Below, one piece after another: positions 1 to 64,000 of a stretch of 64,000 nucleotides of DNA (the first letter of the stretch is position 1; each line of letters starts with the position of its first letter). Below the pieces are notes generated by a model. That model had not been told where the DNA came from. It saw only the letters and a list, made by a program, of their open reading frames with translations, and did not search any database. The DNA is taken from positions 1-64,000 of the forward strand of contig NZ_AUFX01000005.1 in assembly GCF_000426725.1 (NCBI RefSeq), read 5' to 3'. Source of the DNA: Sporocytophaga myxococcoides DSM 11118 (lineage in GTDB: Bacteria; Bacteroidota; Bacteroidia; Cytophagales; Cytophagaceae). Made by a program: the position numbers and the translations under genes.

Positions 1-900
1 TCTGCAACAGGTGGAACAGCACCTTACACAGGAACAGGAACTTTCACTGGTCTTGCCGCTGGAACTTACTCTTATACAGTGACCGATGTTAATGGTTGTG
101 CTTCAGCAGTATCAGTAACAATCGCAGAGCCTGTAGCCTTGATTCCGGGTGTGCTTTCAGGTGATACTACAATTTGCGCTGGCGAGAAAGTTAATTATCC
201 GATCATTAGCGGAAACAATGCAAATAATATTACATGGCAGTACGCAGAAGCTCCTTATACTACTTGGGTTACTGCAACAAACAAAGAGTTCCCGCAGGTT
301 CAGGAAGAGCTATATAAAACAAGACAATACAGAGCTCAGGTTTTCAATTCCAGTTCATGTGGTGTGGATTATACAAATTCCATAACAATAACAGTTAATC
401 CTTTACCAAATCTAAATGCTGGAAAGGATACCACAATTGTAACAAATAAAAAGGTTCAACTGCAGGCTACTGGTGGAACAACTTATGTATGGATGGCCGA
501 AAAGAGCTTAAGTGGTCTGTTTATTGCTGATCCAGTGGCAAGTCCTTCTGAAACAACTACCTATTCAGTAGAAGCAACAAATGAGTTTGGTTGCAAAGCA
601 ACTGACGAGATTACAGTCTCAGTAGTAGGAAGAAGACCTGTTATGATTCCGAATACATTTACTCCAAATGGTGATGGTACATATGATGAATGGGTAATTG
701 AAAATATAGGAGATTATCCTGAAGCGACACTTGAAATTTATAACCGCTATGGAAGTATCATCATCAAATGGAATAAAAATATTGAGTCGTGGGATGGAAG
801 AGTAAAAGGTGTAGACATGGCAGTAGGAACGTATTTCTATATTTTAGATTTAAAAGATGGATCTGAACCAATTGCAGGATCAGTAAGTATAATCAGATAG
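1..900 (+). CDS. SprB-like adhesin, 3' part (SprB repeat, CHU_C gliding-motility C-terminal domain)
   Basis: The reading frame is open from base 1, so this is the C-terminal 299 residues of a longer surface protein. The first ~45 residues form one SprB-type repeat (TGTGTFTGL, then AGTYSYTVTDVNGC), typical of repetitive gliding adhesins. An Ig/PKD-like stretch with cysteines follows. The last ~85 residues begin IPNTFTPNGDGTYDEW and end WDGRVKG...GTYFYILDL, the gliding motility-associated CHU_C domain that acts as a type B sorting signal for the type IX secretion system. Two bases separate it from a PorP/SprF gene, the usual sprB-sprF order, so the protein is probably exported and anchored with that partner. 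The true start and repeat number lie outside the window. Confidence 0.88.
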   Translation, partial: SATGGTAPYTGTGTFTGLAAGTYSYTVTDVNGCASAVSVTIAEPVALIPGVLSGDTTICAGEKVNYPIISGNNANNITWQYAEAPYTTWVTATNKEFPQVQEELYKTRQYRAQVFNSSSCGVDYTNSITITVNPLPNLNAGKDTTIVTNKKVQLQATGGTTYVWMAEKSLSGLFIADPVASPSETTTYSVEATNEFGCKATDEITVSVVGRRPVMIPNTFTPNGDGTYDEWVIENIGDYPEATLEIYNRYGSIIIKWNKNIESWDGRVKGVDMAVGTYFYILDLKDGSEPIAGSVSIIR

Positions 901-902
901 TT

Positions 903-1997
903 ATGAAAAGAATTTTAATATTAGTGTTTTTGGTAATTGCCTGTTCTGATATTTATGGTCAGCAGATACCGCAATTTTCCCAATACATTTGGAACAGCTA
1001 TCTGATTAATCCTGCCATAGCAGGTGCAGATAATTTTGTTGAAGCCAAGGTGGGATACAGAAATCAGTGGGTGGGCCTGGAAGGTGCGCCTCGGACTGGT
1101 TACTTAACCATTCAAGGACAGAAGGGGAAGAAGTTAATTAACAGGGAAGATGTCGATGTTGTAAACAGAAGACGAACTAGAGGTTTTAAGAAACCACTAA
1201 ATGGAGTTGAAAAAGCTTTGGGATATAAAACTAGAAAATATCCTACTGCTCCTGCATCCTTCAAATTGAAGGGCCATCATGGTTTCGGCGGGCAGATTAT
1301 GCTTGACAGGATAGGCCCTTTCAGTACCCTTGGTATTTATGGATCTTATGCCTATCATATTCCTTTGGCCCGGGAAACTTATATGTCTATGGGTACCTTC
1401 CTTGGGATCAAACAATACAGAATTGATGTTGATAAAATAATACTGAATGCTAATCCTAATGCTAATCCGGTTCAGGATAATGCAATCGGTAATTCAGGAA
1501 ATCTCAGTACCATTACACCTGATGCTATGGTAGGTTTGATGGTTTATTCTCCGAAGTACTATGTAGGAATTTCAATGGATCAGATTTTCAGTAGTAAACT
1601 TAAGTTTCAGAATACTACCGCTTATGCTTTCACGCAAAACAGTACTTTGTCTCCGCACTATTTTCTGATGGGAGGTTACAGGGTAAATCTATCGGAAGAG
1701 CTTGCAGTAGTACCTTCTGCTATCGTCAGATACAATAATGGAGTCCCACCATCTGTAGATCTTACAGCAAAGTTTAATTATAAAGATCTTATCTGGGCTG
1801 GAGCTTCTATGAGGGCAAAGGATGCTTTTATAGTTCTGTTCGGAATTTCTTATAGAAATATGCTTGATATCGGTTATTCCTATGATATGACTACAAGCAG
1901 AATCCGTCAGTTTAGCAGAGGAACTCATGAAATTGTACTTTCATACAGAATGGTAAATAAACCTACAACAGGTTGTAAGCCAAGTTATGTATGGTAG
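903..1997 (+). CDS. PorP/SprF family type IX secretion outer-membrane protein
   Basis: This 364-residue protein has an N-terminal signal peptide ending near YGQQ, followed by QIPQFSQYIWNSYLINPAIAGA, which is close to the PorP/SprF family start (QxPxFSQYMxNxxxxNPAxAG). Later residues alternate in the manner of an outer-membrane beta barrel. SprF-like proteins help export and surface-anchor SprB-like CHU_C proteins. The gene starts two bases after such an adhesin, so the two are almost certainly co-transcribed partners. A basic insert at about residues 75-120 (KKLINRED...VNRRRTRGFKKP) is longer than in many relatives and may be a loop. A second paralogue lies at 53708-54640. Confidence 0.87.
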   Translation: MKRILILVFLVIACSDIYGQQIPQFSQYIWNSYLINPAIAGADNFVEAKVGYRNQWVGLEGAPRTGYLTIQGQKGKKLINREDVDVVNRRRTRGFKKPLNGVEKALGYKTRKYPTAPASFKLKGHHGFGGQIMLDRIGPFSTLGIYGSYAYHIPLARETYMSMGTFLGIKQYRIDVDKIILNANPNANPVQDNAIGNSGNLSTITPDAMVGLMVYSPKYYVGISMDQIFSSKLKFQNTTAYAFTQNSTLSPHYFLMGGYRVNLSEELAVVPSAIVRYNNGVPPSVDLTAKFNYKDLIWAGASMRAKDAFIVLFGISYRNMLDIGYSYDMTTSRIRQFSRGTHEIVLSYRMVNKPTTGCKPSYVW

Positions 1998-2053
1998 CTC
2001 GATACTCTATCTTTATTGGTTTGTATAAAGTTTAATAGTTGTTATATTTAAAA

Positions 2054-3973
2054 ATGAATTTCATTAAACAGTATATCTTAATCTTTACCTTTATTCTAAT
2101 TTCTGCAATGGTATGTCAGGGGCAGGCTCCTTCTGACAAAAAAGCCAAAAAACATTATGAATATGGAGTGTCGTTTTTTACAGATGGCGATTTTAAAGGC
2201 GCAATGGAAAACTTCATTATTGCGGAAAATATTGATAAGGAACATGCTGGGATTAAGTATTACCTGGGGGCATGTTATTGCGAATTGAAAAGTTATTCAA
2301 AAGCATTGTCTTATCTGGAAGATGCCAAATCAAAAGGATGCACTATACGCGAACTGAATTTTTATTTAGGTAGAGCAAATCATTTAACCCATAATTTTAA
2401 GGAGGCCATTCCGTATTACACTGCGTTTCAGCAGCAGTTGAAGGGATCTGAGAGAAACAGAGTGCAGGAACTGGACAATTTGATCAAAAATTGTCATAAC
2501 GGAATAAAGCTAATCGCAAGTCCTTTGGAAATAAAAGTTAAAAATCTCGGACCTACTGTTAATTCTAAATTTCCGGATTATAATCCTGTAATTTCTGCTG
2601 ATGAATCAATGCTTTATTTTACATCACGAAGGGATAATAGTACAGGTCAGATGCTTCATGAAGATTTTCACTATTATGAAGATATTTACTATTCAATAAA
2701 AGATACAAATTGGTCTTCTGCTGAAGGTGTTGGAAGTAAGATAAATACGGAGAGTCATGATGCATGTATAGGTTTAAGTGCTGATGGGCAACAAATGCTT
2801 ATATATAAAGCCACTTCAAATGGTGGAGATTTGTTTATCAGTAATCTTGATGGGAAAAACTGGTCGTCACCAAAAAATCTCGGGCCTAATATCAATACGC
2901 CTTTCTGGGAGTCCAGCGGTAGTTTGTCTTCAGATCATAAAGTCTTGTTTTTTACAAGCAACAAAAGCGGTGGTGTTGGTGGTACAGATATTTATATGAC
3001 AAAGATGCAGGGTAACGGAGAGTATAGTACACCAATATTACTAGGGCCACAGGTTAATACTCCGGACGATGAATTGTCGCCTTTTATTCATGCAGATGGA
3101 AAAACACTTTATTTTAGTTCGAGAAGTTATAACTCTATGGGTGGTTTTGATATTTTTTCTGTTGAAATAGATCTTGAAACAGGAGAAATATTATCCAATC
3201 CTGAAAATATCGGGTATCCCATCAATACAGCTGATGATGATGTGTATTTTACCTGGTCAGCTGATAATTCAAGAGCTTATTTTTCTTCTGTAAGAGAAGG
3301 AGGAAACGGTGAGAAAGATATATACATGCTTGAAAGAAGTATAGCTCTTGCCCCTGTTGTTGTTTGGAAAGGGAGAGTAATAGATGAAATGACATTACAA
3401 CCTATTGAAGCTAAAATTGAGATCTCGGATAACTCAACTCAAAAGTCTGTGGGTAAATTTTTACCAAATAAGAGTTCCGGTAAATATATTATTGCTTTAC
3501 CTACCGGACGTAATTATAATATTGCAGTTGAATCTGAAAATTATTCTTTCTTTTCAAAAAATCTTGATGTCTCAAGTCTTAATAAATACGAAGAAATAGA
3601 TGAGGATATTTATCTAAGGCCCCTTAAAAAGGGAACTGTTATTGTTCTCAGAAATATTTTCTTTAATGTTAATGACGCTTCTCTTAGGCCTGAGTCTGAG
3701 ATTGAACTTACCAGGGTTTTTAACTTCTTATTAAAATATCCAAATATAAAGTTAGAAGTATCCGGCCATAGCGATAGTGATGGCAATCGGGGGTATAATA
3801 TGGAGTTATCCAAAAAGAGAGCTGCTGCAGTTGCTGAATACTTAATTAAAAAAGGTATAAGGGCCGATAGGCTTATAAGTAATGGTTATGGGCCAAATAA
3901 GCCTATTGCTCCAAATGATAGTCCTAAAAACAAGCAAATCAACCGTAGGACCGAGTTAATGATTGTTGAATAA
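2054..3973 (+). CDS. OmpA-family protein with TPR, PD40 propeller and carboxypeptidase-regulatory-like domains
   Basis: I chose the ATG at 2054 because it opens directly onto a signal peptide (MNFIKQYILIFTFILIS); a TTG at 2039 adds only five residues. Of 639 residues, about 30-140 resemble TPR repeats (YEYGVSFFTDGDFKGAMENF), about 170-430 hold WD40-like PD40 blades (ESMLYFTSRRD, KTLYFSSRSYN, SRAYFSSVREG), about 440-510 a carboxypeptidase-regulatory-like beta domain, and about 520-639 an OmpA peptidoglycan-binding domain (EVSGHSDSDGNRGYN, NRRTELMIVE). It probably tethers an outer-membrane complex to the cell wall. Proteins of this architecture commonly follow sprF genes in gliding loci, and this one ends the adhesin-SprF-OmpA operon before a strong terminator. 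Confidence 0.86.
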   Translation: MNFIKQYILIFTFILISAMVCQGQAPSDKKAKKHYEYGVSFFTDGDFKGAMENFIIAENIDKEHAGIKYYLGACYCELKSYSKALSYLEDAKSKGCTIRELNFYLGRANHLTHNFKEAIPYYTAFQQQLKGSERNRVQELDNLIKNCHNGIKLIASPLEIKVKNLGPTVNSKFPDYNPVISADESMLYFTSRRDNSTGQMLHEDFHYYEDIYYSIKDTNWSSAEGVGSKINTESHDACIGLSADGQQMLIYKATSNGGDLFISNLDGKNWSSPKNLGPNINTPFWESSGSLSSDHKVLFFTSNKSGGVGGTDIYMTKMQGNGEYSTPILLGPQVNTPDDELSPFIHADGKTLYFSSRSYNSMGGFDIFSVEIDLETGEILSNPENIGYPINTADDDVYFTWSADNSRAYFSSVREGGNGEKDIYMLERSIALAPVVVWKGRVIDEMTLQPIEAKIEISDNSTQKSVGKFLPNKSSGKYIIALPTGRNYNIAVESENYSFFSKNLDVSSLNKYEEIDEDIYLRPLKKGTVIVLRNIFFNVNDASLRPESEIELTRVFNFLLKYPNIKLEVSGHSDSDGNRGYNMELSKKRAAAVAEYLIKKGIRADRLISNGYGPNKPIAPNDSPKNKQINRRTELMIVE

Positions 3974-3992
3974 TAAAATGGAATATAAAATA

Positions 3993-4016
3993 AGGCTCCC
4001 AATGGGAGCTTTTTTA
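3993..4016 (+). terminator. Rho-independent terminator of the adhesin-SprF-OmpA operon
   Basis: The stem GCTCCC/GGGAGC (3995-4000 with 4004-4009) has a 3-base loop, extends through a G-T and an A-T pair, and is followed by a run of T. It ends just before the convergent response regulator stop at 4021. Confidence 0.85.
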
Positions 4017-4020
4017 TTTA

Positions 4021-4404
4021 TCAGCTGAAATGCTTTTCCATAACGGAATTGATCTTTTCCGCAGTAAGGGGCTTGTTGAGGTATCCCATTACAGAAGGAT
4101 GATTTTCCAGTTTGCTCATATCATTTTCATTGGATGAAGTTGTGAGAACTACAATTACCGGATCGCTCGAAGTATGTGTTTTATAAGAGTTCAGAAATTC
4201 AAAACCATCCATCACTGGCATATTAATATCCAGAAGAATTAACTCGGGACAGGTTGCGCTTTTATTGATATGATTAATAGCTTCTTTTCCATTTAATGCT
4301 ACATTTATTTCATTAGCTATTTCAAGCTTTTTGAGAAGCCTTGCGTTTAAAAAATTGTTTACATTATCATTATCAACGAGAAGAATTTTATCAATCTTTT
4401 TCAT
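4021..4404 (-). CDS. Single-domain response regulator (CheY-like receiver)
   Basis: These 127 residues form a complete receiver domain with no output domain. The acidic pocket is at D11/D13 (LLVDNDN), the phosphoacceptor is D59 (ILLDINMPVMDG), the switch threonine is in VLTTSS, and the conserved lysine is in LNKPL. It is the last gene of a minus-strand run with heme oxygenase, a bacteriophytochrome core and a hybrid CheB-CheR-kinase. The context suggests it takes phosphate from that kinase and passes it on by protein contact, but this is inference. The 126-base gap to the heme oxygenase gene is wider than the other gaps, so a separate promoter is possible. Confidence 0.9.
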   Translation of the reverse strand: MKKIDKILLVDNDNVNNFLNARLLKKLEIANEINVALNGKEAINHINKSATCPELILLDINMPVMDGFEFLNSYKTHTSSDPVIVVLTTSSNENDMSKLENHPSVMGYLNKPLTAEKINSVMEKHFS

Positions 4405-4530
4405 TGCAATATTAAGTTTAGTTATTGTAAAGATAAAAAGTGATGAATATATTGAATGTAATAATATTTGTTTAGCTTTTTATTCTCGGTTAAGAAATTT
4501 TTGTACTTCCTTTGATAAAAAGCAACACAT

Positions 4531-5112
4531 TTATAAAGATTTCTGTTCTGACTCTACCCAGTTTTTAAATTTAATGAAAGTTTCATTTGCAGCATCAATG
4601 ATGGTGTCATCATCATTTACAGCGCTGCTATAATGGGTTAAAGCTTCACAGAATGATTTCCATTTTTTTCCTGTTTCTTCTCCGTATCCATTGAAGAAAC
4701 TTACACCAGAGTCTTTATTTAAAGAGATAGTTTCACTAATAATTCTGGATATCATTCTTCCTCCAAGGGTTGAACCCTCCATAACATAAAGGCATCCAAG
4801 AGCCTGAGATGAAGTTTTTATTTCCGGTAAGTCATTGCAAAGATTGATTTCTTCATTACACCCAAGCTTGTGAAGATCATCCTTTAATGCAGTTGACTTT
4901 CTCCTTGTTTCAAAATCATGCAGATAATTATGAATATCAGAAAAGCTATTAATTGAATTTTCAAGAGGATGAAAAAAACCATAAAATTTGATCAGTATAT
5001 TTTTGTAAGATTCCAGGCTAAGCTCCCGACTGACAACAGGCTTCATTAAATTGCTATTTTCCATAGCTGCATGGTTTTCGGCAGTTTGCCGTTTTATTTT
5101 TTCAAGAAGCAT
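4531..5112 (-). CDS. Biliverdin-producing heme oxygenase
   Basis: This 193-residue protein has the bacterial heme oxygenase fold signature. Near the N-terminus RQTAENHAAMEN carries the likely proximal heme ligand H14, and the distal-helix glycine-rich segment is LYVMEGSTLGGRMIS. Heme oxygenase opens heme to biliverdin IX-alpha, the chromophore of bacteriophytochromes. The gene lies 29 bases after a bacteriophytochrome gene on the same strand, the classical bphO-bphP pairing, which strongly supports a chromophore-supply role rather than iron scavenging. Confidence 0.9.
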   Translation of the reverse strand: MLLEKIKRQTAENHAAMENSNLMKPVVSRELSLESYKNILIKFYGFFHPLENSINSFSDIHNYLHDFETRRKSTALKDDLHKLGCNEEINLCNDLPEIKTSSQALGCLYVMEGSTLGGRMISRIISETISLNKDSGVSFFNGYGEETGKKWKSFCEALTHYSSAVNDDDTIIDAANETFIKFKNWVESEQKSL

Positions 5113-5141
5113 AAATCTTTAAAATTATGATAGGTACTTAA

Positions 5142-6659
5142 CTAGTTCTGGTTTTTATAAAGAATATCAGTAATAGATTTGTGCAGTTCATCTGCAGCTT
5201 TGAGAGTCTGAGTTGTCCAAGCCTTAGATGTGTTTTTTACAGTTTCTTTCCATGTACCGAATGAGTTTCTGGGATGATATGTTTTCTGATCAGATTCAAA
5301 TTGAATGGCCTCATCAGGATTTCCGCCCCAATGGACAGTCTGAATAATCTCGGGACGAAAGCCCACAATATATTCTCCTCTTTTTACTGATATTGGAATT
5401 ACAATTATTCCACTGGCGTCCTCTTTGTATTTATGGTTTGCATCAAGCTCCATGAGAGTTGTGTCTGAATGAAAAATTTCATCTATATTTTTTACCTTCA
5501 GCCAATAAGAAAGCTCTTTGATAAATGAGGTCTCCGGAGTTTTGCCCAATTCTCCTGTTTTACCATTAAAAACAATCACGGCACCTTGTATCTCCAGCAG
5601 TTCAAGTAAATTATTATTTTCAAGCAGACCGTCTGTAAAATTAGGCGCTGAGGTCATTTGTCTGTATAATCTTGATTGTATAGAATCGAGATGGGAGCTT
5701 ACAAGCAGGTCGTTTTGTTTTTCGTTCATTACAAGCTGCGTAGACAATATGCTTGATAAGAGTTCGAATGCAGACCGAAGGTCATAGGGTATCTCCCTGG
5801 CTGTTCTGTGATGACAAGAAATTAACCCCCATAACTTATCGTTTTTAATTATGGGTGTCGACATTGAAGTCTCAACTTTCATGTTTTGCAAGTATTCCAG
5901 ATGCACAGGTGCCACAGCTCTTAAGTTGCAATCACCAAGGTCTGTATATCTGAAAGTTACAGGATTAAGTATAGGGTTGAGCTTTACTGCTTTGTAACTT
6001 CTATCAGGGATAAATCTATATGGATTATTGAAGTAAAGTTCTCTGGCCTGTTTGGGAATATCAGAGGCGGGAAATCTTAAGCCAAGATAAACATCCATGT
6101 CATCATTCCTGGCCTCGGCAATTACCAGTCCATTCCAGGATTCATCAAACTGGTAAATCATGACTTTGTCAAAGCCGGATATTCTTTTAATCTCTTCGCA
6201 AGCTATTTTGCTGATCTGAGTAATGCTATCAACATTTTTAAGCTTAGCTACAATGTATTTAACATCTTGATATAAGTAGGAAAAATCTTTCTTAATTGCC
6301 GGAACTCTTTCAAGTTCCATCACCACCTGTCCGTCTTTGAAGTGAGCAATAGCAAGACATTCAAGATTATTAAAACTGAAGTTTAAAGGAACTCTTTCTT
6401 TTAAATTGTCATCGTTGATTTTTAATAACAGAGCTTCATAATCTTTCTTTGATAGAAAGGTTGATAGAGGATTGTTGAGGATCTCTATAACCTCTTTGCC
6501 AAAAAGCTCTCTTATATTTTCGCTTACCTGAATAATTGTCCATCTTCTTTTTTCAACAACTATAAGTGCGCCATAAGGTTGTATGGAATTAATAAAATTA
6601 AGAGGCAGATTGCCACAAAAATCCGAATCATAGTTCTTTTTACTTGGATTATTTTCCAT
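5142..6659 (-). CDS. Bacteriophytochrome photosensory core (PAS-GAF-PHY) without output domain
   Basis: The 505 residues contain the full photosensory module. The N-terminal biliverdin-attachment cysteine is C15 (DFCGNLPLNFINSIQPYGAL). The GAF domain has PASDIPKQAR and the chromophore-pocket block LRAVAPVHLEYLQNM...LWGLISCHH. The PHY tongue has PRNSFGTWKETV. The protein then ends after a short helix (KAADELHKSITDIL). There is no HisKA/HATPase domain, unlike most bacteriophytochromes, which are histidine kinases of more than 700 residues. It overlaps the upstream CheB-CheR-PAS-kinase gene by 11 bases, so the light signal is probably passed to that kinase in trans. A far-red/red light sensor is well supported; the partner is inferred. 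Confidence 0.9.
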   Translation of the reverse strand: MENNPSKKNYDSDFCGNLPLNFINSIQPYGALIVVEKRRWTIIQVSENIRELFGKEVIEILNNPLSTFLSKKDYEALLLKINDDNLKERVPLNFSFNNLECLAIAHFKDGQVVMELERVPAIKKDFSYLYQDVKYIVAKLKNVDSITQISKIACEEIKRISGFDKVMIYQFDESWNGLVIAEARNDDMDVYLGLRFPASDIPKQARELYFNNPYRFIPDRSYKAVKLNPILNPVTFRYTDLGDCNLRAVAPVHLEYLQNMKVETSMSTPIIKNDKLWGLISCHHRTAREIPYDLRSAFELLSSILSTQLVMNEKQNDLLVSSHLDSIQSRLYRQMTSAPNFTDGLLENNNLLELLEIQGAVIVFNGKTGELGKTPETSFIKELSYWLKVKNIDEIFHSDTTLMELDANHKYKEDASGIIVIPISVKRGEYIVGFRPEIIQTVHWGGNPDEAIQFESDQKTYHPRNSFGTWKETVKNTSKAWTTQTLKAADELHKSITDILYKNQN

Positions 6660-9600
6660 TAAGAATTTTTTTTGAATTTGCTAAATCATCACCCATTTGC
6701 TGAATACTATTTGCTTTGAGAAAAATTCTAAATGTAGATCCTTCATTCAGCATGCTTTCTACACTGATTTTTCCTCCTGCATTTTCAACTATCTTTTTTA
6801 CAATATAAAGCCCGATTCCAGTGCCATCCACATGAGCGTGGAAGCGTTTAAACATGCCAAACATCTGGTCAAGTTTATCTTCTTCTATGCCAAGCCCATT
6901 ATCACAGAAAGTAATTACAACAAATTCACCAATAGTTTCAGTAGAAATTTTAAGGTGAGGATTTCTATCAGGATGCTTGTATTTTATACCATTGCTGATA
7001 AAATTATAAAAGATACTTCTCAGATTTTTTCTGGAGAAAAGAATAAAAGGAACTTGAAGATTGTATTCAAGGGTAACGTTATTTTTAAGAAAAGAATCCA
7101 ATATAGATAATCTCGTTTCTTCAATTGTTTCCTTTAGGTCAATCAACTCCTGATCTATAATGATTTCTTTCTGAACTTTGGCAATTTCAGTTAAATCTCT
7201 TATAGTCTCTTTAAATTTGGCAATTGAAACATCGACCATTTCCAGAAGCGACTTGAAGTCTTCATCTTCACTTTTAGGCAATACCTCTAACTTTATTGTT
7301 TGAACAAGCCCTTCTATATTAAGTATTGGCGCTTTCAAATCATGAGAAGCGGTATAAATGAAATTGTCCAGATCAGAATTAATTCGGACAAGGTTTTTAT
7401 TCGTTTTCTCAAGCTCAAGCTGAGTCTTTTTTAATGAAGTAAGATCAACTATTGATCCTATGACTCTATATGGCATTCCGTCTTCAAAATGAAGTACGTA
7501 AGCTCTGTCAAGTACATTTGAATAACTACCATCAGCTTTTTCAAATCTGTATTCTTCCTGCCACTGGGTTTTTCCATGAGTTATACAGTTCTGAATGCTC
7601 TCTATAATTTTTTGCTTGTCTTCGGGATGGATCTTCTCAAACCTTGACTCAATACCTTGTGATTCGCCTGTGGTTTCATAGCCAAACATATTTTTGAATC
7701 CTTCATTCCACCATACAGTATTAGAAGAAAAATCCCAATCATAAATAGCATCGTTGGTGGCAAGAGAAAGAGCTTTATAACGCTCCTGACTTATTGTAAG
7801 ATCTCTGGTTCTTTTCTCAACTCTTTCTTCTAGATGATCATTCAGCAGCTGAAGGTTTTGCTGAGTCTTTTTCAATTCTTCATAAGCTTCTCTGATCCTT
7901 AGCTCAGCTTCTCGTTTTTCAGTGATATCACCAATCGTTATGACAAGTGTTTCTCCTGTTTTTATAGCGGATAATTCAAACCACTTATGTTGCTTCTCGC
8001 TATACTGTTCTGTATGTAAGGAGTCATCTGTTTCATAAGCCAGTACAAGTTTTTCAAAAAGTTCGGGCGTTACGATGTCAGAAAATTCAGACTTCAAAAG
8101 TTTGCCATTTAAGGCTTCTGTTTTTTTTCTGAAGATTTTACCTAAAGTGCTGTTGGTAAGAACAAAAGACATGTCTTTAATATTCCCATTTCTATCCTTT
8201 ACAGGTTCCAGAGCCATGATGCCATTGAGTGAACTGTTGTTAACTCCTGAGATAAGATTGTTCAGGCTCTTTAAATAGGTAATATCAATAAACGTAATAA
8301 TAGCTCCATCCACAGTCTGATCCTGTTTGGTATATGGCATAATTTTCATCTGATACCACATATTGTTGTAAGACTGGATTTCCTTTTGCAATAGCGATTG
8401 CGTCTTTAGCACATATCGGATATCCTCTATAAGCCCGGGATGGTTAATATTATTGGAAATATGAGCAATGGGCCTGCCTATATCGCTTTCGATAAGATTA
8501 ATCTGTTTCGCTGAAATAGGAGTAAATTTTCTTATAGCCAGATCTTTATTGATGAAGATCTGAGATATATCCGAGCTTTTAAAGAAGTTATTCAAATCAT
8601 CGTTGAGCTCGATCAGTTCTTTTATCTTGATTTGAAATTCAGCATTTACAGAGTGCAGCTCTTCATTCAATGACTGAAGTTCTTCATTAGTGCTTTGCAA
8701 CTCTTCGTTTGCTGAAACCAATTCCTCATTTGAAGACTGCATTTCCTCATTGGATGTTTCCAACTCTTCAACAGCCGTCTGCAGGTTTTCCCTTGTTTCA
8801 ATCAATTCATCTTCCAGCTCCATAATACGCTCAGAGGTAATAAATTTCTGTTCACTGAGGTCTATGGTATTTTCATTTTTCGGAGTTTCAATCGCGGGTA
8901 ATTCTTTAAAGAATATCCAGTAAATTTTTTTCTCAGTCTTTTTTTCAGTGGTAGGAGAGATAATGATCTGTATGTTGCGTTTGGAATTCTCTTCCTGAAG
9001 TTTTATCCTGTCAAGGGTTACAGTTTCATTATGTTTAATTGCCTTGCGTATAGCCGATCCCAGAACAATAGACAATTCTTCTGATACTATTTTCAGTATA
9101 TTAAGTTCCAAATGTTTGGGCTTAAACTGAATGTATTTTTCATAGTCACCTGAAGCCTGAGTCAGTTCATAATTTTCATTGATACAGACTGCGCTGAAAC
9201 CTGAATGCGCAAGTAACAAGTCGGTCAGGTTAGGTGCAGGTGCTGAAGGAAATGCAAATGGTTTATGTGAAGACTCCGGAAATTTGAACAAAGCAGGACT
9301 ATTAAGAGTAAACCCTCCTAATCCTCCATAACTTTCAGTTGATAATTTCCTTTTGTTACTGGTTTTCTGGTAGATTCTGTATTTTTTGTGTAATTCATTA
9401 AACTCGTGATTCAGATCACCAATGTTTTCACTAGTCCCAAGAAATAAATATCTATTGGGTTTTATGCTGAAGTAAAATTTGGATAGGATATTTTTTTGTA
9501 ATCCATGGTTTAGATATATGAGCAGGTTTCTGCAAGAAATAAGATCTATTTTGCTGTATGGTGCATTTCTTGTCAGGTCATGTTGAGCGAAAACAATCAT

Positions 9601-10782
9601 CTTTCTTAAATGACCATTTATTCTGTAGTTGTCTCCTGATTTATCAAACCATGTTTTTAAGCGCGTTTCTGATATATCTTTTTCAATGGAAGTTGGATAG
9701 ATACCTTTAGAAGCCGTTTCCAGTGCAATTTTATTGATGTCTGTTGCAAATATTTTTACCTGATGTGTAAGGCCATTCTTTAAGATATGTTCGTGAGCAA
9801 GTATTGCAATACTATATGCTTCTTCTCCTGTGCTGCAGGCGGCTACCCATATTTTTATCTCTTTCTCATCGGTATTAAACAGTGCAGGAATTACCTCTTT
9901 CTCCAGAATAGTGAAAGAATCTTTGTCTCTAAAAAATTTTGTTACACCAATCAGAAAGTCCTGAGCCAGTATATCAAGTTCATCCTTGTTAGTGTGAAGA
10001 AAGTCTTTATAATCAATAAGCCTTTTAAAATTGTTTAGGGTCATCCTTTTGGCAATTCTTCTGCTTATTGTGGAGGGCTTGTAGGATGTAAAATCATTTC
10101 CTCCTCTCTTATTAATTAAATTCAGAATTTCGTGAATGATAGTTTCTTCTTCATCAGACAACCGCCCTGGAATAGCATTTCCTGGTGTGTCCTGCAGGAA
10201 ATTTAAAATTTCTTCGGGCATTTGATTTACAGCGAGAATCATATCCGCATTGCCGGTATCTATAGCATTCTTCGGCATCCCGTCAAATTTAGCAGTGACT
10301 GGATCCTGCACTACTGCAAGGCCTCCTGCATTTCTGATTTCTTCTAGGCCCTTTGTACCATCACTGCCTGTTCCTGATAATACTACTCCTATTGCATTGG
10401 GTCCTCGTTGATCTGCCAAAGACTTGAAAAAGATATCAATGGCCATGTTAGGCATTTTGCCTGCTGTCTTTTGATGGAGTTTTAACCTGTTGTTGCTTAA
10501 TGTAATATTTCTGCTTGGAGTTATTACATATATGGAGCCTGCTTCAATAATAATATCTTCCTGAGCTTCATGTATCTGCATTTTTGTATGCTTTGAAAGA
10601 AGCTGAGGCATCATGCTTTTGTAGTCAGAAGATAAATGCTGAATAATGACAAAAGCAGCGTTAACCTCCAGTTTAAGGTTATCAAAAAACTCCATAATAG
10701 CTTCCAGGCCTCCTGCAGAGGCTCCAATTCCTATGATTGGAAAACTATTATTTGATTCTTCGTGTGTTGGGAGCGGTTTCAC
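6649..10782 (-). CDS. CheB-CheR-PAS hybrid sensor histidine kinase
   Basis: This 1377-residue protein is a fusion. CheB methylesterase is at about 12-195 (GIGASAGG nucleophile Ser, IQHLS His, LSGTGSDG Asp). CheR methyltransferase is at about 225-480 ([20 protein letters not shown] loop, SCRNLLIYL). A heptad coiled coil rich in SNEEL/TNEEL repeats lies at about 650-720. Several PAS domains follow (last one [12 protein letters not shown]). A HisKA domain with [10 protein letters not shown] and an HATPase domain with DNGLGIE and [11 protein letters not shown] end the protein. Such proteins are common in Bacteroidota without classical chemotaxis methyl-acceptors. It is the first gene of the phytochrome operon, overlaps the phytochrome gene, and is its most likely signalling partner. 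Confidence 0.9.
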
Positions 10783-10825
10783 TGTTTTCTTGTTAGATAT
10801 TAGTGAGATCTTTTTGGTCTGAACT

Positions 10826-10833
10826 CAAATATA
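10826..10833 (-). promoter_or_regulatory. Possible -7 element of the phytochrome operon
   Basis: Read on the minus strand this is TATATTTG, a perfect TAnnTTTG Bacteroidota -7 box, 43 bases before the kinase start. No clear -33 TTG lies at the expected distance, so the assignment is tentative. Confidence 0.4.
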
Positions 10834-11003
10834 GATCCAAAAATAAAACTTTTTTAGATATCGTGGCTTATAACCATTAATCTTACCGTCAGCAAGTGGC
10901 TTAGGTCTTTGTATTTAAATGTTTATGAAATGATAATGGTATTATTTGCATTCTAATAACATTATGTAAGGGATAAATGTTTAATATCAAATAGTATTTT
11001 TTT

Positions 11004-11192
11004 ATGAATCCATTAGAAAATATTAATCAAAGACAGGTAGAATTAGAAACTAAAATCAGGCAATTGCAACAAAGGCTTTTTCAATTAAAAATTAAAAGAA
11101 TGGAGATAGATCGGCTAAAGGTCAGATGCTCAGAAAGAAACAAATTTGTTGAGGACGTATTGGTCAAACTTAGAATGACATTGGGTAAGTAA
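11004..11192 (+). CDS. Small coiled-coil protein, unknown function
   Basis: This 62-residue protein has no recognised family. It is almost entirely helical, with heptad-like spacing of Leu/Ile and many Lys, Arg and Gln (NINQRQVELETKIRQLQQRL), so it should form a short coiled coil. It has one cysteine and no signal peptide or membrane segment. It stands alone between the divergent phytochrome operon and a membrane-protein gene and is followed directly by a long hairpin. It could be a small adaptor or simply a lineage-specific protein. Confidence 0.5.
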   Translation: MNPLENINQRQVELETKIRQLQQRLFQLKIKRMEIDRLKVRCSERNKFVEDVLVKLRMTLGK

Positions 11193-11242
11193 CAAAAGCG
11201 TGAAGGTTGTTTTTCTTTTTAATTCAAACCTTCATGCTTTTG
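11193..11242 (+). terminator. Long-stem hairpin after the small coiled-coil gene
   Basis: A 16-bp stem, CAAAAGCGTGAAGGTT (11193-11208) with AACCTTCATGCTTTTG (11227-11242), has a single G-T wobble and an 18-base T-rich loop. It begins right at the stop codon. The T-run is in the loop rather than after the stem, so it may be a transcript-end stabiliser rather than a classical terminator. Confidence 0.5.
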
Positions 11243-11370
11243 GCATAAAGAAGTTTAAAAATATTTCAGGACTTCTTATTTTTAATTCATTATACTTTTT
11301 CGATTTTTATATAGTTATTTTGACTGTAATTTTTTGATAATTTTAAACTTAACTTCTTTTTAAAACTACT

Positions 11371-12027
11371 ATGAAAGAAAATTTAAAACTCTTTACTTCA
11401 ATCGCTGGGAAGTCTTTTTTTAGCTGGATTAAAGTTGCTCTTATCGGAGTAACGCTATCTATTGTTGGAGTCATCACGGCCTTAGTTATAAGAGGTACAT
11501 CTTCAGGACAGGCTAATGTTTCAGAAGATGTGTATCTGGCGGCGGCGCCTTCCGGAGATTTATGGAGTAATCTGTTGCTTGTTGTTTCAATTGGTCTTGT
11601 GGTTGTTTATATTATGCTTGCCAACAAACATGCCTTACAAACATCAATATATCTTATTTGGGAAAATAAACTGGCAGATTTTGTAGAGCCTTTGGTTGAA
11701 AAGGGTTTTAAGAAGATTTCCTCGAAACAGCCTGACTGGCTTAAAAGTGGCATTGACGGAGTGACTGTTAAAGCCCGTTTACTCGATGAGATAAGAAAAG
11801 ACGAAAATGCCAATAAGATTCAGAAAAAAGTGTTGGATTATGGCTTTAAAAAGTTAAGTCTGGATGGTATCGATTTTCAGGATTCAGATTTTAGTATTCA
11901 GGCCACTATATCTGAAAAAATCAAAACTCAAATAAGCGCAATATCTAATCCTTCTCTTAAAATGTTCTGGTTACTTTCATTGGTGCATGTTCTTATTCTT
12001 GGTCTTGCAGTATATTTTGATAAATAA
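11371..12027 (+). CDS. Membrane protein of unknown function
   Basis: The 218 residues contain three hydrophobic segments: about 20-42 (VALIGVTLSIVGVITALVI), about 67-85 (NLLLVVSIGLVVVYIML) and the C-terminal end at about 198-215 (MFWLLSLVHVLILGLAVYF). Between the second and third lies a charged, helical domain of about 110 residues rich in Lys, Asp and Ile. No family is recognised. It is followed after 18 bases by a membrane-anchored metallopeptidase candidate on the same strand, so the two may form an operon acting at the envelope. Confidence 0.6.
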   Translation: MKENLKLFTSIAGKSFFSWIKVALIGVTLSIVGVITALVIRGTSSGQANVSEDVYLAAAPSGDLWSNLLLVVSIGLVVVYIMLANKHALQTSIYLIWENKLADFVEPLVEKGFKKISSKQPDWLKSGIDGVTVKARLLDEIRKDENANKIQKKVLDYGFKKLSLDGIDFQDSDFSIQATISEKIKTQISAISNPSLKMFWLLSLVHVLILGLAVYFDK

Positions 12028-12045
12028 TAATCTCCGTTTTTCGGA

Positions 12046-12876
12046 ATGAATATAGTTAAACTACTTTTCAGAATATTTATTTTCTGTATACTTACAGTTA
12101 TCACGCAGATTGGAGGGTTGGTATATTTACTAACCCTTTATATTTTTAAATATTTAAAAGATAAGGTTGAAAATAAAAGTGCCTTTGTAGCATTAAAATT
12201 GATTTCATTTTTTATGCTGTATTTCACTGCAACTTTTGTTATTATCCCTCCCGTTGCAGCTTTATTTGGTAGAGTTCCTTTACCAATGTTTTCTGCAAGT
12301 CATTTGAAGCCATTGAATAAAATAACTTGCCTGCTCAATCGCAATTATGTAAAGCCCGAGCTCAAGAACGCAGTATTGAACACTGCTATAGAAATAAATA
12401 AAAAGTTTCCCGGAACAGAAGTGAGTTATCTGGATGCTTGTTTTCCTTTTATAAATAAATTCCCATTGATGCCGCATCTGAGTCATAATGATGGAAAGAA
12501 GCTGGATCTGACATTTTTTTATATTGAAAAAAACTCAGGACATGAAAGCAATGAAAGCCCTTCTTTTATTGGATATGGCATTTGTGAAGAAGCCCTCCAT
12601 GGAGAAGTGAATACAGCTGACTTTTGCAAAGACAAAGGTTATCTGCAATACAGTTTTTTAAAATTCATTATTCCTCAAAGTAAAAAGGCGGATTTTAAAT
12701 TTGATGCTGAACGAACGAGATTCTTAGTTGAACTTTTGGCTAAAGATACAGCAGTCAGTAAAATTTTCATTGAGCCTCATTTGAAGCAAAGGCTGAGTCT
12801 TCAGTCTGGGAAAATAAGGTTTCACGGCTGCCAGGCTGTGAGGCATGATGACCATATTCATTTTCAGGTAAAGTAA
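12046..12876 (+). CDS. Membrane-anchored LAS-type metallopeptidase candidate (M15/M74-like)
   Basis: The first ~75 residues hold two hydrophobic segments, and the rest looks extracytoplasmic. The catalytic signature is consistent with LAS zinc peptidases such as MepA and the D-Ala-D-Ala peptidases. HNDGKKLD gives the H-x6-D pair, and the C-terminal VRHDDHIHFQV gives the HxH ligand together with a downstream beta strand, closely resembling the MepA ending. An in-between EEALHGE segment is also present. By family analogy it would cut peptidoglycan cross-links. Overall similarity to a named family is weak by eye, so the class is inferred from motif spacing. It is probably co-transcribed with the membrane protein ending 18 bases upstream. 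Confidence 0.55.
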   Translation: MNIVKLLFRIFIFCILTVITQIGGLVYLLTLYIFKYLKDKVENKSAFVALKLISFFMLYFTATFVIIPPVAALFGRVPLPMFSASHLKPLNKITCLLNRNYVKPELKNAVLNTAIEINKKFPGTEVSYLDACFPFINKFPLMPHLSHNDGKKLDLTFFYIEKNSGHESNESPSFIGYGICEEALHGEVNTADFCKDKGYLQYSFLKFIIPQSKKADFKFDAERTRFLVELLAKDTAVSKIFIEPHLKQRLSLQSGKIRFHGCQAVRHDDHIHFQVK

Positions 12877-13202
12877 AAAGATCAACAGCTTTAATTTTTA
12901 GCTGATTTTCGTGTAATTTTTTTTTAATACAAATTGTATTTGCATAAATGCTGTTTTTTTAACAAATCTTGCTGCTGGCTCAATATCAAATTCATTATCA
13001 GTATTCATCTTTAAAAGACTGCTTAGCACATTTCTTTTAATTAAGACAAAAGGAAAATATTAAAACAATTAGTGTGATAAAAATTAATCAACTATAACTA
13101 TGCATCAGATGTAGAATTAGAATCTGAGTTATTTTGTTTTTGTCCTAAAAATATTGACTCATATTTTAGAAAAAATAACTTAAGGATGAAGTAGCATCTA
13201 CT
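12877..13202. other. Gene-free stretch of about 325 bases
   Basis: This AT-rich stretch has no convincing gene. A 36-codon frame runs on the minus strand near 12900-13005, but I have no support for it. It ends at the frameshifted PAS relic. Confidence 0.4.
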
Positions 13203-13214
13203 ACAACTTCCTAG

Positions 13215-13545
13215 CACGATTGCCAGGTTCCCGATCGGTTGTTAAAATATTCAAAAGAGAAATTGACAGGCAAACCTCATAATATATTCAGGCATCCTTA
13301 TATGCCTAAGGAGTTGTTTAAATTGTTTTGGGAAACAATTAAGGCCGGAAAAGTATTCCGAGGAATTATCAAAAACAAAGCAAAAGATGGAGGCCATTAT
13401 TGGGTGGATGCCACTATTGTACCTATGTTGATAATATCGGGTGATTGTGATATATATAGGTGCAAGATATCACATTACAAGTGATAAAATAGCTGAAGAA
13501 CTATATAATAGCGAGACTCTAATATTTGGATTGACTATTAATTAA
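13215..13545 (+). pseudogene. Frameshifted remnant of an MCP/aerotaxis-type PAS domain
   Basis: From about 13239 one frame encodes YSKEKLTGKPHNIFRHPYMP, then LFWETIKAGKVFRGIIKNK and GGHYWVDATIVPM, the hallmark of PAS_3/PAS_9 domains of aerotaxis and methyl-accepting proteins. That frame runs into an unrelated tail and stops at 13484. Reading from 13441 in another frame restores the expected domain end, IYIGARYHITSDKIAEELY, matching the family pattern KYIGIRYDITxxKxAEE, up to a stop at 13545. The two pieces need one frame change near 13430-13445. The start of the PAS domain is also missing, since an in-frame stop lies at 13212. This is a decayed gene, not a functional small protein. Confidence 0.75.
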
Positions 13546-13738
13546 CGTGTTAATATTGAAGAGAATAATATCTTTTAGTATAGTTTTTAAGATGAATAAA
13601 TGATTAATGTCATTTTTTACTCTAGTTAATATCATTTTTAATAGTGAACGGATGGTTTAATATTGTGTAAGTTTAAAATGCTTATTTACAATAAGGGTTT
13701 TATTAATTTGAATGAATAGGTTTATAAATTGATCATTT

Positions 13739-14122
13739 ATGCAAATAAAGTATAAAGGGAACTCTAGTGATCTTCTTAGGAATTTGACTATCAGGCTTTC
13801 AGTACCTGTAAATATGAAGTTTTCTGAGGGGATTTTTAAATTTTTTTTTAACATGATATTAAAAGATCTTCCTCAGGAAAAATCAATTTTCATCATTACT
13901 AATTTGCCTCCATACCTTAAACCATTTTGTTATAGATTAAAAGAGTCGGTAGAGGATAAGTCAGCATGCGGATATTTTCAAACCTATAAAATGAAAGCAA
14001 TAGAGGCTGTTTTAATGAGCATGGAAGGTTATGTTGATCCGATTGTATTGCCTGCTATTCGCGATTGTTTACCTAAAAAGGTATGTAAGGAGTCAGTTGA
14101 ATCTAAATTAATTGCTGCATAA
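13739..14122 (+). CDS. Hypothetical protein, 127 residues
   Basis: No family is recognised with confidence. The protein is soluble, basic and largely helical. A middle segment (ILKDLPQEKSIFIITNLPPYLKPF) faintly recalls DUF2267-type proteins, whose cores pair a helix with a QLP segment, but this is a by-eye impression only. It has no signal peptide. The gene is isolated, follows a decayed PAS gene and is closed by a clear terminator, so it is probably a real single-gene transcript. Confidence 0.5.
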   Translation: MQIKYKGNSSDLLRNLTIRLSVPVNMKFSEGIFKFFFNMILKDLPQEKSIFIITNLPPYLKPFCYRLKESVEDKSACGYFQTYKMKAIEAVLMSMEGYVDPIVLPAIRDCLPKKVCKESVESKLIAA

Positions 14123-14181
14123 ACTTTATAAATATTTGGTGATTGATTAAAGTTTTCTTTTATATACAAACAATGTTGATA

Positions 14182-14215
14182 AAATTCCTGAGTTTTTCAG
14201 GAATTTTTATTTTTA
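14182..14215 (+). terminator. Rho-independent terminator after the 127-residue gene
   Basis: The stem ATTCCTGA/TCAGGAAT (14184-14191 with 14197-14204) has a 5-base loop, A-T extensions and a following T-rich tract. Confidence 0.8.
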
Positions 14216-14386
14216 GTTTCATCTATTTTTTCTCCTGAAAATATCCTGCTTTGTTACAATTTTATTGCTTTACATGAATGTTTTGTTTATTTAAACTAGG
14301 TTTTCTAAATTTAATATTATCTAAAGTAAAAATGTGATTACATTTCTCGTTAGTAATATTTAAAAACATATATTATAATATACGTA

Positions 14387-15421
14387 ATGGTACAACCAAG
14401 AGACTATTCATTAGATTTTTTTAAAGGAATAACAGCGATAAGCATAATTTTCATTCATACAGTTTGGTGGACTGGACAGAGTTATGTTCCAGACTTTATT
14501 CGCCAATATAGTCTATTGTTAGATGTGCCTTTATTTTTCTTCTTAAGCGGGGCCAGTGCAACATTCGGTTTCGAGAAGGCGAAGCCATTCTCAGGGATTG
14601 TTCGTTTGATATTAATGTATACTCTATTTTACGCGGTTTATACAATCATAGTAAATCCAGCAAATACTTTTGAGGAAATTATTCAGACACTTTTTATGAA
14701 ATATTCCTCAACTGATAAGTTAATGGTTGTAAGTGGTTCAGCATGGTTTATTCCCATTTTTGTAGTTGTTTACATTGTTGGTTTTATTATAGTTAAGCAT
14801 ACGGAGACTAATGTAATCATACCCTTAATTTGTGCATTGCTGTTTTATGGTATATTTGCATATGAAGAAATACCCTTTTTACATGGGTTAACGGCTCTGT
14901 CAGTAACTTCAGATTTTCTTTTCTTTTACTTATTTTTCTTCTTATTGGGCTATTATTTCTATAAACATTTTCGTTTTTTCGAATGGCACAGAGTAGCAGG
15001 GGGAGTACTGTTTTTTATAGCATTGACCGCTCTTATAGTCCATTTTTATAACATTCCTTTTGATTTACAAAGTCAAAAATTCCCAGTTAAATATCATTAT
15101 CTCGTTGCATCTTTGCTTTCTGTTTCTTTAACAATCCTCTTGTCTAAGTATATAAAAAAGGAAAGTTTTATAACTCATATAGGTAAAAATGCAATTGCCT
15201 TCTATATAGCGCAAGGAATAAGCTCAAGTATGATCAATAACTTGGTGAGAAGTTTAGAAATGGATTGGTTTCCTAAGCTTGCTATAGTTTTTACTTGTAA
15301 CCTGACTGGAGCAGTTATAATTGCTAAGTTAATTATTTATGCTTTCGGCAATTATAATAAATTAGTAAATAAAGGTTTTAATTATTTGGATAAATCATCA
15401 TTGAAGGTTTTAAAAAGTTAG
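14387..15421 (+). CDS. Acyltransferase family 3 membrane protein (OafA/WecH-like)
   Basis: This 344-residue integral membrane protein has about ten hydrophobic segments. It opens with RDYSLDFFKGITAISIIFIHT, the conserved start of acyltransferase_3 proteins (R-x-D/E-x-L-D-x-x-K/R-G...H), including the likely catalytic histidine in IIFIHT, and continues VPLFFFLSGASATFGFEKA. Family members transfer acetyl or other acyl groups onto cell-surface sugars or lipids. There is no sugar-synthesis cluster nearby, so the substrate cannot be named. It is a single gene with its own terminator at 15511. Confidence 0.8.
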   Translation: MVQPRDYSLDFFKGITAISIIFIHTVWWTGQSYVPDFIRQYSLLLDVPLFFFLSGASATFGFEKAKPFSGIVRLILMYTLFYAVYTIIVNPANTFEEIIQTLFMKYSSTDKLMVVSGSAWFIPIFVVVYIVGFIIVKHTETNVIIPLICALLFYGIFAYEEIPFLHGLTALSVTSDFLFFYLFFFLLGYYFYKHFRFFEWHRVAGGVLFFIALTALIVHFYNIPFDLQSQKFPVKYHYLVASLLSVSLTILLSKYIKKESFITHIGKNAIAFYIAQGISSSMINNLVRSLEMDWFPKLAIVFTCNLTGAVIIAKLIIYAFGNYNKLVNKGFNYLDKSSLKVLKS

Positions 15422-15510
15422 TTCAATTCGATAAGGTTTTATTTAATCATTTATTTATGAGAGATGAAACCTGCATAATGGATTAGAAAGAATATGTTAT
15501 ATTTATAAAA

Positions 15511-15552
15511 GCAAAAGGCTGCATGTTTCGAAGAAGCCTTTTGCTTTTCTTT
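15511..15552 (+). terminator. Rho-independent terminator after the acyltransferase gene
   Basis: The stem GCAAAAGGCT/AGCCTTTTGC (15511-15520 with 15535-15544) has a 14-base loop and is followed by a T-rich tract. Confidence 0.8.
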
Positions 15553-15610
15553 TCAAGTTGAATATAAGTTTCCTCTTTTAGGATATTTTGAGGGATGAGA
15601 AATCAGATTT

Positions 15611-15805
15611 TTAATCCCTTCGATCCTTGTAATTCAATATAGAGCGAAGTGCTATATCAATACAAATCCAAGCTGCAAGGGCTAGTATCTGATACAAAGA
15701 AGAGCTCCTTAAGTCAAAATTATATGGCCATTTGTCTCCTAGACCTTTATCCTGTGCATAATAGAATCCCGCAGTTAAGCTGAAGGTTACTCCTTTTATG
15801 AGGGG
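15611..15805 (-). pseudogene. 3' remnant of a membrane-protein gene
   Basis: On the minus strand a frame of 64 codons runs from just after an in-frame stop (15806-15808) to a stop at 15611-15613. It has no ATG, GTG or TTG codon that could start it. The translation is protein-like: a short polar stretch (GFYYAQDKGLGDKWPYNF), an amphipathic helix start (RSSSLYQILALAAWICIDIA) and a charged tail (NYKDRRD). This is what a truncated C-terminus of a membrane protein would look like. The parent family is not recognised. Confidence 0.45.
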
Positions 15806-15831
15806 TTAGATTTTTTTAGATCTACAGAATT

Positions 15832-15865
15832 AAAAAAGGCTGTCCCGAACGAGACAGCCTTTTAA
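15832..15865 (-). terminator. Terminator of the giant surface-protein gene
   Basis: The stem AAAGGCTGTC/GACAGCCTTT (15835-15844 with 15853-15862) is flanked on the left by a run of A, which reads as a T-run on the minus strand. It lies 20-50 bases beyond the stop codon. Confidence 0.8.
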
Positions 15866-15884
15866 TTTACTTAGTGGTGGTTTT

Positions 15885-18800
15885 TTATTCCTTTATAAAG
15901 GTTTTTATAAACTGGTCATCACCATCTGTGATCTTAAGGAAATAGGTTCCGGCAGTCATGCCAGTTACATTAAAGTCTGACTGAAAGCTTCCGGAAGTTC
16001 CGTCAATCTCTTTCTGCATCAGCAAAATTCCAAGAGTATTGTAGATTGATACCAGCACCTTCTGATTTGCTCCAATTGAGTTATACTCAAGTGTAAAACT
16101 ATTATACACAACGTTCGGATACAATTTCATATAGACGCTCTCAGAAAGTGAAGGATGAATCGCAACAGGATCTGCAATGGTTTTAACTACATTGCTATAT
16201 TCTGAATGAACACCTGTTGAATTAACAGCTTTAACTTTGTAGAAGTAAACGCCATCCGGAGTGAGGTTCTTGTCGCTATAGTTCGTGCTATTCGCTGGCA
16301 ATGTGGCAATCACTTCAAAGTCCGATCCATTTTCAGAACGTTCTACTATATATCCTGATTCAGTTGTGGAGTTATCCAGCCAGCTTAGATTGATCTGGGT
16401 TTCTGATACTGCTTTTCCTGTTAGGTTTGTTGGCGCTTCCAGTGAAGTAATTACAGTTATCACCTGAGTCGCAGTACCTGCACATGCATCATCAATTTTG
16501 TATGTGTATGTGATGTTAAATGATCCGGTGCCAGTTATAGCAGGGTTGAACGTCCCATTGATTATGCCCATTCCTGAATAGGTGCCACCTGCAGGTTTTC
16601 CACCTGTAAGAGCAAAAGCAGTTGCTTTGACATTAACCGGGGCTATCGCTTCAAGTGTAACATCTGGAGATTCAGAAACTGTTATGCTCTTGCCAACCAC
16701 TGTCAGACAGTTATCTGTGTTAACACTATATTTGACAAGATGTGTACCTGTGCCAGCTAAGGATGGATTAAATAATCCATCTGCCCTTACTCCATTACCT
16801 GACCAAACTCCTCCCTGAGGACTGTATCCACTGAGGTTGTAAGTTGTCGCACTTTTACATACTGTCTCATCAGAACCTGCATTTGCAATATTTACTTTCC
16901 CTATAGCAAATACCTTATCACTTGAATCAGCTTTTGATGGTGCATCACTATCAGTCACTCTGATAAGGTAGTTGTCAGAAGCAGTAATAGTTTCAGGCAA
17001 AATCCAGGTGTATGCCCCAGTGGAAGTCTGACCTTCAGCTATAGTAGTATAAGTTTTACCACTATCAGCAGAATAGGAGAGGTCAACTGGATTAGTTCCT
17101 TTGCTTAACCATGATATGTTAACAGAAGATCCTGAACAGAAGCTTTCGCCTCCATTAGGTGAAAGCAATGATATTGCATCATTTTCTCCTTTAACATGTG
17201 TGCAAGCTTCTGCAATTGTTTTCATACGTTCTATATTTCCTGTATTGTCTCTGGCAATAGAGAAAAAGCAATAGTTGTATCCGACTATTCCTTTGAACAG
17301 GTATGGCTTGTCCGCAGAATACTTTTGTGCAAGTACTTTATATGGCGCTCCGTTTTCAGATACGAACAGGTCATAATTCCCAGGTCCGCTACCTTTCAAG
17401 TCATCTTCAACTTTTACTGTAATCATTGTAGTTGAATCAATCTGAACTGGTAAAATATTCACTGAAGAAACAGGAGCTTTTGCATCAAGCGTATTACTTG
17501 CCTGATTAGTGATAATAGGTTCATTTGTGTCAAATACAATTGAGGCTCTGGCTCTCACAGTATCTCCAGTCTGAGCACTTTCTTTCGGACGGATAGAATA
17601 AGTTATATAACCTTCTCCGCTTCCAATAAGATCATTGATAGGTAGATATCCTTTCAATGGATTTGAAGGAGGTAAGCCAGTTGCAGGATCTATTGTCTGG
17701 AATGTCCAGAATAATTCATTTTTAATTACATCTACTCCTGCAGTAGCTTCAACATCATAACCAAGAGAATCAGGAAGGTCTAGTGTGGTAAAATAACTAG
17801 ACTGATTTGCCGGAACTTCAAAGTTGAATTTACCGAAGCCAAATTTTCCAACTCTGAAACTTAGCGGGTTCAGATGGTCATCTAAAGGAACTATAATAGA
17901 TACTCTCTGAGCTGCCGTAGTTGCCGCGGCAGAATCGTTTTCATAAGTTACCTTATAAGACATTGGTTGAGACGAAGCTACCATTCTATCAGGTCCATAA
18001 CCAACAGGTCCGATAATCTCATTCGGATCGCATGAGCTGAGAATATTAGTACAGAAGAATTCCTTTCCGATACAAGTAGCAACGTTTATGAAGAACTCGA
18101 CACCACTGGATGAGTTCACACAGTTGATTCCATCTATGATCATCTGACCACGTCTTTTCACTTCTTCATTGGTTTCAGAACACAATGTGACAGCAACTGT
18201 AAATTTAATTGCGTTAGCTGCTATACTCGCTGAAATAATAGGATTGAAACCTTTAGCTTCTTTTGCTGAAAGCGCTCCGTTAATACCGTCTGCAACTCCA
18301 CCCACTAATGCATTTGCATAGCAGTTATCTATCGGGAATCCTGTAGATCCTGCTGCTATTACAGCTGAATAAGGATCGCTGGACTTGGTAGCTACTTTTA
18401 CAAATTGATTTGTTATATCAAATCCTTTCTTGCACTGTTCATTTGAAGTTTCGCTCTGGTTACAAGGCTGCTTAGGAGGAGGAGGTAATTCCTGCTCGCT
18501 TGGCGTTCTTGGCCTTGGAGGGACATAATATTTGCTTGTTCTGTAAGAACCAGGTCCTTTAGTTCTGCTTCCTGGTCTCTTTCTTGGAGGCGTTCCAGGA
18601 GGTGTTCCAGGAGGTGTTGTCTCCGGTCCAGGATTAATTGTTCCGGTTGGGCCATTACCACCTTCAGGTCCAGAACCACCGGGCCCTGATCCGCCAGGTC
18701 CGCCTTCTCCACCTTCTCCTCCACTGGTTGCTCCGCCGTCACCAGGTCCGCCAGGTCCACCAGGTCCACCTGTACCACCAGGTCCAGTTGTGCTTGATCC

Positions 18801-21800
18801 ACCAGGTCCACCCTGACCGCCGCTTCCGCCACCAGGTCCTCCCCAGCCACCTTGTCCTCCCGGTCCTGCAGGTGTTGTACTGTTTCCAGGTCCGCCTTGT
18901 CCACCAGGGCTTCCTGGTTGTCCATAGCCCCCTGGAGCCCCAGGTATACCAGCTTCTCCCGGCTTAGGTATTCTTGGGGTAAATACAAGTAGTAATGTAT
19001 CTGTGCCTTGAAGTTTCAAAGAGAATTTACCTCCATACGTATAGTTATGGGCAACAAATCTTGATGTATCAATTGAAATTTTTGAAGTTTCAAAAGATTT
19101 GATTCCGCCTGCTGCTACTGCGATTGGCCAGCTCTTGCTTACTGAAGGCCACCAGCCGGAAAGATATCCAGGATAATTGTCTTCGTCAAGAGATGAAATT
19201 CTGATAACGAAAGGATTCGAAGCTGTAGAAGTAACATTAATGCTTCCTTGGACTTTAAGCAGGTCAAAGCCAGGATCAGCACCTGCAGCACCATTGTATT
19301 TATTGATTTCCCATAAGTAATCCTGTCCTGACCCGAAAACTGCGGATGGTAGATTGGCAGTTCCAGGGCTCGCTCCCGGATCAAAGTTGAAAGTGACTCT
19401 GGCAGTGTCATTATCTTTTGGATATGCAGCATTCAAACCTTCTGCATCCAGACAGCTGTGGCATGCAAAATCAAAGCCTACTGTATCAGCTCCAGTTAAT
19501 AATCCGTTTTTGAACGAAGGAGCTAGGAACAGATCAACAAAAGCTTTTCTGTTACCAGCAGTTTCTACCAGCCCTTCTACGATATCAGCTCTTAATAGTG
19601 CAGGGTCGGAAAGGATTCCAAGTCGCATAAGTTCAATGTCCTGATTCAATCTGTTCATCAGGTGTTGTTGATCATATGCATAAAGCCTTACAGATAAAGG
19701 GAAATTGCTGTAGTTAAATTCTCTTATACCAAGATTTACAGCAAGTGTAATCTGATTGCCAGGGGCAAGATCTCTTGAAATAAATGGAATAAGTTTGATT
19801 CCACCGATTTCTGTAAAGTCAGTGTTAGGAAGATCAATATCAAGGGGATAATCAATACCAGTGATGATTTTACCTTCAAGTTTCTGAACTTCCACTACTT
19901 CTGTTTTTTGTAAAACGGTAAGGTCTCCATGCAGCACTGGAATATCTATGTTTGAAGTATTCCTGAATGTGAAGGTATAGAATCCACTTTTCCCTTTTCT
20001 TAAAATACTTGGAGCCTGAGGAATGTAATCAATAGAATATGCTCTGGCAGTTTCAACTACCACTCCTTTAACAAGAACCTGTTCTTTGTTATCCGGATTG
20101 ATAACAACAACATCATAGATACCTTTCGGTGTAGATGTCAGATCCCAACGCAAGTTTAATTCCATGCTGCTAACCATTTTAACTACTTTAGCAGTAGCCA
20201 CAGTAGTGTTTCCGTTTTTCAGCACTACTTTCACTCCATTTCTGAAGCCTGCACCATTCAATACTCCACTTACAATTCCTTGTCCCATTTCATTAGGTGT
20301 AATGTTCAAGATTGAGAATGGAAGCGCTTTAGCAAGCAATTTCAATTTCTGACTTCCATTGTAACCTACGGAAGATTTTATCAGAATATAATAATTGCCT
20401 GCTTTCGTCTGTGGTACAAGAACTTTCTGATTAGGTCTGTTTGCTTCAGTGTATTTAAAATCAAAATCCGTGCTTGAAGGTACACGGTTGTATGCTATGT
20501 ATACTTCATTCAGTCCGTATGACTGATCACTTGTAAGAGTGAATATCAGGTCAAGGTCAGCATCCACACTGATCTGATAGTACAATCTGTCTTTTGGTGT
20601 AAGAACAGTATTTTCTACAACATCAAGATATAATGAACGTGCTTTTACAGTGAGGGTGTTGCTGCTTGTTCCGATGTTATTGTTGATATTTATTTCATTG
20701 ACAGCATTTGAGCTGTTGGTTTGAAGTAATCCATTATAAACATCAGGAGTGATTCCTATTAAAGGAGCAGAGAATGTACCTCTTATAGAATCACCTGGTA
20801 AAAGATTGATGGATTTGTAATCATAATTTACCAATATATCCTTATTGGTTTGCAGGATAAGATCTTTAGATAGAAATGCATTGTTACGCAGGTTTCCTAT
20901 TGCGGGTACTGTTCCAATGTTTCTGACAGAATAAGATGTCTGAATAGTATCACCAAGATATGCTGAAGGAGTTAAGTTTAGTCTCTTAACTACCAGGTCA
21001 GCTGGTGCTGCAGTAACTATCTTGATTGGTAATCCAATAGACAAGTTGTTATCATCTTGGGTATTCTCAAACACTAGATTCTGATTGTCCGCTTTGTAGA
21101 AAATAAAGTAGTTTCCATTCAGGTAGTCAGGAAGAGTTACATCAATACTATCAGTGTAACTTTCATTTTTCTTCAGGACAAGATTATATGCTGATTTTCC
21201 AACTTGAACCACTCCTGATTGAGATGCCAATGCAGGATCAAGGGCCACGAAAACCGCATCCGTCCAGAATTTGATATCATTGTAAATTGATTGAGCATCA
21301 GTACCACCTTGATTTTTAACAGTATATTTAACTGTTATTGTCTGTCCTGCATATGCCTCAGAAGGCGCATTCCATGAGGTTACTACCAGGTCAGCAGCAG
21401 GATTTGGGCTAAGTGTTATTGCTTTAAATGCAATATTATTCTTTTCATTACCTTCATTAATTACTGCTCTTGTCGCATCAGTAACCAGGAAAATATAGTA
21501 TTTCCCCGAAAGCCCCTTCGGTAAATCGACCTCAGTAGAAGCATTATATCCTTCTTTTGGTGAAAGCGGACTGTTTCTGAAATTATTTACAACTAAAGCC
21601 TTGTCATTACCATCCAATATGGTATCTGCTGATATATATATACCATCTGACCATGAATTAACTTTGGTTATGTCAGTGCCTATATTGCTTATTTTCCATT
21701 CAATTTTGGCTTTGCTTCCTGAATTTCCTGCAAGAGGAACTGTTAGAGAAGAAACATATAAGTCAGATTCCAAAGGTGCATATTTAATGTATACATTCTT

Positions 21801-24800
21801 TGCAATACCTTTTAGATTGTTGGTTTCACTTCCATTTTCAAATATATTATCATTAGGGTCTGAATAAACAAAGAACCAGGCATTGCCGATACTTTCAGGA
21901 GCATTTAGTTTCAGTTCAAGATTTTTGATTTGACCTGCTTCGAAGGCACCTGATATAAAATTACTCTTTAAAACATAAACAGGATTCCAGGTAGATGTCG
22001 TAGAATAATAAATATGGTCGAAATAATTTGTTGCGATCCTTCCGGTTCCTATGTTCTTAACCTGATATTTTATAGTGAATTCTCTTCCTGCATAAATAGT
22101 GTCAGGAACTTCAACAGACAATACCGAAAGATCAGGATAAGATCCTGCAGAAATATTTATCATACCGGTGCTTTTTGCAATATTATTGGCCGTATAGGTG
22201 TGTTCGAAAACTTTGAATTCTTCGTTCGTCACAACATATACATAATAATTTCCTGCAATACCTTCTGGAATCTTCAATTCTTTGGTATTCGTATAACTAG
22301 AGTCTCTTAGGAATGCAGGACTATTCGTTTTATAGAATTTACCAATACTGATTGAAGAATCTTTGTTAAACGTACTTTTCTTTGAAATATAAATATTGTC
22401 GTACCAGACAGTTTCAGATTTGTGAGGCCCGTTAGCTCCTATATTTTTTATTGTATACGAGAACGATGCTTCCTTGCCCGAAACTGCTGTAGCTGGAGCC
22501 ACAATTTCAGTGACAGAAAAGTCAGGAGGAGGGGTGAGGTTAATTGTAATCTGCTCGCTTGCTTTAATGTTATTGCCATATCTCGAATTTTCATCTACAC
22601 CTTCTTTGTCTGCTGCAAGCACTATGATGTAGTATTTGCCTACATATTTAGGAGGCAGATTTACCTCGCTGGTCATGGTATATGTACTGTCTATTACAAG
22701 CGGTATTCCTGCAAAGTTCATACAAATGTCTCTTTGCGTTTTGCTTTTCAGGGCAACAAATGAATAACCTACATATACATCTGTTTCTGGAGAATATGAA
22801 TTATCTTCTGACAGATAGATTATATCGTTCCAGTATTGATCATAGCAGCTTGGTGCTGATCCTCCTCTATAAGAACCTCCACTGGAAACTCCTGTAGTGA
22901 AAGGAATTACTCCGCTTGGATAAGATTTTTTTCCAACAGCATTTGCCTGACCAATGTTTTTAACCTGATATGTAACATTGATTTTACTTCCGTTAAATAC
23001 AGAAGTAGGTGCTCCCACTGAAATTACAGCAAGGTCTGCAGCAGGGGATGGATTTACAGTTATTACTTTATATATATAATTATTTTGTTCGTTGCTTTCA
23101 AGTAAATGGTCTCCTCCGCTGGTTCTGTCTGTGGAGCATTTATCTCCTGTAAGGGTTCCATTACATGTAGCATGTTTGTTATCTGTTATGATAAAGAGAT
23201 AATACGTACCAGGTACTGATGGCAGTAGCACTTCCTCACGCTGTATATACGATTTACCAGGTTGAAGATAACTTACATTTTTAAATGTCCCCAGTAATTG
23301 ATCATCAGCTGCTCTTAGGTCAAGGTCTGTAGAAAGATATACTTTGTCTTCCCATTCAGCACTTCCGGTAGATGTAAGACCTGTGTTTTTAACTTCCCAA
23401 GTAAGTGCAATCGGAGTTCCACCATTTGAAGAAGAAGGAATTGTTGAACCTATTATTTGCAGATCCGGTAATGGAATGGTCTTGAATCTTTGTACAGGAC
23501 CTGCAGTAGATTTACAGTTGTTTTTCGCTATTACCTGCCACTTGTAGAACAGGTTGTTTGCCAGATCCATCTTTGCTGAGTATGCTGCTCCACTGATATT
23601 AGATGCATAAGCAAATGTTGGTCTGTTAGTTACAGAATCAGGCCATATATATAAGTCATATGAAGTGGCCCCAAAAGATGTAGACCATGTTAGATTTACT
23701 GGCACAGATGCATTGATTGCCCCGTCGGCCGGTTTCATATCTGATACAACTGCTGGTGTAACAGGATTTTTCACTGCTACGGTAATTGTTCTGGATGCCC
23801 CTCTTTCCCCGCAAGCTGCAACAGGTGTTACAGTAATATTAAACGTTCCCGTTGTTGTCCAGTTTACTTTTGCTGAAGCTCCCGTTCCTGTAACCGATCC
23901 ACCACCTGAAAGTTGCCATTCGAAATTAACACCAAATTGACCTGGAACAGAGTAAGTCCATTCACCAGGACAAACATCCGTCAGACCAGATATTGCAGAA
24001 GGCTGGTCAGGTACCGGACATAAAAGTTTAAAGGTTTGAACAGGACTTTCAGTTTGTTTACAGGTGTTTTTGGCTGCTACTTGCCAGTTGTATACAATTC
24101 CCTTTGAGAGTTCTTCTGTTACTCTATATGTAACTCCACTAAGAGCGCTTTTAAAAGGAGCTCCAGGTTTAGATTCATTTTTTGGCCATAGGAAAAGGTC
24201 ATATGATGTGGCGTCCTTCGCAGTTGACCATGATAGGTCTAATGGAAGAGTAAGATTTTCACTGCCATCTGGAGGAGACATTCCGGTAATCGCTGCAGGT
24301 ACAGGTGTATTGATTACTGTAACCTGCAATGTGCGAGCAGTTCCTGTTTTACCACATTTTACAGAAGGCGTGACGGTTAGCGTATATGTCCCAGGTGTGC
24401 TCCAGGTTACATCTACTGATGATCCAGATCCGGAAATTACCCCATCGCCTGTAACTGACCATGTGTAATCAATTCCTTCAGCTCCTTGTATGCTGTATGA
24501 TTTTTTAACAGGACAAGTTTGTGTTTCACCAGATATAGCTGGCGGCTGTTGAGGTGTAATACAGTTTAGTGTAAATGTCTGAATCGCACTTTCTTTGGAT
24601 TGGCAGCTATTGTTTGCTACAACTTGCCATTTGTATGGTTTACCAAACTCAAGACCTGAACTAACAATATAGTTTGTAGACGTGATTCCTTTATACAACG
24701 CACTGATTGGTTTTGAGCTACCATCTTTCCAGATGAACAGATCATAGTTGTCAGCATTTTGACTTGCAGACCATGAAAAAGTCAATGGTAAAGCCAGATC

Positions 24801-27800
24801 TGTAGCTGCATCAGCAGGAGCCATATTTGTTGCAGCAGTCGGAACTGGTTTATCTGCAACGGTTACTGTTAATGTCTTTGCAGTACCTGTCTTTCCACAT
24901 GCTACTGATGGTGTTACAGTGATGGTAAATGTACCTGTTGATGTCCAGTTTATAGTTGCAAAGCTACCGATGCCGGTTAAAGTGCCTCCTCCTGAAATTG
25001 TCCAGCTATAATCAACTCCTGATTCTGGCTCAACATAATACGATTGTTCTCCCGGACATACAGCATTAGAACCAATTATTGCTGCCGGCTGAGATGGTGT
25101 AACGCAGTTCAGGGTAAATGTCTTTACAGCACTTTCCTTTGCTTCGCATAATGATTTAGCAACAACTTTCCACTTGTAAGGAACGCCGTAATCTATCCCG
25201 AATGTAACTTTGTAAGCAGTATCTGTAATATCCCTCGCATAAGGATATGTTAATGCAAAATCAGTTGTGCCATAATATAGATCATATTTAGTTGCATTAG
25301 CAGTTTTGTTCCAGGTAAAAATCACTGGTAATGTGAGGTTATTAGCAGCATTAGCAGGTTGAACAGTTGTAACTGTTCCCAATGATGGTATTGAAACCAC
25401 TGATACATTCCTGGAGATGGTATCACTGTTCTTACCGCAATTACCATTGACATACAATTTCACAGTTTGATTCCCGAGAGTAGTCCACTTTACAGTGATA
25501 GTTCTTCCTTCATTTTTTGTGATAGTGCCACCAGAAGAAATTAACCAGTGATAGGCAGCTCCGTCAAGTTCTGAAGAAGTATAGGTCTGCTCGCCCAGGC
25601 AGGAACTTTCTTCTCCCTGTATTGCATATGGCTTGGTTGGATTTACGCAGAATGTTTTAGTAACAGGATCTGCAGCTTTATAGGTTGCATTTCCGTTTTG
25701 CGATGCCTGAATAGTTACCGTTCCAATACCAGTAAAGGATACTTCATTGCCATTATAGAGAAGTGCAGGTCCTGAAACAGTGTAAGTGACGGGAAGCCCA
25801 GAGCTTGAGCTAGCATTCAATGTGAAGTAATCATCAAAGTCTCTGTCTGGGAGCGAATTGAATGTGATGGTTTGTGCAGTTTGTCCGGAAGACAAAACAC
25901 CATTGGGTGATAGCTGAACTATAATAGCTTTGGTGCTATAATCATTTCCCTGATTATACCCACCTGCGTTCGATTGCACCGGCAAAGATTCACTGTTAGA
26001 ATATCCTGTAGCTATGACATTACCACTTCCATCTGAGGTAATGCCTGTTATCTGATCATCATAGCCTCCGCCATAATAAGTAGCCCATTGTCTTGCGCCT
26101 GAGCCGTTAAATTTCAGAATAAAGCCATCATCATCCTGCTGTGTAGATCCCTGTGACTGGTTGTATCCTCCTGCAATGGCAAGTGTAGGTAGGTTCCCTA
26201 ACGAAGAATAACCACCTACAAGAATATTACTTGATTTATCCGATGCGATAGCTGTTCCATAATCATGACCTGTTCCACCATAATAAGTAGCCCATGATCT
26301 TACTCCGGCATTTGTAAACTTTACAATAAAAGCATCGCTTTCACCTCCGGCATTAGTAGCTTGATTGTAAGCTCCTGAAAGATTTTGAAGAGGGAAATCA
26401 GTACTTGCAGTTCCTCCGGTAATTAATACGTTATTGCCTGCATCAATTGCTATGCTGCCGGCACTTTCAACTCCACTTCCTCCATAGCAAGTTGCCCAAA
26501 CTAAAGAGGCACTGCTGTTGAATTTCATCAGGAAAGCATCATAATAGTTTGTTGCCCCAGTATTTAAAGGCTGGTTGTATGCGCCGGATACAGTTTTTCC
26601 GGTAAAACCATAAGATGTGATTCCTGTGATCCAGAAGTTGTTATTAGCATCTACCGCAATGCCGCTTGGATTGATAAAGTAACCACCATAGTAACTTGCC
26701 CAAAGCCTGGCTCCATTCGCATCAAACTTTGCGAAAAAAATATCACCTGTTCCAAAGGAAGTAGCAACATTGAGAGCTCCTGTTAAGGATTTTACAGGAA
26801 GGTTTGTGCTCTGTGAAGATCCTGTGAGGATGATATTTCCGGACCCATCAATTGCAACATCAGCACCTTCATCATCTTCTGAACCACCAAAGTAGGTGCT
26901 CCACTGCAACGCGCCGCCTGTATTAAATTTTGCAACAAAAGCTTCTTTAATATAGTCCTCATTGAATGACTGTTGATAGCCACCTGTCACTGTTTTTAAA
27001 GGAAAGTCATTACTTGTTGTATAACCTGTAATTGCTATGTTCCCATTTGCATCTACCCCGATTCCTTTCAAAGCATCATCATCATTACCTCCAAAGTAAG
27101 TTGCCCACTGGCGAACTCCATTATTATTGAATTTAACTATAAAGACATCCTGATATCCGGAAAGTAAAGATTGATTGTATCCTCCTGAAATATTTTGTGT
27201 TGGGAAATCATCACTATAAGTATTTCCTGCCATATATATATTGCCAGCAGCATCTGTAGCAATATCTTTGGCTTCATCAGATCCCGTCCCACCGTAGTAA
27301 GTGGCAAATGGATCTATTACCAGATCTTGGTTTTTGTTGAAGCGGGATATGTTAAATCCAACAGTGTTGTTGTTTAATAACTTAAAATCAGAACCTACTT
27401 CAACCTTTTCATTATTGACAGTCTGATAGGTATAAGGTTTAAGTTCTTCAATTTTTCCTAAATTATGATTGATCAATAGCTGACCATTGCTGCTTAACGC
27501 AGTGCCTTCAGCGCCTTCATATTCCATCGCTATTATAGAAGGATCTCCTCCCGGATGAACTATAAAGTCATACTTGATTCCCTTGCCATTTGCATAAAAT
27601 ACAAGGTCAATGTTGGGATATATCTTTTTGTAAATAATTTTTTTGTATCCAGGTACATTGGTAATGCCTTCGAGGCAATGTTTATAAAAGAAGTTGAAAT
27701 ACCCTTCTGCTTTTTCTTCAGAGAGAATTTCTGGAGTTTTATTTCCACCTTTTATATGAAGGACTAAAGTTTGTTCTTCAAAGGTTAACTTCGTACCTGT

Positions 27801-28079
27801 TGCCCGATCCTTTGCTTTTCCTGTGGCTTCAGAAAATTCTTCCTTCTCTTTTTTGAATGAATACACAATTCGATCCTGAAGGAAATAAACTTGAGCGCCC
27901 TTGGCAGACATATAATACTTTATGCCTTTCATGGCTTTTCCGTCGTGGCTTGCCAGCTGTCCTCTGTTTTCAATGAAGAGGGGAGAAGCATCTTTTTGAA
28001 TTGTACTTAAGTCTCTTGCTTGTATTGGAATAAATGCTGCAAGGAAAAAGTAACACAATAGATGTAAAAAACGATTCAT
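15885..28079 (-). CDS. Giant secreted surface protein: SBBP propeller, PKD/FN3, CARDB, collagen-like tract, T9SS type A sorting domain
   Basis: Of 4064 residues, 1-21 form a signal peptide (FLHLLCYFFLAAF). Residues ~30-245 form the conserved domain that usually precedes SBBP repeats (LFIENRGQL). Residues ~250-735 hold seven SBBP repeats (ATYYGGTGSDEAKD type), one per blade of a likely seven-bladed propeller. Residues ~735-810 are an Ig-like domain; ~811-1530 are four Ig/PKD-plus-FN3 modules, each opening with a CPGE-like motif. Residues ~1534-2470 are seven CARDB-type repeats (ADLVV...VKNIG). An IPT/TIG-like domain follows, then a Gly-Pro-rich collagen-like tract at ~3040-3140 and a Pro-rich linker. 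Cys-containing domains, Ig-like domains and an FN3 domain (~3883-3965) precede the T9SS type A sorting domain (~3981-4064, MKLYPNVVYNSFTLEY...GTYFLKITDGDDQFIKTFIKE). It should be exported by T9SS and attached to the surface, probably as an adhesin. Confidence 0.9.
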   Translation of the reverse strand: MNRFLHLLCYFFLAAFIPIQARDLSTIQKDASPLFIENRGQLASHDGKAMKGIKYYMSAKGAQVYFLQDRIVYSFKKEKEEFSEATGKAKDRATGTKLTFEEQTLVLHIKGGNKTPEILSEEKAEGYFNFFYKHCLEGITNVPGYKKIIYKKIYPNIDLVFYANGKGIKYDFIVHPGGDPSIIAMEYEGAEGTALSSNGQLLINHNLGKIEELKPYTYQTVNNEKVEVGSDFKLLNNNTVGFNISRFNKNQDLVIDPFATYYGGTGSDEAKDIATDAAGNIYMAGNTYSDDFPTQNISGGYNQSLLSGYQDVFIVKFNNNGVRQWATYFGGNDDDALKGIGVDANGNIAITGYTTSNDFPLKTVTGGYQQSFNEDYIKEAFVAKFNTGGALQWSTYFGGSEDDEGADVAIDGSGNIILTGSSQSTNLPVKSLTGALNVATSFGTGDIFFAKFDANGARLWASYYGGYFINPSGIAVDANNNFWITGITSYGFTGKTVSGAYNQPLNTGATNYYDAFLMKFNSSASLVWATCYGGSGVESAGSIAIDAGNNVLITGGTASTDFPLQNLSGAYNQATNAGGESDAFIVKFTNAGVRSWATYYGGTGHDYGTAIASDKSSNILVGGYSSLGNLPTLAIAGGYNQSQGSTQQDDDGFILKFNGSGARQWATYYGGGYDDQITGITSDGSGNVIATGYSNSESLPVQSNAGGYNQGNDYSTKAIIVQLSPNGVLSSGQTAQTITFNSLPDRDFDDYFTLNASSSSGLPVTYTVSGPALLYNGNEVSFTGIGTVTIQASQNGNATYKAADPVTKTFCVNPTKPYAIQGEESSCLGEQTYTSSELDGAAYHWLISSGGTITKNEGRTITVKWTTLGNQTVKLYVNGNCGKNSDTISRNVSVVSIPSLGTVTTVQPANAANNLTLPVIFTWNKTANATKYDLYYGTTDFALTYPYARDITDTAYKVTFGIDYGVPYKWKVVAKSLCEAKESAVKTFTLNCVTPSQPAAIIGSNAVCPGEQSYYVEPESGVDYSWTISGGGTLTGIGSFATINWTSTGTFTITVTPSVACGKTGTAKTLTVTVADKPVPTAATNMAPADAATDLALPLTFSWSASQNADNYDLFIWKDGSSKPISALYKGITSTNYIVSSGLEFGKPYKWQVVANNSCQSKESAIQTFTLNCITPQQPPAISGETQTCPVKKSYSIQGAEGIDYTWSVTGDGVISGSGSSVDVTWSTPGTYTLTVTPSVKCGKTGTARTLQVTVINTPVPAAITGMSPPDGSENLTLPLDLSWSTAKDATSYDLFLWPKNESKPGAPFKSALSGVTYRVTEELSKGIVYNWQVAAKNTCKQTESPVQTFKLLCPVPDQPSAISGLTDVCPGEWTYSVPGQFGVNFEWQLSGGGSVTGTGASAKVNWTTTGTFNITVTPVAACGERGASRTITVAVKNPVTPAVVSDMKPADGAINASVPVNLTWSTSFGATSYDLYIWPDSVTNRPTFAYASNISGAAYSAKMDLANNLFYKWQVIAKNNCKSTAGPVQRFKTIPLPDLQIIGSTIPSSSNGGTPIALTWEVKNTGLTSTGSAEWEDKVYLSTDLDLRAADDQLLGTFKNVSYLQPGKSYIQREEVLLPSVPGTYYLFIITDNKHATCNGTLTGDKCSTDRTSGGDHLLESNEQNNYIYKVITVNPSPAADLAVISVGAPTSVFNGSKINVTYQVKNIGQANAVGKKSYPSGVIPFTTGVSSGGSYRGGSAPSCYDQYWNDIIYLSEDNSYSPETDVYVGYSFVALKSKTQRDICMNFAGIPLVIDSTYTMTSEVNLPPKYVGKYYIIVLAADKEGVDENSRYGNNIKASEQITINLTPPPDFSVTEIVAPATAVSGKEASFSYTIKNIGANGPHKSETVWYDNIYISKKSTFNKDSSISIGKFYKTNSPAFLRDSSYTNTKELKIPEGIAGNYYVYVVTNEEFKVFEHTYTANNIAKSTGMINISAGSYPDLSVLSVEVPDTIYAGREFTIKYQVKNIGTGRIATNYFDHIYYSTTSTWNPVYVLKSNFISGAFEAGQIKNLELKLNAPESIGNAWFFVYSDPNDNIFENGSETNNLKGIAKNVYIKYAPLESDLYVSSLTVPLAGNSGSKAKIEWKISNIGTDITKVNSWSDGIYISADTILDGNDKALVVNNFRNSPLSPKEGYNASTEVDLPKGLSGKYYIFLVTDATRAVINEGNEKNNIAFKAITLSPNPAADLVVTSWNAPSEAYAGQTITVKYTVKNQGGTDAQSIYNDIKFWTDAVFVALDPALASQSGVVQVGKSAYNLVLKKNESYTDSIDVTLPDYLNGNYFIFYKADNQNLVFENTQDDNNLSIGLPIKIVTAAPADLVVKRLNLTPSAYLGDTIQTSYSVRNIGTVPAIGNLRNNAFLSKDLILQTNKDILVNYDYKSINLLPGDSIRGTFSAPLIGITPDVYNGLLQTNSSNAVNEININNNIGTSSNTLTVKARSLYLDVVENTVLTPKDRLYYQISVDADLDLIFTLTSDQSYGLNEVYIAYNRVPSSTDFDFKYTEANRPNQKVLVPQTKAGNYYILIKSSVGYNGSQKLKLLAKALPFSILNITPNEMGQGIVSGVLNGAGFRNGVKVVLKNGNTTVATAKVVKMVSSMELNLRWDLTSTPKGIYDVVVINPDNKEQVLVKGVVVETARAYSIDYIPQAPSILRKGKSGFYTFTFRNTSNIDIPVLHGDLTVLQKTEVVEVQKLEGKIITGIDYPLDIDLPNTDFTEIGGIKLIPFISRDLAPGNQITLAVNLGIREFNYSNFPLSVRLYAYDQQHLMNRLNQDIELMRLGILSDPALLRADIVEGLVETAGNRKAFVDLFLAPSFKNGLLTGADTVGFDFACHSCLDAEGLNAAYPKDNDTARVTFNFDPGASPGTANLPSAVFGSGQDYLWEINKYNGAAGADPGFDLLKVQGSINVTSTASNPFVIRISSLDEDNYPGYLSGWWPSVSKSWPIAVAAGGIKSFETSKISIDTSRFVAHNYTYGGKFSLKLQGTDTLLLVFTPRIPKPGEAGIPGAPGGYGQPGSPGGQGGPGNSTTPAGPGGQGGWGGPGGGSGGQGGPGGSSTTGPGGTGGPGGPGGPGDGGATSGGEGGEGGPGGSGPGGSGPEGGNGPTGTINPGPETTPPGTPPGTPPRKRPGSRTKGPGSYRTSKYYVPPRPRTPSEQELPPPPKQPCNQSETSNEQCKKGFDITNQFVKVATKSSDPYSAVIAAGSTGFPIDNCYANALVGGVADGINGALSAKEAKGFNPIISASIAANAIKFTVAVTLCSETNEEVKRRGQMIIDGINCVNSSSGVEFFINVATCIGKEFFCTNILSSCDPNEIIGPVGYGPDRMVASSQPMSYKVTYENDSAAATTAAQRVSIIVPLDDHLNPLSFRVGKFGFGKFNFEVPANQSSYFTTLDLPDSLGYDVEATAGVDVIKNELFWTFQTIDPATGLPPSNPLKGYLPINDLIGSGEGYITYSIRPKESAQTGDTVRARASIVFDTNEPIITNQASNTLDAKAPVSSVNILPVQIDSTTMITVKVEDDLKGSGPGNYDLFVSENGAPYKVLAQKYSADKPYLFKGIVGYNYCFFSIARDNTGNIERMKTIAEACTHVKGENDAISLLSPNGGESFCSGSSVNISWLSKGTNPVDLSYSADSGKTYTTIAEGQTSTGAYTWILPETITASDNYLIRVTDSDAPSKADSSDKVFAIGKVNIANAGSDETVCKSATTYNLSGYSPQGGVWSGNGVRADGLFNPSLAGTGTHLVKYSVNTDNCLTVVGKSITVSESPDVTLEAIAPVNVKATAFALTGGKPAGGTYSGMGIINGTFNPAITGTGSFNITYTYKIDDACAGTATQVITVITSLEAPTNLTGKAVSETQINLSWLDNSTTESGYIVERSENGSDFEVIATLPANSTNYSDKNLTPDGVYFYKVKAVNSTGVHSEYSNVVKTIADPVAIHPSLSESVYMKLYPNVVYNSFTLEYNSIGANQKVLVSIYNTLGILLMQKEIDGTSGSFQSDFNVTGMTAGTYFLKITDGDDQFIKTFIKE

Positions 28080-28505
28080 AGTAAATTAGTAAAATTTGCT
28101 GTTAGGTTGTTGTTTGGTGCCCTGAAATACAGGTATATATAGTGAATACTACTCGGCAGTATTGGATTTAATATATTTTTTAAAGCCCTCTAAAACTTTA
28201 ATGGGATGCAAAGTTAGAAGAAAATGAATTTCAGGTAAGTCCTGTAAAGTGGTATTTTTATATAGGAGTTCTATTTGGGAGCCTTAGTCCCTAGCAGCTT
28301 TTAGAACGTGTTATAGTATTTTTATAAGGGAATAGTTTTTTTGAATGATCTAAGTTTCTCCCTCTTGCTCTTCCATGAAATACTGAAAATTATAGGTTAA
28401 ATTCTCTTAATTGTTGTTTAAACATAAATATTCAATTTATTAAGGCTCTCTTAAGAAGAGAATTGAAAGTCCAGATGAATTGAATAAATATTAATTTTTT
28501 AATCT
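28080..28505. other. Long upstream region between divergent genes
   Basis: No gene is visible. A minus-strand TAACTTTG at 28209-28216 (TAnnTTTG) could be the -7 element of the giant gene, which would give a leader of about 125 bases. No good -33 box accompanies it, so I hold it weakly. Confidence 0.35.
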
Positions 28506-28520
28506 TTAGATAAATTCTAA
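28506..28520. promoter_or_regulatory. Imperfect Fur/PerR-like 7-1-7 box
   Basis: TTAGATA-A-ATTCTAA shares the right half and most of the left half with two perfect copies downstream. It starts 22 bases before the first perfect copy, about two helical turns. Confidence 0.4.
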
Positions 28521-28527
28521 TATTTAT

Positions 28528-28542
28528 TTAGAATAATTCTAA
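28528..28542. promoter_or_regulatory. Perfect Fur/PerR-like 7-1-7 palindrome, copy 1
   Basis: TTAGAAT-A-ATTCTAA is a perfect inverted repeat of heptamers around one base, the geometry of Fur-family (especially PerR) operators. It lies just upstream of the -33 box of the promoter at 28551-28580, where a bound repressor or activator could touch the polymerase. The flanks (extended TTTAGAATAATTCTAAATAATT) are identical to copy 2. Confidence 0.6.
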
Positions 28543-28550
28543 ATAATTGA

Positions 28551-28580
28551 TTGGTTATTAGGGAAGGAGTTTTATATTTG
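28551..28580 (+). promoter_or_regulatory. Promoter of the small CxxC protein gene
   Basis: A -33 TTG (28551-28553) and a perfect Bacteroidota -7 TATATTTG (28573-28580) are separated by 19 bases. The predicted start of transcription is near 28586, inside palindrome copy 2, which leaves a leader of about 150 bases before the ATG at 28739. Confidence 0.6.
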
Positions 28581-28584
28581 TTCT

Positions 28585-28599
28585 TTAGAATAATTCTAA
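28585..28599. promoter_or_regulatory. Perfect Fur/PerR-like 7-1-7 palindrome, copy 2
   Basis: TTAGAAT-A-ATTCTAA again, 57 bases after copy 1 and covering the predicted transcription start. This is a classic position for repression. Confidence 0.6.
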
Positions 28600-28738
28600 A
28601 TAATTAGAAAGTTAAACTAAGTAGTATTGTTGGAGAAATTAAGAACTCAAATTTGAAGAGTGTGAAATCTCCACAGATGAAAATAGTGATTTTTGAAAAA
28701 AGAATATTTAATTGTTGAATAACTTTAATATACCAGAT

Positions 28739-29068
28739 ATGTGCGAGCAGATTCAGTTAAGTAAGACAAGACACGGACAGATCTTCAGATGCAACAAATG
28801 TGAAGGAAAGGTTTGTCTTATGTATAAGAACATAGTTCAGGGATTGCAAATAAATGATTTCTATAAACTAAAAAATGTTATAGATACTGTAAATATTGAA
28901 GAGTTTTTTCTTCAATACCAAGGAGAGCAAAGACTAAGTATAAGAACTTCCTTCTCAGATCTGTTTTTTGCTTTTGATGTCAGTGAGTTGTATGAGTTAA
29001 GAGAACTTATGACTTATGCAGATCTAAAAATCAAACTGTATGAAAACATAAAAAATAATCTTAATTAA
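28739..29068 (+). CDS. Small CxxC-containing protein, possible DUF6686-type
   Basis: I prefer the ATG at 28739 (109 residues, starting MCEQIQLSKTRHGQIFRCNKC); a TTG at 28712 would add nine residues. A CxxC motif in FRCNKCEGKVC plus two more cysteines could bind a metal or redox-respond. The rest is a mixed alpha/beta segment (IEEFFLQYQ, RLSIRTSFSDLFFAFD) with no membrane span. The N-terminal pattern resembles small Bacteroidota proteins grouped as DUF6686, but I hold that loosely. The promoter carries Fur/PerR-like palindromes, so metal- or peroxide-dependent expression is plausible. The gene is monocistronic, with a terminator at 29200. Confidence 0.65.
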   Translation: MCEQIQLSKTRHGQIFRCNKCEGKVCLMYKNIVQGLQINDFYKLKNVIDTVNIEEFFLQYQGEQRLSIRTSFSDLFFAFDVSELYELRELMTYADLKIKLYENIKNNLN

Positions 29069-29199
29069 ATTCCATTAATTTGTCCTATGTATTAACAAAG
29101 AAGTTAATTATTATTTCACCATAACAATTGCCAATAAAATATAGAGCAGCCATGAGAGTTGCTATGTATTAGTATTTTTTGTTTTTCTTAATGTTAACT

Positions 29200-29239
29200 A
29201 ACTCCGGAGCATTAGTACGTTCCGGAGTTTTTTTGTTTT
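29200..29239 (+). terminator. Rho-independent terminator after the CxxC protein gene
   Basis: The stem AACTCCGGA/TCCGGAGTT (29200-29208 with 29221-29229) has a 12-base loop and is followed by a T-rich run that reaches the stop of the convergent ROK gene. Confidence 0.85.
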
Positions 29240-30125
29240 AAACACCTATGAGTGCAGCCCCTATAACTCCTGCCGAATCTCCTGTTGTATTTTTTACTAT
29301 GATCGTTTTTAATTCATCATTAAAATGATATTTTTTTACCTGATCAATTCCGAGCGTATAAAGTTCTTCAATGTTTGAAACTCCTCCTCCAAGAACTACA
29401 ATATCAGGATCTATTACCGCAAGTACATTGGAGAGTGCTACTCCAAAATGCTCAAAAAACTTCTGCATGATGATTCCTGCATTCTGATTGCCTGAACGAT
29501 ATAGTGATATAATTTCATGCAGAGATTTTTTTTCTCCTGTCAGGTCTTCATATCGCTTCTCAACTCCGCCTCCTGAGATAAATGTTTCTACACAGCCCCG
29601 TTTACCGCAATAGCATGCTGGTCCTTTCTGATAATCTATAGTGGTATGTCCCCATTCACCTGCTATTGATTGTAAGCCTGGTATGACTTCTCCTTTGTAT
29701 ACGATTCCTCCGCCACATCCTGTTCCCATGATAACTCCGAATACCATTGATTGGCCTTTACCAGCTCCGTTCAAGGCCTCGGCCATGGCAAAGCAGTTAG
29801 CATCATTTTCTATGGCTACTTTTCTACCAATTCTTTTTTCAAGATCGGGAAGAAATGGTTTTCCATTAAGACAAACAGTATTAGAGTTTTTAAGCATACC
29901 TGTTTTAGCAGATACGGATCCAGGTGTACCAATTCCAAAGGTGTGTTCAGCTTCATTGATAGCCTTGCTACATTCTTTATACAATGAAGCGATGTTATCG
30001 AGAATATGATCATAACCTTTTTCCTGTTCTGTATTAATTCTCTTTCTGAAAATTTCATTTAAGGAATCATTCAGGATGATAGCTTCTATTTTGGTACCGC
30101 CAAGATCTATGCCGATTTTAAACAT
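29238..30125 (-). CDS. ROK family sugar kinase
   Basis: This 295-residue protein starts with the ATP-binding phosphate-1 motif GIDLGGTKIEAII. It carries the catalytic aspartate region VAIENDANCFAMAEA, the sugar-binding GVIMGTGCGGGIV and EWGHTTID blocks, and the ROK zinc-site signature CYCGKRGCVETF. ROK kinases phosphorylate glucose, fructose, N-acetylglucosamine or related sugars with ATP in the cytoplasm. The sequence by eye does not settle which. The length is typical for the family and all key motifs are present. It is transcribed alone, convergent with the CxxC gene. Confidence 0.88.
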   Translation of the reverse strand: MFKIGIDLGGTKIEAIILNDSLNEIFRKRINTEQEKGYDHILDNIASLYKECSKAINEAEHTFGIGTPGSVSAKTGMLKNSNTVCLNGKPFLPDLEKRIGRKVAIENDANCFAMAEALNGAGKGQSMVFGVIMGTGCGGGIVYKGEVIPGLQSIAGEWGHTTIDYQKGPACYCGKRGCVETFISGGGVEKRYEDLTGEKKSLHEIISLYRSGNQNAGIIMQKFFEHFGVALSNVLAVIDPDIVVLGGGVSNIEELYTLGIDQVKKYHFNDELKTIIVKNTTGDSAGVIGAALIGV

Positions 30126-30332
30126 ATTGCATAAGAATTAGATTTTTATAAATATAAAAGAAATGATGAAATCTTATGTAGCTAATTAAAGGAGCAACAC
30201 AATGCAGTTGTAATGTATGAGTATCATAGTTCAGTATTGATTCCCTTAATTCTGGAAACATTTAGGAAGTGCTGAAAAATATTTTTTTGATGCATAATAT
30301 TATTATTCCTAATTCCTTACAGAATCCTCTTT

Positions 30333-30340
30333 TAGTTTTG
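30333..30340 (+). promoter_or_regulatory. Possible -7 element of the efflux operon
   Basis: TAGTTTTG matches TAnnTTTG, with no clear -33 box. It lies 50 bases before the tolC-like start and is followed by an AAGGAG-like stretch at 30352-30358. Confidence 0.35.
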
Positions 30341-30389
30341 ATTTAAATATTAAAGGAGTCTGAAATCAATTTTGAAAGCTGATAAAAGA

Positions 30390-31775
30390 ATGACGAAAAT
30401 ACTGAAATATTATTTATTATTATTTTTTATCCTGCCATATGTTGTCACTTATGGACAAGATTATAATCTTAATCAATTGCTTGAAAAAGCAAAGTCTTCC
30501 TATCCTGTCATAAAGGCAAAGCAATACGAAGTAAGAAGCGCTCAGGAAAAGGTGGGATTTGCAAGGGCTGATTATTTGCCTAATTTTATTTTGGCAGATC
30601 AATATACATATTCTACAAGTAATAATCTTGAAGGAGCCTTTTATCCTAATGAAGGAACTACCTTTGCACCATCAGGTGGTATCAGGCAGGATAACATATA
30701 CAAAGGAGCATATGGAAGTTATACAACTGCTATTCTTGATTGGAAAGTAGTTAATTTTGGAAAGGTGTCTGCAGGTATCAATGCTGCAAAGGCTGAAAAG
30801 TCAAAGGCTGAAAAGGATTATGAAAATGAGTTGTTTCAGCATCAGGTTAGAATCGCAGATTTATATCTTCTTTTACTTATCAATCAGCAGTTGAAGCGTG
30901 TTCAGGAATTTAATCTCCAGAGAGCCAAAGATTATATGAATACAATCAATGCCCGGGTCGCTGCCGGATTAAAGCCTGGAGTGGACAGTTCTCTCGCTCA
31001 TGCTGAATATACCAAAGCTGAACTATTACTTCTGGAGAGTCAGAGAAATGAGCTTTCCTATGGACTTAAACTTAAGGAATTGAGCGGGGGAGAAATGAAA
31101 GATACCCTTTCTATCGACACCATGAATTTTTTCAAAGAGTTGCCTATTCCAATTATAACTGATAATGATAATTTGAAAAATGCACCATCACTCAGGTTAT
31201 ATCAATCTTTCAGAGATTTAAGCAAAGCAAGAAGTATTTCTATTAAACGTTCGTTTTATCCTTCTTTATCTATTGTTGGAACAACATGGGCCAGAGGTTC
31301 CGGCATTTCTAGGAAAACAAATGAATACAGAACTGATTTTTCAAGTGGTGTGGATTATCAGGTTTTCAATTATCTGGCTGGTGTGGCATTAAAGTGGAAT
31401 CTCACTAGTTATTTTAAAATTCACAGAGATTATGAAAGTGAGATGTTTCAATATGACAAATATCAACTTTTATATGATGCCCAGGTCTTGCGTCAGAGCC
31501 GTGAATTGAAGGATTCAGAGATGCAGTTCAATGTTGCATTAAAACAGGCTCAGTTGTCACCTGTTCAGCTGGAAGCTGCGAGGGCAGCCTTTGAACAGGC
31601 GCAGATCAGGTATAGCTCCGGTTTGACTGATTTGCCGACATTTACCCAAAGCCTAGTGACTCTTAACAGAGCAGAAGCCGATAATTATATTGCCTATAGC
31701 AATGCATGGAGGGCTTTACTCATGAAGGCAGCGGCAGCAGGAGATCTTTCATTGTTTTTAAATCAGGTGAAATAA
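30390..31775 (+). CDS. TolC-family outer-membrane efflux protein
   Basis: I chose the ATG at 30390 because it starts directly on a signal peptide (MTKILKYYLLLFFILPYVVTYGQ); an upstream TTG at 30372 is possible. The mature ~440 residues show the TolC pattern: an N-terminal conserved LNQLLEKAKSSYPVIKAK and two long coiled-coil halves (LLLLINQQLKRVQEFNLQRAKDY; VLRQSRELKDSEMQFNVALKQAQ) with barrel segments in between. It should form the outer-membrane duct of a tripartite pump. It is followed after 21 bases by the RND pump gene and then by the adaptor, a complete efflux operon. Confidence 0.88.
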   Translation: MTKILKYYLLLFFILPYVVTYGQDYNLNQLLEKAKSSYPVIKAKQYEVRSAQEKVGFARADYLPNFILADQYTYSTSNNLEGAFYPNEGTTFAPSGGIRQDNIYKGAYGSYTTAILDWKVVNFGKVSAGINAAKAEKSKAEKDYENELFQHQVRIADLYLLLLINQQLKRVQEFNLQRAKDYMNTINARVAAGLKPGVDSSLAHAEYTKAELLLLESQRNELSYGLKLKELSGGEMKDTLSIDTMNFFKELPIPIITDNDNLKNAPSLRLYQSFRDLSKARSISIKRSFYPSLSIVGTTWARGSGISRKTNEYRTDFSSGVDYQVFNYLAGVALKWNLTSYFKIHRDYESEMFQYDKYQLLYDAQVLRQSRELKDSEMQFNVALKQAQLSPVQLEAARAAFEQAQIRYSSGLTDLPTFTQSLVTLNRAEADNYIAYSNAWRALLMKAAAAGDLSLFLNQVK

Positions 31776-31796
31776 ATTTTAAATTAACCAGGATAC

Positions 31797-34700
31797 ATGT
31801 TTCAATTAATCAGGTCAGCACTTAGAAACCCTATTGCCATTATGGTAATGGTGATAGGAATTGGATTTTTTTCCATGCTATCGTTGTTTAAAATTCCGGT
31901 TGATATATTTCCTAATCTGGATTTGCCAACTATTTATATTGTTCAACCATATGGTGGTATGGCACCAGAGGAGATGGATGCATTTATAGCAACCAGGTAC
32001 CAGGATCACTTTCTTTATGTTTCAGGAATCAGAAATGTTGATGTGAAGACCATACAGGGACTGTGCCTTATAAAACTTGAATTTTATCCTGGAACCAATA
32101 TGGCTCAGGCTGCAGGAGAGGTGGCCAATAATGTTTCGAGAGCCAAAGCTTATATGCCAGAAGGGACAGTTCCGCCTCAGGTAATACGATTTGATGCAAG
32201 CTCCGTACCTGTTGGTCAATTAGTTTTTGAAAGTAAAACCAGTTCTTTGAACGAAATACAGGATCTTGCAAGTTCAAGGGTGCGTCCGATGTTTTCTAAG
32301 ATTGAAGGTGTTTCAAGTCCTCCTCCTTTAGGTGGAAATCAAAGATCCGTTCTTATTAAAATTGATCCTAATCTAGTAAGGAGTTATAAGCTAACTCCGG
32401 AAGAAATAATCAAGGCTGTTGTGGCGAACAACCAGCCTTCTCCTGCGGGTAATCTCAGGATAGGAAAAAAAACGCTCATGACGCCTGTGAACTCTTTAAT
32501 TGAGCGCCCTGAAGATTTTTTGAATATTCCTATAAGAATAGGTGCTGGTCCGACTGTTTTCATTCGTGATATAGGCGTTGTAGAAGACGGATCTGATATT
32601 ACTGTAAGCTATGCTTTGGTCAATGGAAGAAGAGCCGTTTACATTCCTGTTGTAAAAAAATCGGATGCCTCTACTTTAACAGTAGTAAATAATATAAAGA
32701 CTGCGTTACCTACTCTGCAGAATGCATTACCTGAAGATGTAAATGTGACTTATGAATTTGATCAGTCAGGTTATGTAATAAACGCTCTGAAAAGCCTTGT
32801 CAGTGAAGGTATTCTTGGAGCTGTACTTACTGGACTTATGGTGCTATTGTTTCTTAAGGATTGGCGTAGCGTGATCATTGTCGTTGTGACTATTCCGATT
32901 TCGGTTCTTTCAGCAGTCATTTTGCTGAATTTGTTCGGACAAACGATAAATATAATGACTCTAAGCGGCCTGGCATTGGCAATAGGTGTGCTTGTAGATG
33001 AATCAACTGTCACCATTGAGAATATTCACCAGCATCTGGAGATGAATAAACCTAAAGCTGTTGCCATTTGGGATGCTTGTAAAGAAATTGCTCTTCCGAA
33101 ATTGCTCATCTTGTTTTGTATCCTTGCTGTATTTGCGCCGGCATTTATAATGGTAGGAGTGCCTAAGTCTATGTTCCTGCCCCTTTCTCTTGCGGTGGGC
33201 TTTGCGATGATTGCTTCGTTTATACTTTCTCAAACTTTGGTGCCGGTTTTATCTAACTGGCTATTAAAGCATCATGGTCGTCATGAAGGAAATACCTTAG
33301 CACTGGATCCGGAAGAGATTAAAACAATGATCAATGATGGGTTTGAAAAGCAGGAGAAACCTTCTGCATTTGAGCGATTCAAGCAGAGGTATATTCGAAT
33401 ATTAGGGAAGATTTTAAAGAATAGAGCAAGGTGGACGGTAGGATATTTTGCGGCTTCCATCATACTGATTGGCCTATGTATGTATGCTATTGGAACGGAT
33501 ATATTACCAAAAGCAAGTAGCAATCAGTTTCAGCTGCGAATCAGGGCCAAAGATGGAACCAGGGTCGAAGAGACAGAAAGAATAACTCTTAAAATACTTA
33601 GACTGATCCAAAATGAAGTGGGAGCGGATAATGTGGAAGTTTCTTCAGCTTTCGTAGGAACAGTACCTTCAAGCTATGGTACCTCTAATATCTTTGTTTT
33701 TAATAGCGGTCCTCAGGAATCTGTTATGCAGGTAGCTTTTTCTGAACATGCTGACATAAATATGGATGATTTAAAGGAGCGTATTAGAACAAAAGTTAAA
33801 GAGCAGCTTCCCGATGTAAGGATATCTTTTGAACCTATAGAGCTTGTTGATAAAATTATGAGTCAGGGCTCTCCCAACCCAATAGAAGTAACAGTGGCAT
33901 CTAAAGATATCAAAGAAGCCAATAGGTTTGCGGAAAAGATTTTGAAGAACATGAAAGCTATTTCATTTTTAAGAGATGTTCAGATAGCTCAGCCTATGTC
34001 ATACCCTACACTTAAGGTTAATATTGACAGGGAACGTGCCGGTCAGCTTGGTCTTACATCCACTCAGATTTCAAGGTCACTTGTGGCTGCGACATCTTCA
34101 AGCAGGTTTACAGATAAGAACCTTTGGATGGACTATAAGAAAGGGCTTGCTTATCAGGTACAGGTTCAGATTCCGGAAACGGAAATGACCTCAATTGATG
34201 ATATAGGAAACATTCCACTTCTTAGTGACCAGTTGCATCCTGTGCTTTCAGATGTGGCGACATTTTCTGAAGTATCAGCTCCTGGCCAGTTTGATCGTTC
34301 AGGACCAAACAGACTTGTAACAATCACTGCTAATCTACATAAGACAGATCTGGGAAGAGCTGGGAAAGAAGTACAAAAGGCAATTAAAAAAGCTGGTAGT
34401 CTTCCCAGAGGTTTGGTTGTAGATCTTAAAGGGCAAACTAAACTTTTAAACGATACATTGAATAGCCTTCAATTGGGACTGCTTGCGGCGGTGGTCATTA
34501 TTTTCCTTTTGCTGGCGGCTAATTTTAAATCATTTAAATTGGCGTTGCTGATTCTTTCAGCTGTTCCAGCTGTGGTCGCAGGAGCTTTGTTAATGTTGCT
34601 GGCTTGCGGAGCAACTCTTAATCTGCAATCCTATATGGGGTTAATCATGTCTGTAGGTGTTTCGGTGGCAAATGCTATACTGATGATTACCAATGCTGAG

Positions 34701-35033
34701 CAGGTCAGACTGGAATTAAAGGATGCTCCGCATGCAGCAATGCTGGCGGCAAATAGCAGAATTCGTCCCATTCTCATGACAAGTATTGCAATGATTGCCG
34801 GTATGATTCCCATGGCAAGCGGACTAGGAGAGGGGGGAGATCAGGTTGCTCCATTGGGACAAGCGGTTATTGGGGGATTGCTAGCATCAACAATGGCCTC
34901 CCTGTTTATTTTGCCTGCAATTTTTGTTTCATTGCAGAAAAAGGCATCGTTTAATTCAATCTCTCTTGATCCGGAAGATCCGGAAAGCACTTACTATAAA
35001 TTACAACAAAAAGGAATATATGAACATGTTTAG
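31797..35033 (+). CDS. RND-superfamily efflux permease (AcrB-like)
   Basis: This 1078-residue inner-membrane pump has the twelve-helix RND plan with two large periplasmic loops. The start (IRSALRNPIAIMVMVIGIG) and the P-x-D-x-FPNLDLP block after TM1 are typical. TM4 reads IGVLVDESTVTIEN, so the two proton-relay aspartates of drug-type pumps appear as D401-E402. The final helices include GLIMSVGVSVANAILMI and GEGGDQVAPLGQAVIGG. The substrate (drug, metal or other) cannot be fixed from sequence alone. It lies between TolC and adaptor genes and overlaps the adaptor start by 14 bases. Confidence 0.9.
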   Translation: MFQLIRSALRNPIAIMVMVIGIGFFSMLSLFKIPVDIFPNLDLPTIYIVQPYGGMAPEEMDAFIATRYQDHFLYVSGIRNVDVKTIQGLCLIKLEFYPGTNMAQAAGEVANNVSRAKAYMPEGTVPPQVIRFDASSVPVGQLVFESKTSSLNEIQDLASSRVRPMFSKIEGVSSPPPLGGNQRSVLIKIDPNLVRSYKLTPEEIIKAVVANNQPSPAGNLRIGKKTLMTPVNSLIERPEDFLNIPIRIGAGPTVFIRDIGVVEDGSDITVSYALVNGRRAVYIPVVKKSDASTLTVVNNIKTALPTLQNALPEDVNVTYEFDQSGYVINALKSLVSEGILGAVLTGLMVLLFLKDWRSVIIVVVTIPISVLSAVILLNLFGQTINIMTLSGLALAIGVLVDESTVTIENIHQHLEMNKPKAVAIWDACKEIALPKLLILFCILAVFAPAFIMVGVPKSMFLPLSLAVGFAMIASFILSQTLVPVLSNWLLKHHGRHEGNTLALDPEEIKTMINDGFEKQEKPSAFERFKQRYIRILGKILKNRARWTVGYFAASIILIGLCMYAIGTDILPKASSNQFQLRIRAKDGTRVEETERITLKILRLIQNEVGADNVEVSSAFVGTVPSSYGTSNIFVFNSGPQESVMQVAFSEHADINMDDLKERIRTKVKEQLPDVRISFEPIELVDKIMSQGSPNPIEVTVASKDIKEANRFAEKILKNMKAISFLRDVQIAQPMSYPTLKVNIDRERAGQLGLTSTQISRSLVAATSSSRFTDKNLWMDYKKGLAYQVQVQIPETEMTSIDDIGNIPLLSDQLHPVLSDVATFSEVSAPGQFDRSGPNRLVTITANLHKTDLGRAGKEVQKAIKKAGSLPRGLVVDLKGQTKLLNDTLNSLQLGLLAAVVIIFLLLAANFKSFKLALLILSAVPAVVAGALLMLLACGATLNLQSYMGLIMSVGVSVANAILMITNAEQVRLELKDAPHAAMLAANSRIRPILMTSIAMIAGMIPMASGLGEGGDQVAPLGQAVIGGLLASTMASLFILPAIFVSLQKKASFNSISLDPEDPESTYYKLQQKGIYEHV

Positions 35034-36159
35034 AATAGCTTTTAGCATTGCAATTGTTACATTACTATTTGCATGTAGCAAGGAAGAAAGGAAGCATGAG
35101 TCAGTGCACAAAGATGAAGTTGCACTGGTGGCTGTTTCAAAAGTATTAAGTCTTCAGCCTGAAAAACCACTGTTGTTGCCAGGGGAACTACATCCATGGA
35201 ATAAGGTAAGTATTTATTCGAAAGTTAAAGGGTTTGTAAAAGAGCTGAAAGTAGACAGAGGTTCACAGGTGCGCAAAGGTCAGATTCTTGCGGTCCTGGA
35301 TGCTCCTGAAGTACTTGCCGAATTTGATCAGGCAAAAGGTCAGCTTTCAGCAGCAGAAGGTGCATATGAGGAATCAAAAGCCAGGCTGATTGCATCGTCT
35401 CTTACATACCGAAGATTAATAAAAGCAAATGCTACAAAAGGAGCAGTCGCATTGAATGAACTGGATCAAGCCAAAGCAAAGATGTTTGCAGACAGTGCAT
35501 CCGTTTCCAATGCAAAAGGCAATTTGGATGCAGCACGCTCGCATTATAGGACTAAGCAGGAATTGGTCAATTATCTTTCTATTACTGCTCCATTTGATGG
35601 TGTAATTATAGAAAGAAATATAAGTCCAGGTGCATTGACAGGGGCGACGGATGGAAATTCCAAGCCACTTTTTATTCTGGAAGATAACTCCAGACTTCGT
35701 CTGACACTTGCAATTCCTGAATTGTATTCTAATACTGTTAACAAGGAAGGTGTGGTTACTTTTCAGGTAAGCGCAGTTCCTGATAAGGATTTTAAAGCAA
35801 AGTTTGGAAGAAGTGCAGGTAGCGTGCTGGATAAAAATAGAGTGATGATGGCAGAGTTTGATTATAATAATATAACTAAAGAGCTAAAAGCAGGGATGTA
35901 CGCAGATGTTCAGATACCTGTTGTGAGGTCATCAGCAACATTATTTGTTCCCAAGTCAGCAGTTGTAAATTCAAGTGAAGAAGTATTTGTGATAAGAAAT
36001 AATAAGAACAAAGCAGAATGGGTGCCTGTGAAAAAGGGGATTGTTTTGGATACACTTGTTGAAGTCTTTGGAGATCTGAGTAAAGGGGATGTTATTCTGA
36101 AAGAAGGTTCTGAAGAGATAAGAGATGGGCAGGAGTTGAGGGTGAATAGCAAGTTATAA
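35020..36159 (+). CDS. RND efflux periplasmic adaptor lipoprotein (MFP/HlyD family)
   Basis: I start at the ATG at 35020, which overlaps the pump gene by 14 bases and follows AAAAGGAAT; longer frames lack a signal sequence. The first 20 residues are a lipoprotein signal ending in LLFACSK, so the mature protein is lipid-anchored. Then come the biotinyl-lipoyl half (LKVDRGSQVRKGQILAVLD), an alpha hairpin (about 85-165), the second lipoyl half (YLSITAPFDGVIIERNISPGAL), and the beta-barrel and membrane-proximal domains. It links the RND pump to TolC. In this operon the adaptor is last, whereas in many RND operons it precedes the pump. Confidence 0.9.
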   Translation: MNMFRIAFSIAIVTLLFACSKEERKHESVHKDEVALVAVSKVLSLQPEKPLLLPGELHPWNKVSIYSKVKGFVKELKVDRGSQVRKGQILAVLDAPEVLAEFDQAKGQLSAAEGAYEESKARLIASSLTYRRLIKANATKGAVALNELDQAKAKMFADSASVSNAKGNLDAARSHYRTKQELVNYLSITAPFDGVIIERNISPGALTGATDGNSKPLFILEDNSRLRLTLAIPELYSNTVNKEGVVTFQVSAVPDKDFKAKFGRSAGSVLDKNRVMMAEFDYNNITKELKAGMYADVQIPVVRSSATLFVPKSAVVNSSEEVFVIRNNKNKAEWVPVKKGIVLDTLVEVFGDLSKGDVILKEGSEEIRDGQELRVNSKL

Positions 36160-36230
36160 GTACTAAGTTTTAAGTTATAAGTAAAGGAACTCGAAGGATT
36201 CTTACAGCTTATAACTTAAAACTTAATACT
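36159..36230. repeat. 23-bp palindromic repeat between convergent genes
   Basis: AGTACTAAGTTTTAAGTTATAAG (36159-36181) pairs with 36208-36230 at 22 of 23 positions, around a 26-base loop. It sits exactly between the adaptor and kinase stop codons and may end transcription from both sides. Related units built from AAGTTTTAAGT recur at about 45937-45966. Confidence 0.7.
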
Positions 36231-37493
36231 TTATTTCGACAGTATCATCTTATGCAACGAATTCCCATATCTGTATTCTACTTTCAATCCTGAGTGGTCT
36301 GCAATTTTCTTTACAATGGAAAGGCCAAGGCCGAGAGAATCACTATTCTTATCTTTCTTAAATCTTTCAAATAACTTCTCAGGAACAGTAACAAGTGGAT
36401 GGCCGGTATTGCAAACCTCAATTGAGGTATTTTTGATTTCAATGTTTACAGCCCCGTGAGATACGTTGTGGACAATAGAGTTTTTAATGATGTTGGTTAA
36501 TAAAATATCAGCAAGATCCCCATGTATGTTTGACTGAAATGTACCTTTATTGATAAGACTTATACTGATATTTTTGTGGGTATATAAAGCTTCAAATTCT
36601 TCCAACTTGCCGCGGATCATAACATTAAAGTCTATCTGCTCTAATGTATTGTATTGGCCATTATCTATTTTTGAAAGAAGGAGAAGTGCCTTGTGCATCT
36701 TAGAAATTTTTAAGCAAGCATTCTGAATATCTTCAATCCAGAGTACCTGTTTGTCTGTAAGATTGTCGCACTGGATAAGGTTTTCGACTTTGCTATTGAT
36801 AATCGCTAGCGGGGTTTGAATTTCATGAGAAGCATTTTCAGTATATTCTTTTAGACTCAGATAATCCTTACGCATTTTACCTGTCATTTTTTTAATTACA
36901 TCATTCAGTTCATTAAACTCATAGATTTGAGTTTCTGAAACCTGAATATCTTTATCATCTTTGATGTCAAATTTTTTGGCTTTGTCTAGAGTATTGTAAA
37001 AAGGCATCCATATATTTTTTGACATTTTTCTGAAAAAGATAAACATGCTGGAAAGGCCTATATTTAACAGGAAGAGCATGGTAAGTGTAATGTATCTGAT
37101 AAGCTCAGTGGTTTCGATGAGAGACTTACGAATGCTTATTTTATACCAGTTGTTTTTAAGTTTATTATAAAAGGTGAGTTCCCGAAATGGGACATCTTCT
37201 TTGGTGTATTTATTGTAAAAAATGGTGTCTTTGAAAGTGTCTTCAGCCTGAGTGGGATCAAATTTTGACAGCTTTTGAATCTCAATTTTATTTTCTACAA
37301 AATAGGAGCTTTCATCCCAACCCCCATGTCTTTTTACAAAAGCTTCGAAATCATGCTGCTCTGCTCTCAGTCTCTCTTCAACTTCTTTATAGATCAAATG
37401 CTTTACGGCAATGTAGAATGTACCAGCAATGAGAAGGTAGGTGATTAATGAGATTAATATATAGTAGATTGTTGTTTTGGTAAGAAGTTTCAT
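36231..37493 (-). CDS. Two-component sensor histidine kinase
   Basis: This 420-residue kinase has two membrane helices (about 8-30, YYILISLITYLLIAGTFYIA, and about 130-152, ITLTMLFLLNIGLSSMFIFF) framing a ~100-residue periplasmic sensor. It has a HisKA domain with the phosphorylated histidine in ENASHEIQTPLAI, an N box in LLTNIIKNSIVHN, and a G box in GLGLSIVKKIADHSG. It overlaps the response-regulator gene by four bases (ATGA), so the pair is translationally coupled. It is convergent with the efflux operon, so neighbourhood alone does not show that it controls the pump. Confidence 0.88.
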   Translation of the reverse strand: MKLLTKTTIYYILISLITYLLIAGTFYIAVKHLIYKEVEERLRAEQHDFEAFVKRHGGWDESSYFVENKIEIQKLSKFDPTQAEDTFKDTIFYNKYTKEDVPFRELTFYNKLKNNWYKISIRKSLIETTELIRYITLTMLFLLNIGLSSMFIFFRKMSKNIWMPFYNTLDKAKKFDIKDDKDIQVSETQIYEFNELNDVIKKMTGKMRKDYLSLKEYTENASHEIQTPLAIINSKVENLIQCDNLTDKQVLWIEDIQNACLKISKMHKALLLLSKIDNGQYNTLEQIDFNVMIRGKLEEFEALYTHKNISISLINKGTFQSNIHGDLADILLTNIIKNSIVHNVSHGAVNIEIKNTSIEVCNTGHPLVTVPEKLFERFKKDKNSDSLGLGLSIVKKIADHSGLKVEYRYGNSLHKMILSK

Positions 37494-38167
37494 TTTTCCC
37501 CAAATTTATAACCGATTCCGTAAATAGACTGGATGTAATCTTTGCTGCCTTTGTCCAATAGCTTTTTCCTTAGGTTTTTAATGTGTGAATATACGATATC
37601 CAATGAATCTGCCGAGTCTATATTGTCCCCCCATAAGTGCTCAGCAATGGCAACTTTGGTAAGTACATGATTTTTGTTGGACAGAAAATACATCAGCAAG
37701 TCAAATTCTTTTCGATAAAGAACAATCTCGTTATTGTTCACAAATACCTTTCTGGAGTTGAGATCAACTTTGATTTCATGAAATAATATCTCATTGCTGC
37801 CATTAAAATTTCTTCTTCTCAGAAGAGATTTAATGCGGGCGTTTAGTTCAGAAAAGTGAAATGGCTTTACTAGGTAGTCGTCTGATCCTGTATTTAAACC
37901 CCGGACTTTATCATCAAGTGAGTTTCTCGCTGAAATAATAATAATTCCTGTAGATGATGAAGATTTTTTCAGATTCTCTACCAGTGAAAAACCATCTCCC
38001 CCCGGAAGATTAATATCAACTACAACACAGTCATAATTATATATCATTATCTTCTCCAGTCCGCTTGGATAGTCGTAGGCTGCTTCGCAGAGGTATCCTT
38101 CTTTTTCCAGCTGAGAAGTAATGCTTCCTGCAAGTGCTTTTTCGTCTTCAATAACCAGAATTTTCAT
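37490..38167 (-). CDS. OmpR/PhoB-family response regulator
   Basis: I chose the ATG at 38167, giving 225 residues starting MKILVIEDEKALAG; an upstream frame extension has no domain content. The receiver domain carries the acidic pair in VIEDE, the phosphoacceptor in VVVDINLPGGDGF and the lysine in YLVKPFHFSEL. The C-terminal winged helix (RKEFDLLMYFLSNKNHVLTK; YSHIKNLRKKL; IYGIGYKF) is a typical Trans_reg_C DNA-binding domain. It is the first gene of a two-gene operon with the kinase. A minus-strand TAAATTTG at 38269-38276 may be its -7 box. Confidence 0.9.
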   Translation of the reverse strand: MKILVIEDEKALAGSITSQLEKEGYLCEAAYDYPSGLEKIMIYNYDCVVVDINLPGGDGFSLVENLKKSSSSTGIIIISARNSLDDKVRGLNTGSDDYLVKPFHFSELNARIKSLLRRRNFNGSNEILFHEIKVDLNSRKVFVNNNEIVLYRKEFDLLMYFLSNKNHVLTKVAIAEHLWGDNIDSADSLDIVYSHIKNLRKKLLDKGSKDYIQSIYGIGYKFGEK

Positions 38168-38358
38168 AAAGCAATGTTTTTTTAAAAGTAGTGAATGATT
38201 CTGGAGTAAAATGGGAATTGGTAACCTTTTCAGTTTAAGGTTGCTCAATTGGATATAAATAATTTCAACAAATTTAATTGTAAAAAAAATCCTGAAGAAT
38301 CGTAATCCAAATTGGTTTTTGCAATAATTTTGAATATTTGTGATTTGAAATTACTAAT

Positions 38359-38796
38359 ATGGAAGACTACCTCTGTAATATGTACTCCTTTCTCCTCGAC
38401 CGCACAGCGCGTAGAGTAAAACAATATGCACAGCAGCAGTTTAATGAGAAAAGCTTTAATGTCACTCTGGATCAGTGGCTTGTGCTGCGACATTTATATG
38501 AACATAATGATCTGAATCAAAAAGAACTGGCTGAGCTTCTTTTTAAAGATACACCTACACTCACACGTATTATCGACCTACTTTGTGATAAAGGGCTAAC
38601 AGAGCGTAAAATGCATACGAGAGATCGCCGGTCTTTCATTGTTCATTTAACAGATGCTGGGCTGGCTATGGTAAAGGAATTAATGCCGCAGGTTTCAGGA
38701 ATCCGTTTAAAAGCTTGGCAGGGACTTTCTGAAAAAGACTTTGAAGAGTTTAAAAGGATTCTAAATTCAATATATAATAACCTGGAAAATAGCTAG
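38359..38796 (+). CDS. MarR-family transcription regulator
   Basis: This 145-residue protein has the MarR winged-helix arrangement: a dimerisation helix, then a helix-turn-helix (NDLNQKELAELLFKDTPTLTRIIDLLCDKGLTER) and the beta-wing with the conserved DRRSFIVHLTDAG motif. MarR proteins repress or activate nearby genes in response to small ligands or oxidation. It lies 102 bases before the ferredoxin-reductase and ferredoxin genes on the same strand and may regulate itself or them. A TAATTTTG at 38325-38332 is a possible -7 box. Confidence 0.88.
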   Translation: MEDYLCNMYSFLLDRTARRVKQYAQQQFNEKSFNVTLDQWLVLRHLYEHNDLNQKELAELLFKDTPTLTRIIDLLCDKGLTERKMHTRDRRSFIVHLTDAGLAMVKELMPQVSGIRLKAWQGLSEKDFEEFKRILNSIYNNLENS

Positions 38797-38898
38797 TTAA
38801 TAATAATGTAAATTTTTTTACCCAATTAGTTGTTGTGCTAATTATTGTTGAGGATATTTGTTTAATAAGTTATTCATCCATCTAATTTCATAATTTTT

Positions 38899-39903
38899 AT
38901 GATACACACAGATTTATGCATTATTGGAGCCGGACCTGTCGGACTTTTTGCTGTTTTTGAAGCTGGTTTATTAAAGATGCGCTGTCACCTTATCGATGTT
39001 CTTCCGCAGATCGGTGGGCAGTTGTCGGAGATTTATCCTAAAAAACCAATTTATGATATACCAGGCTTTCCAGAGGTACTGGCTCAGGATCTGGTAGACA
39101 ATCTCAAAAAACAAATAGATCCATTTAAGCCTACCTATACTTTGGGGGAAAGGGTCGAAACACTTGTGAAAAGGGAAGATGGGACTTTCGAAATAAAAAC
39201 TTCTGATGAGTCTGTCATTACCTGTAAAGCTGTTGTAATTGCTGGAGGTCTAGGGTGTTTTGAGCCAAGAAAACCGGAGATAGAGAACCTTGAAAAATAT
39301 GAAGGAAAAGGAGTTTATTATATGGTTAAAGATCCCGAGCGCTTTCGTGATAAAAAGATCATCATTGCCGGAGGAGGTGACTCTGCTTTAGACTGGACTA
39401 TTTTTTTATCTAACGTCGCATCAGAAGTCACACTTGTTCATAGAAATGAATCTTTCAGAGGGGCACCAGATAGTGCTGAGAAGGTCTTTGAACTGGCCAA
39501 AGCCGGTAAGGTTAAATTGTTATTAAACACTCATCTTAAAGAACTGAAAGGAGATAATATCCTTGAATCTGCTACTGTAATAGGCAAAGAGAAGGAGGTT
39601 CGCGAACTTAAAACGGATTATCTCATTCCGTTATTTGGCCTGAGTCCAAAGCTTGGCCCTATTGCGGAGTGGAAATTGAACATAGATAAAAATGCGATTG
39701 AAGTAAATACATTTGATTATAGTACAAATGTTCCCGGAGTATTCGCGATTGGTGATATAAACACTTATCCTGGTAAGCTGAAGCTTATTCTGTGCGGATT
39801 TCATGAAGCAGCACTGATGGCTCAGAGTGCTTTCAAATATGTTTATCCCGATCAGAAGCTAAGCTTTAAGTATACAACTGTAAATGGAGTCAATGCTTTT
39901 TAA
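38899..39903 (+). CDS. Ferredoxin-NADP(+) reductase, thioredoxin-reductase-like type
   Basis: This 334-residue flavoprotein has two Rossmann motifs: FAD-binding IIGAGPVGLFAVFEAG near the N-terminus and NADPH-binding IIAGGGDSALDW at about 155. It has the C-terminal FAD block FAIGDINTYPGKLKL. It lacks the CxxC redox pair of thioredoxin reductase (no cysteines in the position after PGFP), which marks the YumC-type ferredoxin reductases. It is followed 11 bases later by a 2Fe-2S ferredoxin gene, so the pair should form an NADPH-to-ferredoxin electron chain. Confidence 0.9.
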   Translation: MIHTDLCIIGAGPVGLFAVFEAGLLKMRCHLIDVLPQIGGQLSEIYPKKPIYDIPGFPEVLAQDLVDNLKKQIDPFKPTYTLGERVETLVKREDGTFEIKTSDESVITCKAVVIAGGLGCFEPRKPEIENLEKYEGKGVYYMVKDPERFRDKKIIIAGGGDSALDWTIFLSNVASEVTLVHRNESFRGAPDSAEKVFELAKAGKVKLLLNTHLKELKGDNILESATVIGKEKEVRELKTDYLIPLFGLSPKLGPIAEWKLNIDKNAIEVNTFDYSTNVPGVFAIGDINTYPGKLKLILCGFHEAALMAQSAFKYVYPDQKLSFKYTTVNGVNAF

Positions 39904-39914
39904 TTTTTACTTAT

Positions 39915-40229
39915 ATGATAAAATTTGAAATAGAAGATAGACAAGGGAATATACAGGAAGTAGAAATCCCGGAAGATATTAATCTGAGTTTAATGGAAGT
40001 TTTGAAAGCTTCAGATTATCCGGTATTGGCAACCTGTGGGGGAATGGCGCTTTGTGCGACATGTCATATAGAAGTGGAAAGAGGTTTGGAGAAGTTGGGA
40101 GAGCCGTCAGATACAGAACTGGATATGCTGGATACTTTGCCTGATGCTTCTTCAGCTAGCAGGTTGGCTTGTCAGATAAGAATAGGAAGTCATTTGAATG
40201 GAATGATGTTTAAGTTGAAAGGTGAGTAA
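39915..40229 (+). CDS. 2Fe-2S ferredoxin (adrenodoxin type)
   Basis: This 104-residue ferredoxin has the cluster cysteines at C41, C47, C50 and C86 (ATCGGMALCATCHIEV; RLACQIRIG), the C-x5-C-x2-C-x(n)-C arrangement of adrenodoxin-like ferredoxins. It starts with a beta-grasp fold (MIKFEIEDRQGNIQEVEIPED). It sits directly behind the ferredoxin-NADP reductase gene, its likely electron donor. What it reduces is unknown; no P450 or desaturase gene is adjacent. Confidence 0.92.
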   Translation: MIKFEIEDRQGNIQEVEIPEDINLSLMEVLKASDYPVLATCGGMALCATCHIEVERGLEKLGEPSDTELDMLDTLPDASSASRLACQIRIGSHLNGMMFKLKGE

Positions 40230-40244
40230 TATAACTTGTATTAT

Positions 40245-40278
40245 AAAAAAAAGCCCCGCAGCTTTCGCTTGCGGGGCT
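40245..40278 (-). terminator. Terminator of the LTXXQ-like gene (usable in both directions)
   Basis: The GC-rich stem AGCCCCGCA/TGCGGGGCT (40252-40260 with 40270-40278) has a 9-base loop. The run of eight A on the left reads as a T-run on the minus strand. Confidence 0.8.
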
Positions 40279-40323
40279 CCACACTTAAACACAACAAATC
40301 TTGTACTTCGTCAAAAAATCAAA

Positions 40324-40728
40324 CTATTTGTTGGTACCTTTACGCTCTTTGTGAGCTTGCTTTCTTTTTTCTTTCATCTCCGCTTTTTTAGCTTCAAGTT
40401 TAGTATACTGATCTTTATTTAGTACACTTTGAAACTCTTTATCCTGTTCATCTTTCAGCGCTTTCATCTGCTTACGATGTTCTTCATGCATTGCTTTTCT
40501 TTTGTCAGAATATTTCTGATTGATGGTTTCAACTTTGGCTGTCTGATCATCTGACAATGACAGCTCAGTTTTCATCCATTCAGTTTGCTTCTTTGGGCTA
40601 AATCTATCTCCTTTATGAGGATGTTTAGGCCCATCAGTCTGAGCAATGGCCTGTGAAACAAATAGAACAGCACTCATCATAAGTGCACTGAAGATTACTT
40701 TTAATTTCATGGTGGTCATAGTTTTCAA
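40324..40728 (-). CDS. Periplasmic Spy/CpxP-like LTXXQ-type helical protein
   Basis: This 134-residue exported protein has a signal peptide (LKVIFSALMMSAVLFVSQAIAQ). The mature part is very rich in Lys, Glu and Gln and fully helical. It contains LSLSDDQTAKVETINQKYSDK followed by a second unit (QSVLNKDQYTKLEAKKAEMKEKRK), like the paired L-x-x-x-Q segments of Spy/CpxP-type and related Bacteroidota proteins. Such proteins act as periplasmic chaperones or metal-stress sensors. The start could also be the ATG seven codons in. No regulatory partner is adjacent. Confidence 0.7.
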   Translation of the reverse strand: MKTMTTMKLKVIFSALMMSAVLFVSQAIAQTDGPKHPHKGDRFSPKKQTEWMKTELSLSDDQTAKVETINQKYSDKRKAMHEEHRKQMKALKDEQDKEFQSVLNKDQYTKLEAKKAEMKEKRKQAHKERKGTNK

Positions 40729-40894
40729 AGGTTTAGTTTTCTTATTAATAAAATTTTAATACGGGTATTACCCCTTTATTCATATCTACTAAACCATTAA
40801 CACGAAATTAGTGCCTGTTTCTTTCGGCTTTTACAAAGAATATACCAAATCGTAAAATGTAAAGACGAAAAGGATTAAAAACACTTATTATAGA

Positions 40895-43174
40895 CTATTT
40901 GTATGAAATTATCGCCTTTTGATTTTCAATCATCAATTCAAATTCACCGGGCTCTGTTACAGTCTCTAGCTTTCTGTTTACGAAGGCTAAATCTTTTTTG
41001 TCCAGTTCGAATTCTACTGTGACAGTTTCTCCGGCATTGATTGCAACCTTTTTGAATTTTCTAAGGCGCTTGTTGTCAGGCGTGACGCTGGCAAACAAAT
41101 CTCTCGAATACAATTCTACAGCATGTTTTCCGTTCATCTGTCCACTGTTTTTTACTTCCACAGAAACTTTTACTGTCTCATTTCCTGTAAACTCTTTCTT
41201 ACTAACTTTTATAGGACTGTATTCAAAAGTCGTATAGCTCAATCCGAAACCGAAAGGCCACTGAGGTTTGTATCCATTGTATTCAAACCCTTGGGCTGTT
41301 TCCTGGATCTTTTCAGTAAACTTGTGATCATACAAAATCAGATCTCCTGTAGCTGCAGGATAAGAAAACGGTAGTCTGCCATCAGGGTTATAATCTCCGA
41401 ACAATACGTCTGCTATAGCATCAGCACCTTTGGTGCCTGGCCAGTATGCCTGTATTATTCCTTTTACACCAGGTACTATCGAATTGATCACTCGGGGTCT
41501 TCCTTGAGTCATGATGAGAATTACCGGCTTCCCGGTGTTAATTGCTGCTTTAGCAAGATCTAATTGATTTGCCGGAAGGTCTAAATCATCAATAGCTCCC
41601 GGTTGTTCAGCATATGCATCTTCTCCAAGACAAAGAACGATGAAGTCAAAGGCAGATGCATTTTTAAAAATGGACTCAGTTGCAAAATTGACTTCGTTAT
41701 TATATTCTTTTGATCCGAAAAAGGTAACATTGCTTTTGCCTGTTTTTTCTTCTATTGCCTGAAGAATTGTTTTGGTTGTGGATGGATAGTATTTACTATT
41801 GTTGCCTTGCCAGGTATAAGACCAGCATCCGTGAAGGCTGGGAAGATTGTCAGCTCCTGGGCCGGCAAGGAGTATTTTAGCATTTTTCTTTAAAGGCAAT
41901 ACAGGAGTTGCTCCAAGGCTTTCATTTTTTAAAAGCGTGATAGATTCTCTTGAAGCCTGCAGAGCCGCTGCTCCGTATTCAGGAAGGTTAAACAAAGAGG
42001 CAGCTGATTTTTCAGGATAAGGATTATCAAATAATCCCACATCATATTTAAGCTTTAATATTCTTTTAACAGATGCATCAATTTTTTCCATGCTTACTTG
42101 TCCTTCTTTAACAAGCTCGGTCAGATAGGTGAAGAAGCTGTAGTCATTAGGAACCATACTCATATCAATACCTGCATTAATGGCTATCTTAACTGCTTCT
42201 TTAGGTGTAGCAGCTATCATATGTCTGTTGTGCAATCTTATAATATCTTCCCAGTCTGTTACAACTAATCCTTTAAAGCCAAGTTCTTTTCTAAGCACTT
42301 CTTTAAGTAGATATTCATTGGCATGTGTTGGTATGCCATTGATTTCTGCTGAATTAATCATCACTGTAGAAGCTCCAGCTTCTACAGCAGCTTTAAATTG
42401 CGGAAGATAATACTCTCTGAGAACGATATCAGGAATATGAGCCGGAGTTCTGTCTTTACCTGTTCTAGGAGCAGAATAACCGATAAAGTGTTTCATACAA
42501 GATGCCACAGCTGTTGGATTTTTAAGACCATCACCTTCCATGCCTTGGATGGTGGCCACACCCATTTGTTTGGTAAGGTATACATCTTCCCCCCAGGTTT
42601 CTGCAAATCGGGACCATAATGGCTGTCTGCCTGCATCTAATACAGGAGAAAAATTCCATCTGATACCGGAAGCCCTTACTTCTCTTGCAGTTATGTTTCC
42701 GCCCTGTTTGGCAAGCTCCTCATTTCTGGTAGCAGCAAGTCCCAGGTTATGTGGTAATAGAGTTGAGTTAAGTGTAAAAGTTGTTCCGTGCACTGCATCT
42801 ATTCCATAAATCACAGGAATTTTGTGAGGTGTCTTTTTCGCCAAATCCTGGATTTCTGTAATGATCTTATGCCAAGTCTCAATGGAATAAGCTCTCCCAA
42901 CAGGATTAAGTACGGAGCCCACTTTGTATTCAAGAATTGCTTTTTTTAGCTTTTCTTTATCAAGGCTACCGTCTGTATTCTGGTATCCGTTGACAGCAAG
43001 TAGGTTCAGATCTATTTGGGTCATCTGACCTACTTTTTCTTCAAGAGACATCTGAGATATCAGATGATCAATCTTTTGATCCTGACTTTGAGCCTGGACG
43101 GTTTGATAATTGAGTGCTAAAGCCATAACTAATAGATTACCAGCTTTAGTTAACTTTTTAAATAATCTTTTCAT
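40895..43174 (-). CDS. Glycoside hydrolase family 3 beta-glucosidase (BglX-like)
   Basis: This 759-residue exported enzyme has a signal peptide ending near VQAQ. The GH3 N-terminal barrel includes YGIDAVHG and the nucleophile D307 in GLVVTDWEDI. The C-terminal GH3 domain (AALQASRESITLLKN, VLCLGEDAYAEQPGAIDDLDLP, PDGRLPFSYP) is followed by a fibronectin-like domain (GYKPQWPFGFGLSYTTFEY...). All conserved blocks are present, and the length matches periplasmic BglX. It should release glucose from beta-linked oligosaccharides such as cellodextrins. No other polysaccharide genes are adjacent. Confidence 0.92.
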   Translation of the reverse strand: MKRLFKKLTKAGNLLVMALALNYQTVQAQSQDQKIDHLISQMSLEEKVGQMTQIDLNLLAVNGYQNTDGSLDKEKLKKAILEYKVGSVLNPVGRAYSIETWHKIITEIQDLAKKTPHKIPVIYGIDAVHGTTFTLNSTLLPHNLGLAATRNEELAKQGGNITAREVRASGIRWNFSPVLDAGRQPLWSRFAETWGEDVYLTKQMGVATIQGMEGDGLKNPTAVASCMKHFIGYSAPRTGKDRTPAHIPDIVLREYYLPQFKAAVEAGASTVMINSAEINGIPTHANEYLLKEVLRKELGFKGLVVTDWEDIIRLHNRHMIAATPKEAVKIAINAGIDMSMVPNDYSFFTYLTELVKEGQVSMEKIDASVKRILKLKYDVGLFDNPYPEKSAASLFNLPEYGAAALQASRESITLLKNESLGATPVLPLKKNAKILLAGPGADNLPSLHGCWSYTWQGNNSKYYPSTTKTILQAIEEKTGKSNVTFFGSKEYNNEVNFATESIFKNASAFDFIVLCLGEDAYAEQPGAIDDLDLPANQLDLAKAAINTGKPVILIMTQGRPRVINSIVPGVKGIIQAYWPGTKGADAIADVLFGDYNPDGRLPFSYPAATGDLILYDHKFTEKIQETAQGFEYNGYKPQWPFGFGLSYTTFEYSPIKVSKKEFTGNETVKVSVEVKNSGQMNGKHAVELYSRDLFASVTPDNKRLRKFKKVAINAGETVTVEFELDKKDLAFVNRKLETVTEPGEFELMIENQKAIISYK

Positions 43175-43286
43175 AGGATAATTTATTTTTTACCATGTAA
43201 TCGATAGCAAAGAATAAGAAGAGAAATAAGAAATAAATAAGATTTTTTATAAAAAATTATATTTTTGGTCCGGGTATTCTTCGTTA

Positions 43287-43318
43287 TTGAAGGATAAAAT
43301 TACGTTTCGTTACCTTTG
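43287..43318 (+). promoter_or_regulatory. Promoter of the 7TMR-DISM/zinc-ribbon gene
   Basis: A -33 TTG (43287-43289) and a -7 TACCTTTG (43311-43318) are spaced by 21 bases, a good Bacteroidota promoter. The predicted transcript start near 43325 supports translation from the ATG at 43402 rather than from 43321. Confidence 0.6.
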
Positions 43319-43401
43319 TTTTGTGTCTGTTATTCATCATTTTATATATAAGGGTAAATGAAAAGTCATCCCGAAGTAACGATCTTAGAAAAAAGCAATT
43401 T

Positions 43402-45285
43402 ATGAGAAATCAATTTTTAGGGCTACTAACTCTTCTGACTTTTCTGATTTTGTCCTGCGGGGAAGTTTATGCTGATATAGATCTGACAAATCAGGCAGAA
43501 GATTTGATCATTCAGGGAAAAGAAGCGGAATGGTTGGAAGATTTTTCCGGTGAAAAAACATTTGAAGAAATAGCGTCAAAAGGAATTTTTCATAAATCAG
43601 AAAGTGGTGTTTTGAGAAACTTTAATCCTTCCTCTGTCTATTGGATCAGGTTTCATGTTAAAAATAATGCCTCAAGAGATAAAAAATGGGTACTGGAAAG
43701 TCTTACTCCAAATATCAAATTATTGGATGTATGGATTCCTGATGAAAAGGGAGTAATAAAACAATATACTTCAGGCTTGCTTCACCCGAAGGCCAAAAGC
43801 TATCCTCATAAAAATTATGTCTTTGACTTACCTTCTACCCTCACTTATTATACAGTTTATGCCAGGATTTATTCTCCTAATGATACTGGCCTTGAATTTA
43901 AAATAAGGTCTCAGCATTACTTTACCGCTTATGCTTTGTATGAGTATTTCTTTCTTGGTATTTATTATGGCTGTCTTCTGCTAATGCTGATTTATAACCT
44001 GCTGCTATATATTACTAATAAGGAGCGGGTTTATTTGTTTTATTCTGTTTATGTTGTTGCTTGCATATTCTTGTCTCTTACAGAAGATGGTCTTGGGGTG
44101 GAGGTTTTCTGGAAAGGCTTTTCTTCAGATAGTCTTTATCTCTATTATTACATTGCACCTCTGATATTTCTCATCAGCTCTGTATTCTATGCCAGGGCCT
44201 TTCTCAATTTGAAAATAAACTTTCCTCAAGCTGATAAAGCGTTACTTTTTCTTACTCTATTATATACAGGTTATGTTGGTATTGAAGCTTTCAGAAATTC
44301 TAAGTTTTCTTTGCCGGAGCTATATATAATGCCTTTTGTATTGATCTATGCAATCTCTATTTATATCTATACAAAAGGTTATAAAGCTGCCAGATTCTTT
44401 ATATTGGGTTATACAGTAGTCTTTATATCCCTGATCATCCTTCAGCTCAGGTTAAATAAAATTATAGAACCAGATATTTTCAGTGTATATGTTTTTAATT
44501 ATGGTATCCTTGCTGAGGCTATGATTCTTTCTTTTGCACTTGGTGACAGGCTGAAGATGATCAGGAAAGAAAAGGATAAGGCTGACAAACAAATCATAAT
44601 TCATTTAAAAGAAAATAATGATCTTAAAAGTCAATTGGTTATTGAACTGGAAGAGAAGAATCAACTTGCTGGCAAGGTAAATCGGGAGCTTGATATGAAA
44701 GTCCAGGAGCGGACAAAAGCACTTCTGGAGAAGACGGATGAATTGTCTTTAGCTCATGGTAAGCTGGAATTGTATTCCAAAAAACTTGCAGAGATGAATA
44801 TTCAGCTTGATCTCGATAATTGGAAACTAAAGACAAAAGTAAAAGAAGAGCGCAAGGCAAGAATAGTTTCAGAAGAGATTTCTCTTGAAGAGTTCTTAAC
44901 TACTTTTCCTGATCAGAGTGCATGCCTCAGATATCTTGAAGAGTTAAAATGGGCAGAAGGTTATACTTGTAGAAAGTGTAACAATAGAAAGTTTTCTGAA
45001 AAAACCTTTTCGAGAAAATGTACAAAGTGTAATTACATAGAATCTCCAACTTCTAATACCCTTTTTCATGGTATTAAAATTCCTTTGAATAAAGCCTTTT
45101 ATCTGCTTTACTGCACAAACCTGAAAACGGCTAAGTATACTTTGGATGAGTTAAGTCTGAAGCTGGAGATTGGTAAAAATACCTGCTGGGAGTTCAGGAA
45201 GAGAGTACAGCAGAGGCAGGATGAAAAAAGGAAGACTTTTAAGATAAAAGAAATTGAGAATTGGGAACTTTTAATTATGGATTAA
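43402..45285 (+). CDS. 7TMR-DISM membrane receptor with coiled coil and C-terminal IS1595-type zinc ribbon
   Basis: Starting at the ATG at 43402 gives 627 residues with a signal peptide (MRNQFLGLLTLLTFLIL). Residues ~30-165 are a 7TMR-DISM extracellular domain (FNPSSVYWIRFHVKNNAS). Residues ~185-390 hold seven membrane helices of the DISM_7TM type (LGIYYGCLLLMLIYNLLLY). Residues ~395-500 form a coiled coil, which in relatives leads to a kinase or cyclase. Here the end (about 495-625) instead has a helix plus four-cysteine ribbon, C523, C526, C540 and C543 (YTCRKCNNRKF, RKCTKCNY), followed by SPTSNTLFHGIKIPLNKAFYLL. That matches the zinc-ribbon/helical N-part of IS1595-family transposases. It may be a membrane-tethered nucleic-acid or protein-binding output. 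No catalytic DDE part is present. Confidence 0.82.
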   Translation: MRNQFLGLLTLLTFLILSCGEVYADIDLTNQAEDLIIQGKEAEWLEDFSGEKTFEEIASKGIFHKSESGVLRNFNPSSVYWIRFHVKNNASRDKKWVLESLTPNIKLLDVWIPDEKGVIKQYTSGLLHPKAKSYPHKNYVFDLPSTLTYYTVYARIYSPNDTGLEFKIRSQHYFTAYALYEYFFLGIYYGCLLLMLIYNLLLYITNKERVYLFYSVYVVACIFLSLTEDGLGVEVFWKGFSSDSLYLYYYIAPLIFLISSVFYARAFLNLKINFPQADKALLFLTLLYTGYVGIEAFRNSKFSLPELYIMPFVLIYAISIYIYTKGYKAARFFILGYTVVFISLIILQLRLNKIIEPDIFSVYVFNYGILAEAMILSFALGDRLKMIRKEKDKADKQIIIHLKENNDLKSQLVIELEEKNQLAGKVNRELDMKVQERTKALLEKTDELSLAHGKLELYSKKLAEMNIQLDLDNWKLKTKVKEERKARIVSEEISLEEFLTTFPDQSACLRYLEELKWAEGYTCRKCNNRKFSEKTFSRKCTKCNYIESPTSNTLFHGIKIPLNKAFYLLYCTNLKTAKYTLDELSLKLEIGKNTCWEFRKRVQQRQDEKRKTFKIKEIENWELLIMD

Positions 45286-45368
45286 ATGGTTTAAGCTTTT
45301 TGTATGGGATTGAACTAATGGACTGGTGGGAGAGGTTATAGAATCATCATTTAAAACAAACCTCTCTT

Positions 45369-45932
45369 ATGTTAAAACTGAAAAATCTGCTGATCCTGGT
45401 GTTATTGATATGTTCTATAACTCCGCAAACGCAAAGCAAAGGTAAGAACAATAAAATGCCTGAGAATATATCAGCAGATAAACAGGAGTTGGTGTTAAAT
45501 GGATGGGGAGTAAGAAGGAAGTTTTGCATGGACCTTTTCGAAGGTGGACTTTACCTGAAAGAGAGAAGTAAAGATGCCAATAAAATCATTCAGGCAGATG
45601 CACCTATGAGTATCAGAATACATGTCATCTCTGACCTCATAACCAGCAAAAGACTTGAAGAAAATATGCGTTCGGAATTTGATCGTGTGACCAGTGGTAA
45701 CTGGGGCGCTAATAAAGTTAACATAGAAACAGTTATGAAAGCTTTTAAAGAAGACATCAATAATGGAGATGTGTTTGATTTGGTTTATCTTCCTGGGTCC
45801 GGTTTAACGATTTATAAAAACAATAAAGAACAAGCTCTTGTCAAAAGCCTGGATTTTAAAAAGCTCTTGTATTCAATATGGTTGGGTGATGATCCTCAGG
45901 ATGCAAAACTTAAAAAAGGCATGATAGGCTGA
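45369..45932 (+). CDS. Chalcone isomerase-like protein, secreted
   Basis: The 187 residues include a signal peptide. The mature part follows the bacterial chalcone_isomerase-like (CHI-like) pattern: LVLNGWGVRRKFCMDLFEGGLYLKE, then SIRIHVISDLITSKRLEENMRSEFDRV, GDVFDLVYLPGSGLTIYKN and a final SIWLGDDPQDAKLKKGMIG. Bacterial members bind fatty acids or similar ligands and are not known to isomerise chalcones. The ATG abuts the right arm of an 8-bp inverted repeat (GAGAGGTT 45330-45337 with AACCTCTC 45359-45366), which could affect translation or bind a regulator. Confidence 0.8.
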   Translation: MLKLKNLLILVLLICSITPQTQSKGKNNKMPENISADKQELVLNGWGVRRKFCMDLFEGGLYLKERSKDANKIIQADAPMSIRIHVISDLITSKRLEENMRSEFDRVTSGNWGANKVNIETVMKAFKEDINNGDVFDLVYLPGSGLTIYKNNKEQALVKSLDFKKLLYSIWLGDDPQDAKLKKGMIG

Positions 45933-45979
45933 GAAGTGATAAGTTTTAAGTAGTAGGTTTTAAGTATATTAAGGTGGTA

Positions 45980-46008
45980 AAAAGCAGGGGATACCCTGCT
46001 TTTTTTTA
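45980..46008 (+). terminator. Rho-independent terminator after the chalcone-isomerase-like gene
   Basis: The stem AAAAGCAGGG/CCCTGCTTTT (45980-45989 with 45994-46003) has a 4-base loop and a T-run. Confidence 0.88.
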
Positions 46009-46038
46009 TTTATCTTTATGTAAATTTTTGATAAAGAT

Positions 46039-46422
46039 ATGTTCAGGTTTATACTTTTATTCATTTTGATTTTGCCTGTGAAGACTTTTGGGCAGAATTA
46101 TAAAGCAGCTGAATCCTCTGCCGATTCAATCATTCCTGCAACTTTTAAAGGGGATTTGCAGAAGTTTTTAGTGAAGACATTAAAATATCCTCCGGAAGCA
46201 GTAAAAGAAGGAATTCAGGGAAAAGTTGTTGTTGCTTTCTCAGTTGATACAAACGGAGTTATTTCAAATCCAAGGGTAGAGAAAAGTGTACATGAGTCTT
46301 TAGATAATGAAGCATTGAGGTTAATAAGATTAATGCCTCCGTGGAATCCTGCGACTCAAAATGGTAAAACTGTGATGAGTGAGAAATCGTTTCCTGTTAT
46401 ATTTCGAGTTACAGAAAAATGA
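46039..46422 (+). CDS. Secreted TonB C-terminal domain protein, first of a tandem trio
   Basis: This 127-residue protein has a signal peptide (MFRFILLFILILPVKTFGQ), then a TonB_C domain with FLVKTLKYPPEAVKEGIQGKVVVAFSVDTNG and RLIRLMPPWNPATQNG. It lacks the inner-membrane anchor and Pro-rich spacer of a full TonB, so it is a free periplasmic or outer-membrane-facing domain. Short stand-alone TonB_C proteins are common in Bacteroidota and of uncertain role. Two close paralogues follow on the same strand, which points to tandem duplication. Confidence 0.8.
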   Translation: MFRFILLFILILPVKTFGQNYKAAESSADSIIPATFKGDLQKFLVKTLKYPPEAVKEGIQGKVVVAFSVDTNGVISNPRVEKSVHESLDNEALRLIRLMPPWNPATQNGKTVMSEKSFPVIFRVTEK

Positions 46423-46451
46423 TTCATTTTATTGATTTAATTTTATAAGTG

Positions 46452-46893
46452 ATGTATAGGAATATTTTTATAATGCTCCTTTTGCTTGCATTGAATGTAA
46501 TAGCATCTGCTCAATCAGATTTTGTCCATGAAGGTTCAATAGTCAACTCCCAAAGGTGAAAGAGTTCATCCAGATAAAAAGAATTTGAAGGAACCGGTTT
46601 GTCCATACAGTCTGGAAAAGTTTATTCGTGAAAATGTTAAGTATCCTGAAGAAGGTTTAAAGAATAAGCTTGAAGGCAAAGTTTTTGTGCAATTCGTAGT
46701 AGACTCGACCGGTAAAATTATTAAACCGCGTATAATAAAAGGATTGGGCTATGGTTTTGATGAGGAAGTTTTGAGGGTGTTTCAATTAATGCCTGACTGG
46801 AACCCAGGTTGGGTGGACGGTAAACCAGCAGATTATATAAGAGTGATGCCAGTTGAGTTTCTTCTTTCTAAAAAGGTAAAAAGTAATTGTTAA
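46452..46893 (+). pseudogene. Frameshifted TonB_C protein, second of the tandem trio
   Basis: A start at 46452 encodes a normal signal peptide (MYRNIFIMLLLLALNVIASA) that runs into a stop at 46557-46559. The expected mature part continues in another frame: STPKGERVHPDKKNLKEP, then the TonB_C core FIRENVKYPEEGLKNKLEGK and VLRVFQLMPDWNPGWVDGK to 46893. The frame break must lie between the in-frame TAG near 46540 and the TGA at 46557, most simply one extra base in CCCAAAGG. It is either a decayed duplicate or an assembly error. The intact flanking copies make the reconstructed protein clear. Confidence 0.75.
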
Positions 46894-46903
46894 CGCAAAA
46901 GCT

Positions 46904-47338
46904 ATGAAAAACCTCTTGATTGTAACTTTGATACTATTTTCTGGAATAATATCAGCTCAGAATAATTCAACTGAATTTGTTCTTTCAAATTCTCAAAAAG
47001 GGAATAAAGCATCAGCAGGAAAACAAAAGAAAAAGCCAGCCACATTCAGAGGAAATCTGAAGACTTATTTTAAGCAAAATCTTCAATACCCGGAAGAGGC
47101 TTTGATAAAGGGGCTTGAAGATACTGTATTGGTTACTTTTGATATTGATATATACGGAAATATCAAAGATCCTCGTATTGCAGAGCCCGGGGAAATATTT
47201 TTTGATGAGGAAGCATTACGTGTAATAAAATTAATGCCGGCCTGGAATCCTGCTACAATCAATGGAGAGGCTGTTTCAGGATGTCAGATATTGCCAGTAA
47301 TATTCAAACTTCCTGAAAAACGTCATGCTGGAAAATGA
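46904..47338 (+). CDS. Secreted TonB C-terminal domain protein, third of the tandem trio
   Basis: This 144-residue protein has a signal peptide (MKNLLIVTLILFSGIISAQ), a short Lys-rich linker (KASAGKQKKKPA), then the TonB_C domain with YFKQNLQYPEEALIKGLEDTVLV and RVIKLMPAWNPATINGEAV. The motif KYP/QYPEEA and LMPxWNPA are shared with the two upstream paralogues. It starts 11 bases after the frameshifted copy, so the three were probably one operon. Confidence 0.8.
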   Translation: MKNLLIVTLILFSGIISAQNNSTEFVLSNSQKGNKASAGKQKKKPATFRGNLKTYFKQNLQYPEEALIKGLEDTVLVTFDIDIYGNIKDPRIAEPGEIFFDEEALRVIKLMPAWNPATINGEAVSGCQILPVIFKLPEKRHAGK

Positions 47339-47352
47339 TAACCTCTCTAATT

Positions 47353-48159
47353 TTAACTATTAAAATTTTCTATTAAACCTCTGATAGTTGCCAGTTTTAT
47401 CAATTCAGTGGTGTTCTGCACACTACTCTTTTCAATCATATTTTTCCTGTGTGTAGAGACTGTGTGGACGCTGAGATTTAGAATTTCACCTATCTTTTTG
47501 CTTGTCTTTCCCTCTGCTAAAAGGGAGATGATTTCGAGTTCTCTCTTCGAAAATTTGTATTTGGCCCCTGTAGAGCTGAAGCTGGTAGAGAAGATTTTTT
47601 TTAAGAGGCCTGCGTCTGATTTTTTGCAAACAAGAAACTCATTTACTTCATCTTTTTTAAATAAAGAAATATCAGATATTGAGAGTATAGAATGAATAGG
47701 TTGCCCTTTGGAGTTGGTTTTAAACGGCCTTAATTCTAATAAGGTCCAAATATAGTTGCCATCACTTCTTCTCATCTTTAAAGTAAAGCTGCATTTAAGG
47801 TCAGTGACTTTTCTTTTCTGTGAATACAAATGATAATACTTAAAAAGCAGTGGAAGTATTTCATTGTCGAAAAGGTCTCTCTGGGTAGGATGCAAAAGAG
47901 AGAGAATAAATTGGATATTTCCTTGCAAAAACTTTTTATGATCAAATCCTAAAAGAGACTTGATGTTGGAACTGAAAAAATCATAACTACAACTGACATG
48001 ATTATATATACCCGTGGTTGTAGCTGAATTTATATTGAATAAATCAGGTATGTTTAAATCTCTTTGATTACCCTTACTTTTTCCTTCAGGATAATTATAG
48101 AATTTCCTGGTAATGTCTACCAGTTTTCTGTTAATTGAATCGGAAACTGTTTTTTCCAT
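47353..48159 (-). CDS. PAS-containing LuxR-family transcription regulator
   Basis: I chose the ATG at 48159 (268 residues, MEKTVSDSINRKLVDITRKF); a longer form from 48261 is possible. The middle resembles a PAS_3 domain (SCSYDFFSSNIKSLLGFDHKKF, LKMRRSDGNYIWTLLELRPF). The C-terminal ~65 residues are a GerE/LuxR helix-turn-helix (FSKRELEIISLLAEGKTSKKIGEILNLSVHTVSTHRKNM). It should bind DNA in response to a signal sensed by the PAS domain. It is convergent with the TonB_C trio and has no obvious partner kinase. Confidence 0.82.
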   Translation of the reverse strand: MEKTVSDSINRKLVDITRKFYNYPEGKSKGNQRDLNIPDLFNINSATTTGIYNHVSCSYDFFSSNIKSLLGFDHKKFLQGNIQFILSLLHPTQRDLFDNEILPLLFKYYHLYSQKRKVTDLKCSFTLKMRRSDGNYIWTLLELRPFKTNSKGQPIHSILSISDISLFKKDEVNEFLVCKKSDAGLLKKIFSTSFSSTGAKYKFSKRELEIISLLAEGKTSKKIGEILNLSVHTVSTHRKNMIEKSSVQNTTELIKLATIRGLIENFNS

Positions 48160-48607
48160 ATGCTTTTTGAAATTGAAAAATATTATACTATCGTATTCGT
48201 GACTAAAAACTAAACTAGCTGTTGAAAATGATTTAAATTGGCCATTTAAACCATGTTTCAATTAATGAGAATTTAAAGTTATATATATTACTGTAACTTT
48301 CTAGTATTCTATTCTTTAGTGGAAAAATTTTTGTCGGTCCAACATCGGAATTATAATTGTTTTAATATCCACTTAAATTATAATTCTCTAAAAATAGTAT
48401 TGTAAGACTGAAAACCAATTGTAAAGTAATTTTTGTAATACTAACTCGTCTGCAAAAAGTAAACATCTGAAACATAAAAGATTGATAGTTTAACAGTACA
48501 CTCCTCTTTTGTTGAATATTTAAAATTTATAGTTGAATTGATTATTCCTTCGGATATAACAATTAAAAATTGAAACTGTCCTTATTCTAAAATCGTAAAA
48601 ATACATT
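48160..48607. other. Upstream region between divergent genes
   Basis: This is 448 AT-rich bases between the LuxR-type regulator (minus) and a small basic protein (plus). I found no TAnnTTTG box with a good partner, no RNA gene and no further gene. Confidence 0.4.
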
Positions 48608-48781
48608 ATGAAAAAGATGGTCTTAAAAACATTAGTCTGGCTTAGATCCAGTTTGGGTTTTAGGCAGAAAAAAGCAAACATTGACATGATTATCGAAGAG
48701 AACATGGCAATGATGAAAGAAATAAGAGCTAAGAGGATAAGCTTTTATAGGCATTATAAAAAAGCTGAATCATATTTATGA
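48608..48781 (+). CDS. Small basic protein, 57 residues
   Basis: A complete short gene from an ATG to a TGA encodes MKKMVLKTLVWLRSSLGFRQ, then a Met-rich helical middle (IIEENMAMMKEIRAK) and a basic end (RHYKKAESYL). Amino-acid make-up (net positive, helical, four Met in ten residues) looks like a real small protein, but no family is recognised. It stands alone between the LuxR-type regulator and a K+/H+ antiporter. Confidence rests only on composition and an intact frame. Confidence 0.4.
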   Translation: MKKMVLKTLVWLRSSLGFRQKKANIDMIIEENMAMMKEIRAKRISFYRHYKKAESYL

Positions 48782-49154
48782 TTTTAGTTGATTAAAAATA
48801 GTGAATAACCTGCAGGTTTTTTTATCAAGTATTTAACATATCCCCGTTTCTTTTAAAGAACAACCTTTTTTCTGCTTTTCATTTTGTTGCTATAGCTCCA
48901 ATTCTCTTATTGGGCAATGGCTCAGGATGTATTGTTCCTATATTATTTTACTTCTTAATAAATCCTGATTTTTTGCCAGGTCAGTTAAAGTTGTCCTGGT
49001 TTAAATGGTTTTTATGCAGCCCGATTTTTTGAATGAAATAGAATTTTTGAGAACGTATTTTAGCGGGCCAGGTAGATTCAATCTGTATTATATATAAGAT
49101 GAATGAGCAATTTCAAATAATAACAATCATTAAAAAGGTTAGTATATTTAATAC
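48782..49154. other. Gene-free stretch upstream of the antiporter
   Basis: This holds a hydrophobic open frame of ~77 codons (about 48803-49033, plus strand) with no usable start codon. It may be a relic or chance in AT-rich DNA. Nothing else is recognised. Confidence 0.35.
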
Positions 49155-50606
49155 ATGAATTCTCTGGAAACAATTTTACTTAGTATATCTATCCTTATTA
49201 TCATTAGTACAATTGTTGCTAAAGTGTCAAAGAAAATTGGAATGCCTGTACTGTTGATCTTTATAGGTATTGGTATGCTTGCTGGTTCTGAAGGTCCTGG
49301 TGGTATTGAGTTTGACAATGCTTCGATTGCACAGAATGTTGGAATTATTTCATTAATATTTATACTTTTTTCTGGTGGACTAGATACCAACTGGTCCAAA
49401 ACCAAACCTGTGATGTGGTCGTCTCTAAGTCTTTCTACACTTGGAGTTTTAATTACTACATGTGCGATGGGGGCATTTGTCCATTTCCTTTTTGATCTTC
49501 AATGGGCCCAGGCGCTATTATTGGGTGCTGTTGTATCTTCCACTGATGCGGCAGCTGTATTTTCTATATTAAGCTTCAGTAATTTGAATTTGAAAGGTAA
49601 GGTAAAGCCATTGCTGGAGTTTGAATCAGGGACGAATGATCCGATGGCCATTTTCCTTACGATAAGTCTAATCGCATTTATCACCAATAGAAGCACTTCT
49701 TATATTGAATTTTTTGAGTTGTTTCTTCTTCAGATGGGACTTGGGTCCCTTATTGGTTTTTTTGCAGGCAGGTTAATGGTTGCAATTATAAACAGAATAA
49801 GATTTCCTATCGAAGGTTTTTACACTGTTTTTGTGCTTGCTTTTTCAGTGTTGATATATTCCTTTACCGCAAAGATAGAGGGCAGTGGATTTTTGGCAGT
49901 ATATGTAGCGGGGGTTGTAGTTAACAATTATGAAGTGGTGCACAAAAGAGCAATATATAGGTTTTTTGATGGTCTTGCCTGGCTGTCTCAGACGGGAATG
50001 TTTATCACTCTTGGTTTGCTAGTATTTCCAAGTAAGCTGGTGCCGGTAATGTTTACCGGGATTCTTGTTTCCGTTTTTCTCATAGTGGTAGCAAGGCCAT
50101 TAGGTGTATTTATTTCACTGGCAAAGTCTGAATTTAATAATAGGGAAAAGATGCTAATTTCCTGGGTGGGCCTGAGAGGAGCAGTACCTGTAATTCTTGC
50201 CACCTTTCCTCTATTGGAAGGTATAAAAGAAGCTGGTTGGATATTTAATGTAGTATTTTTTATTGTACTTTCATCTGCCATTGTTCAAGGTTGGACTATA
50301 TCTCCAATAGCAAAATGGTTGAAGCTAGATGCACCTTCAAAAACCAAAATAAAATCACCTGTTGAATTCAGCTATCCCCAGGATAGTACTATGAAGCTAA
50401 TTAATCTTCGTGTTCCGGAAAGTCATAGCAGTATTAATAAATCTCTGGTACAGATTCCGCAGTTGAAGGGGAACCTGATTGTTACCATTACAAGAGACAA
50501 TAATTACTTTGTACCCAGCGGAGGTACTGTGCTTGAACCAGGAGATATTATTCAGGTTTTGGTGGCTAAAGAGAAGGTAAATGAATTGAAAGAATATTTC
50601 TCTTAA
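49155..50606 (+). CDS. K(+)/H(+) antiporter of the NhaP2/CPA1 family
   Basis: This 483-residue membrane protein has about 13 hydrophobic segments. CPA1 signatures include FDNASIAQNVGIISLIFILFSGGLD, the ion-pathway block GAVVSSTDAAAVFSIL, and FESGTNDPMAIFLTI with the conserved Asp. The C-terminal ~85 residues after the membrane domain (NLRVPESHSSINKSLVQIPQL...EPGDIIQVLVAKEKVNEL) are a TrkA_C regulatory domain, the mark of NhaP2-type antiporters. It should exchange potassium or sodium for protons at the inner membrane. It is a stand-alone gene. Confidence 0.88.
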   Translation: MNSLETILLSISILIIISTIVAKVSKKIGMPVLLIFIGIGMLAGSEGPGGIEFDNASIAQNVGIISLIFILFSGGLDTNWSKTKPVMWSSLSLSTLGVLITTCAMGAFVHFLFDLQWAQALLLGAVVSSTDAAAVFSILSFSNLNLKGKVKPLLEFESGTNDPMAIFLTISLIAFITNRSTSYIEFFELFLLQMGLGSLIGFFAGRLMVAIINRIRFPIEGFYTVFVLAFSVLIYSFTAKIEGSGFLAVYVAGVVVNNYEVVHKRAIYRFFDGLAWLSQTGMFITLGLLVFPSKLVPVMFTGILVSVFLIVVARPLGVFISLAKSEFNNREKMLISWVGLRGAVPVILATFPLLEGIKEAGWIFNVVFFIVLSSAIVQGWTISPIAKWLKLDAPSKTKIKSPVEFSYPQDSTMKLINLRVPESHSSINKSLVQIPQLKGNLIVTITRDNNYFVPSGGTVLEPGDIIQVLVAKEKVNELKEYFS

Positions 50607-50681
50607 TTTGAAATAAAGAACCCGAAGTACTTGATGGATCATAATGCTTCGGGCCTTAAAATTTTACCTATAGGTTAATGA

Positions 50682-50927
50682 CTATTTCATTAACCATTCG
50701 GAAAGAGACTTAATGTCTGTGCAGGGAATCGTAAGAGTAATGTAGTCCTGGGTAAGAATTGTGATAGAGATCACGCCTTGAGCAATGGCACCGGTTTTAA
50801 CTTTAGTTCTGCCAACCAGTCTGCCAATAAATTTTAGCCCAAGTTTTTTGTACGATTCACTTTTCTCGTCAAAAACAGCAACTACTGTTTTGTTGTTGAG
50901 TTCGGCTGAAATTTTTTCGAAATCCAT
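50682..50927 (-). CDS. Hypothetical protein, 81 residues
   Basis: This small protein has no recognised family. It starts MDFEKISAELNNKTVVAVFD and has a beta-rich middle (GVISITILTQDYITLTIPCTD) and a helical end. It has no signal or membrane segment. It is convergent with the antiporter gene. The frame is intact, and the composition is normal for a soluble protein. Confidence 0.5.
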   Translation of the reverse strand: MDFEKISAELNNKTVVAVFDEKSESYKKLGLKFIGRLVGRTKVKTGAIAQGVISITILTQDYITLTIPCTDIKSLSEWLMK

Positions 50928-51069
50928 CTCTAAGCTTTGATTTATATTCGGTTAAAATATAATTATATTAAAGGGATTCTATGATCTTGCTTCAATATAA
51001 GTATTAAAATTTAAAATCAAAAACCATTCCCATTTTTTTAAGTGGTAATTAAGATTTCATTAAATTTAT

Positions 51070-51486
51070 CTATGATACCTTATATTGTTCGAGCCACTGT
51101 AGGGCTTTAGTTTTGTCAGTAAAGAGCCTTGCTGGCACTTTATGCGTTTTAAATTTTATGAAAAAGTTCCCAAAGATTTCCTGAGCTTTACTTTTAATGA
51201 TGAACGCTCCTGCTGTCAGATAACATGTACCTTTATCTGAATTCAGGAGTTGCATAGCATCTTTTGTAACATATTTTACTTTGCGGACATCGTTGAGCAA
51301 TGGATAGTACTTGTTCCCGCAAATCTTTATTCTTTTGTTTATTGCAAGCTCGGCAAATTCGTAGTTTATAATCATTTCCTTTTTTGTCTCACAACAAACA
51401 ATGCCATCTATGATTTTTATGCATATAAACTCATCTTCATATTGGCTTTCCTGACTTTCCATTTTTACGCTTGTCTCTAACGACAT
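51070..51486 (-). CDS. STAS/SpoIIAA-like fold protein (DUF7793-type)
   Basis: I chose the ATG at 51486 (138 residues); a TTG at 51519 extends it slightly. The sequence pattern (MIINYEFAELAINKRIKICGNKYYPLLNDVRKVKYV; AMQLLNSDKGTCYLTAGAFIIKS; FFIKFKTHKVPARLFTDKTKALQWLEQY) matches Bacteroidota proteins described as STAS/SpoIIAA-like DUF7793. Their function is unknown; the fold suggests ligand binding or an anti-sigma-like partner switch. It lies a few kilobases from a sigma/anti-sigma pair, but that link is only positional. Confidence 0.7.
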   Translation of the reverse strand: MSLETSVKMESQESQYEDEFICIKIIDGIVCCETKKEMIINYEFAELAINKRIKICGNKYYPLLNDVRKVKYVTKDAMQLLNSDKGTCYLTAGAFIIKSKAQEIFGNFFIKFKTHKVPARLFTDKTKALQWLEQYKVS

Positions 51487-51570
51487 TAAATTTAATCTAG
51501 CTAACGATTTATTGCACAAAAAATTTTATAGTGTTGTTAAAATAAAGAAGGGGCTAAAACTACAAAGGTT

Positions 51571-51852
51571 ATGAAGCGGTTGGGTTTATTCATTATTTCT
51601 TTATTAATATTTTTCATGCTTTCCTGTTCTTCGGGAACTTATGTGGGAAGAACATATTCCAACAGCTATGGATATGATTATTATCCGTATTCATACTATA
51701 ATTATGATCCGTACTGGAATGATTATGGATCCTACTATCCTTATTCAAATCCTGGTTTTCAGAACTACAATTACGGCTATAGCTGGGATTATTATCCTTA
51801 TAATTACAGGTACTATCATAACTATGACCGCAGTATTAATGAGATGTGGTAA
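51571..51852 (+). CDS. Tyrosine-rich small lipoprotein
   Basis: This 93-residue protein starts with a lipoprotein signal peptide ending LLIFFMLSCSSG (lipidated cysteine about residue 19). The mature ~75 residues are extraordinarily rich in Tyr, with Asn, Ser, Pro and Asp (SYGYDYYPYSYYNYDPYWND). No family is recognised, and the low complexity makes homology searches weak. It should be a lipid-anchored outer-membrane or periplasmic protein. The convergent anti-sigma gene stop is only three bases away. Confidence 0.7.
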   Translation: MKRLGLFIISLLIFFMLSCSSGTYVGRTYSNSYGYDYYPYSYYNYDPYWNDYGSYYPYSNPGFQNYNYGYSWDYYPYNYRYYHNYDRSINEMW

Positions 51853-51854
51853 GG

Positions 51855-52976
51855 TTAGCGGGGTATAGAAATATATCCGTTAATAATATTTCCTTTATCT
51901 CCTTTAATAGTATAGTAATATTGTCCCATTGGCAAATCTTGTCCATCATTTGTTTTGCCATCCCAGGTAAAATTATCACTATCGGAATAGCTGTTTTCAA
52001 ATAGAATTTTGCCTTGAATATCTTTAATTGTAATTACATTTTCTTTTGAAACAATTGGAGCTGTCCACGTCTCGCCTTTTAAAGGATAAATAATTACTTC
52101 TTTAAAGCAATTCTTTTCAGGTATTGTCAAATCTTTTCTGGAAATACATCCTTGTGCATCTTTGATTAAGAGTTGGGCAGGCCCGGAGGCTAACTCTTCA
52201 AATACTGGAAATTCCTGATAGTCGGCGCCTCCATTAAGTGAAAATTTATAGTCAGGTTTCCCACCTTTTACAGTAGCAAGGTCAATTGTAATTTTTCCTG
52301 AGCCTTTCTGGTCCTTGCAAGCTGGTTCAATATGAATAAAAGCATCTATAGCATTTGCTTTGCAGGGAACTGTGGTGCTATTCTGATCTGTATTTTTTTC
52401 CTTCACTTGCTCTGACTTTTGCCCTATGACAAGATTATCAGAATTAGAGTAAGGGATGGTTTCTGTATGTTGTAAGGTGGAATCTGGTAATCTTTGGGAA
52501 TCAAATGTTGCTGCAGGCTCATTCTGTGCAATTTGCTCAATATTCTTTTGTTGCTGAGTTACAATTTCAGCAGGAGTAACTTCTGCTTTTACTGGTAGTT
52601 CAGCGTTTCGGGATATTGGAGCTTCTTTTGAAGACGGATTTACAGGGATTACATTTGCTGCTTCAAATTCCTCAGCTTTAGGGGACAGTGCAAAGTAGGC
52701 AATACCTGAAATCAATATTGCAGCAGCTGCAAGGCTTCCATACAATTTGAAGCGGCTGGCTGTCCTTTCTTTTAAAGAAATGCGTTTTATATCTTTTCTA
52801 AGGTTTGCCAGGTTCAATTCTACGATTGCTTCATTCGCAAGCTGCTGCAATTGCACCTCTTCAGCAAGACTTTCATGCTTTTCCATCATTTCCTTAAATT
52901 CAACAAGCTCCTGTCCGGAAAGCTCCCCGTTAAGGTATTCATCTATCTTCTCAAAACTGGCTCTCAGGTTGCTCAT
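51855..52976 (-). CDS. Anti-sigma factor with SprB-repeat/CHU_C-like ectodomain
   Basis: This 373-residue protein has three parts. Residues 1-75 are a helical cytoplasmic anti-sigma region (ASFEKIDEYLNGELSGQELVEFKEM). Residues 77-97 are a membrane helix (LYGSLAAAAILISGIAYFAL). About 100-205 is a low-complexity linker. The ectodomain then shows a SprB-type repeat (about 211-287: GSGKITIDLATVKGGKPDYK, YQEFPVFEELASGPAQLLIK, AQGC) and a CHU_C-like end (about 293-373: ENVITIKDIQGKILFEN, FTWDGKTNDGQDLPMGQYYY, GYISIPR). It overlaps the upstream ECF sigma gene by 26 bases, the normal sigma/anti-sigma pairing. The ectodomain resembles T9SS surface cargo, suggesting that it senses the neighbouring SprF-like protein or secretion state. 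Confidence 0.8.
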   Translation of the reverse strand: MSNLRASFEKIDEYLNGELSGQELVEFKEMMEKHESLAEEVQLQQLANEAIVELNLANLRKDIKRISLKERTASRFKLYGSLAAAAILISGIAYFALSPKAEEFEAANVIPVNPSSKEAPISRNAELPVKAEVTPAEIVTQQQKNIEQIAQNEPAATFDSQRLPDSTLQHTETIPYSNSDNLVIGQKSEQVKEKNTDQNSTTVPCKANAIDAFIHIEPACKDQKGSGKITIDLATVKGGKPDYKFSLNGGADYQEFPVFEELASGPAQLLIKDAQGCISRKDLTIPEKNCFKEVIIYPLKGETWTAPIVSKENVITIKDIQGKILFENSYSDSDNFTWDGKTNDGQDLPMGQYYYTIKGDKGNIINGYISIPR

Positions 52977-53550
52977 GATTCATTAATTCTTTTACTAAAG
53001 GATTTTTCTTCAGCAAGCTTATCAGCTGCTGTTTGCATTTGTAGTTTCTGGTTTTTGCTCCGTTTTCAGTAGTAAAGCCCATTTTTCCACAAATTTCTTT
53101 CATAGACATTTTATGATAAATGGTGTAAGAAAGAAGTTCTTTACATCTTTCCCCCAATTCCTCAAGAACTGAGGTTAAAAGTTGGGACCTTTCTTCTGTT
53201 ATCATTAGGTCCAGTGTGTCTGACTCAGAATAGTTTATTGCAGAGGATTCCTCTTTATATACTTTTTCTTTTACTTTTCTGCGTTTCGCTTCATTGATCC
53301 ATAAGTTCCGAGCCACTGAATATATAAATGCTCCGACTTCGTAGTTGGAATCAAACCGGTTTAGTTTTACTTGTCTGTATAGAATGACAATGGCTTCCTG
53401 GAAAATATCTTCGGCATCTTCAGAATTTCCAGAATTTTCAATAATTAATTTTTTAATCCTTGGGAAATAAGTCTTGTAGAGATAAGATAATATTTGTGAA
53501 TTATCTTTCCCTGCAATAGATTCTAGGATGTAATTGTTGCTGTAAACCAC
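52951..53550 (-). CDS. ECF-type RNA polymerase sigma factor
   Basis: This 199-residue sigma factor starts at a GTG (MVYSNNYILESIAGKDNSQI). It has a sigma-2 region (YLYKTYFPRIKKLIIENSG, SEDAEDIFQEAIVILYRQ) and a sigma-4 helix-turn-helix (YTIYHKMSMKEICGKMGFTTENGAKTRNYKCKQQL). It overlaps its anti-sigma gene. On its own strand, a GGGGTTACA-N14-TTGTAGAATGATCA motif lies 17 to 53 bases upstream of its start, and the same motif recurs before a nearby surface-protein gene, so autoregulation is likely. Confidence 0.88.
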   Translation of the reverse strand: MVYSNNYILESIAGKDNSQILSYLYKTYFPRIKKLIIENSGNSEDAEDIFQEAIVILYRQVKLNRFDSNYEVGAFIYSVARNLWINEAKRRKVKEKVYKEESSAINYSESDTLDLMITEERSQLLTSVLEELGERCKELLSYTIYHKMSMKEICGKMGFTTENGAKTRNYKCKQQLISLLKKNPLVKELMNHEQPESQF

Positions 53551-53566
53551 TGAACCGGATTTTATC

Positions 53567-53603
53567 TGATCATTCTACAAATTAAGGAATTAATTGTAAC
53601 CCC
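53567..53603 (-). promoter_or_regulatory. Bipartite sigma-type promoter, copy A (sigma factor gene)
   Basis: On the minus strand this reads GGGGTTACA-N14-TTGTAGAATGATCA. It matches copies B and C in both parts and in spacing. The -35-like half is GGGGTTACA and the -10-like half includes TGTAG. Confidence 0.7.
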
Positions 53604-53707
53604 TCTGTGGATTTTTTTATAAAAGTTTCCACGTATTTTATTGAATTTTTGTAATAGATTTTCATAAAGTTTGACTAGTTTTAAAGTGCTTTGGAAGCAC
53701 TAGCTAA

Positions 53708-54640
53708 ATGAGGATTTATCTAATATTTTTACTTTTAACTTTTGGGTATATAAATTCTATTGCACAGCAGTCTGAAAACAGGTTCCTTCCTGTTCAACTC
53801 TATCAATTCTGTGAATTTTATTCTTTGACAAATCCTGCACGGAGTTCTGAAAATTTTAAATATGATGTTAATATTGGCCACAGGGGGTATGCGTATGAGG
53901 GAATAACAAATCATTTAAGTTATTTTAATGCTCAGGCTAAATTTTACCAGAAATATGATCGAATTCACAATGTAGGCCTTAGTTTTATTGGCATTTCAGA
54001 AGGACAATACCTAAAGAAAAATCAGGTAATGGTCAGTTATGCCTGGCATATGCCAGTTGGAAAGAAAAATTATCTTTCAGTAGGATTATCTTTAGGAGCA
54101 TTCAATTATGCTGTAGGTTCCACACAACTTACCGCAGGTGCGAATTCCATGACGAGTACTGGAAATGCAGGAATATTACTTTATAATGATCAGTTTTTTT
54201 GCGGAGCTTCAGTAAATCAGTTAACGAATGGAAGAGTTATACCAATTAATGAAGTGACAAGGCTTTCAAGACATTATAATGTTGTTTGTGGCAAAATTTT
54301 CCATTTAAATCATTATATTTCATTAAAATCTGCCTTGCTGATCCGATACGTAAATAAGCCGATAAATGACAGCGAAAGGCCCTTCCCACAAATATATTTT
54401 GGTACGCTCCTCGGTGGATTATTCTCTGCAGGAGCAGTATATCAGTATAGAAATGGCACGGCCCTGACCGCAGGCCTCGAAGGAATTTATCTGAATGACA
54501 ATAAATTAAACCTCTTTTTTTCTTATCAGATATATAGCGCTCATACCAGACTTAATCTGCGTACGTACGAGATTGGTTTAGGCTTCTATATAAAAGAGAA
54601 AAGAAGTCCGGACAAGTTGGAGGAAGATGACTCGGAATAA
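53708..54640 (+). CDS. PorP/SprF family type IX secretion outer-membrane protein, second copy
   Basis: This 310-residue protein has a signal peptide (MRIYLIFLLLTFGYINSIAQ), then the family opening LPVQLYQFCEFYSLTNPARS, a variant of the PxFSQYxxNxxxxNPA motif, and alternating barrel-like strands to the end (GLEGIYLNDNKLNLFFSYQI). It is a paralogue of 903-1997. It lies divergent from the ECF sigma/anti-sigma operon and 58 bases before a CHU_C-type surface protein, the canonical SprF plus cargo pairing. A 6-bp hairpin (AGTGCT/AGCACT, 53685-53701) sits just before its ATG. Confidence 0.85.
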   Translation: MRIYLIFLLLTFGYINSIAQQSENRFLPVQLYQFCEFYSLTNPARSSENFKYDVNIGHRGYAYEGITNHLSYFNAQAKFYQKYDRIHNVGLSFIGISEGQYLKKNQVMVSYAWHMPVGKKNYLSVGLSLGAFNYAVGSTQLTAGANSMTSTGNAGILLYNDQFFCGASVNQLTNGRVIPINEVTRLSRHYNVVCGKIFHLNHYISLKSALLIRYVNKPINDSERPFPQIYFGTLLGGLFSAGAVYQYRNGTALTAGLEGIYLNDNKLNLFFSYQIYSAHTRLNLRTYEIGLGFYIKEKRSPDKLEEDDSE

Positions 54641-54677
54641 AGGGTTACAATCGGAGGGCTTGACTGTAGTATTAAAT
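54641..54677 (+). promoter_or_regulatory. Bipartite sigma-type promoter, copy B (CHU_C surface-protein gene)
   Basis: AGGGTTACA-N14-CTGTAGTATTAAAT lies just after the SprF-like stop and before the ATG at 54699, giving a very short leader. It matches copies A and C in the GGGTTACA and TGTAG halves, with the same 14-base spacing. Confidence 0.6.
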
Positions 54678-54698
54678 ACACAGAAGAATGACAAAAGA

Positions 54699-56660
54699 AT
54701 GAGTAAAGGATTCTTCAAAATATTGATTTATCTCATGCTATCTTCATCAATAGTAGGATACAGCCAGGATTTACCGTGGACTGTAGAAGTGTCTACTATT
54801 GTCAAAGATATTGACATAAATATAAATCAATCTTTGTATGAGAAAGATACCTTGTTGCTCTGTGCATTTTATAGGAATTCTCCAGGTTTTCCTAAATGTG
54901 GAGGATATGCAAGAATACCAGGAGATTCTGTCCTGCGCACTTATGGTAAAGATGCTTATGCTGATGGCTTTCTGAATGACGAACAATATGAGTTCAGGGT
55001 TTATCATCCTAAAAAGGGTTGCTATATGTTACTAGGCTACTTTCCTTCATATACATTTGGAAGTCAAATTTATCAATATCTGGACAACTCATCCCTATCA
55101 GTAACCCTTCCATCAGTTGTTTATCCTCAAACTGTCAGTTGCAGGAGCAAAGAAGAATTGTTTCCAATAATATATGATAATTTACAAACTACGTTTTATA
55201 GCGCTTCAAATAGTTTGGCAATTGATTCTATAACAGGAGTTATTAATACTGAAAGGAGCAAACCTGGAGTATACGAAGTTCAAGCTCTTTCAGAAAGCTG
55301 TCTGGTAAATGATAGTTTTTCAATTACTATAACCGAAGGAAAAAATTTATTAGAGTCAAGTGATACCACTATTTGTGAAGAATCTGCCAAAATAGGTGCT
55401 TTCTATTACAATGAATTCAATACCTATGTCTGGAATACCTATGATTCTTCACAATCTATTATCGTAACGAAGCCTGGTATATATTGGGTGGAAATGGCAG
55501 ATACAATGGGATGTTTGTCACAAGACACTATGGAAGTGAATTTTTTGCCTAAAAAGATACTTGGTAATGATACAATTATTTGTGGAAATACTTTTATTAC
55601 CTTGAATGCCCCGGATGGATACAATTATCAATGGAGTACAGGGAATAAAGAGACGTCCATTACAGTAGATAGTTCAGGATTATATTGGGTTGAAACAGGA
55701 AATGAATTTTGTACCGTCATAGATTCTATTTTTATCAAATTGAAAGAACCAGTTCAATTTGATCTGGGAAAAGATACCTCTGTATTGTGCGCAGCACCAT
55801 TTTATCTGAATGGTCCTCCTGGTTATAAATATCAGTGGAATACAGGTGAAACATCTGGTACAATTCAAGTCAATAAATCGGGAATCTATTCCCTTAAGTT
55901 AACTGATGCGGATGGTTGCGCTAGTAGCGACAATATTAATGTAGATTTTTCTAAGGCTGCTGATATGCCTGATATAAATCTGGGCTCTGATACTATCATA
56001 TGTGGATCTTCATTTGTAATTAAACCAAAAATGTCAGGTCTTTTATATGACTGGAGTACAGGTGAAACAGGGGATTCTATTAAAGTCGAGACCAGCGGAA
56101 TATACACGTTAACAGTCAAAGACCAGAATGGATGCTCAAGCTCTGATGATATTTCTGTGGAATTTCAGGCTGGCTTTTCCGCAGGAAATATTTCTGTTGA
56201 AATCAATAGTCCTCCTTGCAATGAGAATATAAATGTTACCCTTTTACCTGATTCACTTGGTGGAGCTTTTCCTCTTACCTATAATTTGATAAAGAATGGG
56301 GTGGTAGTGAGCAATAATGCGAAAGGAGTTTTTGATAATGTACAGGAAGGAAATTATAATTATGAAATTATAGATTCCAGAGGCTGCAAAGCTTTAGGGA
56401 CAAACGAATCAATTATAGTAAAGAAAGTTGAACCTTGTCCGGAAAAAGTGCTTGCATTTACCGGCACATCACAACCATCTTATTTTATCGGATTTCCAGG
56501 TACTACAAAGATTTATGATATGAGTGGAATTCTTATCAAAACTATTCCTACTCCTGCTGAATGGGATGGTACCGGAAATAATGGAGAAATTGTACCAATG
56601 GGAGATTATATCATAGTCTGCGGTGAAAATCAGAAAATAGTAGTTACAGTAATTAAATAA
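54699..56660 (+). CDS. CHU_C-type secreted surface protein with four Ig-like repeats
   Basis: I start at the ATG at 54699, which opens on a signal peptide (MSKGFFKILIYLMLSSSIVGYSQ) and lies directly after the bipartite promoter; longer starts overlap the previous gene. Of 653 residues, about 216-487 hold four tandem Ig/PKD-like repeats of ~65 residues (LGNDTIICGNTFITLNAP...YQWSTG...GLYWVE; LGSDTIICGSSFVIKP). A SprB-like segment follows (about 505-570, ending DSRGCKALG). The last ~75 residues are CHU_C-like (YDMSGILIKTIP, AEWDGTGNNGEIVPMGDY). It should be exported by T9SS and held at the surface with the SprF-like neighbour. It is probably the main cargo of this locus. Confidence 0.82.
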   Translation: MSKGFFKILIYLMLSSSIVGYSQDLPWTVEVSTIVKDIDININQSLYEKDTLLLCAFYRNSPGFPKCGGYARIPGDSVLRTYGKDAYADGFLNDEQYEFRVYHPKKGCYMLLGYFPSYTFGSQIYQYLDNSSLSVTLPSVVYPQTVSCRSKEELFPIIYDNLQTTFYSASNSLAIDSITGVINTERSKPGVYEVQALSESCLVNDSFSITITEGKNLLESSDTTICEESAKIGAFYYNEFNTYVWNTYDSSQSIIVTKPGIYWVEMADTMGCLSQDTMEVNFLPKKILGNDTIICGNTFITLNAPDGYNYQWSTGNKETSITVDSSGLYWVETGNEFCTVIDSIFIKLKEPVQFDLGKDTSVLCAAPFYLNGPPGYKYQWNTGETSGTIQVNKSGIYSLKLTDADGCASSDNINVDFSKAADMPDINLGSDTIICGSSFVIKPKMSGLLYDWSTGETGDSIKVETSGIYTLTVKDQNGCSSSDDISVEFQAGFSAGNISVEINSPPCNENINVTLLPDSLGGAFPLTYNLIKNGVVVSNNAKGVFDNVQEGNYNYEIIDSRGCKALGTNESIIVKKVEPCPEKVLAFTGTSQPSYFIGFPGTTKIYDMSGILIKTIPTPAEWDGTGNNGEIVPMGDYIIVCGENQKIVVTVIK

Positions 56661-56675
56661 AAAAAATATAAGTGA

Positions 56676-56712
56676 GGGGTTACATTCGATGTACCTGATT
56701 GTAGAATGATCA
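56676..56712 (+). promoter_or_regulatory. Bipartite sigma-type promoter, copy C (candidate small RNA)
   Basis: GGGGTTACA-N14-TTGTAGAATGATCA is identical in both halves and in spacing to copy A, which is on the other strand 3 kb away. No gene follows; a terminator lies 130 bases downstream. Confidence 0.65.
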
Positions 56713-56873
56713 TATTTGCCCTAATTCTTATATCGGCGAACTTATTTTTTATACAATCACAGTTGTGAATTTTTTCTTGTATAAGTCTTTGGTTTTGATT
56801 TGGGTAAATGTTTTGTAATTATAAATTTTTTGGTTGAAATGAAGCAGATAGTGAGAGCTATCTGCTTTTTTTT
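56712..56873 (+). ncRNA. Candidate small RNA driven by the ECF-type promoter
   Basis: The stretch starts right after promoter copy C and ends in a strong terminator, giving a transcript of about 160 bases with no credible gene inside. The only short frame is 20 hydrophobic codons starting at 56705 (MIIFALILISANLFFIQSQL), which cannot be excluded as a micro-peptide. The evidence is architecture only. Confidence 0.4.
56842..56873 (+). terminator. Strong Rho-independent terminator
   Basis: The stem AAGCAGATAG/CTATCTGCTT (56842-56851 with 56858-56867) has a 6-base loop and a run of eight T. It lies 180 bases after the surface-protein stop, so it probably ends the candidate small RNA or an extended 3' end. 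Confidence 0.88.
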
Positions 56874-56941
56874 GTAAACATTATTCCTTGAAAATTGTTT
56901 AGCTAAATCATTTTTAATCATCAAGCTACAACAATTGTCAT

Positions 56942-57868
56942 ATGGAAAACTGGTATCAATATATTCTCAATGGAAAAGTATTATTTCTGCTGGTTCTGAT
57001 ATTCTCTTCTATGTACATCCATTACCGGGGGAAGGTCAGATATACTTTCTTTCGACAGCTATTGGACCACTCCACCTTTATGGCTCCAATTAATTTCCTG
57101 ATGTATATGTTTTCTTCAGCCCCGGGCAGACCATATCTGGAGGTTTCTAAATATGCAGATTTACAGACTTTAAAAAATAACTGGGAAACTATCAGAGATG
57201 AAGCTTTGAATCTTGAAAGAAGTTCATTGATAAAGGGTTCTGATAAGTATAATGACATTGGTTTTAATTCATTTTTCAGAAGAGGGTGGAAGAGGTTTTA
57301 TCTGAAATGGTATAACGACTTTCATCCTTCTGCTCTGGAGTGTTGCCCGAAAACAGTAGAGTTGGTAAAAAATATTCCATCAATTAAGGCAGCTATGTTT
57401 GTGGTACTGCCCGCAGGTAGCAAACTTCCGGAACATCGTGATCCTTATGCGGGCTCTCTGCGGTATCACCTCGGTCTTATTACTCCCAACTCACCAAAGT
57501 GTGAGCTTGTTCTGGATGGTCAACCTTATTTCTGGAAAGATGGTGAAGATGTTTTGTTTGATGAAACATATATTCACTATGCCGAAAACGCAACAGATAA
57601 AGATAGATTGATATTTTTCTGTGATATTGAGAGGCCGATGAAATTAAAAATCGGCAAATGGCTCAATAGCTTTTTCGGTTGGTTTATTATGGCTTCAGCT
57701 GCTTCTCCTAATAAGGAAGAAGATAAAACCGGAAATCTGAATAAAATATTCAAATATTTATATCAGATTAGGTTGCTTGGCAAAAAGATAAAGGCATATA
57801 ATAAAACTGTTTATTACGGAGTGAAATATGCTCTTTTCGGGTCTATTATTTATCTGATTTTCTTTTAA
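56942..57868 (+). CDS. Aspartyl/asparaginyl beta-hydroxylase family protein (LpxO-like)
   Basis: This 308-residue protein has an N-terminal membrane helix (GKVLFLLVLIFSSMYIHY) and another at the C-terminus (YGVKYALFGSIIYLIFF). The iron(II)/2-oxoglutarate double-stranded beta helix lies between them: H165-x-D167 (LPEHRDPYAGSLRYHLGL), the second His in DETYIHYAEN (H212) and a likely 2-oxoglutarate-binding Arg (DKDRLIFFCD). Relatives hydroxylate lipid A acyl chains (LpxO) or protein side chains. The membrane anchoring fits a lipid substrate, but the substrate is not proven. It is a single gene. Confidence 0.85.
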   Translation: MENWYQYILNGKVLFLLVLIFSSMYIHYRGKVRYTFFRQLLDHSTFMAPINFLMYMFSSAPGRPYLEVSKYADLQTLKNNWETIRDEALNLERSSLIKGSDKYNDIGFNSFFRRGWKRFYLKWYNDFHPSALECCPKTVELVKNIPSIKAAMFVVLPAGSKLPEHRDPYAGSLRYHLGLITPNSPKCELVLDGQPYFWKDGEDVLFDETYIHYAENATDKDRLIFFCDIERPMKLKIGKWLNSFFGWFIMASAASPNKEEDKTGNLNKIFKYLYQIRLLGKKIKAYNKTVYYGVKYALFGSIIYLIFF

Positions 57869-57906
57869 AGTATTTTAATAGAAGAATTATCAAAAAGGAT
57901 TTTAAC

Positions 57907-57938
57907 AAAAAAGCATAGGCCAGACCTATGCCTTTTTG
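57907..57938. terminator. Bidirectional terminator between convergent genes
   Basis: The stem GCATAGG/CCTATGC (57913-57919 with 57925-57931) is flanked by A on the left and T on the right. It serves the beta-hydroxylase and SPFH genes. Confidence 0.75.
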
Positions 57939-57964
57939 TTAAAGTAATTTTCTAAAGGCATTTA

Positions 57965-58909
57965 TTAGTCAGAATTTTTTCCTGAAGCATTTTTAAAATC
58001 ACCCATTGAAATCGCCATCAATTCTTTCATAGTTCTCTGCATACTGTCTGCAGATCCATCCAGGAATATAGTATTTCCTTTGCCATGTTCAGCAAAATGC
58101 TTCACAGCCTCTGTCCACATCGAAAACAAAATAAGAGAGGCATTAAGGTTGGCTTCTTGCATTTCTTTGGCTGCCTGGGTCATACCTTTTGCTACTTCCT
58201 GTCTGAATAGAGCAACTCCTTGCCCGCGAAGCATTGAAGCTTCCCTTTCTGCCTCTGCAGCAATTTTAATAGCATTACCTTCTGCTTCGGCAGCTTTGGT
58301 CTTAGTGATGAGTAATGCCTGGCCCTCATTTTCTGCAGCTGCTTTAAGGTTGTTGGAAGCAACCACCTGAGCCATAGATTTCATAATGTCTTCATCAAAA
58401 GTTATATCATTCATCTGAAGGTCCAGCAAATGATAGCCCCAGCTTTCAAGAGTTACATCAAGCTGTTCCTTTACATCTTCTACAATTTCTCTACGCAGAG
58501 AAAGCACCTCAGATTGTTTTTTGGTTGCTACAAATCCTCTGATTGAACCTTCTACTGTGCGGATCAGTGCTTGCATGAAATTGGTATGGTCTACAAATTT
58601 GAAAGCAACATTTTTTATGGTTTCTTCTTTCTGGTCCAATACTGAGTATAGTAACATTGCAGTAAAATTAACATTGGCCTGGTCAATGGTAGTAGCCTGG
58701 AACTCAAGCTCTGCTGAATGGTTCTGGACAGATACTCTATTGTGTATAGTTTCAATTAAGGGGATTTTCAGATTTAATCCGGGCGTAAGAATTCGACGAT
58801 ATTTTCCGAAAACAGTGATCACACCAATTGTTCCCTGTTTTATGGTAACAAAAGAACTAAACAAAATAATGAGGGTCAGGATGGCGAAAACAATAAAAAC
58901 GTAGATCAT
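57965..58909 (-). CDS. SPFH/band-7 membrane protein (stomatin/QmcA-like)
   Basis: This 314-residue protein has an N-terminal membrane helix (MIYVFIVFAILTLIILFSSF) and the SPFH domain (VITVFGKYRRILTPGLNLKIPLIE; ALIRTVEGSIRGFVATKKQ; SWGYHLLDLQMNDITFDEDIM). A long Ala/Glu-rich coiled coil follows (AAAENEGQALLITKTKAAEAEGN; AEREASMLRG). Such proteins form large membrane rings or scaffolds and often control membrane proteases or stress. Usually a partner NfeD-like gene is adjacent; none is present here. Confidence 0.88.
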   Translation of the reverse strand: MIYVFIVFAILTLIILFSSFVTIKQGTIGVITVFGKYRRILTPGLNLKIPLIETIHNRVSVQNHSAELEFQATTIDQANVNFTAMLLYSVLDQKEETIKNVAFKFVDHTNFMQALIRTVEGSIRGFVATKKQSEVLSLRREIVEDVKEQLDVTLESWGYHLLDLQMNDITFDEDIMKSMAQVVASNNLKAAAENEGQALLITKTKAAEAEGNAIKIAAEAEREASMLRGQGVALFRQEVAKGMTQAAKEMQEANLNASLILFSMWTEAVKHFAEHGKGNTIFLDGSADSMQRTMKELMAISMGDFKNASGKNSD

Positions 58910-59105
58910 GATAGTAAAAGAGTAAATAATGGTTTATATAAATCCTATATCGAATATAAAAAGTCAATAGTTGTTGAATTGCAAAAAATAATTAAATCTT
59001 AAAATTATTTCCTCAAAAGTAGGTATAAATCCTGAATGATTGAATCTTCAAAAAATCAATAAGAAAAAAATCCTGCATGGCTTTTACCAGGCAGGACTTT
59101 TAACA

Positions 59106-59758
59106 CTATGTCTGATTGTTATTTACCTTGGTGTTAATGCAATAAATCAGATCTTCAATTGTGGATTCCGGAGTTATTTCATTATTCCCTATATCTATTT
59201 TAAAAATGTTTTCTACGTTGAATAACAAAAGATTAAAATCTAGAATGGTTAAATTCAGATCTTTTGTAAAAGATGAAGTGCTGTTAATTTTTTTTGAATG
59301 AATCAGAATTTCTTTATCCAGAATTCCATAAACAGTTTTTTTAATATTTCTCATAGCAAATGTATTTATAGCTATGACAACGTATTGGGTAATTACCCCT
59401 ATACAATAATTTGTAAAATTATATTTTTCTAAATAGGTATACTTTAAGATTTTAAAATGCGTTCCACAAAAATATTGTGCCTTGATGCTCAATAAATTTA
59501 CTCCAGATTGCTGAGCTTGGGAATAGAGGATCTTTGAATTTAATTCCTTCGGAAACTCCTCTGTACGGTTCTGTTTTTGATATAATTCTTCAGCTTTTTC
59601 TGTAGAAACAATCTGCAATTCAGAGTAAGTAGTTTTGCCTGATACAATTGGAAACCCAGCTACTCTTGCTGTCGCTGAACATTCAGTGCAAGTTTTGTAT
59701 TTGGTAAAGCCTTTAGACGCAGATCCGGAATGGTTTCCTGGCATTTGATACATTGCAT
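59106..59758 (-). pseudogene. Frameshifted DksA/TraR-like zinc finger joined to an ACP-like domain
   Basis: Two frames join to one sensible protein. From the ATG at 59758 the first frame reads MQCIKCQETIPDLRLKALPN; after one base change in the A-run at 59693-59696 the second reads CTECSATARVAGFPIVSGKT. Together they give C-x2-C-x17-C-x2-C, the DksA/TraR zinc-finger spacing. The second frame is intact to 59106 and ends with an acyl-carrier-protein-like domain (about 155-210: STSSFTKDLNLTILDFNLLL, NVENIFKIDIGN) in which the phosphopantetheine serine of the DSL motif is replaced (TIL). A start at 59753 would make only the second frame. It may be a real gene with a sequencing error, or a decayed one. 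Confidence 0.6.
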
Positions 59759-59784
59759 GGTTTTAAATTCATTTGTTGCAAATT

Positions 59785-62280
59785 TTATTTTTGTTCTCTT
59801 TTTTTAACACCTCTTACAGCCTCTGCAGTCCAGGGATCTTCCGGCCAGTGATGTTTGGGGTACCTCATTCTGAGTTCTTTCCTTACTTCCTGATAAGTGT
59901 TTTGCCAAAAACTTTTTAAATCCTGGGTTATTTGAACAGGCTTATATCCTGGAGACAACAAATGTAGGATTACTTTATTTCTTCCTTCGTTTACTGCAGG
60001 AGAATCAAGTAAACCAAAGACTTCCTGAAGTCTTACTGCCAGCACTGGTGGTGCTCCGTCTTCCTTGTATTGAAGTTTGATAAGTGAACCGCTGGGTACT
60101 TTGATGTGTGTCGGTGCAAGATGATCCAGTTTTTGAAACAGATCCCAGGAAACTATTCCTGAAATGATTCCATTCATATCCAGTTTTTTGAAATCTTCTT
60201 TTTTCCTGAGGTCCTGAAGATAAGGAGCAACCCATTCTTCAGCATTATCTGTAATGTACTTTCGGTTCATTTCAGGCCATGATTCTGTATTTCTCCATAG
60301 GTGAAGACTTTGCAACCTTGCCATTAGTTCATCAGTTTCTTCCGACCAGGGAAGCAGATCTTTGCCTTCTGATTTTATAACTGAACTTAACATTGCAGAT
60401 AGTTCTTCTTCAGGAATGTTTTTAAGCGGACTAGAGCTGACTATAATTTCACCTATCTTAATCTCATTTCGGGCAATTAACATCCCTTTATTTTTATCCC
60501 AACCTACCGCTCTTTTGTTCTTCTTAAAATGATCCAGATCGTCGGGGTTAACTGGTGCTGCAAGAAAGATTTTACCTTCACCTATACCTGCATCGAGATG
60601 AGCAATGGCAAGCCAGTTTTCAACATTTAAAGGATCATATTCTCCGAGCTTTGCGGATCTTCCATTTGCCAGTCTGTATGAATTGTTCGCTGCATCTTTT
60701 TTGATAGCAATTCTTTCAGGATATGCATCTGCTATCAGTTCTCCAACAGAAGTTGCGCTTACAGATGAGTTGTCAGCAGATATATTAAATGCTTTTCTCC
60801 AGGAAGAAGCTATACGTTCAATTCTTTCAAGAATATTTTTTTCAGCTTCTGTATATTCCTTATTGCGCCACCTTCTTAGAGCCTCTATTCTGATCACCAT
60901 GTTGCTTCCAGCTTCTTTGCGCAATGGATCTCTCTCTTCGAGAATGGCTGCAAGGTCTGAGGCTAATGTTAAAAGGCTTTTATGTTTACCTTCTATAAGA
61001 AGATGAGCAATCCTTGGATGAGTAGGTAACTTGATAATTTCTTTTCCTCTTTCAGTGATTTTTTCCTGATCATCAATTGCATCAATATTTTTAAGAAGCT
61101 CTTTGGCTTGTTTTACCGAACCTTGCGGAGGAGCCGTAAGGAAGGAGAGGTTGTTAATGTCTCTTGCTCCCCAGTTTATCAGTTCCAGCATGGTGGGGCT
61201 TAAATCTGCTTCAAGGATCTCAGGTGTTCTCTGGTCCTGAAGATATTGATGTGATGGCTGTGACCATAGCCTATAACATATTCCCGGTCCAAGTCTTCCT
61301 GCTCTTCCAGCTCTTTGGTCAGCAGCATCTTTAGTGACTGGTATTGTTTCAAGTTTGGTTAAACCAGTTTTGGGATCAAACTTAGGAGCTCTTGAAAAGC
61401 CACTATCAACAACGATTTTTATTCCTTCTATTGTTAAGCTGGTTTCTGCTATTGAAGTAGCCAGTATTATTTTTCTGTAGCCATTAGGATCAGGAGATAA
61501 AGCTTCCTGTTGCTTTTGCAGAGGAAGATCACCGTACAAAGGCAATATTTTTATACTTCTCAGATCTTCACTCAGCGAGTCTAGGGTTTTAAGTATTTCA
61601 CCTGTTCCCGGTAAGAATACGAGGACGTCACCATCATCATGCAGGGATAATATTTTTCTTATAGCCTTTGATGATTGCTGAGGAATCGAAAGGTTATGAT
61701 CCTGAGGCATATAATTGATCGTGACCGGATGTTGTCTGCCGCTGCTGGAGAGAATAGGAGCTTTATCCAGTAAAGAAGATAGTTGATCTCCATTTAAAGT
61801 TGCGGACATAATCAAAATGCGCAAATCTTCTCTGAGTACGGTTTGTACTTCTCTGCAAAGAGCAAGAGCAAGGTCTGCGTGCAGGCTCCTTTCATGGAAT
61901 TCGTCGAAGATAACCAGACCAACATTATCCAGAGAATTATCCTGCTGAATCATTCTGGTTAATATTCCCTCTGTAAGTACTTCAATTTTTGTGTCTTTAC
62001 TTACCTTATTGTCAAAGCGGACCCGATACCCAACTGTTTTCCCAACCTCTTCATTCAGGTGTTTGGCCATTCTTGATGCCACAGCCCGGGCAGCCAGTTT
62101 CCTGGGTTCGAGCATAAGAATTTTTTTGCCTTTGAGCCAAGGTTCATTATATAATGCAAGTGGGAGAACTGTACTCTTTCCTGCTCCTGGAGGAGCTTGT
62201 AATATCAGGGTAGTATAAAGATTTAATTTATCTTTTATATCCGGAATAATTTCCTGAATCGGAAGATCAGTTGTGCTCAC
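59785..62280 (-). CDS. hrpB: ATP-dependent RNA helicase HrpB
   Basis: I chose the GTG at 62280 (831 residues, starting MSTTDLPIQEIIPDIKDKL), which aligns with the HrpB N-terminus; an upstream TTG at 62319 adds 13 residues. DExH helicase motifs are all present: LQAPPGAGKSTVLPL (Walker A), LMLEPRKLAARAVASRM, DEFHERSLHADLAL (DEFH box), MSATLNG, LATSIAETSLTIEGIK and DQRAGRAGRLGPG. The long C-terminal region (YPERIAIKKD; LPWSEETDELMARLQSL; MRYPKHHWPEDPW) is the HrpB-specific domain. It is a DEAH-box helicase of uncertain RNA substrate. Confidence 0.93.
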   Translation of the reverse strand: MSTTDLPIQEIIPDIKDKLNLYTTLILQAPPGAGKSTVLPLALYNEPWLKGKKILMLEPRKLAARAVASRMAKHLNEEVGKTVGYRVRFDNKVSKDTKIEVLTEGILTRMIQQDNSLDNVGLVIFDEFHERSLHADLALALCREVQTVLREDLRILIMSATLNGDQLSSLLDKAPILSSSGRQHPVTINYMPQDHNLSIPQQSSKAIRKILSLHDDGDVLVFLPGTGEILKTLDSLSEDLRSIKILPLYGDLPLQKQQEALSPDPNGYRKIILATSIAETSLTIEGIKIVVDSGFSRAPKFDPKTGLTKLETIPVTKDAADQRAGRAGRLGPGICYRLWSQPSHQYLQDQRTPEILEADLSPTMLELINWGARDINNLSFLTAPPQGSVKQAKELLKNIDAIDDQEKITERGKEIIKLPTHPRIAHLLIEGKHKSLLTLASDLAAILEERDPLRKEAGSNMVIRIEALRRWRNKEYTEAEKNILERIERIASSWRKAFNISADNSSVSATSVGELIADAYPERIAIKKDAANNSYRLANGRSAKLGEYDPLNVENWLAIAHLDAGIGEGKIFLAAPVNPDDLDHFKKNKRAVGWDKNKGMLIARNEIKIGEIIVSSSPLKNIPEEELSAMLSSVIKSEGKDLLPWSEETDELMARLQSLHLWRNTESWPEMNRKYITDNAEEWVAPYLQDLRKKEDFKKLDMNGIISGIVSWDLFQKLDHLAPTHIKVPSGSLIKLQYKEDGAPPVLAVRLQEVFGLLDSPAVNEGRNKVILHLLSPGYKPVQITQDLKSFWQNTYQEVRKELRMRYPKHHWPEDPWTAEAVRGVKKREQK

Positions 62281-62377
62281 TTTATTACAAATTAGATGAA
62301 TATGAAAATCAATAAGCAATTCAATATTTAGAAACGCTATTTTGTTTTAAAATTAGAAAGACGACATAAGAAAAGCT

Positions 62378-62418
62378 ATCTCAAAAAGTTTTATATTGTA
62401 TTAACATCTTTTTGAGAT
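62378..62418. repeat. 11-bp inverted repeat ending at the msrB start codon
   Basis: ATCTCAAAAAG (62378-62388) and CTTTTTGAGAT (62408-62418) pair perfectly across a 19-base loop. The right arm ends one base before the ATG at 62420, so the stem could hide the start or serve as an operator. Confidence 0.6.
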
Positions 62419-62419
62419 T

Positions 62420-62920
62420 ATGAAGAAATGTGTTTTTCTTTTGCTTGGCAATATGTTGTTATTTTATGTTTCATCCTGTTCTCAGAATAAACCTATGAAT
62501 ACAAATGAAAAATCGGTGGAGTTAGAAAAGTTCCATGTGGCTAAAGATTCTTCCCAGTTTAATGCTTTGAATCCTGAAGAAGAAAGGGTTATAGTGCATA
62601 AAGGTACTGAAAGACCTTTTACAGGTAAATATTATAAAAACAAAGAAGAGGGAACTTATATCTGTAAAAGGTGTAATGCTCCTCTTTATAGATCTAAGGA
62701 TAAATTCGATTCTTTTTGTGGATGGCCAAGTTTTGATGATGAAATTCCAGGTGCAGTAGAGAGAATTCCTGATCCTGATGGAATGAGAATTGAAATTATC
62801 TGTGCGAATTGTAAAGCGCATCTAGGTCATGTTTTTGAGGGAGAAGGTTTTACGGCCAAAAATTTAAGGCATTGTGTCAACTCTGTATCTATGGAGTTTG
62901 TACCTTTTAAAGAAAAGTAA
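62420..62920 (+). CDS. msrB: Methionine-R-sulfoxide reductase MsrB, lipoprotein form
   Basis: This 166-residue protein opens with a lipoprotein signal (MKKCVFLLLGNMLLFYVSSC, lipidated C20), so it acts at the envelope. The MsrB domain has zinc cysteines C82/C85 (YICKRCNAPLY) and C128/C131 (CANCKAHLGHVFEGEG), the catalytic C152 in RHCVNSVSMEF, and the GWPSFDD block. It reduces methionine-R-sulfoxide in exported proteins. It lies divergent from hrpB. Confidence 0.93.
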   Translation: MKKCVFLLLGNMLLFYVSSCSQNKPMNTNEKSVELEKFHVAKDSSQFNALNPEEERVIVHKGTERPFTGKYYKNKEEGTYICKRCNAPLYRSKDKFDSFCGWPSFDDEIPGAVERIPDPDGMRIEIICANCKAHLGHVFEGEGFTAKNLRHCVNSVSMEFVPFKEK

Positions 62921-62933
62921 TAACTAGTTAAAT

Positions 62934-62966
62934 AAAAACGCCCATCGAAATTCGATGGGCGTTTTT
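62934..62966. terminator. Bidirectional terminator between msrB and the acidic-protein gene
   Basis: The near-perfect stem AAAAACGCCCATCGAA/TTCGATGGGCGTTTTT (62934-62949 with 62951-62966) is flanked by A and T runs. Confidence 0.9.
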
Positions 62967-62983
62967 ATTATGAGATGTATTTT

Positions 62984-63877
62984 TTAATAATTATGAATCT
63001 CAACATCAGTTTCATCCTGATAAGGTGATTCAGAGTTTATTTCTACATCCCCATTTCTATCAATTTCAACTTCATCGTTGCTATCGAAATTGTATTCGCT
63101 AGAAGCATCATATCCTTCGTCCATTGGAGTTTTTGCTTCTGTTTCTTCATAATAATATTCTGTTTTCTCAACAGGTTGTGATGGATTTTCAACGACACTT
63201 TCTCTATATTTTTTGTTGTACTGATCCTTAGGCTCACCTCTGAAAAGCTTGGTTATACCTTTTACCGGTGAGTATGCAATACGTGCAATACCTTCACCTG
63301 TTTCACTGACTATAGTTGTAGCGACTTTAAAAGGAGCTTCTACTATATTTCTGAATTTAGACTGATGCCCTTTCTCTTTCTTTTTATAAGTTACGGTTTC
63401 GGTAGCTTCAGTCATTTCGTCACTTGTAGTTACAAGTTCCTCTTCGCTTTTCACAGTCTGATCGCTGTTATCTGCATAGTCTTCTTCCATAAATAGAGAA
63501 GTGTCACCGCCTGCAGTACTTGCTGATTCTTCAAAAGATGAAGTATCGTTCAGCATAGATGAACCGCTTGGGCATGATGCAGAAGTATCTTCAAGCATTT
63601 CGTCATTCATGTCCACATCTTCACTTTCGGATGATTCAAACTGGTAAGCATCGTTGTAATTGTCACCTGTGCTGCTATAATCATATTGTCTGTCCTGCTC
63701 ATCGAGCTGGTCATCATTTATATTATAGTCGTATTCGTCATACTGGAGTTCATCTGGTTTAGATTTGTCACCTGACATTCTGGACTCACCAGATTCTTTT
63801 TCTGTACAAACATATTCCTGCGCTACTGAAACGTTCCATATCCCTGCAGCCAGCAAAATAACCATTATATATCGCAT
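62984..63877 (-). CDS. Acidic secreted protein of unknown function
   Basis: This 297-residue protein has a signal peptide (MRYIMVILLAAGIWNVSVAQ). It is low in complexity and very acidic (runs rich in Asp, Glu, Ser, Tyr: DELQYDEYDYNINDDQLDEQ). A basic middle (about 165-225: KKKEKGHQSKFRNIVEAPFK; SPVKGITKLFRGEPKDQYNK) is followed by a second acidic end. No family is recognised. It may be a disordered surface or periplasmic protein. The frame is intact and followed by a strong terminator. Confidence 0.65.
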   Translation of the reverse strand: MRYIMVILLAAGIWNVSVAQEYVCTEKESGESRMSGDKSKPDELQYDEYDYNINDDQLDEQDRQYDYSSTGDNYNDAYQFESSESEDVDMNDEMLEDTSASCPSGSSMLNDTSSFEESASTAGGDTSLFMEEDYADNSDQTVKSEEELVTTSDEMTEATETVTYKKKEKGHQSKFRNIVEAPFKVATTIVSETGEGIARIAYSPVKGITKLFRGEPKDQYNKKYRESVVENPSQPVEKTEYYYEETEAKTPMDEGYDASSEYNFDSNDEVEIDRNGDVEINSESPYQDETDVEIHNY

Positions 63878-64000
63878 TGTCGTTTTGTTTTAATTTAAAC
63901 TTACAATTGATTAACATCAATGACTTTTTATTCTGTTCCTCAATTCGTTTAAGGGATAATTTTTGATGATTTAATGAACTAATTTTTATTCATTTTTATT

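Follow-up and report, generated by a model that had tools for sequence, protein, structure and literature searches.

Secretion-system parts appear to have been turned into a family of surface-to-sigma sensors by gliding bacteria related to cellulose eaters

Introduction

FecI/FecR/FecA is a TonB-dependent cell-surface signalling system composed of an ECF sigma factor, an inner-membrane anti-sigma factor and an outer-membrane barrel, and the gene cassettes described here share its coupling of an ECF sigma and an inner-membrane anti-sigma to an outer-membrane barrel. In Clostridium thermocellum, the anti-sigma ectodomain contacts the outside across one membrane. By analogy, the cassettes may parallel the several sigma/anti-sigma pairs per genome of C. 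thermocellum, which are tied to plant-polysaccharide enzymes, and they resemble ECF/anti-sigma-controlled polysaccharide loci in the control of polysaccharide use (PMC10766802). The dual membrane-spanning Dma/Das anti-sigma system of Bacteroides, with a partner sigma of group ECF21, is similar to the cassettes in its ECF sigma and in an anti-sigma with an N-terminal binding domain, a membrane helix, a long disordered tether and a C-terminal part directed to the outer membrane (PMC13088901). Further, the pairs of T9SS type B cargo and PorP/SprF shuttles likewise combine a PorP/SprF barrel with an adjacent CHU_C-ended surface protein (PMC9143113, PMC12618676, PMC12635249), and type B ends are bound and anchored by SprF-like proteins (PMC9143113, PMC12618676). 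In C. hutchinsonii, an ECF sigma is reported to control cellulose use (Wang 2019, as cited in PMC12016534 and PMC7906972), a process reported to involve neither of two SusC/SusD homologues that would be obvious candidates (PMC12016534). Among the titles and abstract openings listed by searches of open-licence PMC articles, none describes a CHU_C-ended anti-sigma or a sigma-SprF cassette.

Results

The window, the whole 64,000-nucleotide stretch of Sporocytophaga myxococcoides DSM 11118 that was analysed, had been described in a first-pass annotation as carrying overlapping genes for an ECF sigma and an anti-sigma, with a PorP/SprF gene and a CHU_C surface-protein gene divergent from them. Open reading frames (ORFs) and domain profiles agree that this locus is real (Table 1). 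The anti-sigma and sigma ORFs overlap by 26 bp, and the sigma, identified as ECF by its profile score (TIGR02937, 71.8 bits, cut-off 42.9), has eight genomic paralogues that are 31-42% identical to it. The surface-protein ORF opens at 54627 (677 aa), with the start at 54699 the likelier, signal-peptide-like by inspection. Its CHU_C-type end has a degenerate PNGDG motif and is missed by Pfam CHU_C; a profile of the surface-protein ends of other modules, built without the loci that share the window's layout, matches it at 61.9 bits (E 2.8e-18). No polysaccharide hydrolases were found among the window's own neighbours (ORFs, Pfam). The layout with the surface-protein gene behind sprF, both divergent from sigma, holds for the window and is in the minority across the family (5 of 69 loci), where the usual place of the surface-protein gene is after sigma and anti-sigma.

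Table 1. Features of the locus in the window
Feature	Position	Strand	Details	Evidence
Anti-sigma factor	51855-52976	-	373 aa	ORF list
ECF sigma factor	52951-53550	-	199 aa, GTG start	TIGR02937
ECF-type promoter motif TTAC-N16-TGTA	53576-53599	-	begins 49 bases 5' of sigma start	
PorP/SprF-type outer-membrane barrel, divergent	53708-54640	+	310 aa	Pfam PF11751, predicted long-stranded barrel, Foldseek
Surface protein, Ig-like repeats and short CHU_C-type end	54699-56660	+		profile from other loci

The anti-sigma of the window consists of cytoplasmic helices (residues 4-33), a membrane-spanning helix within 35-96, a disordered tether (~99-204), an SprB-type domain (205-290) and a CHU_C-like end (291-373). 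The predicted structure is in line with this division, having N-terminal helices, a single long helix at 35-96, low confidence at ~100-200 and two confident beta domains within 205-373. Taken alone, the protein matches Pfam FlgD_ig at 31.8 bits, CHU_C exactly at its cut-off (27.0 against 27), SprB weakly (E 0.089) and TIGR04131 below its cut-off (26.2 bits, cut-off 35), while 66 aligned anti-sigmas (three with broken frames, L136, L137 and L143, omitted) match CHU_C in 58, FlgD_ig in 44 and SprB in 31 cases at E<=0.01. The SprB/CHU_C domains first annotated in the ectodomain are thus supported. So is the likeness of the ectodomain to T9SS cargo, as the profile of the nine anti-sigmas of this genome additionally matches the repeats of giant proteins (the one examined is SprB by Pfam) and the ends of large surface proteins. 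Foldseek ranked adhesin GhpA repeats and PorU first, with low TM-scores due to the comparison of two domains and a disordered tether together. The tether is conserved in length (102 +/- 8 across the 66 anti-sigmas) at 22% column identity, below the 41-45% of the three folded domains.

The PNGDG(xND) loop, which we presume to be motif A of the type B-end literature, is missing from all nine own-genome anti-sigma ends in the alignment and occurs in complete or nearly complete form in eight canonical ends as well as in most of nine aligned module surface proteins. Sequence and model give no cleavable Sec signal peptide at the anti-sigma N-terminus, where a helical domain precedes the internal hydrophobic helix. 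None of the families that the 66 anti-sigmas match at E<=0.01 is FecR, and the C-terminus holds two ~85-residue domains rather than a beta-barrel.

The SprF-like protein of the window matches PorP_SprF (PF11751) at 78.4 bits (cut-off 22.3), as do 62 of 63 aligned divergent SprF proteins at E<=0.001; this alignment omits L036 for its overlong start, the split or partial L102, L119 and L145, and the SprF-less loci. Against TIGR03519 it scores 79.4 bits, under the cut-off of 90.55, and genome-wide 21 copies lie at 191.8-285.9 bits and nine divergent copies at 38-102.6, two of the nine being listed above the cut-off. Foldseek matches the predicted barrel to FadL proteins and to chain F of the T9SS complexes 8gl6 and 6h3i, which we take to be PorV. 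The C-terminal ends of nine aligned own-genome SprF-type proteins contain no Cys and hence no Cys-X-Cys, a motif carried by the gliding SprF in its periplasmic C-tail (PMC12635249).

Nine four-gene cassettes of ECF sigma, anti-sigma, divergent PorP/SprF-type barrel and CHU_C-type-ended surface protein are present in the genome, and all nine divergent SprF genes have a homologous sigma gene as neighbour; a single SprA gene was found. Across 16 genomes, with up to 11 copies per genome, 69 anti-sigma loci are adjoined by sigma (69/69), SprF (67/69) and the surface protein (66/69), and the complete cassette occurs in 65. Cytophaga aurantiaca DSM 3654, an isolate kept in a strain collection, is among the hosts. 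Among the missing cases, L118 lies at a contig end and L148 is on a short contig with another gene in the usual place of sprF. L169 and L172 retain sigma, anti-sigma and SprF, and the sequence read there (14.6 and 12.8 kb) showed no surface protein with a CHU_C end. Broken frames in the anti-sigma (L136, L137, L143) and in sprF (L102) are likely assembly errors, because all four occur in one assembly (G003); sprF is also split in L289 (G451). The front parts of the surface proteins vary among cassettes (LRR, lectin-like, Ig).

The linkage of such anti-sigmas to sprF, set beforehand as the test that could refute the first-pass idea, was borne out in a further 18 loci (one of them, L285, coincides with L170, and G033 had already stood for family f16), of which 17 have both sigma and SprF; the remaining L298 is without the N-terminal anti-sigma domain, sigma and SprF. 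When related sigma loci are compared, SprF is nearby in 19 of 20 with a CHU_C-like end on the anti-sigma (16 of the 20 already among the 69) and in 3 of 60 without it, the other 57 being judged on the stretch read, with some contigs short. The sigma factors partnered with CHU_C-ended anti-sigmas form one clade (local support 0.997, midpoint-rooted). Within that clade a single lineage lacks the end (L087, L166, L167); its SprF is canonical rather than divergent, and the anti-sigma of L087 retains the SprB-type domain only. Other ectodomains on related anti-sigmas without the end include one that is trypsin-like (Pfam) and others that look trypsin-like or TPR-like. A survey of 395 genomes of the phylum with the anti-sigma profile gave three matches outside the order, to the SprB/CHU_C part only; absence in this survey means little because four candidates per genome were scored.

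A mirror-tree comparison of 60 of the 69 loci, dropping four incomplete loci and the broken or partial L102, L119, L136, L137 and L143, gave a partial r of 0.24 for the anti-sigma end and SprF (bootstrap -0.02 to 0.43), with the expected pairs also near zero (sigma/anti-sigma N-terminus, 0.04; surface-protein end/SprF, 0.05).

The motif TTAC.{15,17}[TC]GT occurs on the sigma strand in 42 of 60 intergenic regions (shuffles: mean 2.8, maximum 7), the regions coming from 62 divergent pairs after gaps of 0 and 2932 bases were dropped, and on the sprF strand in one of the 60; no clear housekeeping promoter motif was seen 5' of sprF. In all four loci whose surface-protein gene is transcribed separately, orthologues in one genus, the motif stands 5' of that gene. 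In L137 it lies 601 bases 5' of the recognised ORF because the surface-protein frame is also broken. Among the further loci the motif was present in only 5/17. Near cassettes, it stands 5' of genes for GH10, rhamnogalacturonan lyase, pectinesterase and pectate lyase. By a home-made rule for secreted status, 11 of 93 secreted and 3 of 144 non-secreted neighbours have the motif (p=0.003, which overstates independence as orthologues are included), such that 11 of the 14 motif-bearing non-module neighbours look secreted, several of them plant-polysaccharide enzymes. Control patterns matched 4 and 1 of the 93 secreted and 6 and 7 of the 144 other neighbours, so chance matches are not rare. Polysaccharide hydrolases were found beside only three of the nine own-genome cassettes (two sites), in a Pfam scan that covered the neighbours of all but L032, L035 and L036. 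The motif does not allow a genome-wide regulon to be called, as a scan of the whole genome gave no excess (50 matches; 64 with the reversed pattern as control).

Discussion

Based on the sequence of the cassette, its domain make-up, tether, promoter motif and neighbours, we lean modestly towards the cassette being a trans-envelope polysaccharide-sensing system built of T9SS type B parts, with a T9SS carrier in place of the TonB receptor; the polysaccharides sensed are probably those of plants. The T9SS would export the surface protein, to be held by its own divergent SprF-type barrel, and the anti-sigma would keep the ECF sigma at the inner membrane, while its SprB/CHU_C-like end, on the length-constrained tether, would extend to the outer membrane and dock from the periplasmic side on the barrel or receptor complex. 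Binding of extracellular polysaccharide to the surface protein may then change this complex and free the sigma, probably via proteolysis of the anti-sigma, with the signal, we infer, running from surface to sigma. Freed sigma would switch on its own operon (sigma, anti-sigma and, in most loci, the surface protein) together with some of the secreted pectinases and hemicellulases encoded nearby. Several results speak against this reading: the lack of excess in the genome-wide motif scan, the motif's presence in few of the further loci, hydrolases beside only three of the nine own-genome cassettes and none among the window's own neighbours, and a surface-protein gene that in the window lies behind sprF, whose strand rarely has the motif. 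A more specific version can be offered only tentatively: the cargo-like end may sit in or through a dedicated SprF-type barrel, which would hold the extracellular sensor as well, the whole forming a two-piece receptor across both membranes that passes ligand binding mechanically to sigma.

The first-pass annotation had seen in the ectodomain a possible decoy docked on the SprF-like protein, with a failure of secretion or surface assembly freeing the sigma; this is less favoured, as ligand sensing fits better with the varied front parts and the motif at secreted enzymes. Generalised, the ends of anti-sigma and surface protein would compete for the barrel, and sigma would report empty or filled carriers and adjust surface-protein production. 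Both proteins do have CHU_C-type ends, and motif wiring in which the sprF strand seldom has the motif (1/60) and the surface-protein gene follows sigma and anti-sigma or has the motif (four loci) would be expected if cargo supply were matched to an independently made carrier. We nevertheless regard this competition as unlikely: it leaves the varied front parts and motif-bearing polysaccharide enzymes unexplained, L169 and L172 have no CHU_C-ended surface protein found alongside, and the PNGDG-less anti-sigma end may not fit the cargo site. The missing loop also weighs against the docking proposed above: secretion of the F. johnsoniae SprB end is reported to require all five type B motifs, so SprF may not bind the anti-sigma end.

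Alternatively, the SprB-type domain could itself sense a periplasmic ligand, such as oligosaccharides, with barrel and surface protein as co-inherited targets rather than signal partners. This would suit the other ectodomains of the related end-less anti-sigmas, few of which have SprF nearby, and the retention of the SprB-type domain alone by L087, but SprF is almost always present yet seldom with the motif, and the length-conserved tether would be left without a role, making the idea quite improbable. Docking of the end on the general translocon (SprA or PorV), reporting export traffic, has precedents in a type A end bound to PorV loops within the SprA pore (PMC10994853) and in PorA, a CTD protein that impacts PorXY-SigP in P. 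gingivalis (PMC7712824). It seems very improbable here, as a single SprA gene was found for nine cassettes that all possess a divergent SprF of their own, and a general export sensor would have no need of a private barrel.

The preferred reading, ligand sensing through the surface protein, bears on how gliding cellulose and pectin degraders (Cytophaga, Sporocytophaga) sense insoluble polysaccharides. If true, a private T9SS carrier as the outer-membrane half of a sigma receptor would be a new two-membrane signal route, PorP/SprF proteins would gain a signalling role besides anchoring, and receptor specificity could be guessed from neighbouring enzymes.

Compared with FecI/FecR/FecA, the cassette is without FecR and its linked barrel is of PorP/SprF type, not a TonB receptor, whereas C. 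thermocellum has a single membrane and no outer-membrane carrier. To the T9SS shuttle pairs the cassette adds a divergent SprF subfamily, a sigma and an anti-sigma with a PNGDG-less cargo-like end. While Dma has its own C-terminal beta-barrel (PMC13088901), the cassette has a CHU_C-like beta end, a separate SprF-type barrel and a CHU_C surface protein. If the two-membrane receptor is true, it would amount to a 'split Dma' and found a new class of signalling at the cell surface, with T9SS carriers instead of TonB receptors, whose up to 11 copies per genome would serve different plant polysaccharides.

Composition of the cassette

The locus comprises four genes. Those for an ECF sigma factor and an anti-sigma factor lie on the minus strand and overlap by 26 bases; divergent from them run a gene of the PorP/SprF type and, behind it, one for a surface protein. 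Domain searches bore out the sigma factor and SprF family identities assigned in the first-pass annotation. The SprB/CHU_C-like anti-sigma ectodomain described there is upheld by Pfam matches across the family (CHU_C in 58 and SprB in 31 of 66 aligned members, E<=0.01), the CHU_C match of the window protein itself lying exactly at the cut-off and no higher. A profile built from the nine anti-sigmas of the window's own genome also picks up repeats within giant proteins and the ends of large surface proteins, one such repeat protein being SprB by Pfam when checked, and the end of the window surface protein scores 61.9 bits with a profile built leaving out loci of the window's layout.

Coordinates of the cassette genes and other features
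Feature	Location	Coordinates	Strand
Anti-sigma	window	51855-52976	-
ECF sigma	window	52951-53550	-
SprF-like protein	window	53708-54640	+
Surface protein	window	54699-56660	+
Canonical type B end and SprF gene	window, left end	559-1952	
Three small tandem proteins	window	46039-47338	
Pair without the end	L087 (own genome, G000:C4, 245-250 kb)	3252-7626	
Trypsin-type anti-sigma	L090 (own genome)	4137-5132	
Receptor-like protein and partner	L036 (own genome)	2283-5587	
448-aa ORF	L208 (Bacteroidales MAG)	3146-4492	
Overlapping opposite-strand ORFs	L298	6085-7015	

In the structural model, the anti-sigma begins with N-terminal helices and a long helix containing the membrane span. Confidence is low over about residues 100-200; two beta domains follow, for which means over blocks of ten residues are 91-98 from residue 211 onwards. 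Among 66 anti-sigmas the tether is 102 +/- 8 residues long (range 88-128) but has a column identity of just 22%, where the N-terminal domain, the SprB-type domain and the end domain reach 41-45%. The SprF-like protein is a predicted barrel with long strands; its closest structural matches are FadL proteins and, in T9SS translocon complexes, chain F, which we take to be PorV. The CHU_C-like C-terminal domain of the anti-sigma (hereafter the end) keeps, in all nine own-genome proteins, the strand motifs of type B ends and their closing motif resembling G-x-[IV]-x-[IV], but the PNGDGxND loop is absent from these nine when aligned with eight canonical ends. The nine module surface proteins mostly have the loop or a variant of it, degenerate in the window protein, and lack the closing motif. 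One study states that secretion by the SprB end requires all five type B motifs (PMC12618676).

The left end of the window holds a canonical type B surface-protein end with a canonical SprF gene directly after it, which offers an internal reference for the divergent pair. Elsewhere in the window lie three small secreted-looking tandem proteins with what is presumably a TonB-C-terminal-like sequence pattern.

Cassettes in the own genome

PorP/SprF family matches in the own genome number 30, divided by score into 21 canonical and nine divergent. A sigma gene clearly similar to that of the window occurs within 1.5 kb of all nine divergent SprF genes; the same flanks of the canonical genes (wider flanks were covered for L003 and L016 only) show just one weak sigma match, at L016 (24% identity), by look a FecI/FecR-like neighbour (L039). 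All nine cassettes possess an anti-sigma with the end and a CHU_C-type surface protein. A simple hydropathy scan detected a membrane helix in eight of the nine anti-sigmas; in that of L037 a hydrophobic stretch aligns with the helix but scores below the threshold. Downstream of the SprF-type gene of the L036 cassette are a 790-aa protein, TonB-dependent-receptor-like by sequence look, and a small partner.

Conservation and linkage to SprF

Anti-sigmas with the end were found in 16 of 39 genomes, own included (69 in total at E<=1e-30), with named hosts including Sporocytophaga MAGs, Cytophaga aurantiaca and Chryseosolibacter histidini. These are accompanied by a sigma gene in 69 cases, SprF in 67, a surface protein in 66 and all four genes in 65. 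In the predominant layout (55/69), sprF is divergent and the surface-protein gene comes after that of the anti-sigma; five loci are window-like, four have sprF ahead of sigma and a divergent surface-protein gene, one is fully co-directional and four are incomplete. Across the order, 118 genomes were surveyed with 16 candidates scored in each, and 15 had matches, previously known ones counted. All 18 loci of the six genomes not searched before, one of them (L285) the same place as L170, were taken as further loci; sigma and SprF are present in 17 of them, the eighteenth being a fragment without the N-terminal domain. The first-pass annotation named a lack of linkage to sprF in other genomes as refuting its reading; the linkage is supported. 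At L298, overlapping opposite-strand ORFs, one anti-sigma-like at the end and the other module-surface-protein-like, without sigma or SprF, look like a decayed cassette.

Among the best 80 of 485 matched sigma relatives, SprF is nearby in 19 of the 20 loci with the end (16 of these 20 being places already among the 69) versus 3 of the 60 without it, where four are so classed for lack of a recognised anti-sigma ORF and some are on short contigs. The link is an association and not proof of contact. Two of the three exceptions belong to the lineage of L087, a tenth sigma/anti-sigma pair of the own genome and a natural variant without the cargo-like end. Its anti-sigma stops after the SprB-type domain, its neighbours are an RCC1-type (propeller) surface protein with a full CHU_C end and the canonical SprF L003, and L166 and L167 are likely its orthologues. 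In a midpoint-rooted sigma tree of 93 tips, a single clade of 32 (local support 0.997) unites all 29 tips with the end and the three of the L087 lineage. This suggests that the end and the divergent SprF arose once, together, and that the end was later lost in a lineage with canonical SprF.

Related ECF sigmas also accompany anti-sigmas with trypsin-type-looking ends (L195, L197-L202, L205, L207, L209 and others), many in Sphingobacterium; the assignment is Pfam-confirmed for the own-genome L090 protein only and by look for the others. A single ORF at L208 matches the sigma profile as well as that of the anti-sigma N-terminus and is a possible fusion of the two.

Promoter motif and neighbouring genes

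Upstream of the sigma gene is a -35/-10-like motif, TTAC-N16-[TC]GTA. The pattern TTAC.{15,17}[TC]GT occurs on the sigma strand in 42 of 60 divergent intergenic regions (shuffles: mean 2.8, maximum 7) and on the sprF strand in one of 60, while a strict form occurs in 31 (shuffles: mean 0.3, maximum 2). In the four loci where the surface-protein gene alone is divergent, which are orthologues in one genus, the motif precedes that gene every time; at L137 it stands before a broken surface-protein frame. Counting against such regulation, the relaxed pattern was found in only 5 of 17 further loci, and a genome-wide scan gave no excess of the motif.

For other neighbours, the motif lies upstream of 11 of 93 predicted secreted versus 3 of 144 other genes (p=0.003, Fisher test). 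With two control patterns the counts were 4 and 1 for the secreted and 6 and 7 for the others. Genes preceded by it include GH10 xylanases (L034 and L092 by Pfam, L096 by N-terminal likeness; no motif was found at L093, which is like L096), rhamnogalacturonan lyases (L117, L122), a pectinesterase (L120) and pectate lyases (L122, L139). Of the own-genome cassettes, L031 is flanked by GH26 and GH44 genes and L037 by a GH16 gene and one of GH30 type, recognised by its C-terminal domain; the GH10 gene lies between L037 and L034.

Interpretation and comparison with known systems

The cassette would work like cell-surface signalling, with an outer-membrane barrel and surface protein coupled to an inner-membrane anti-sigma. 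Because the front part of the surface protein varies (LRR, lectin-like, Ig) and enzymes are encoded nearby, our best guess is polysaccharide sensing. We infer that the end docks on the SprF-type barrel, and likewise proteolysis and the sign of the signal. The main rival is the checkpoint proposed in the first-pass annotation, in which the ectodomain would act as a SprF decoy and a failure of secretion or assembly would free the sigma factor. Judged from its N-terminus or the PNGDG loop, the anti-sigma is unlike a T9SS substrate.

Among the titles and abstract starts returned by searches of open-licence papers, none describes an anti-sigma with a cargo-like end beside an SprF gene. Among known systems with which the proposed surface signalling can be compared, the cassette is not a member of TonB-dependent surface signalling by the FecR test. 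The Dma systems share the tethered plan of the cassette anti-sigma, but the C-terminal barrel is theirs and the cassette anti-sigma is without it, which sets the cassette apart from Dma.
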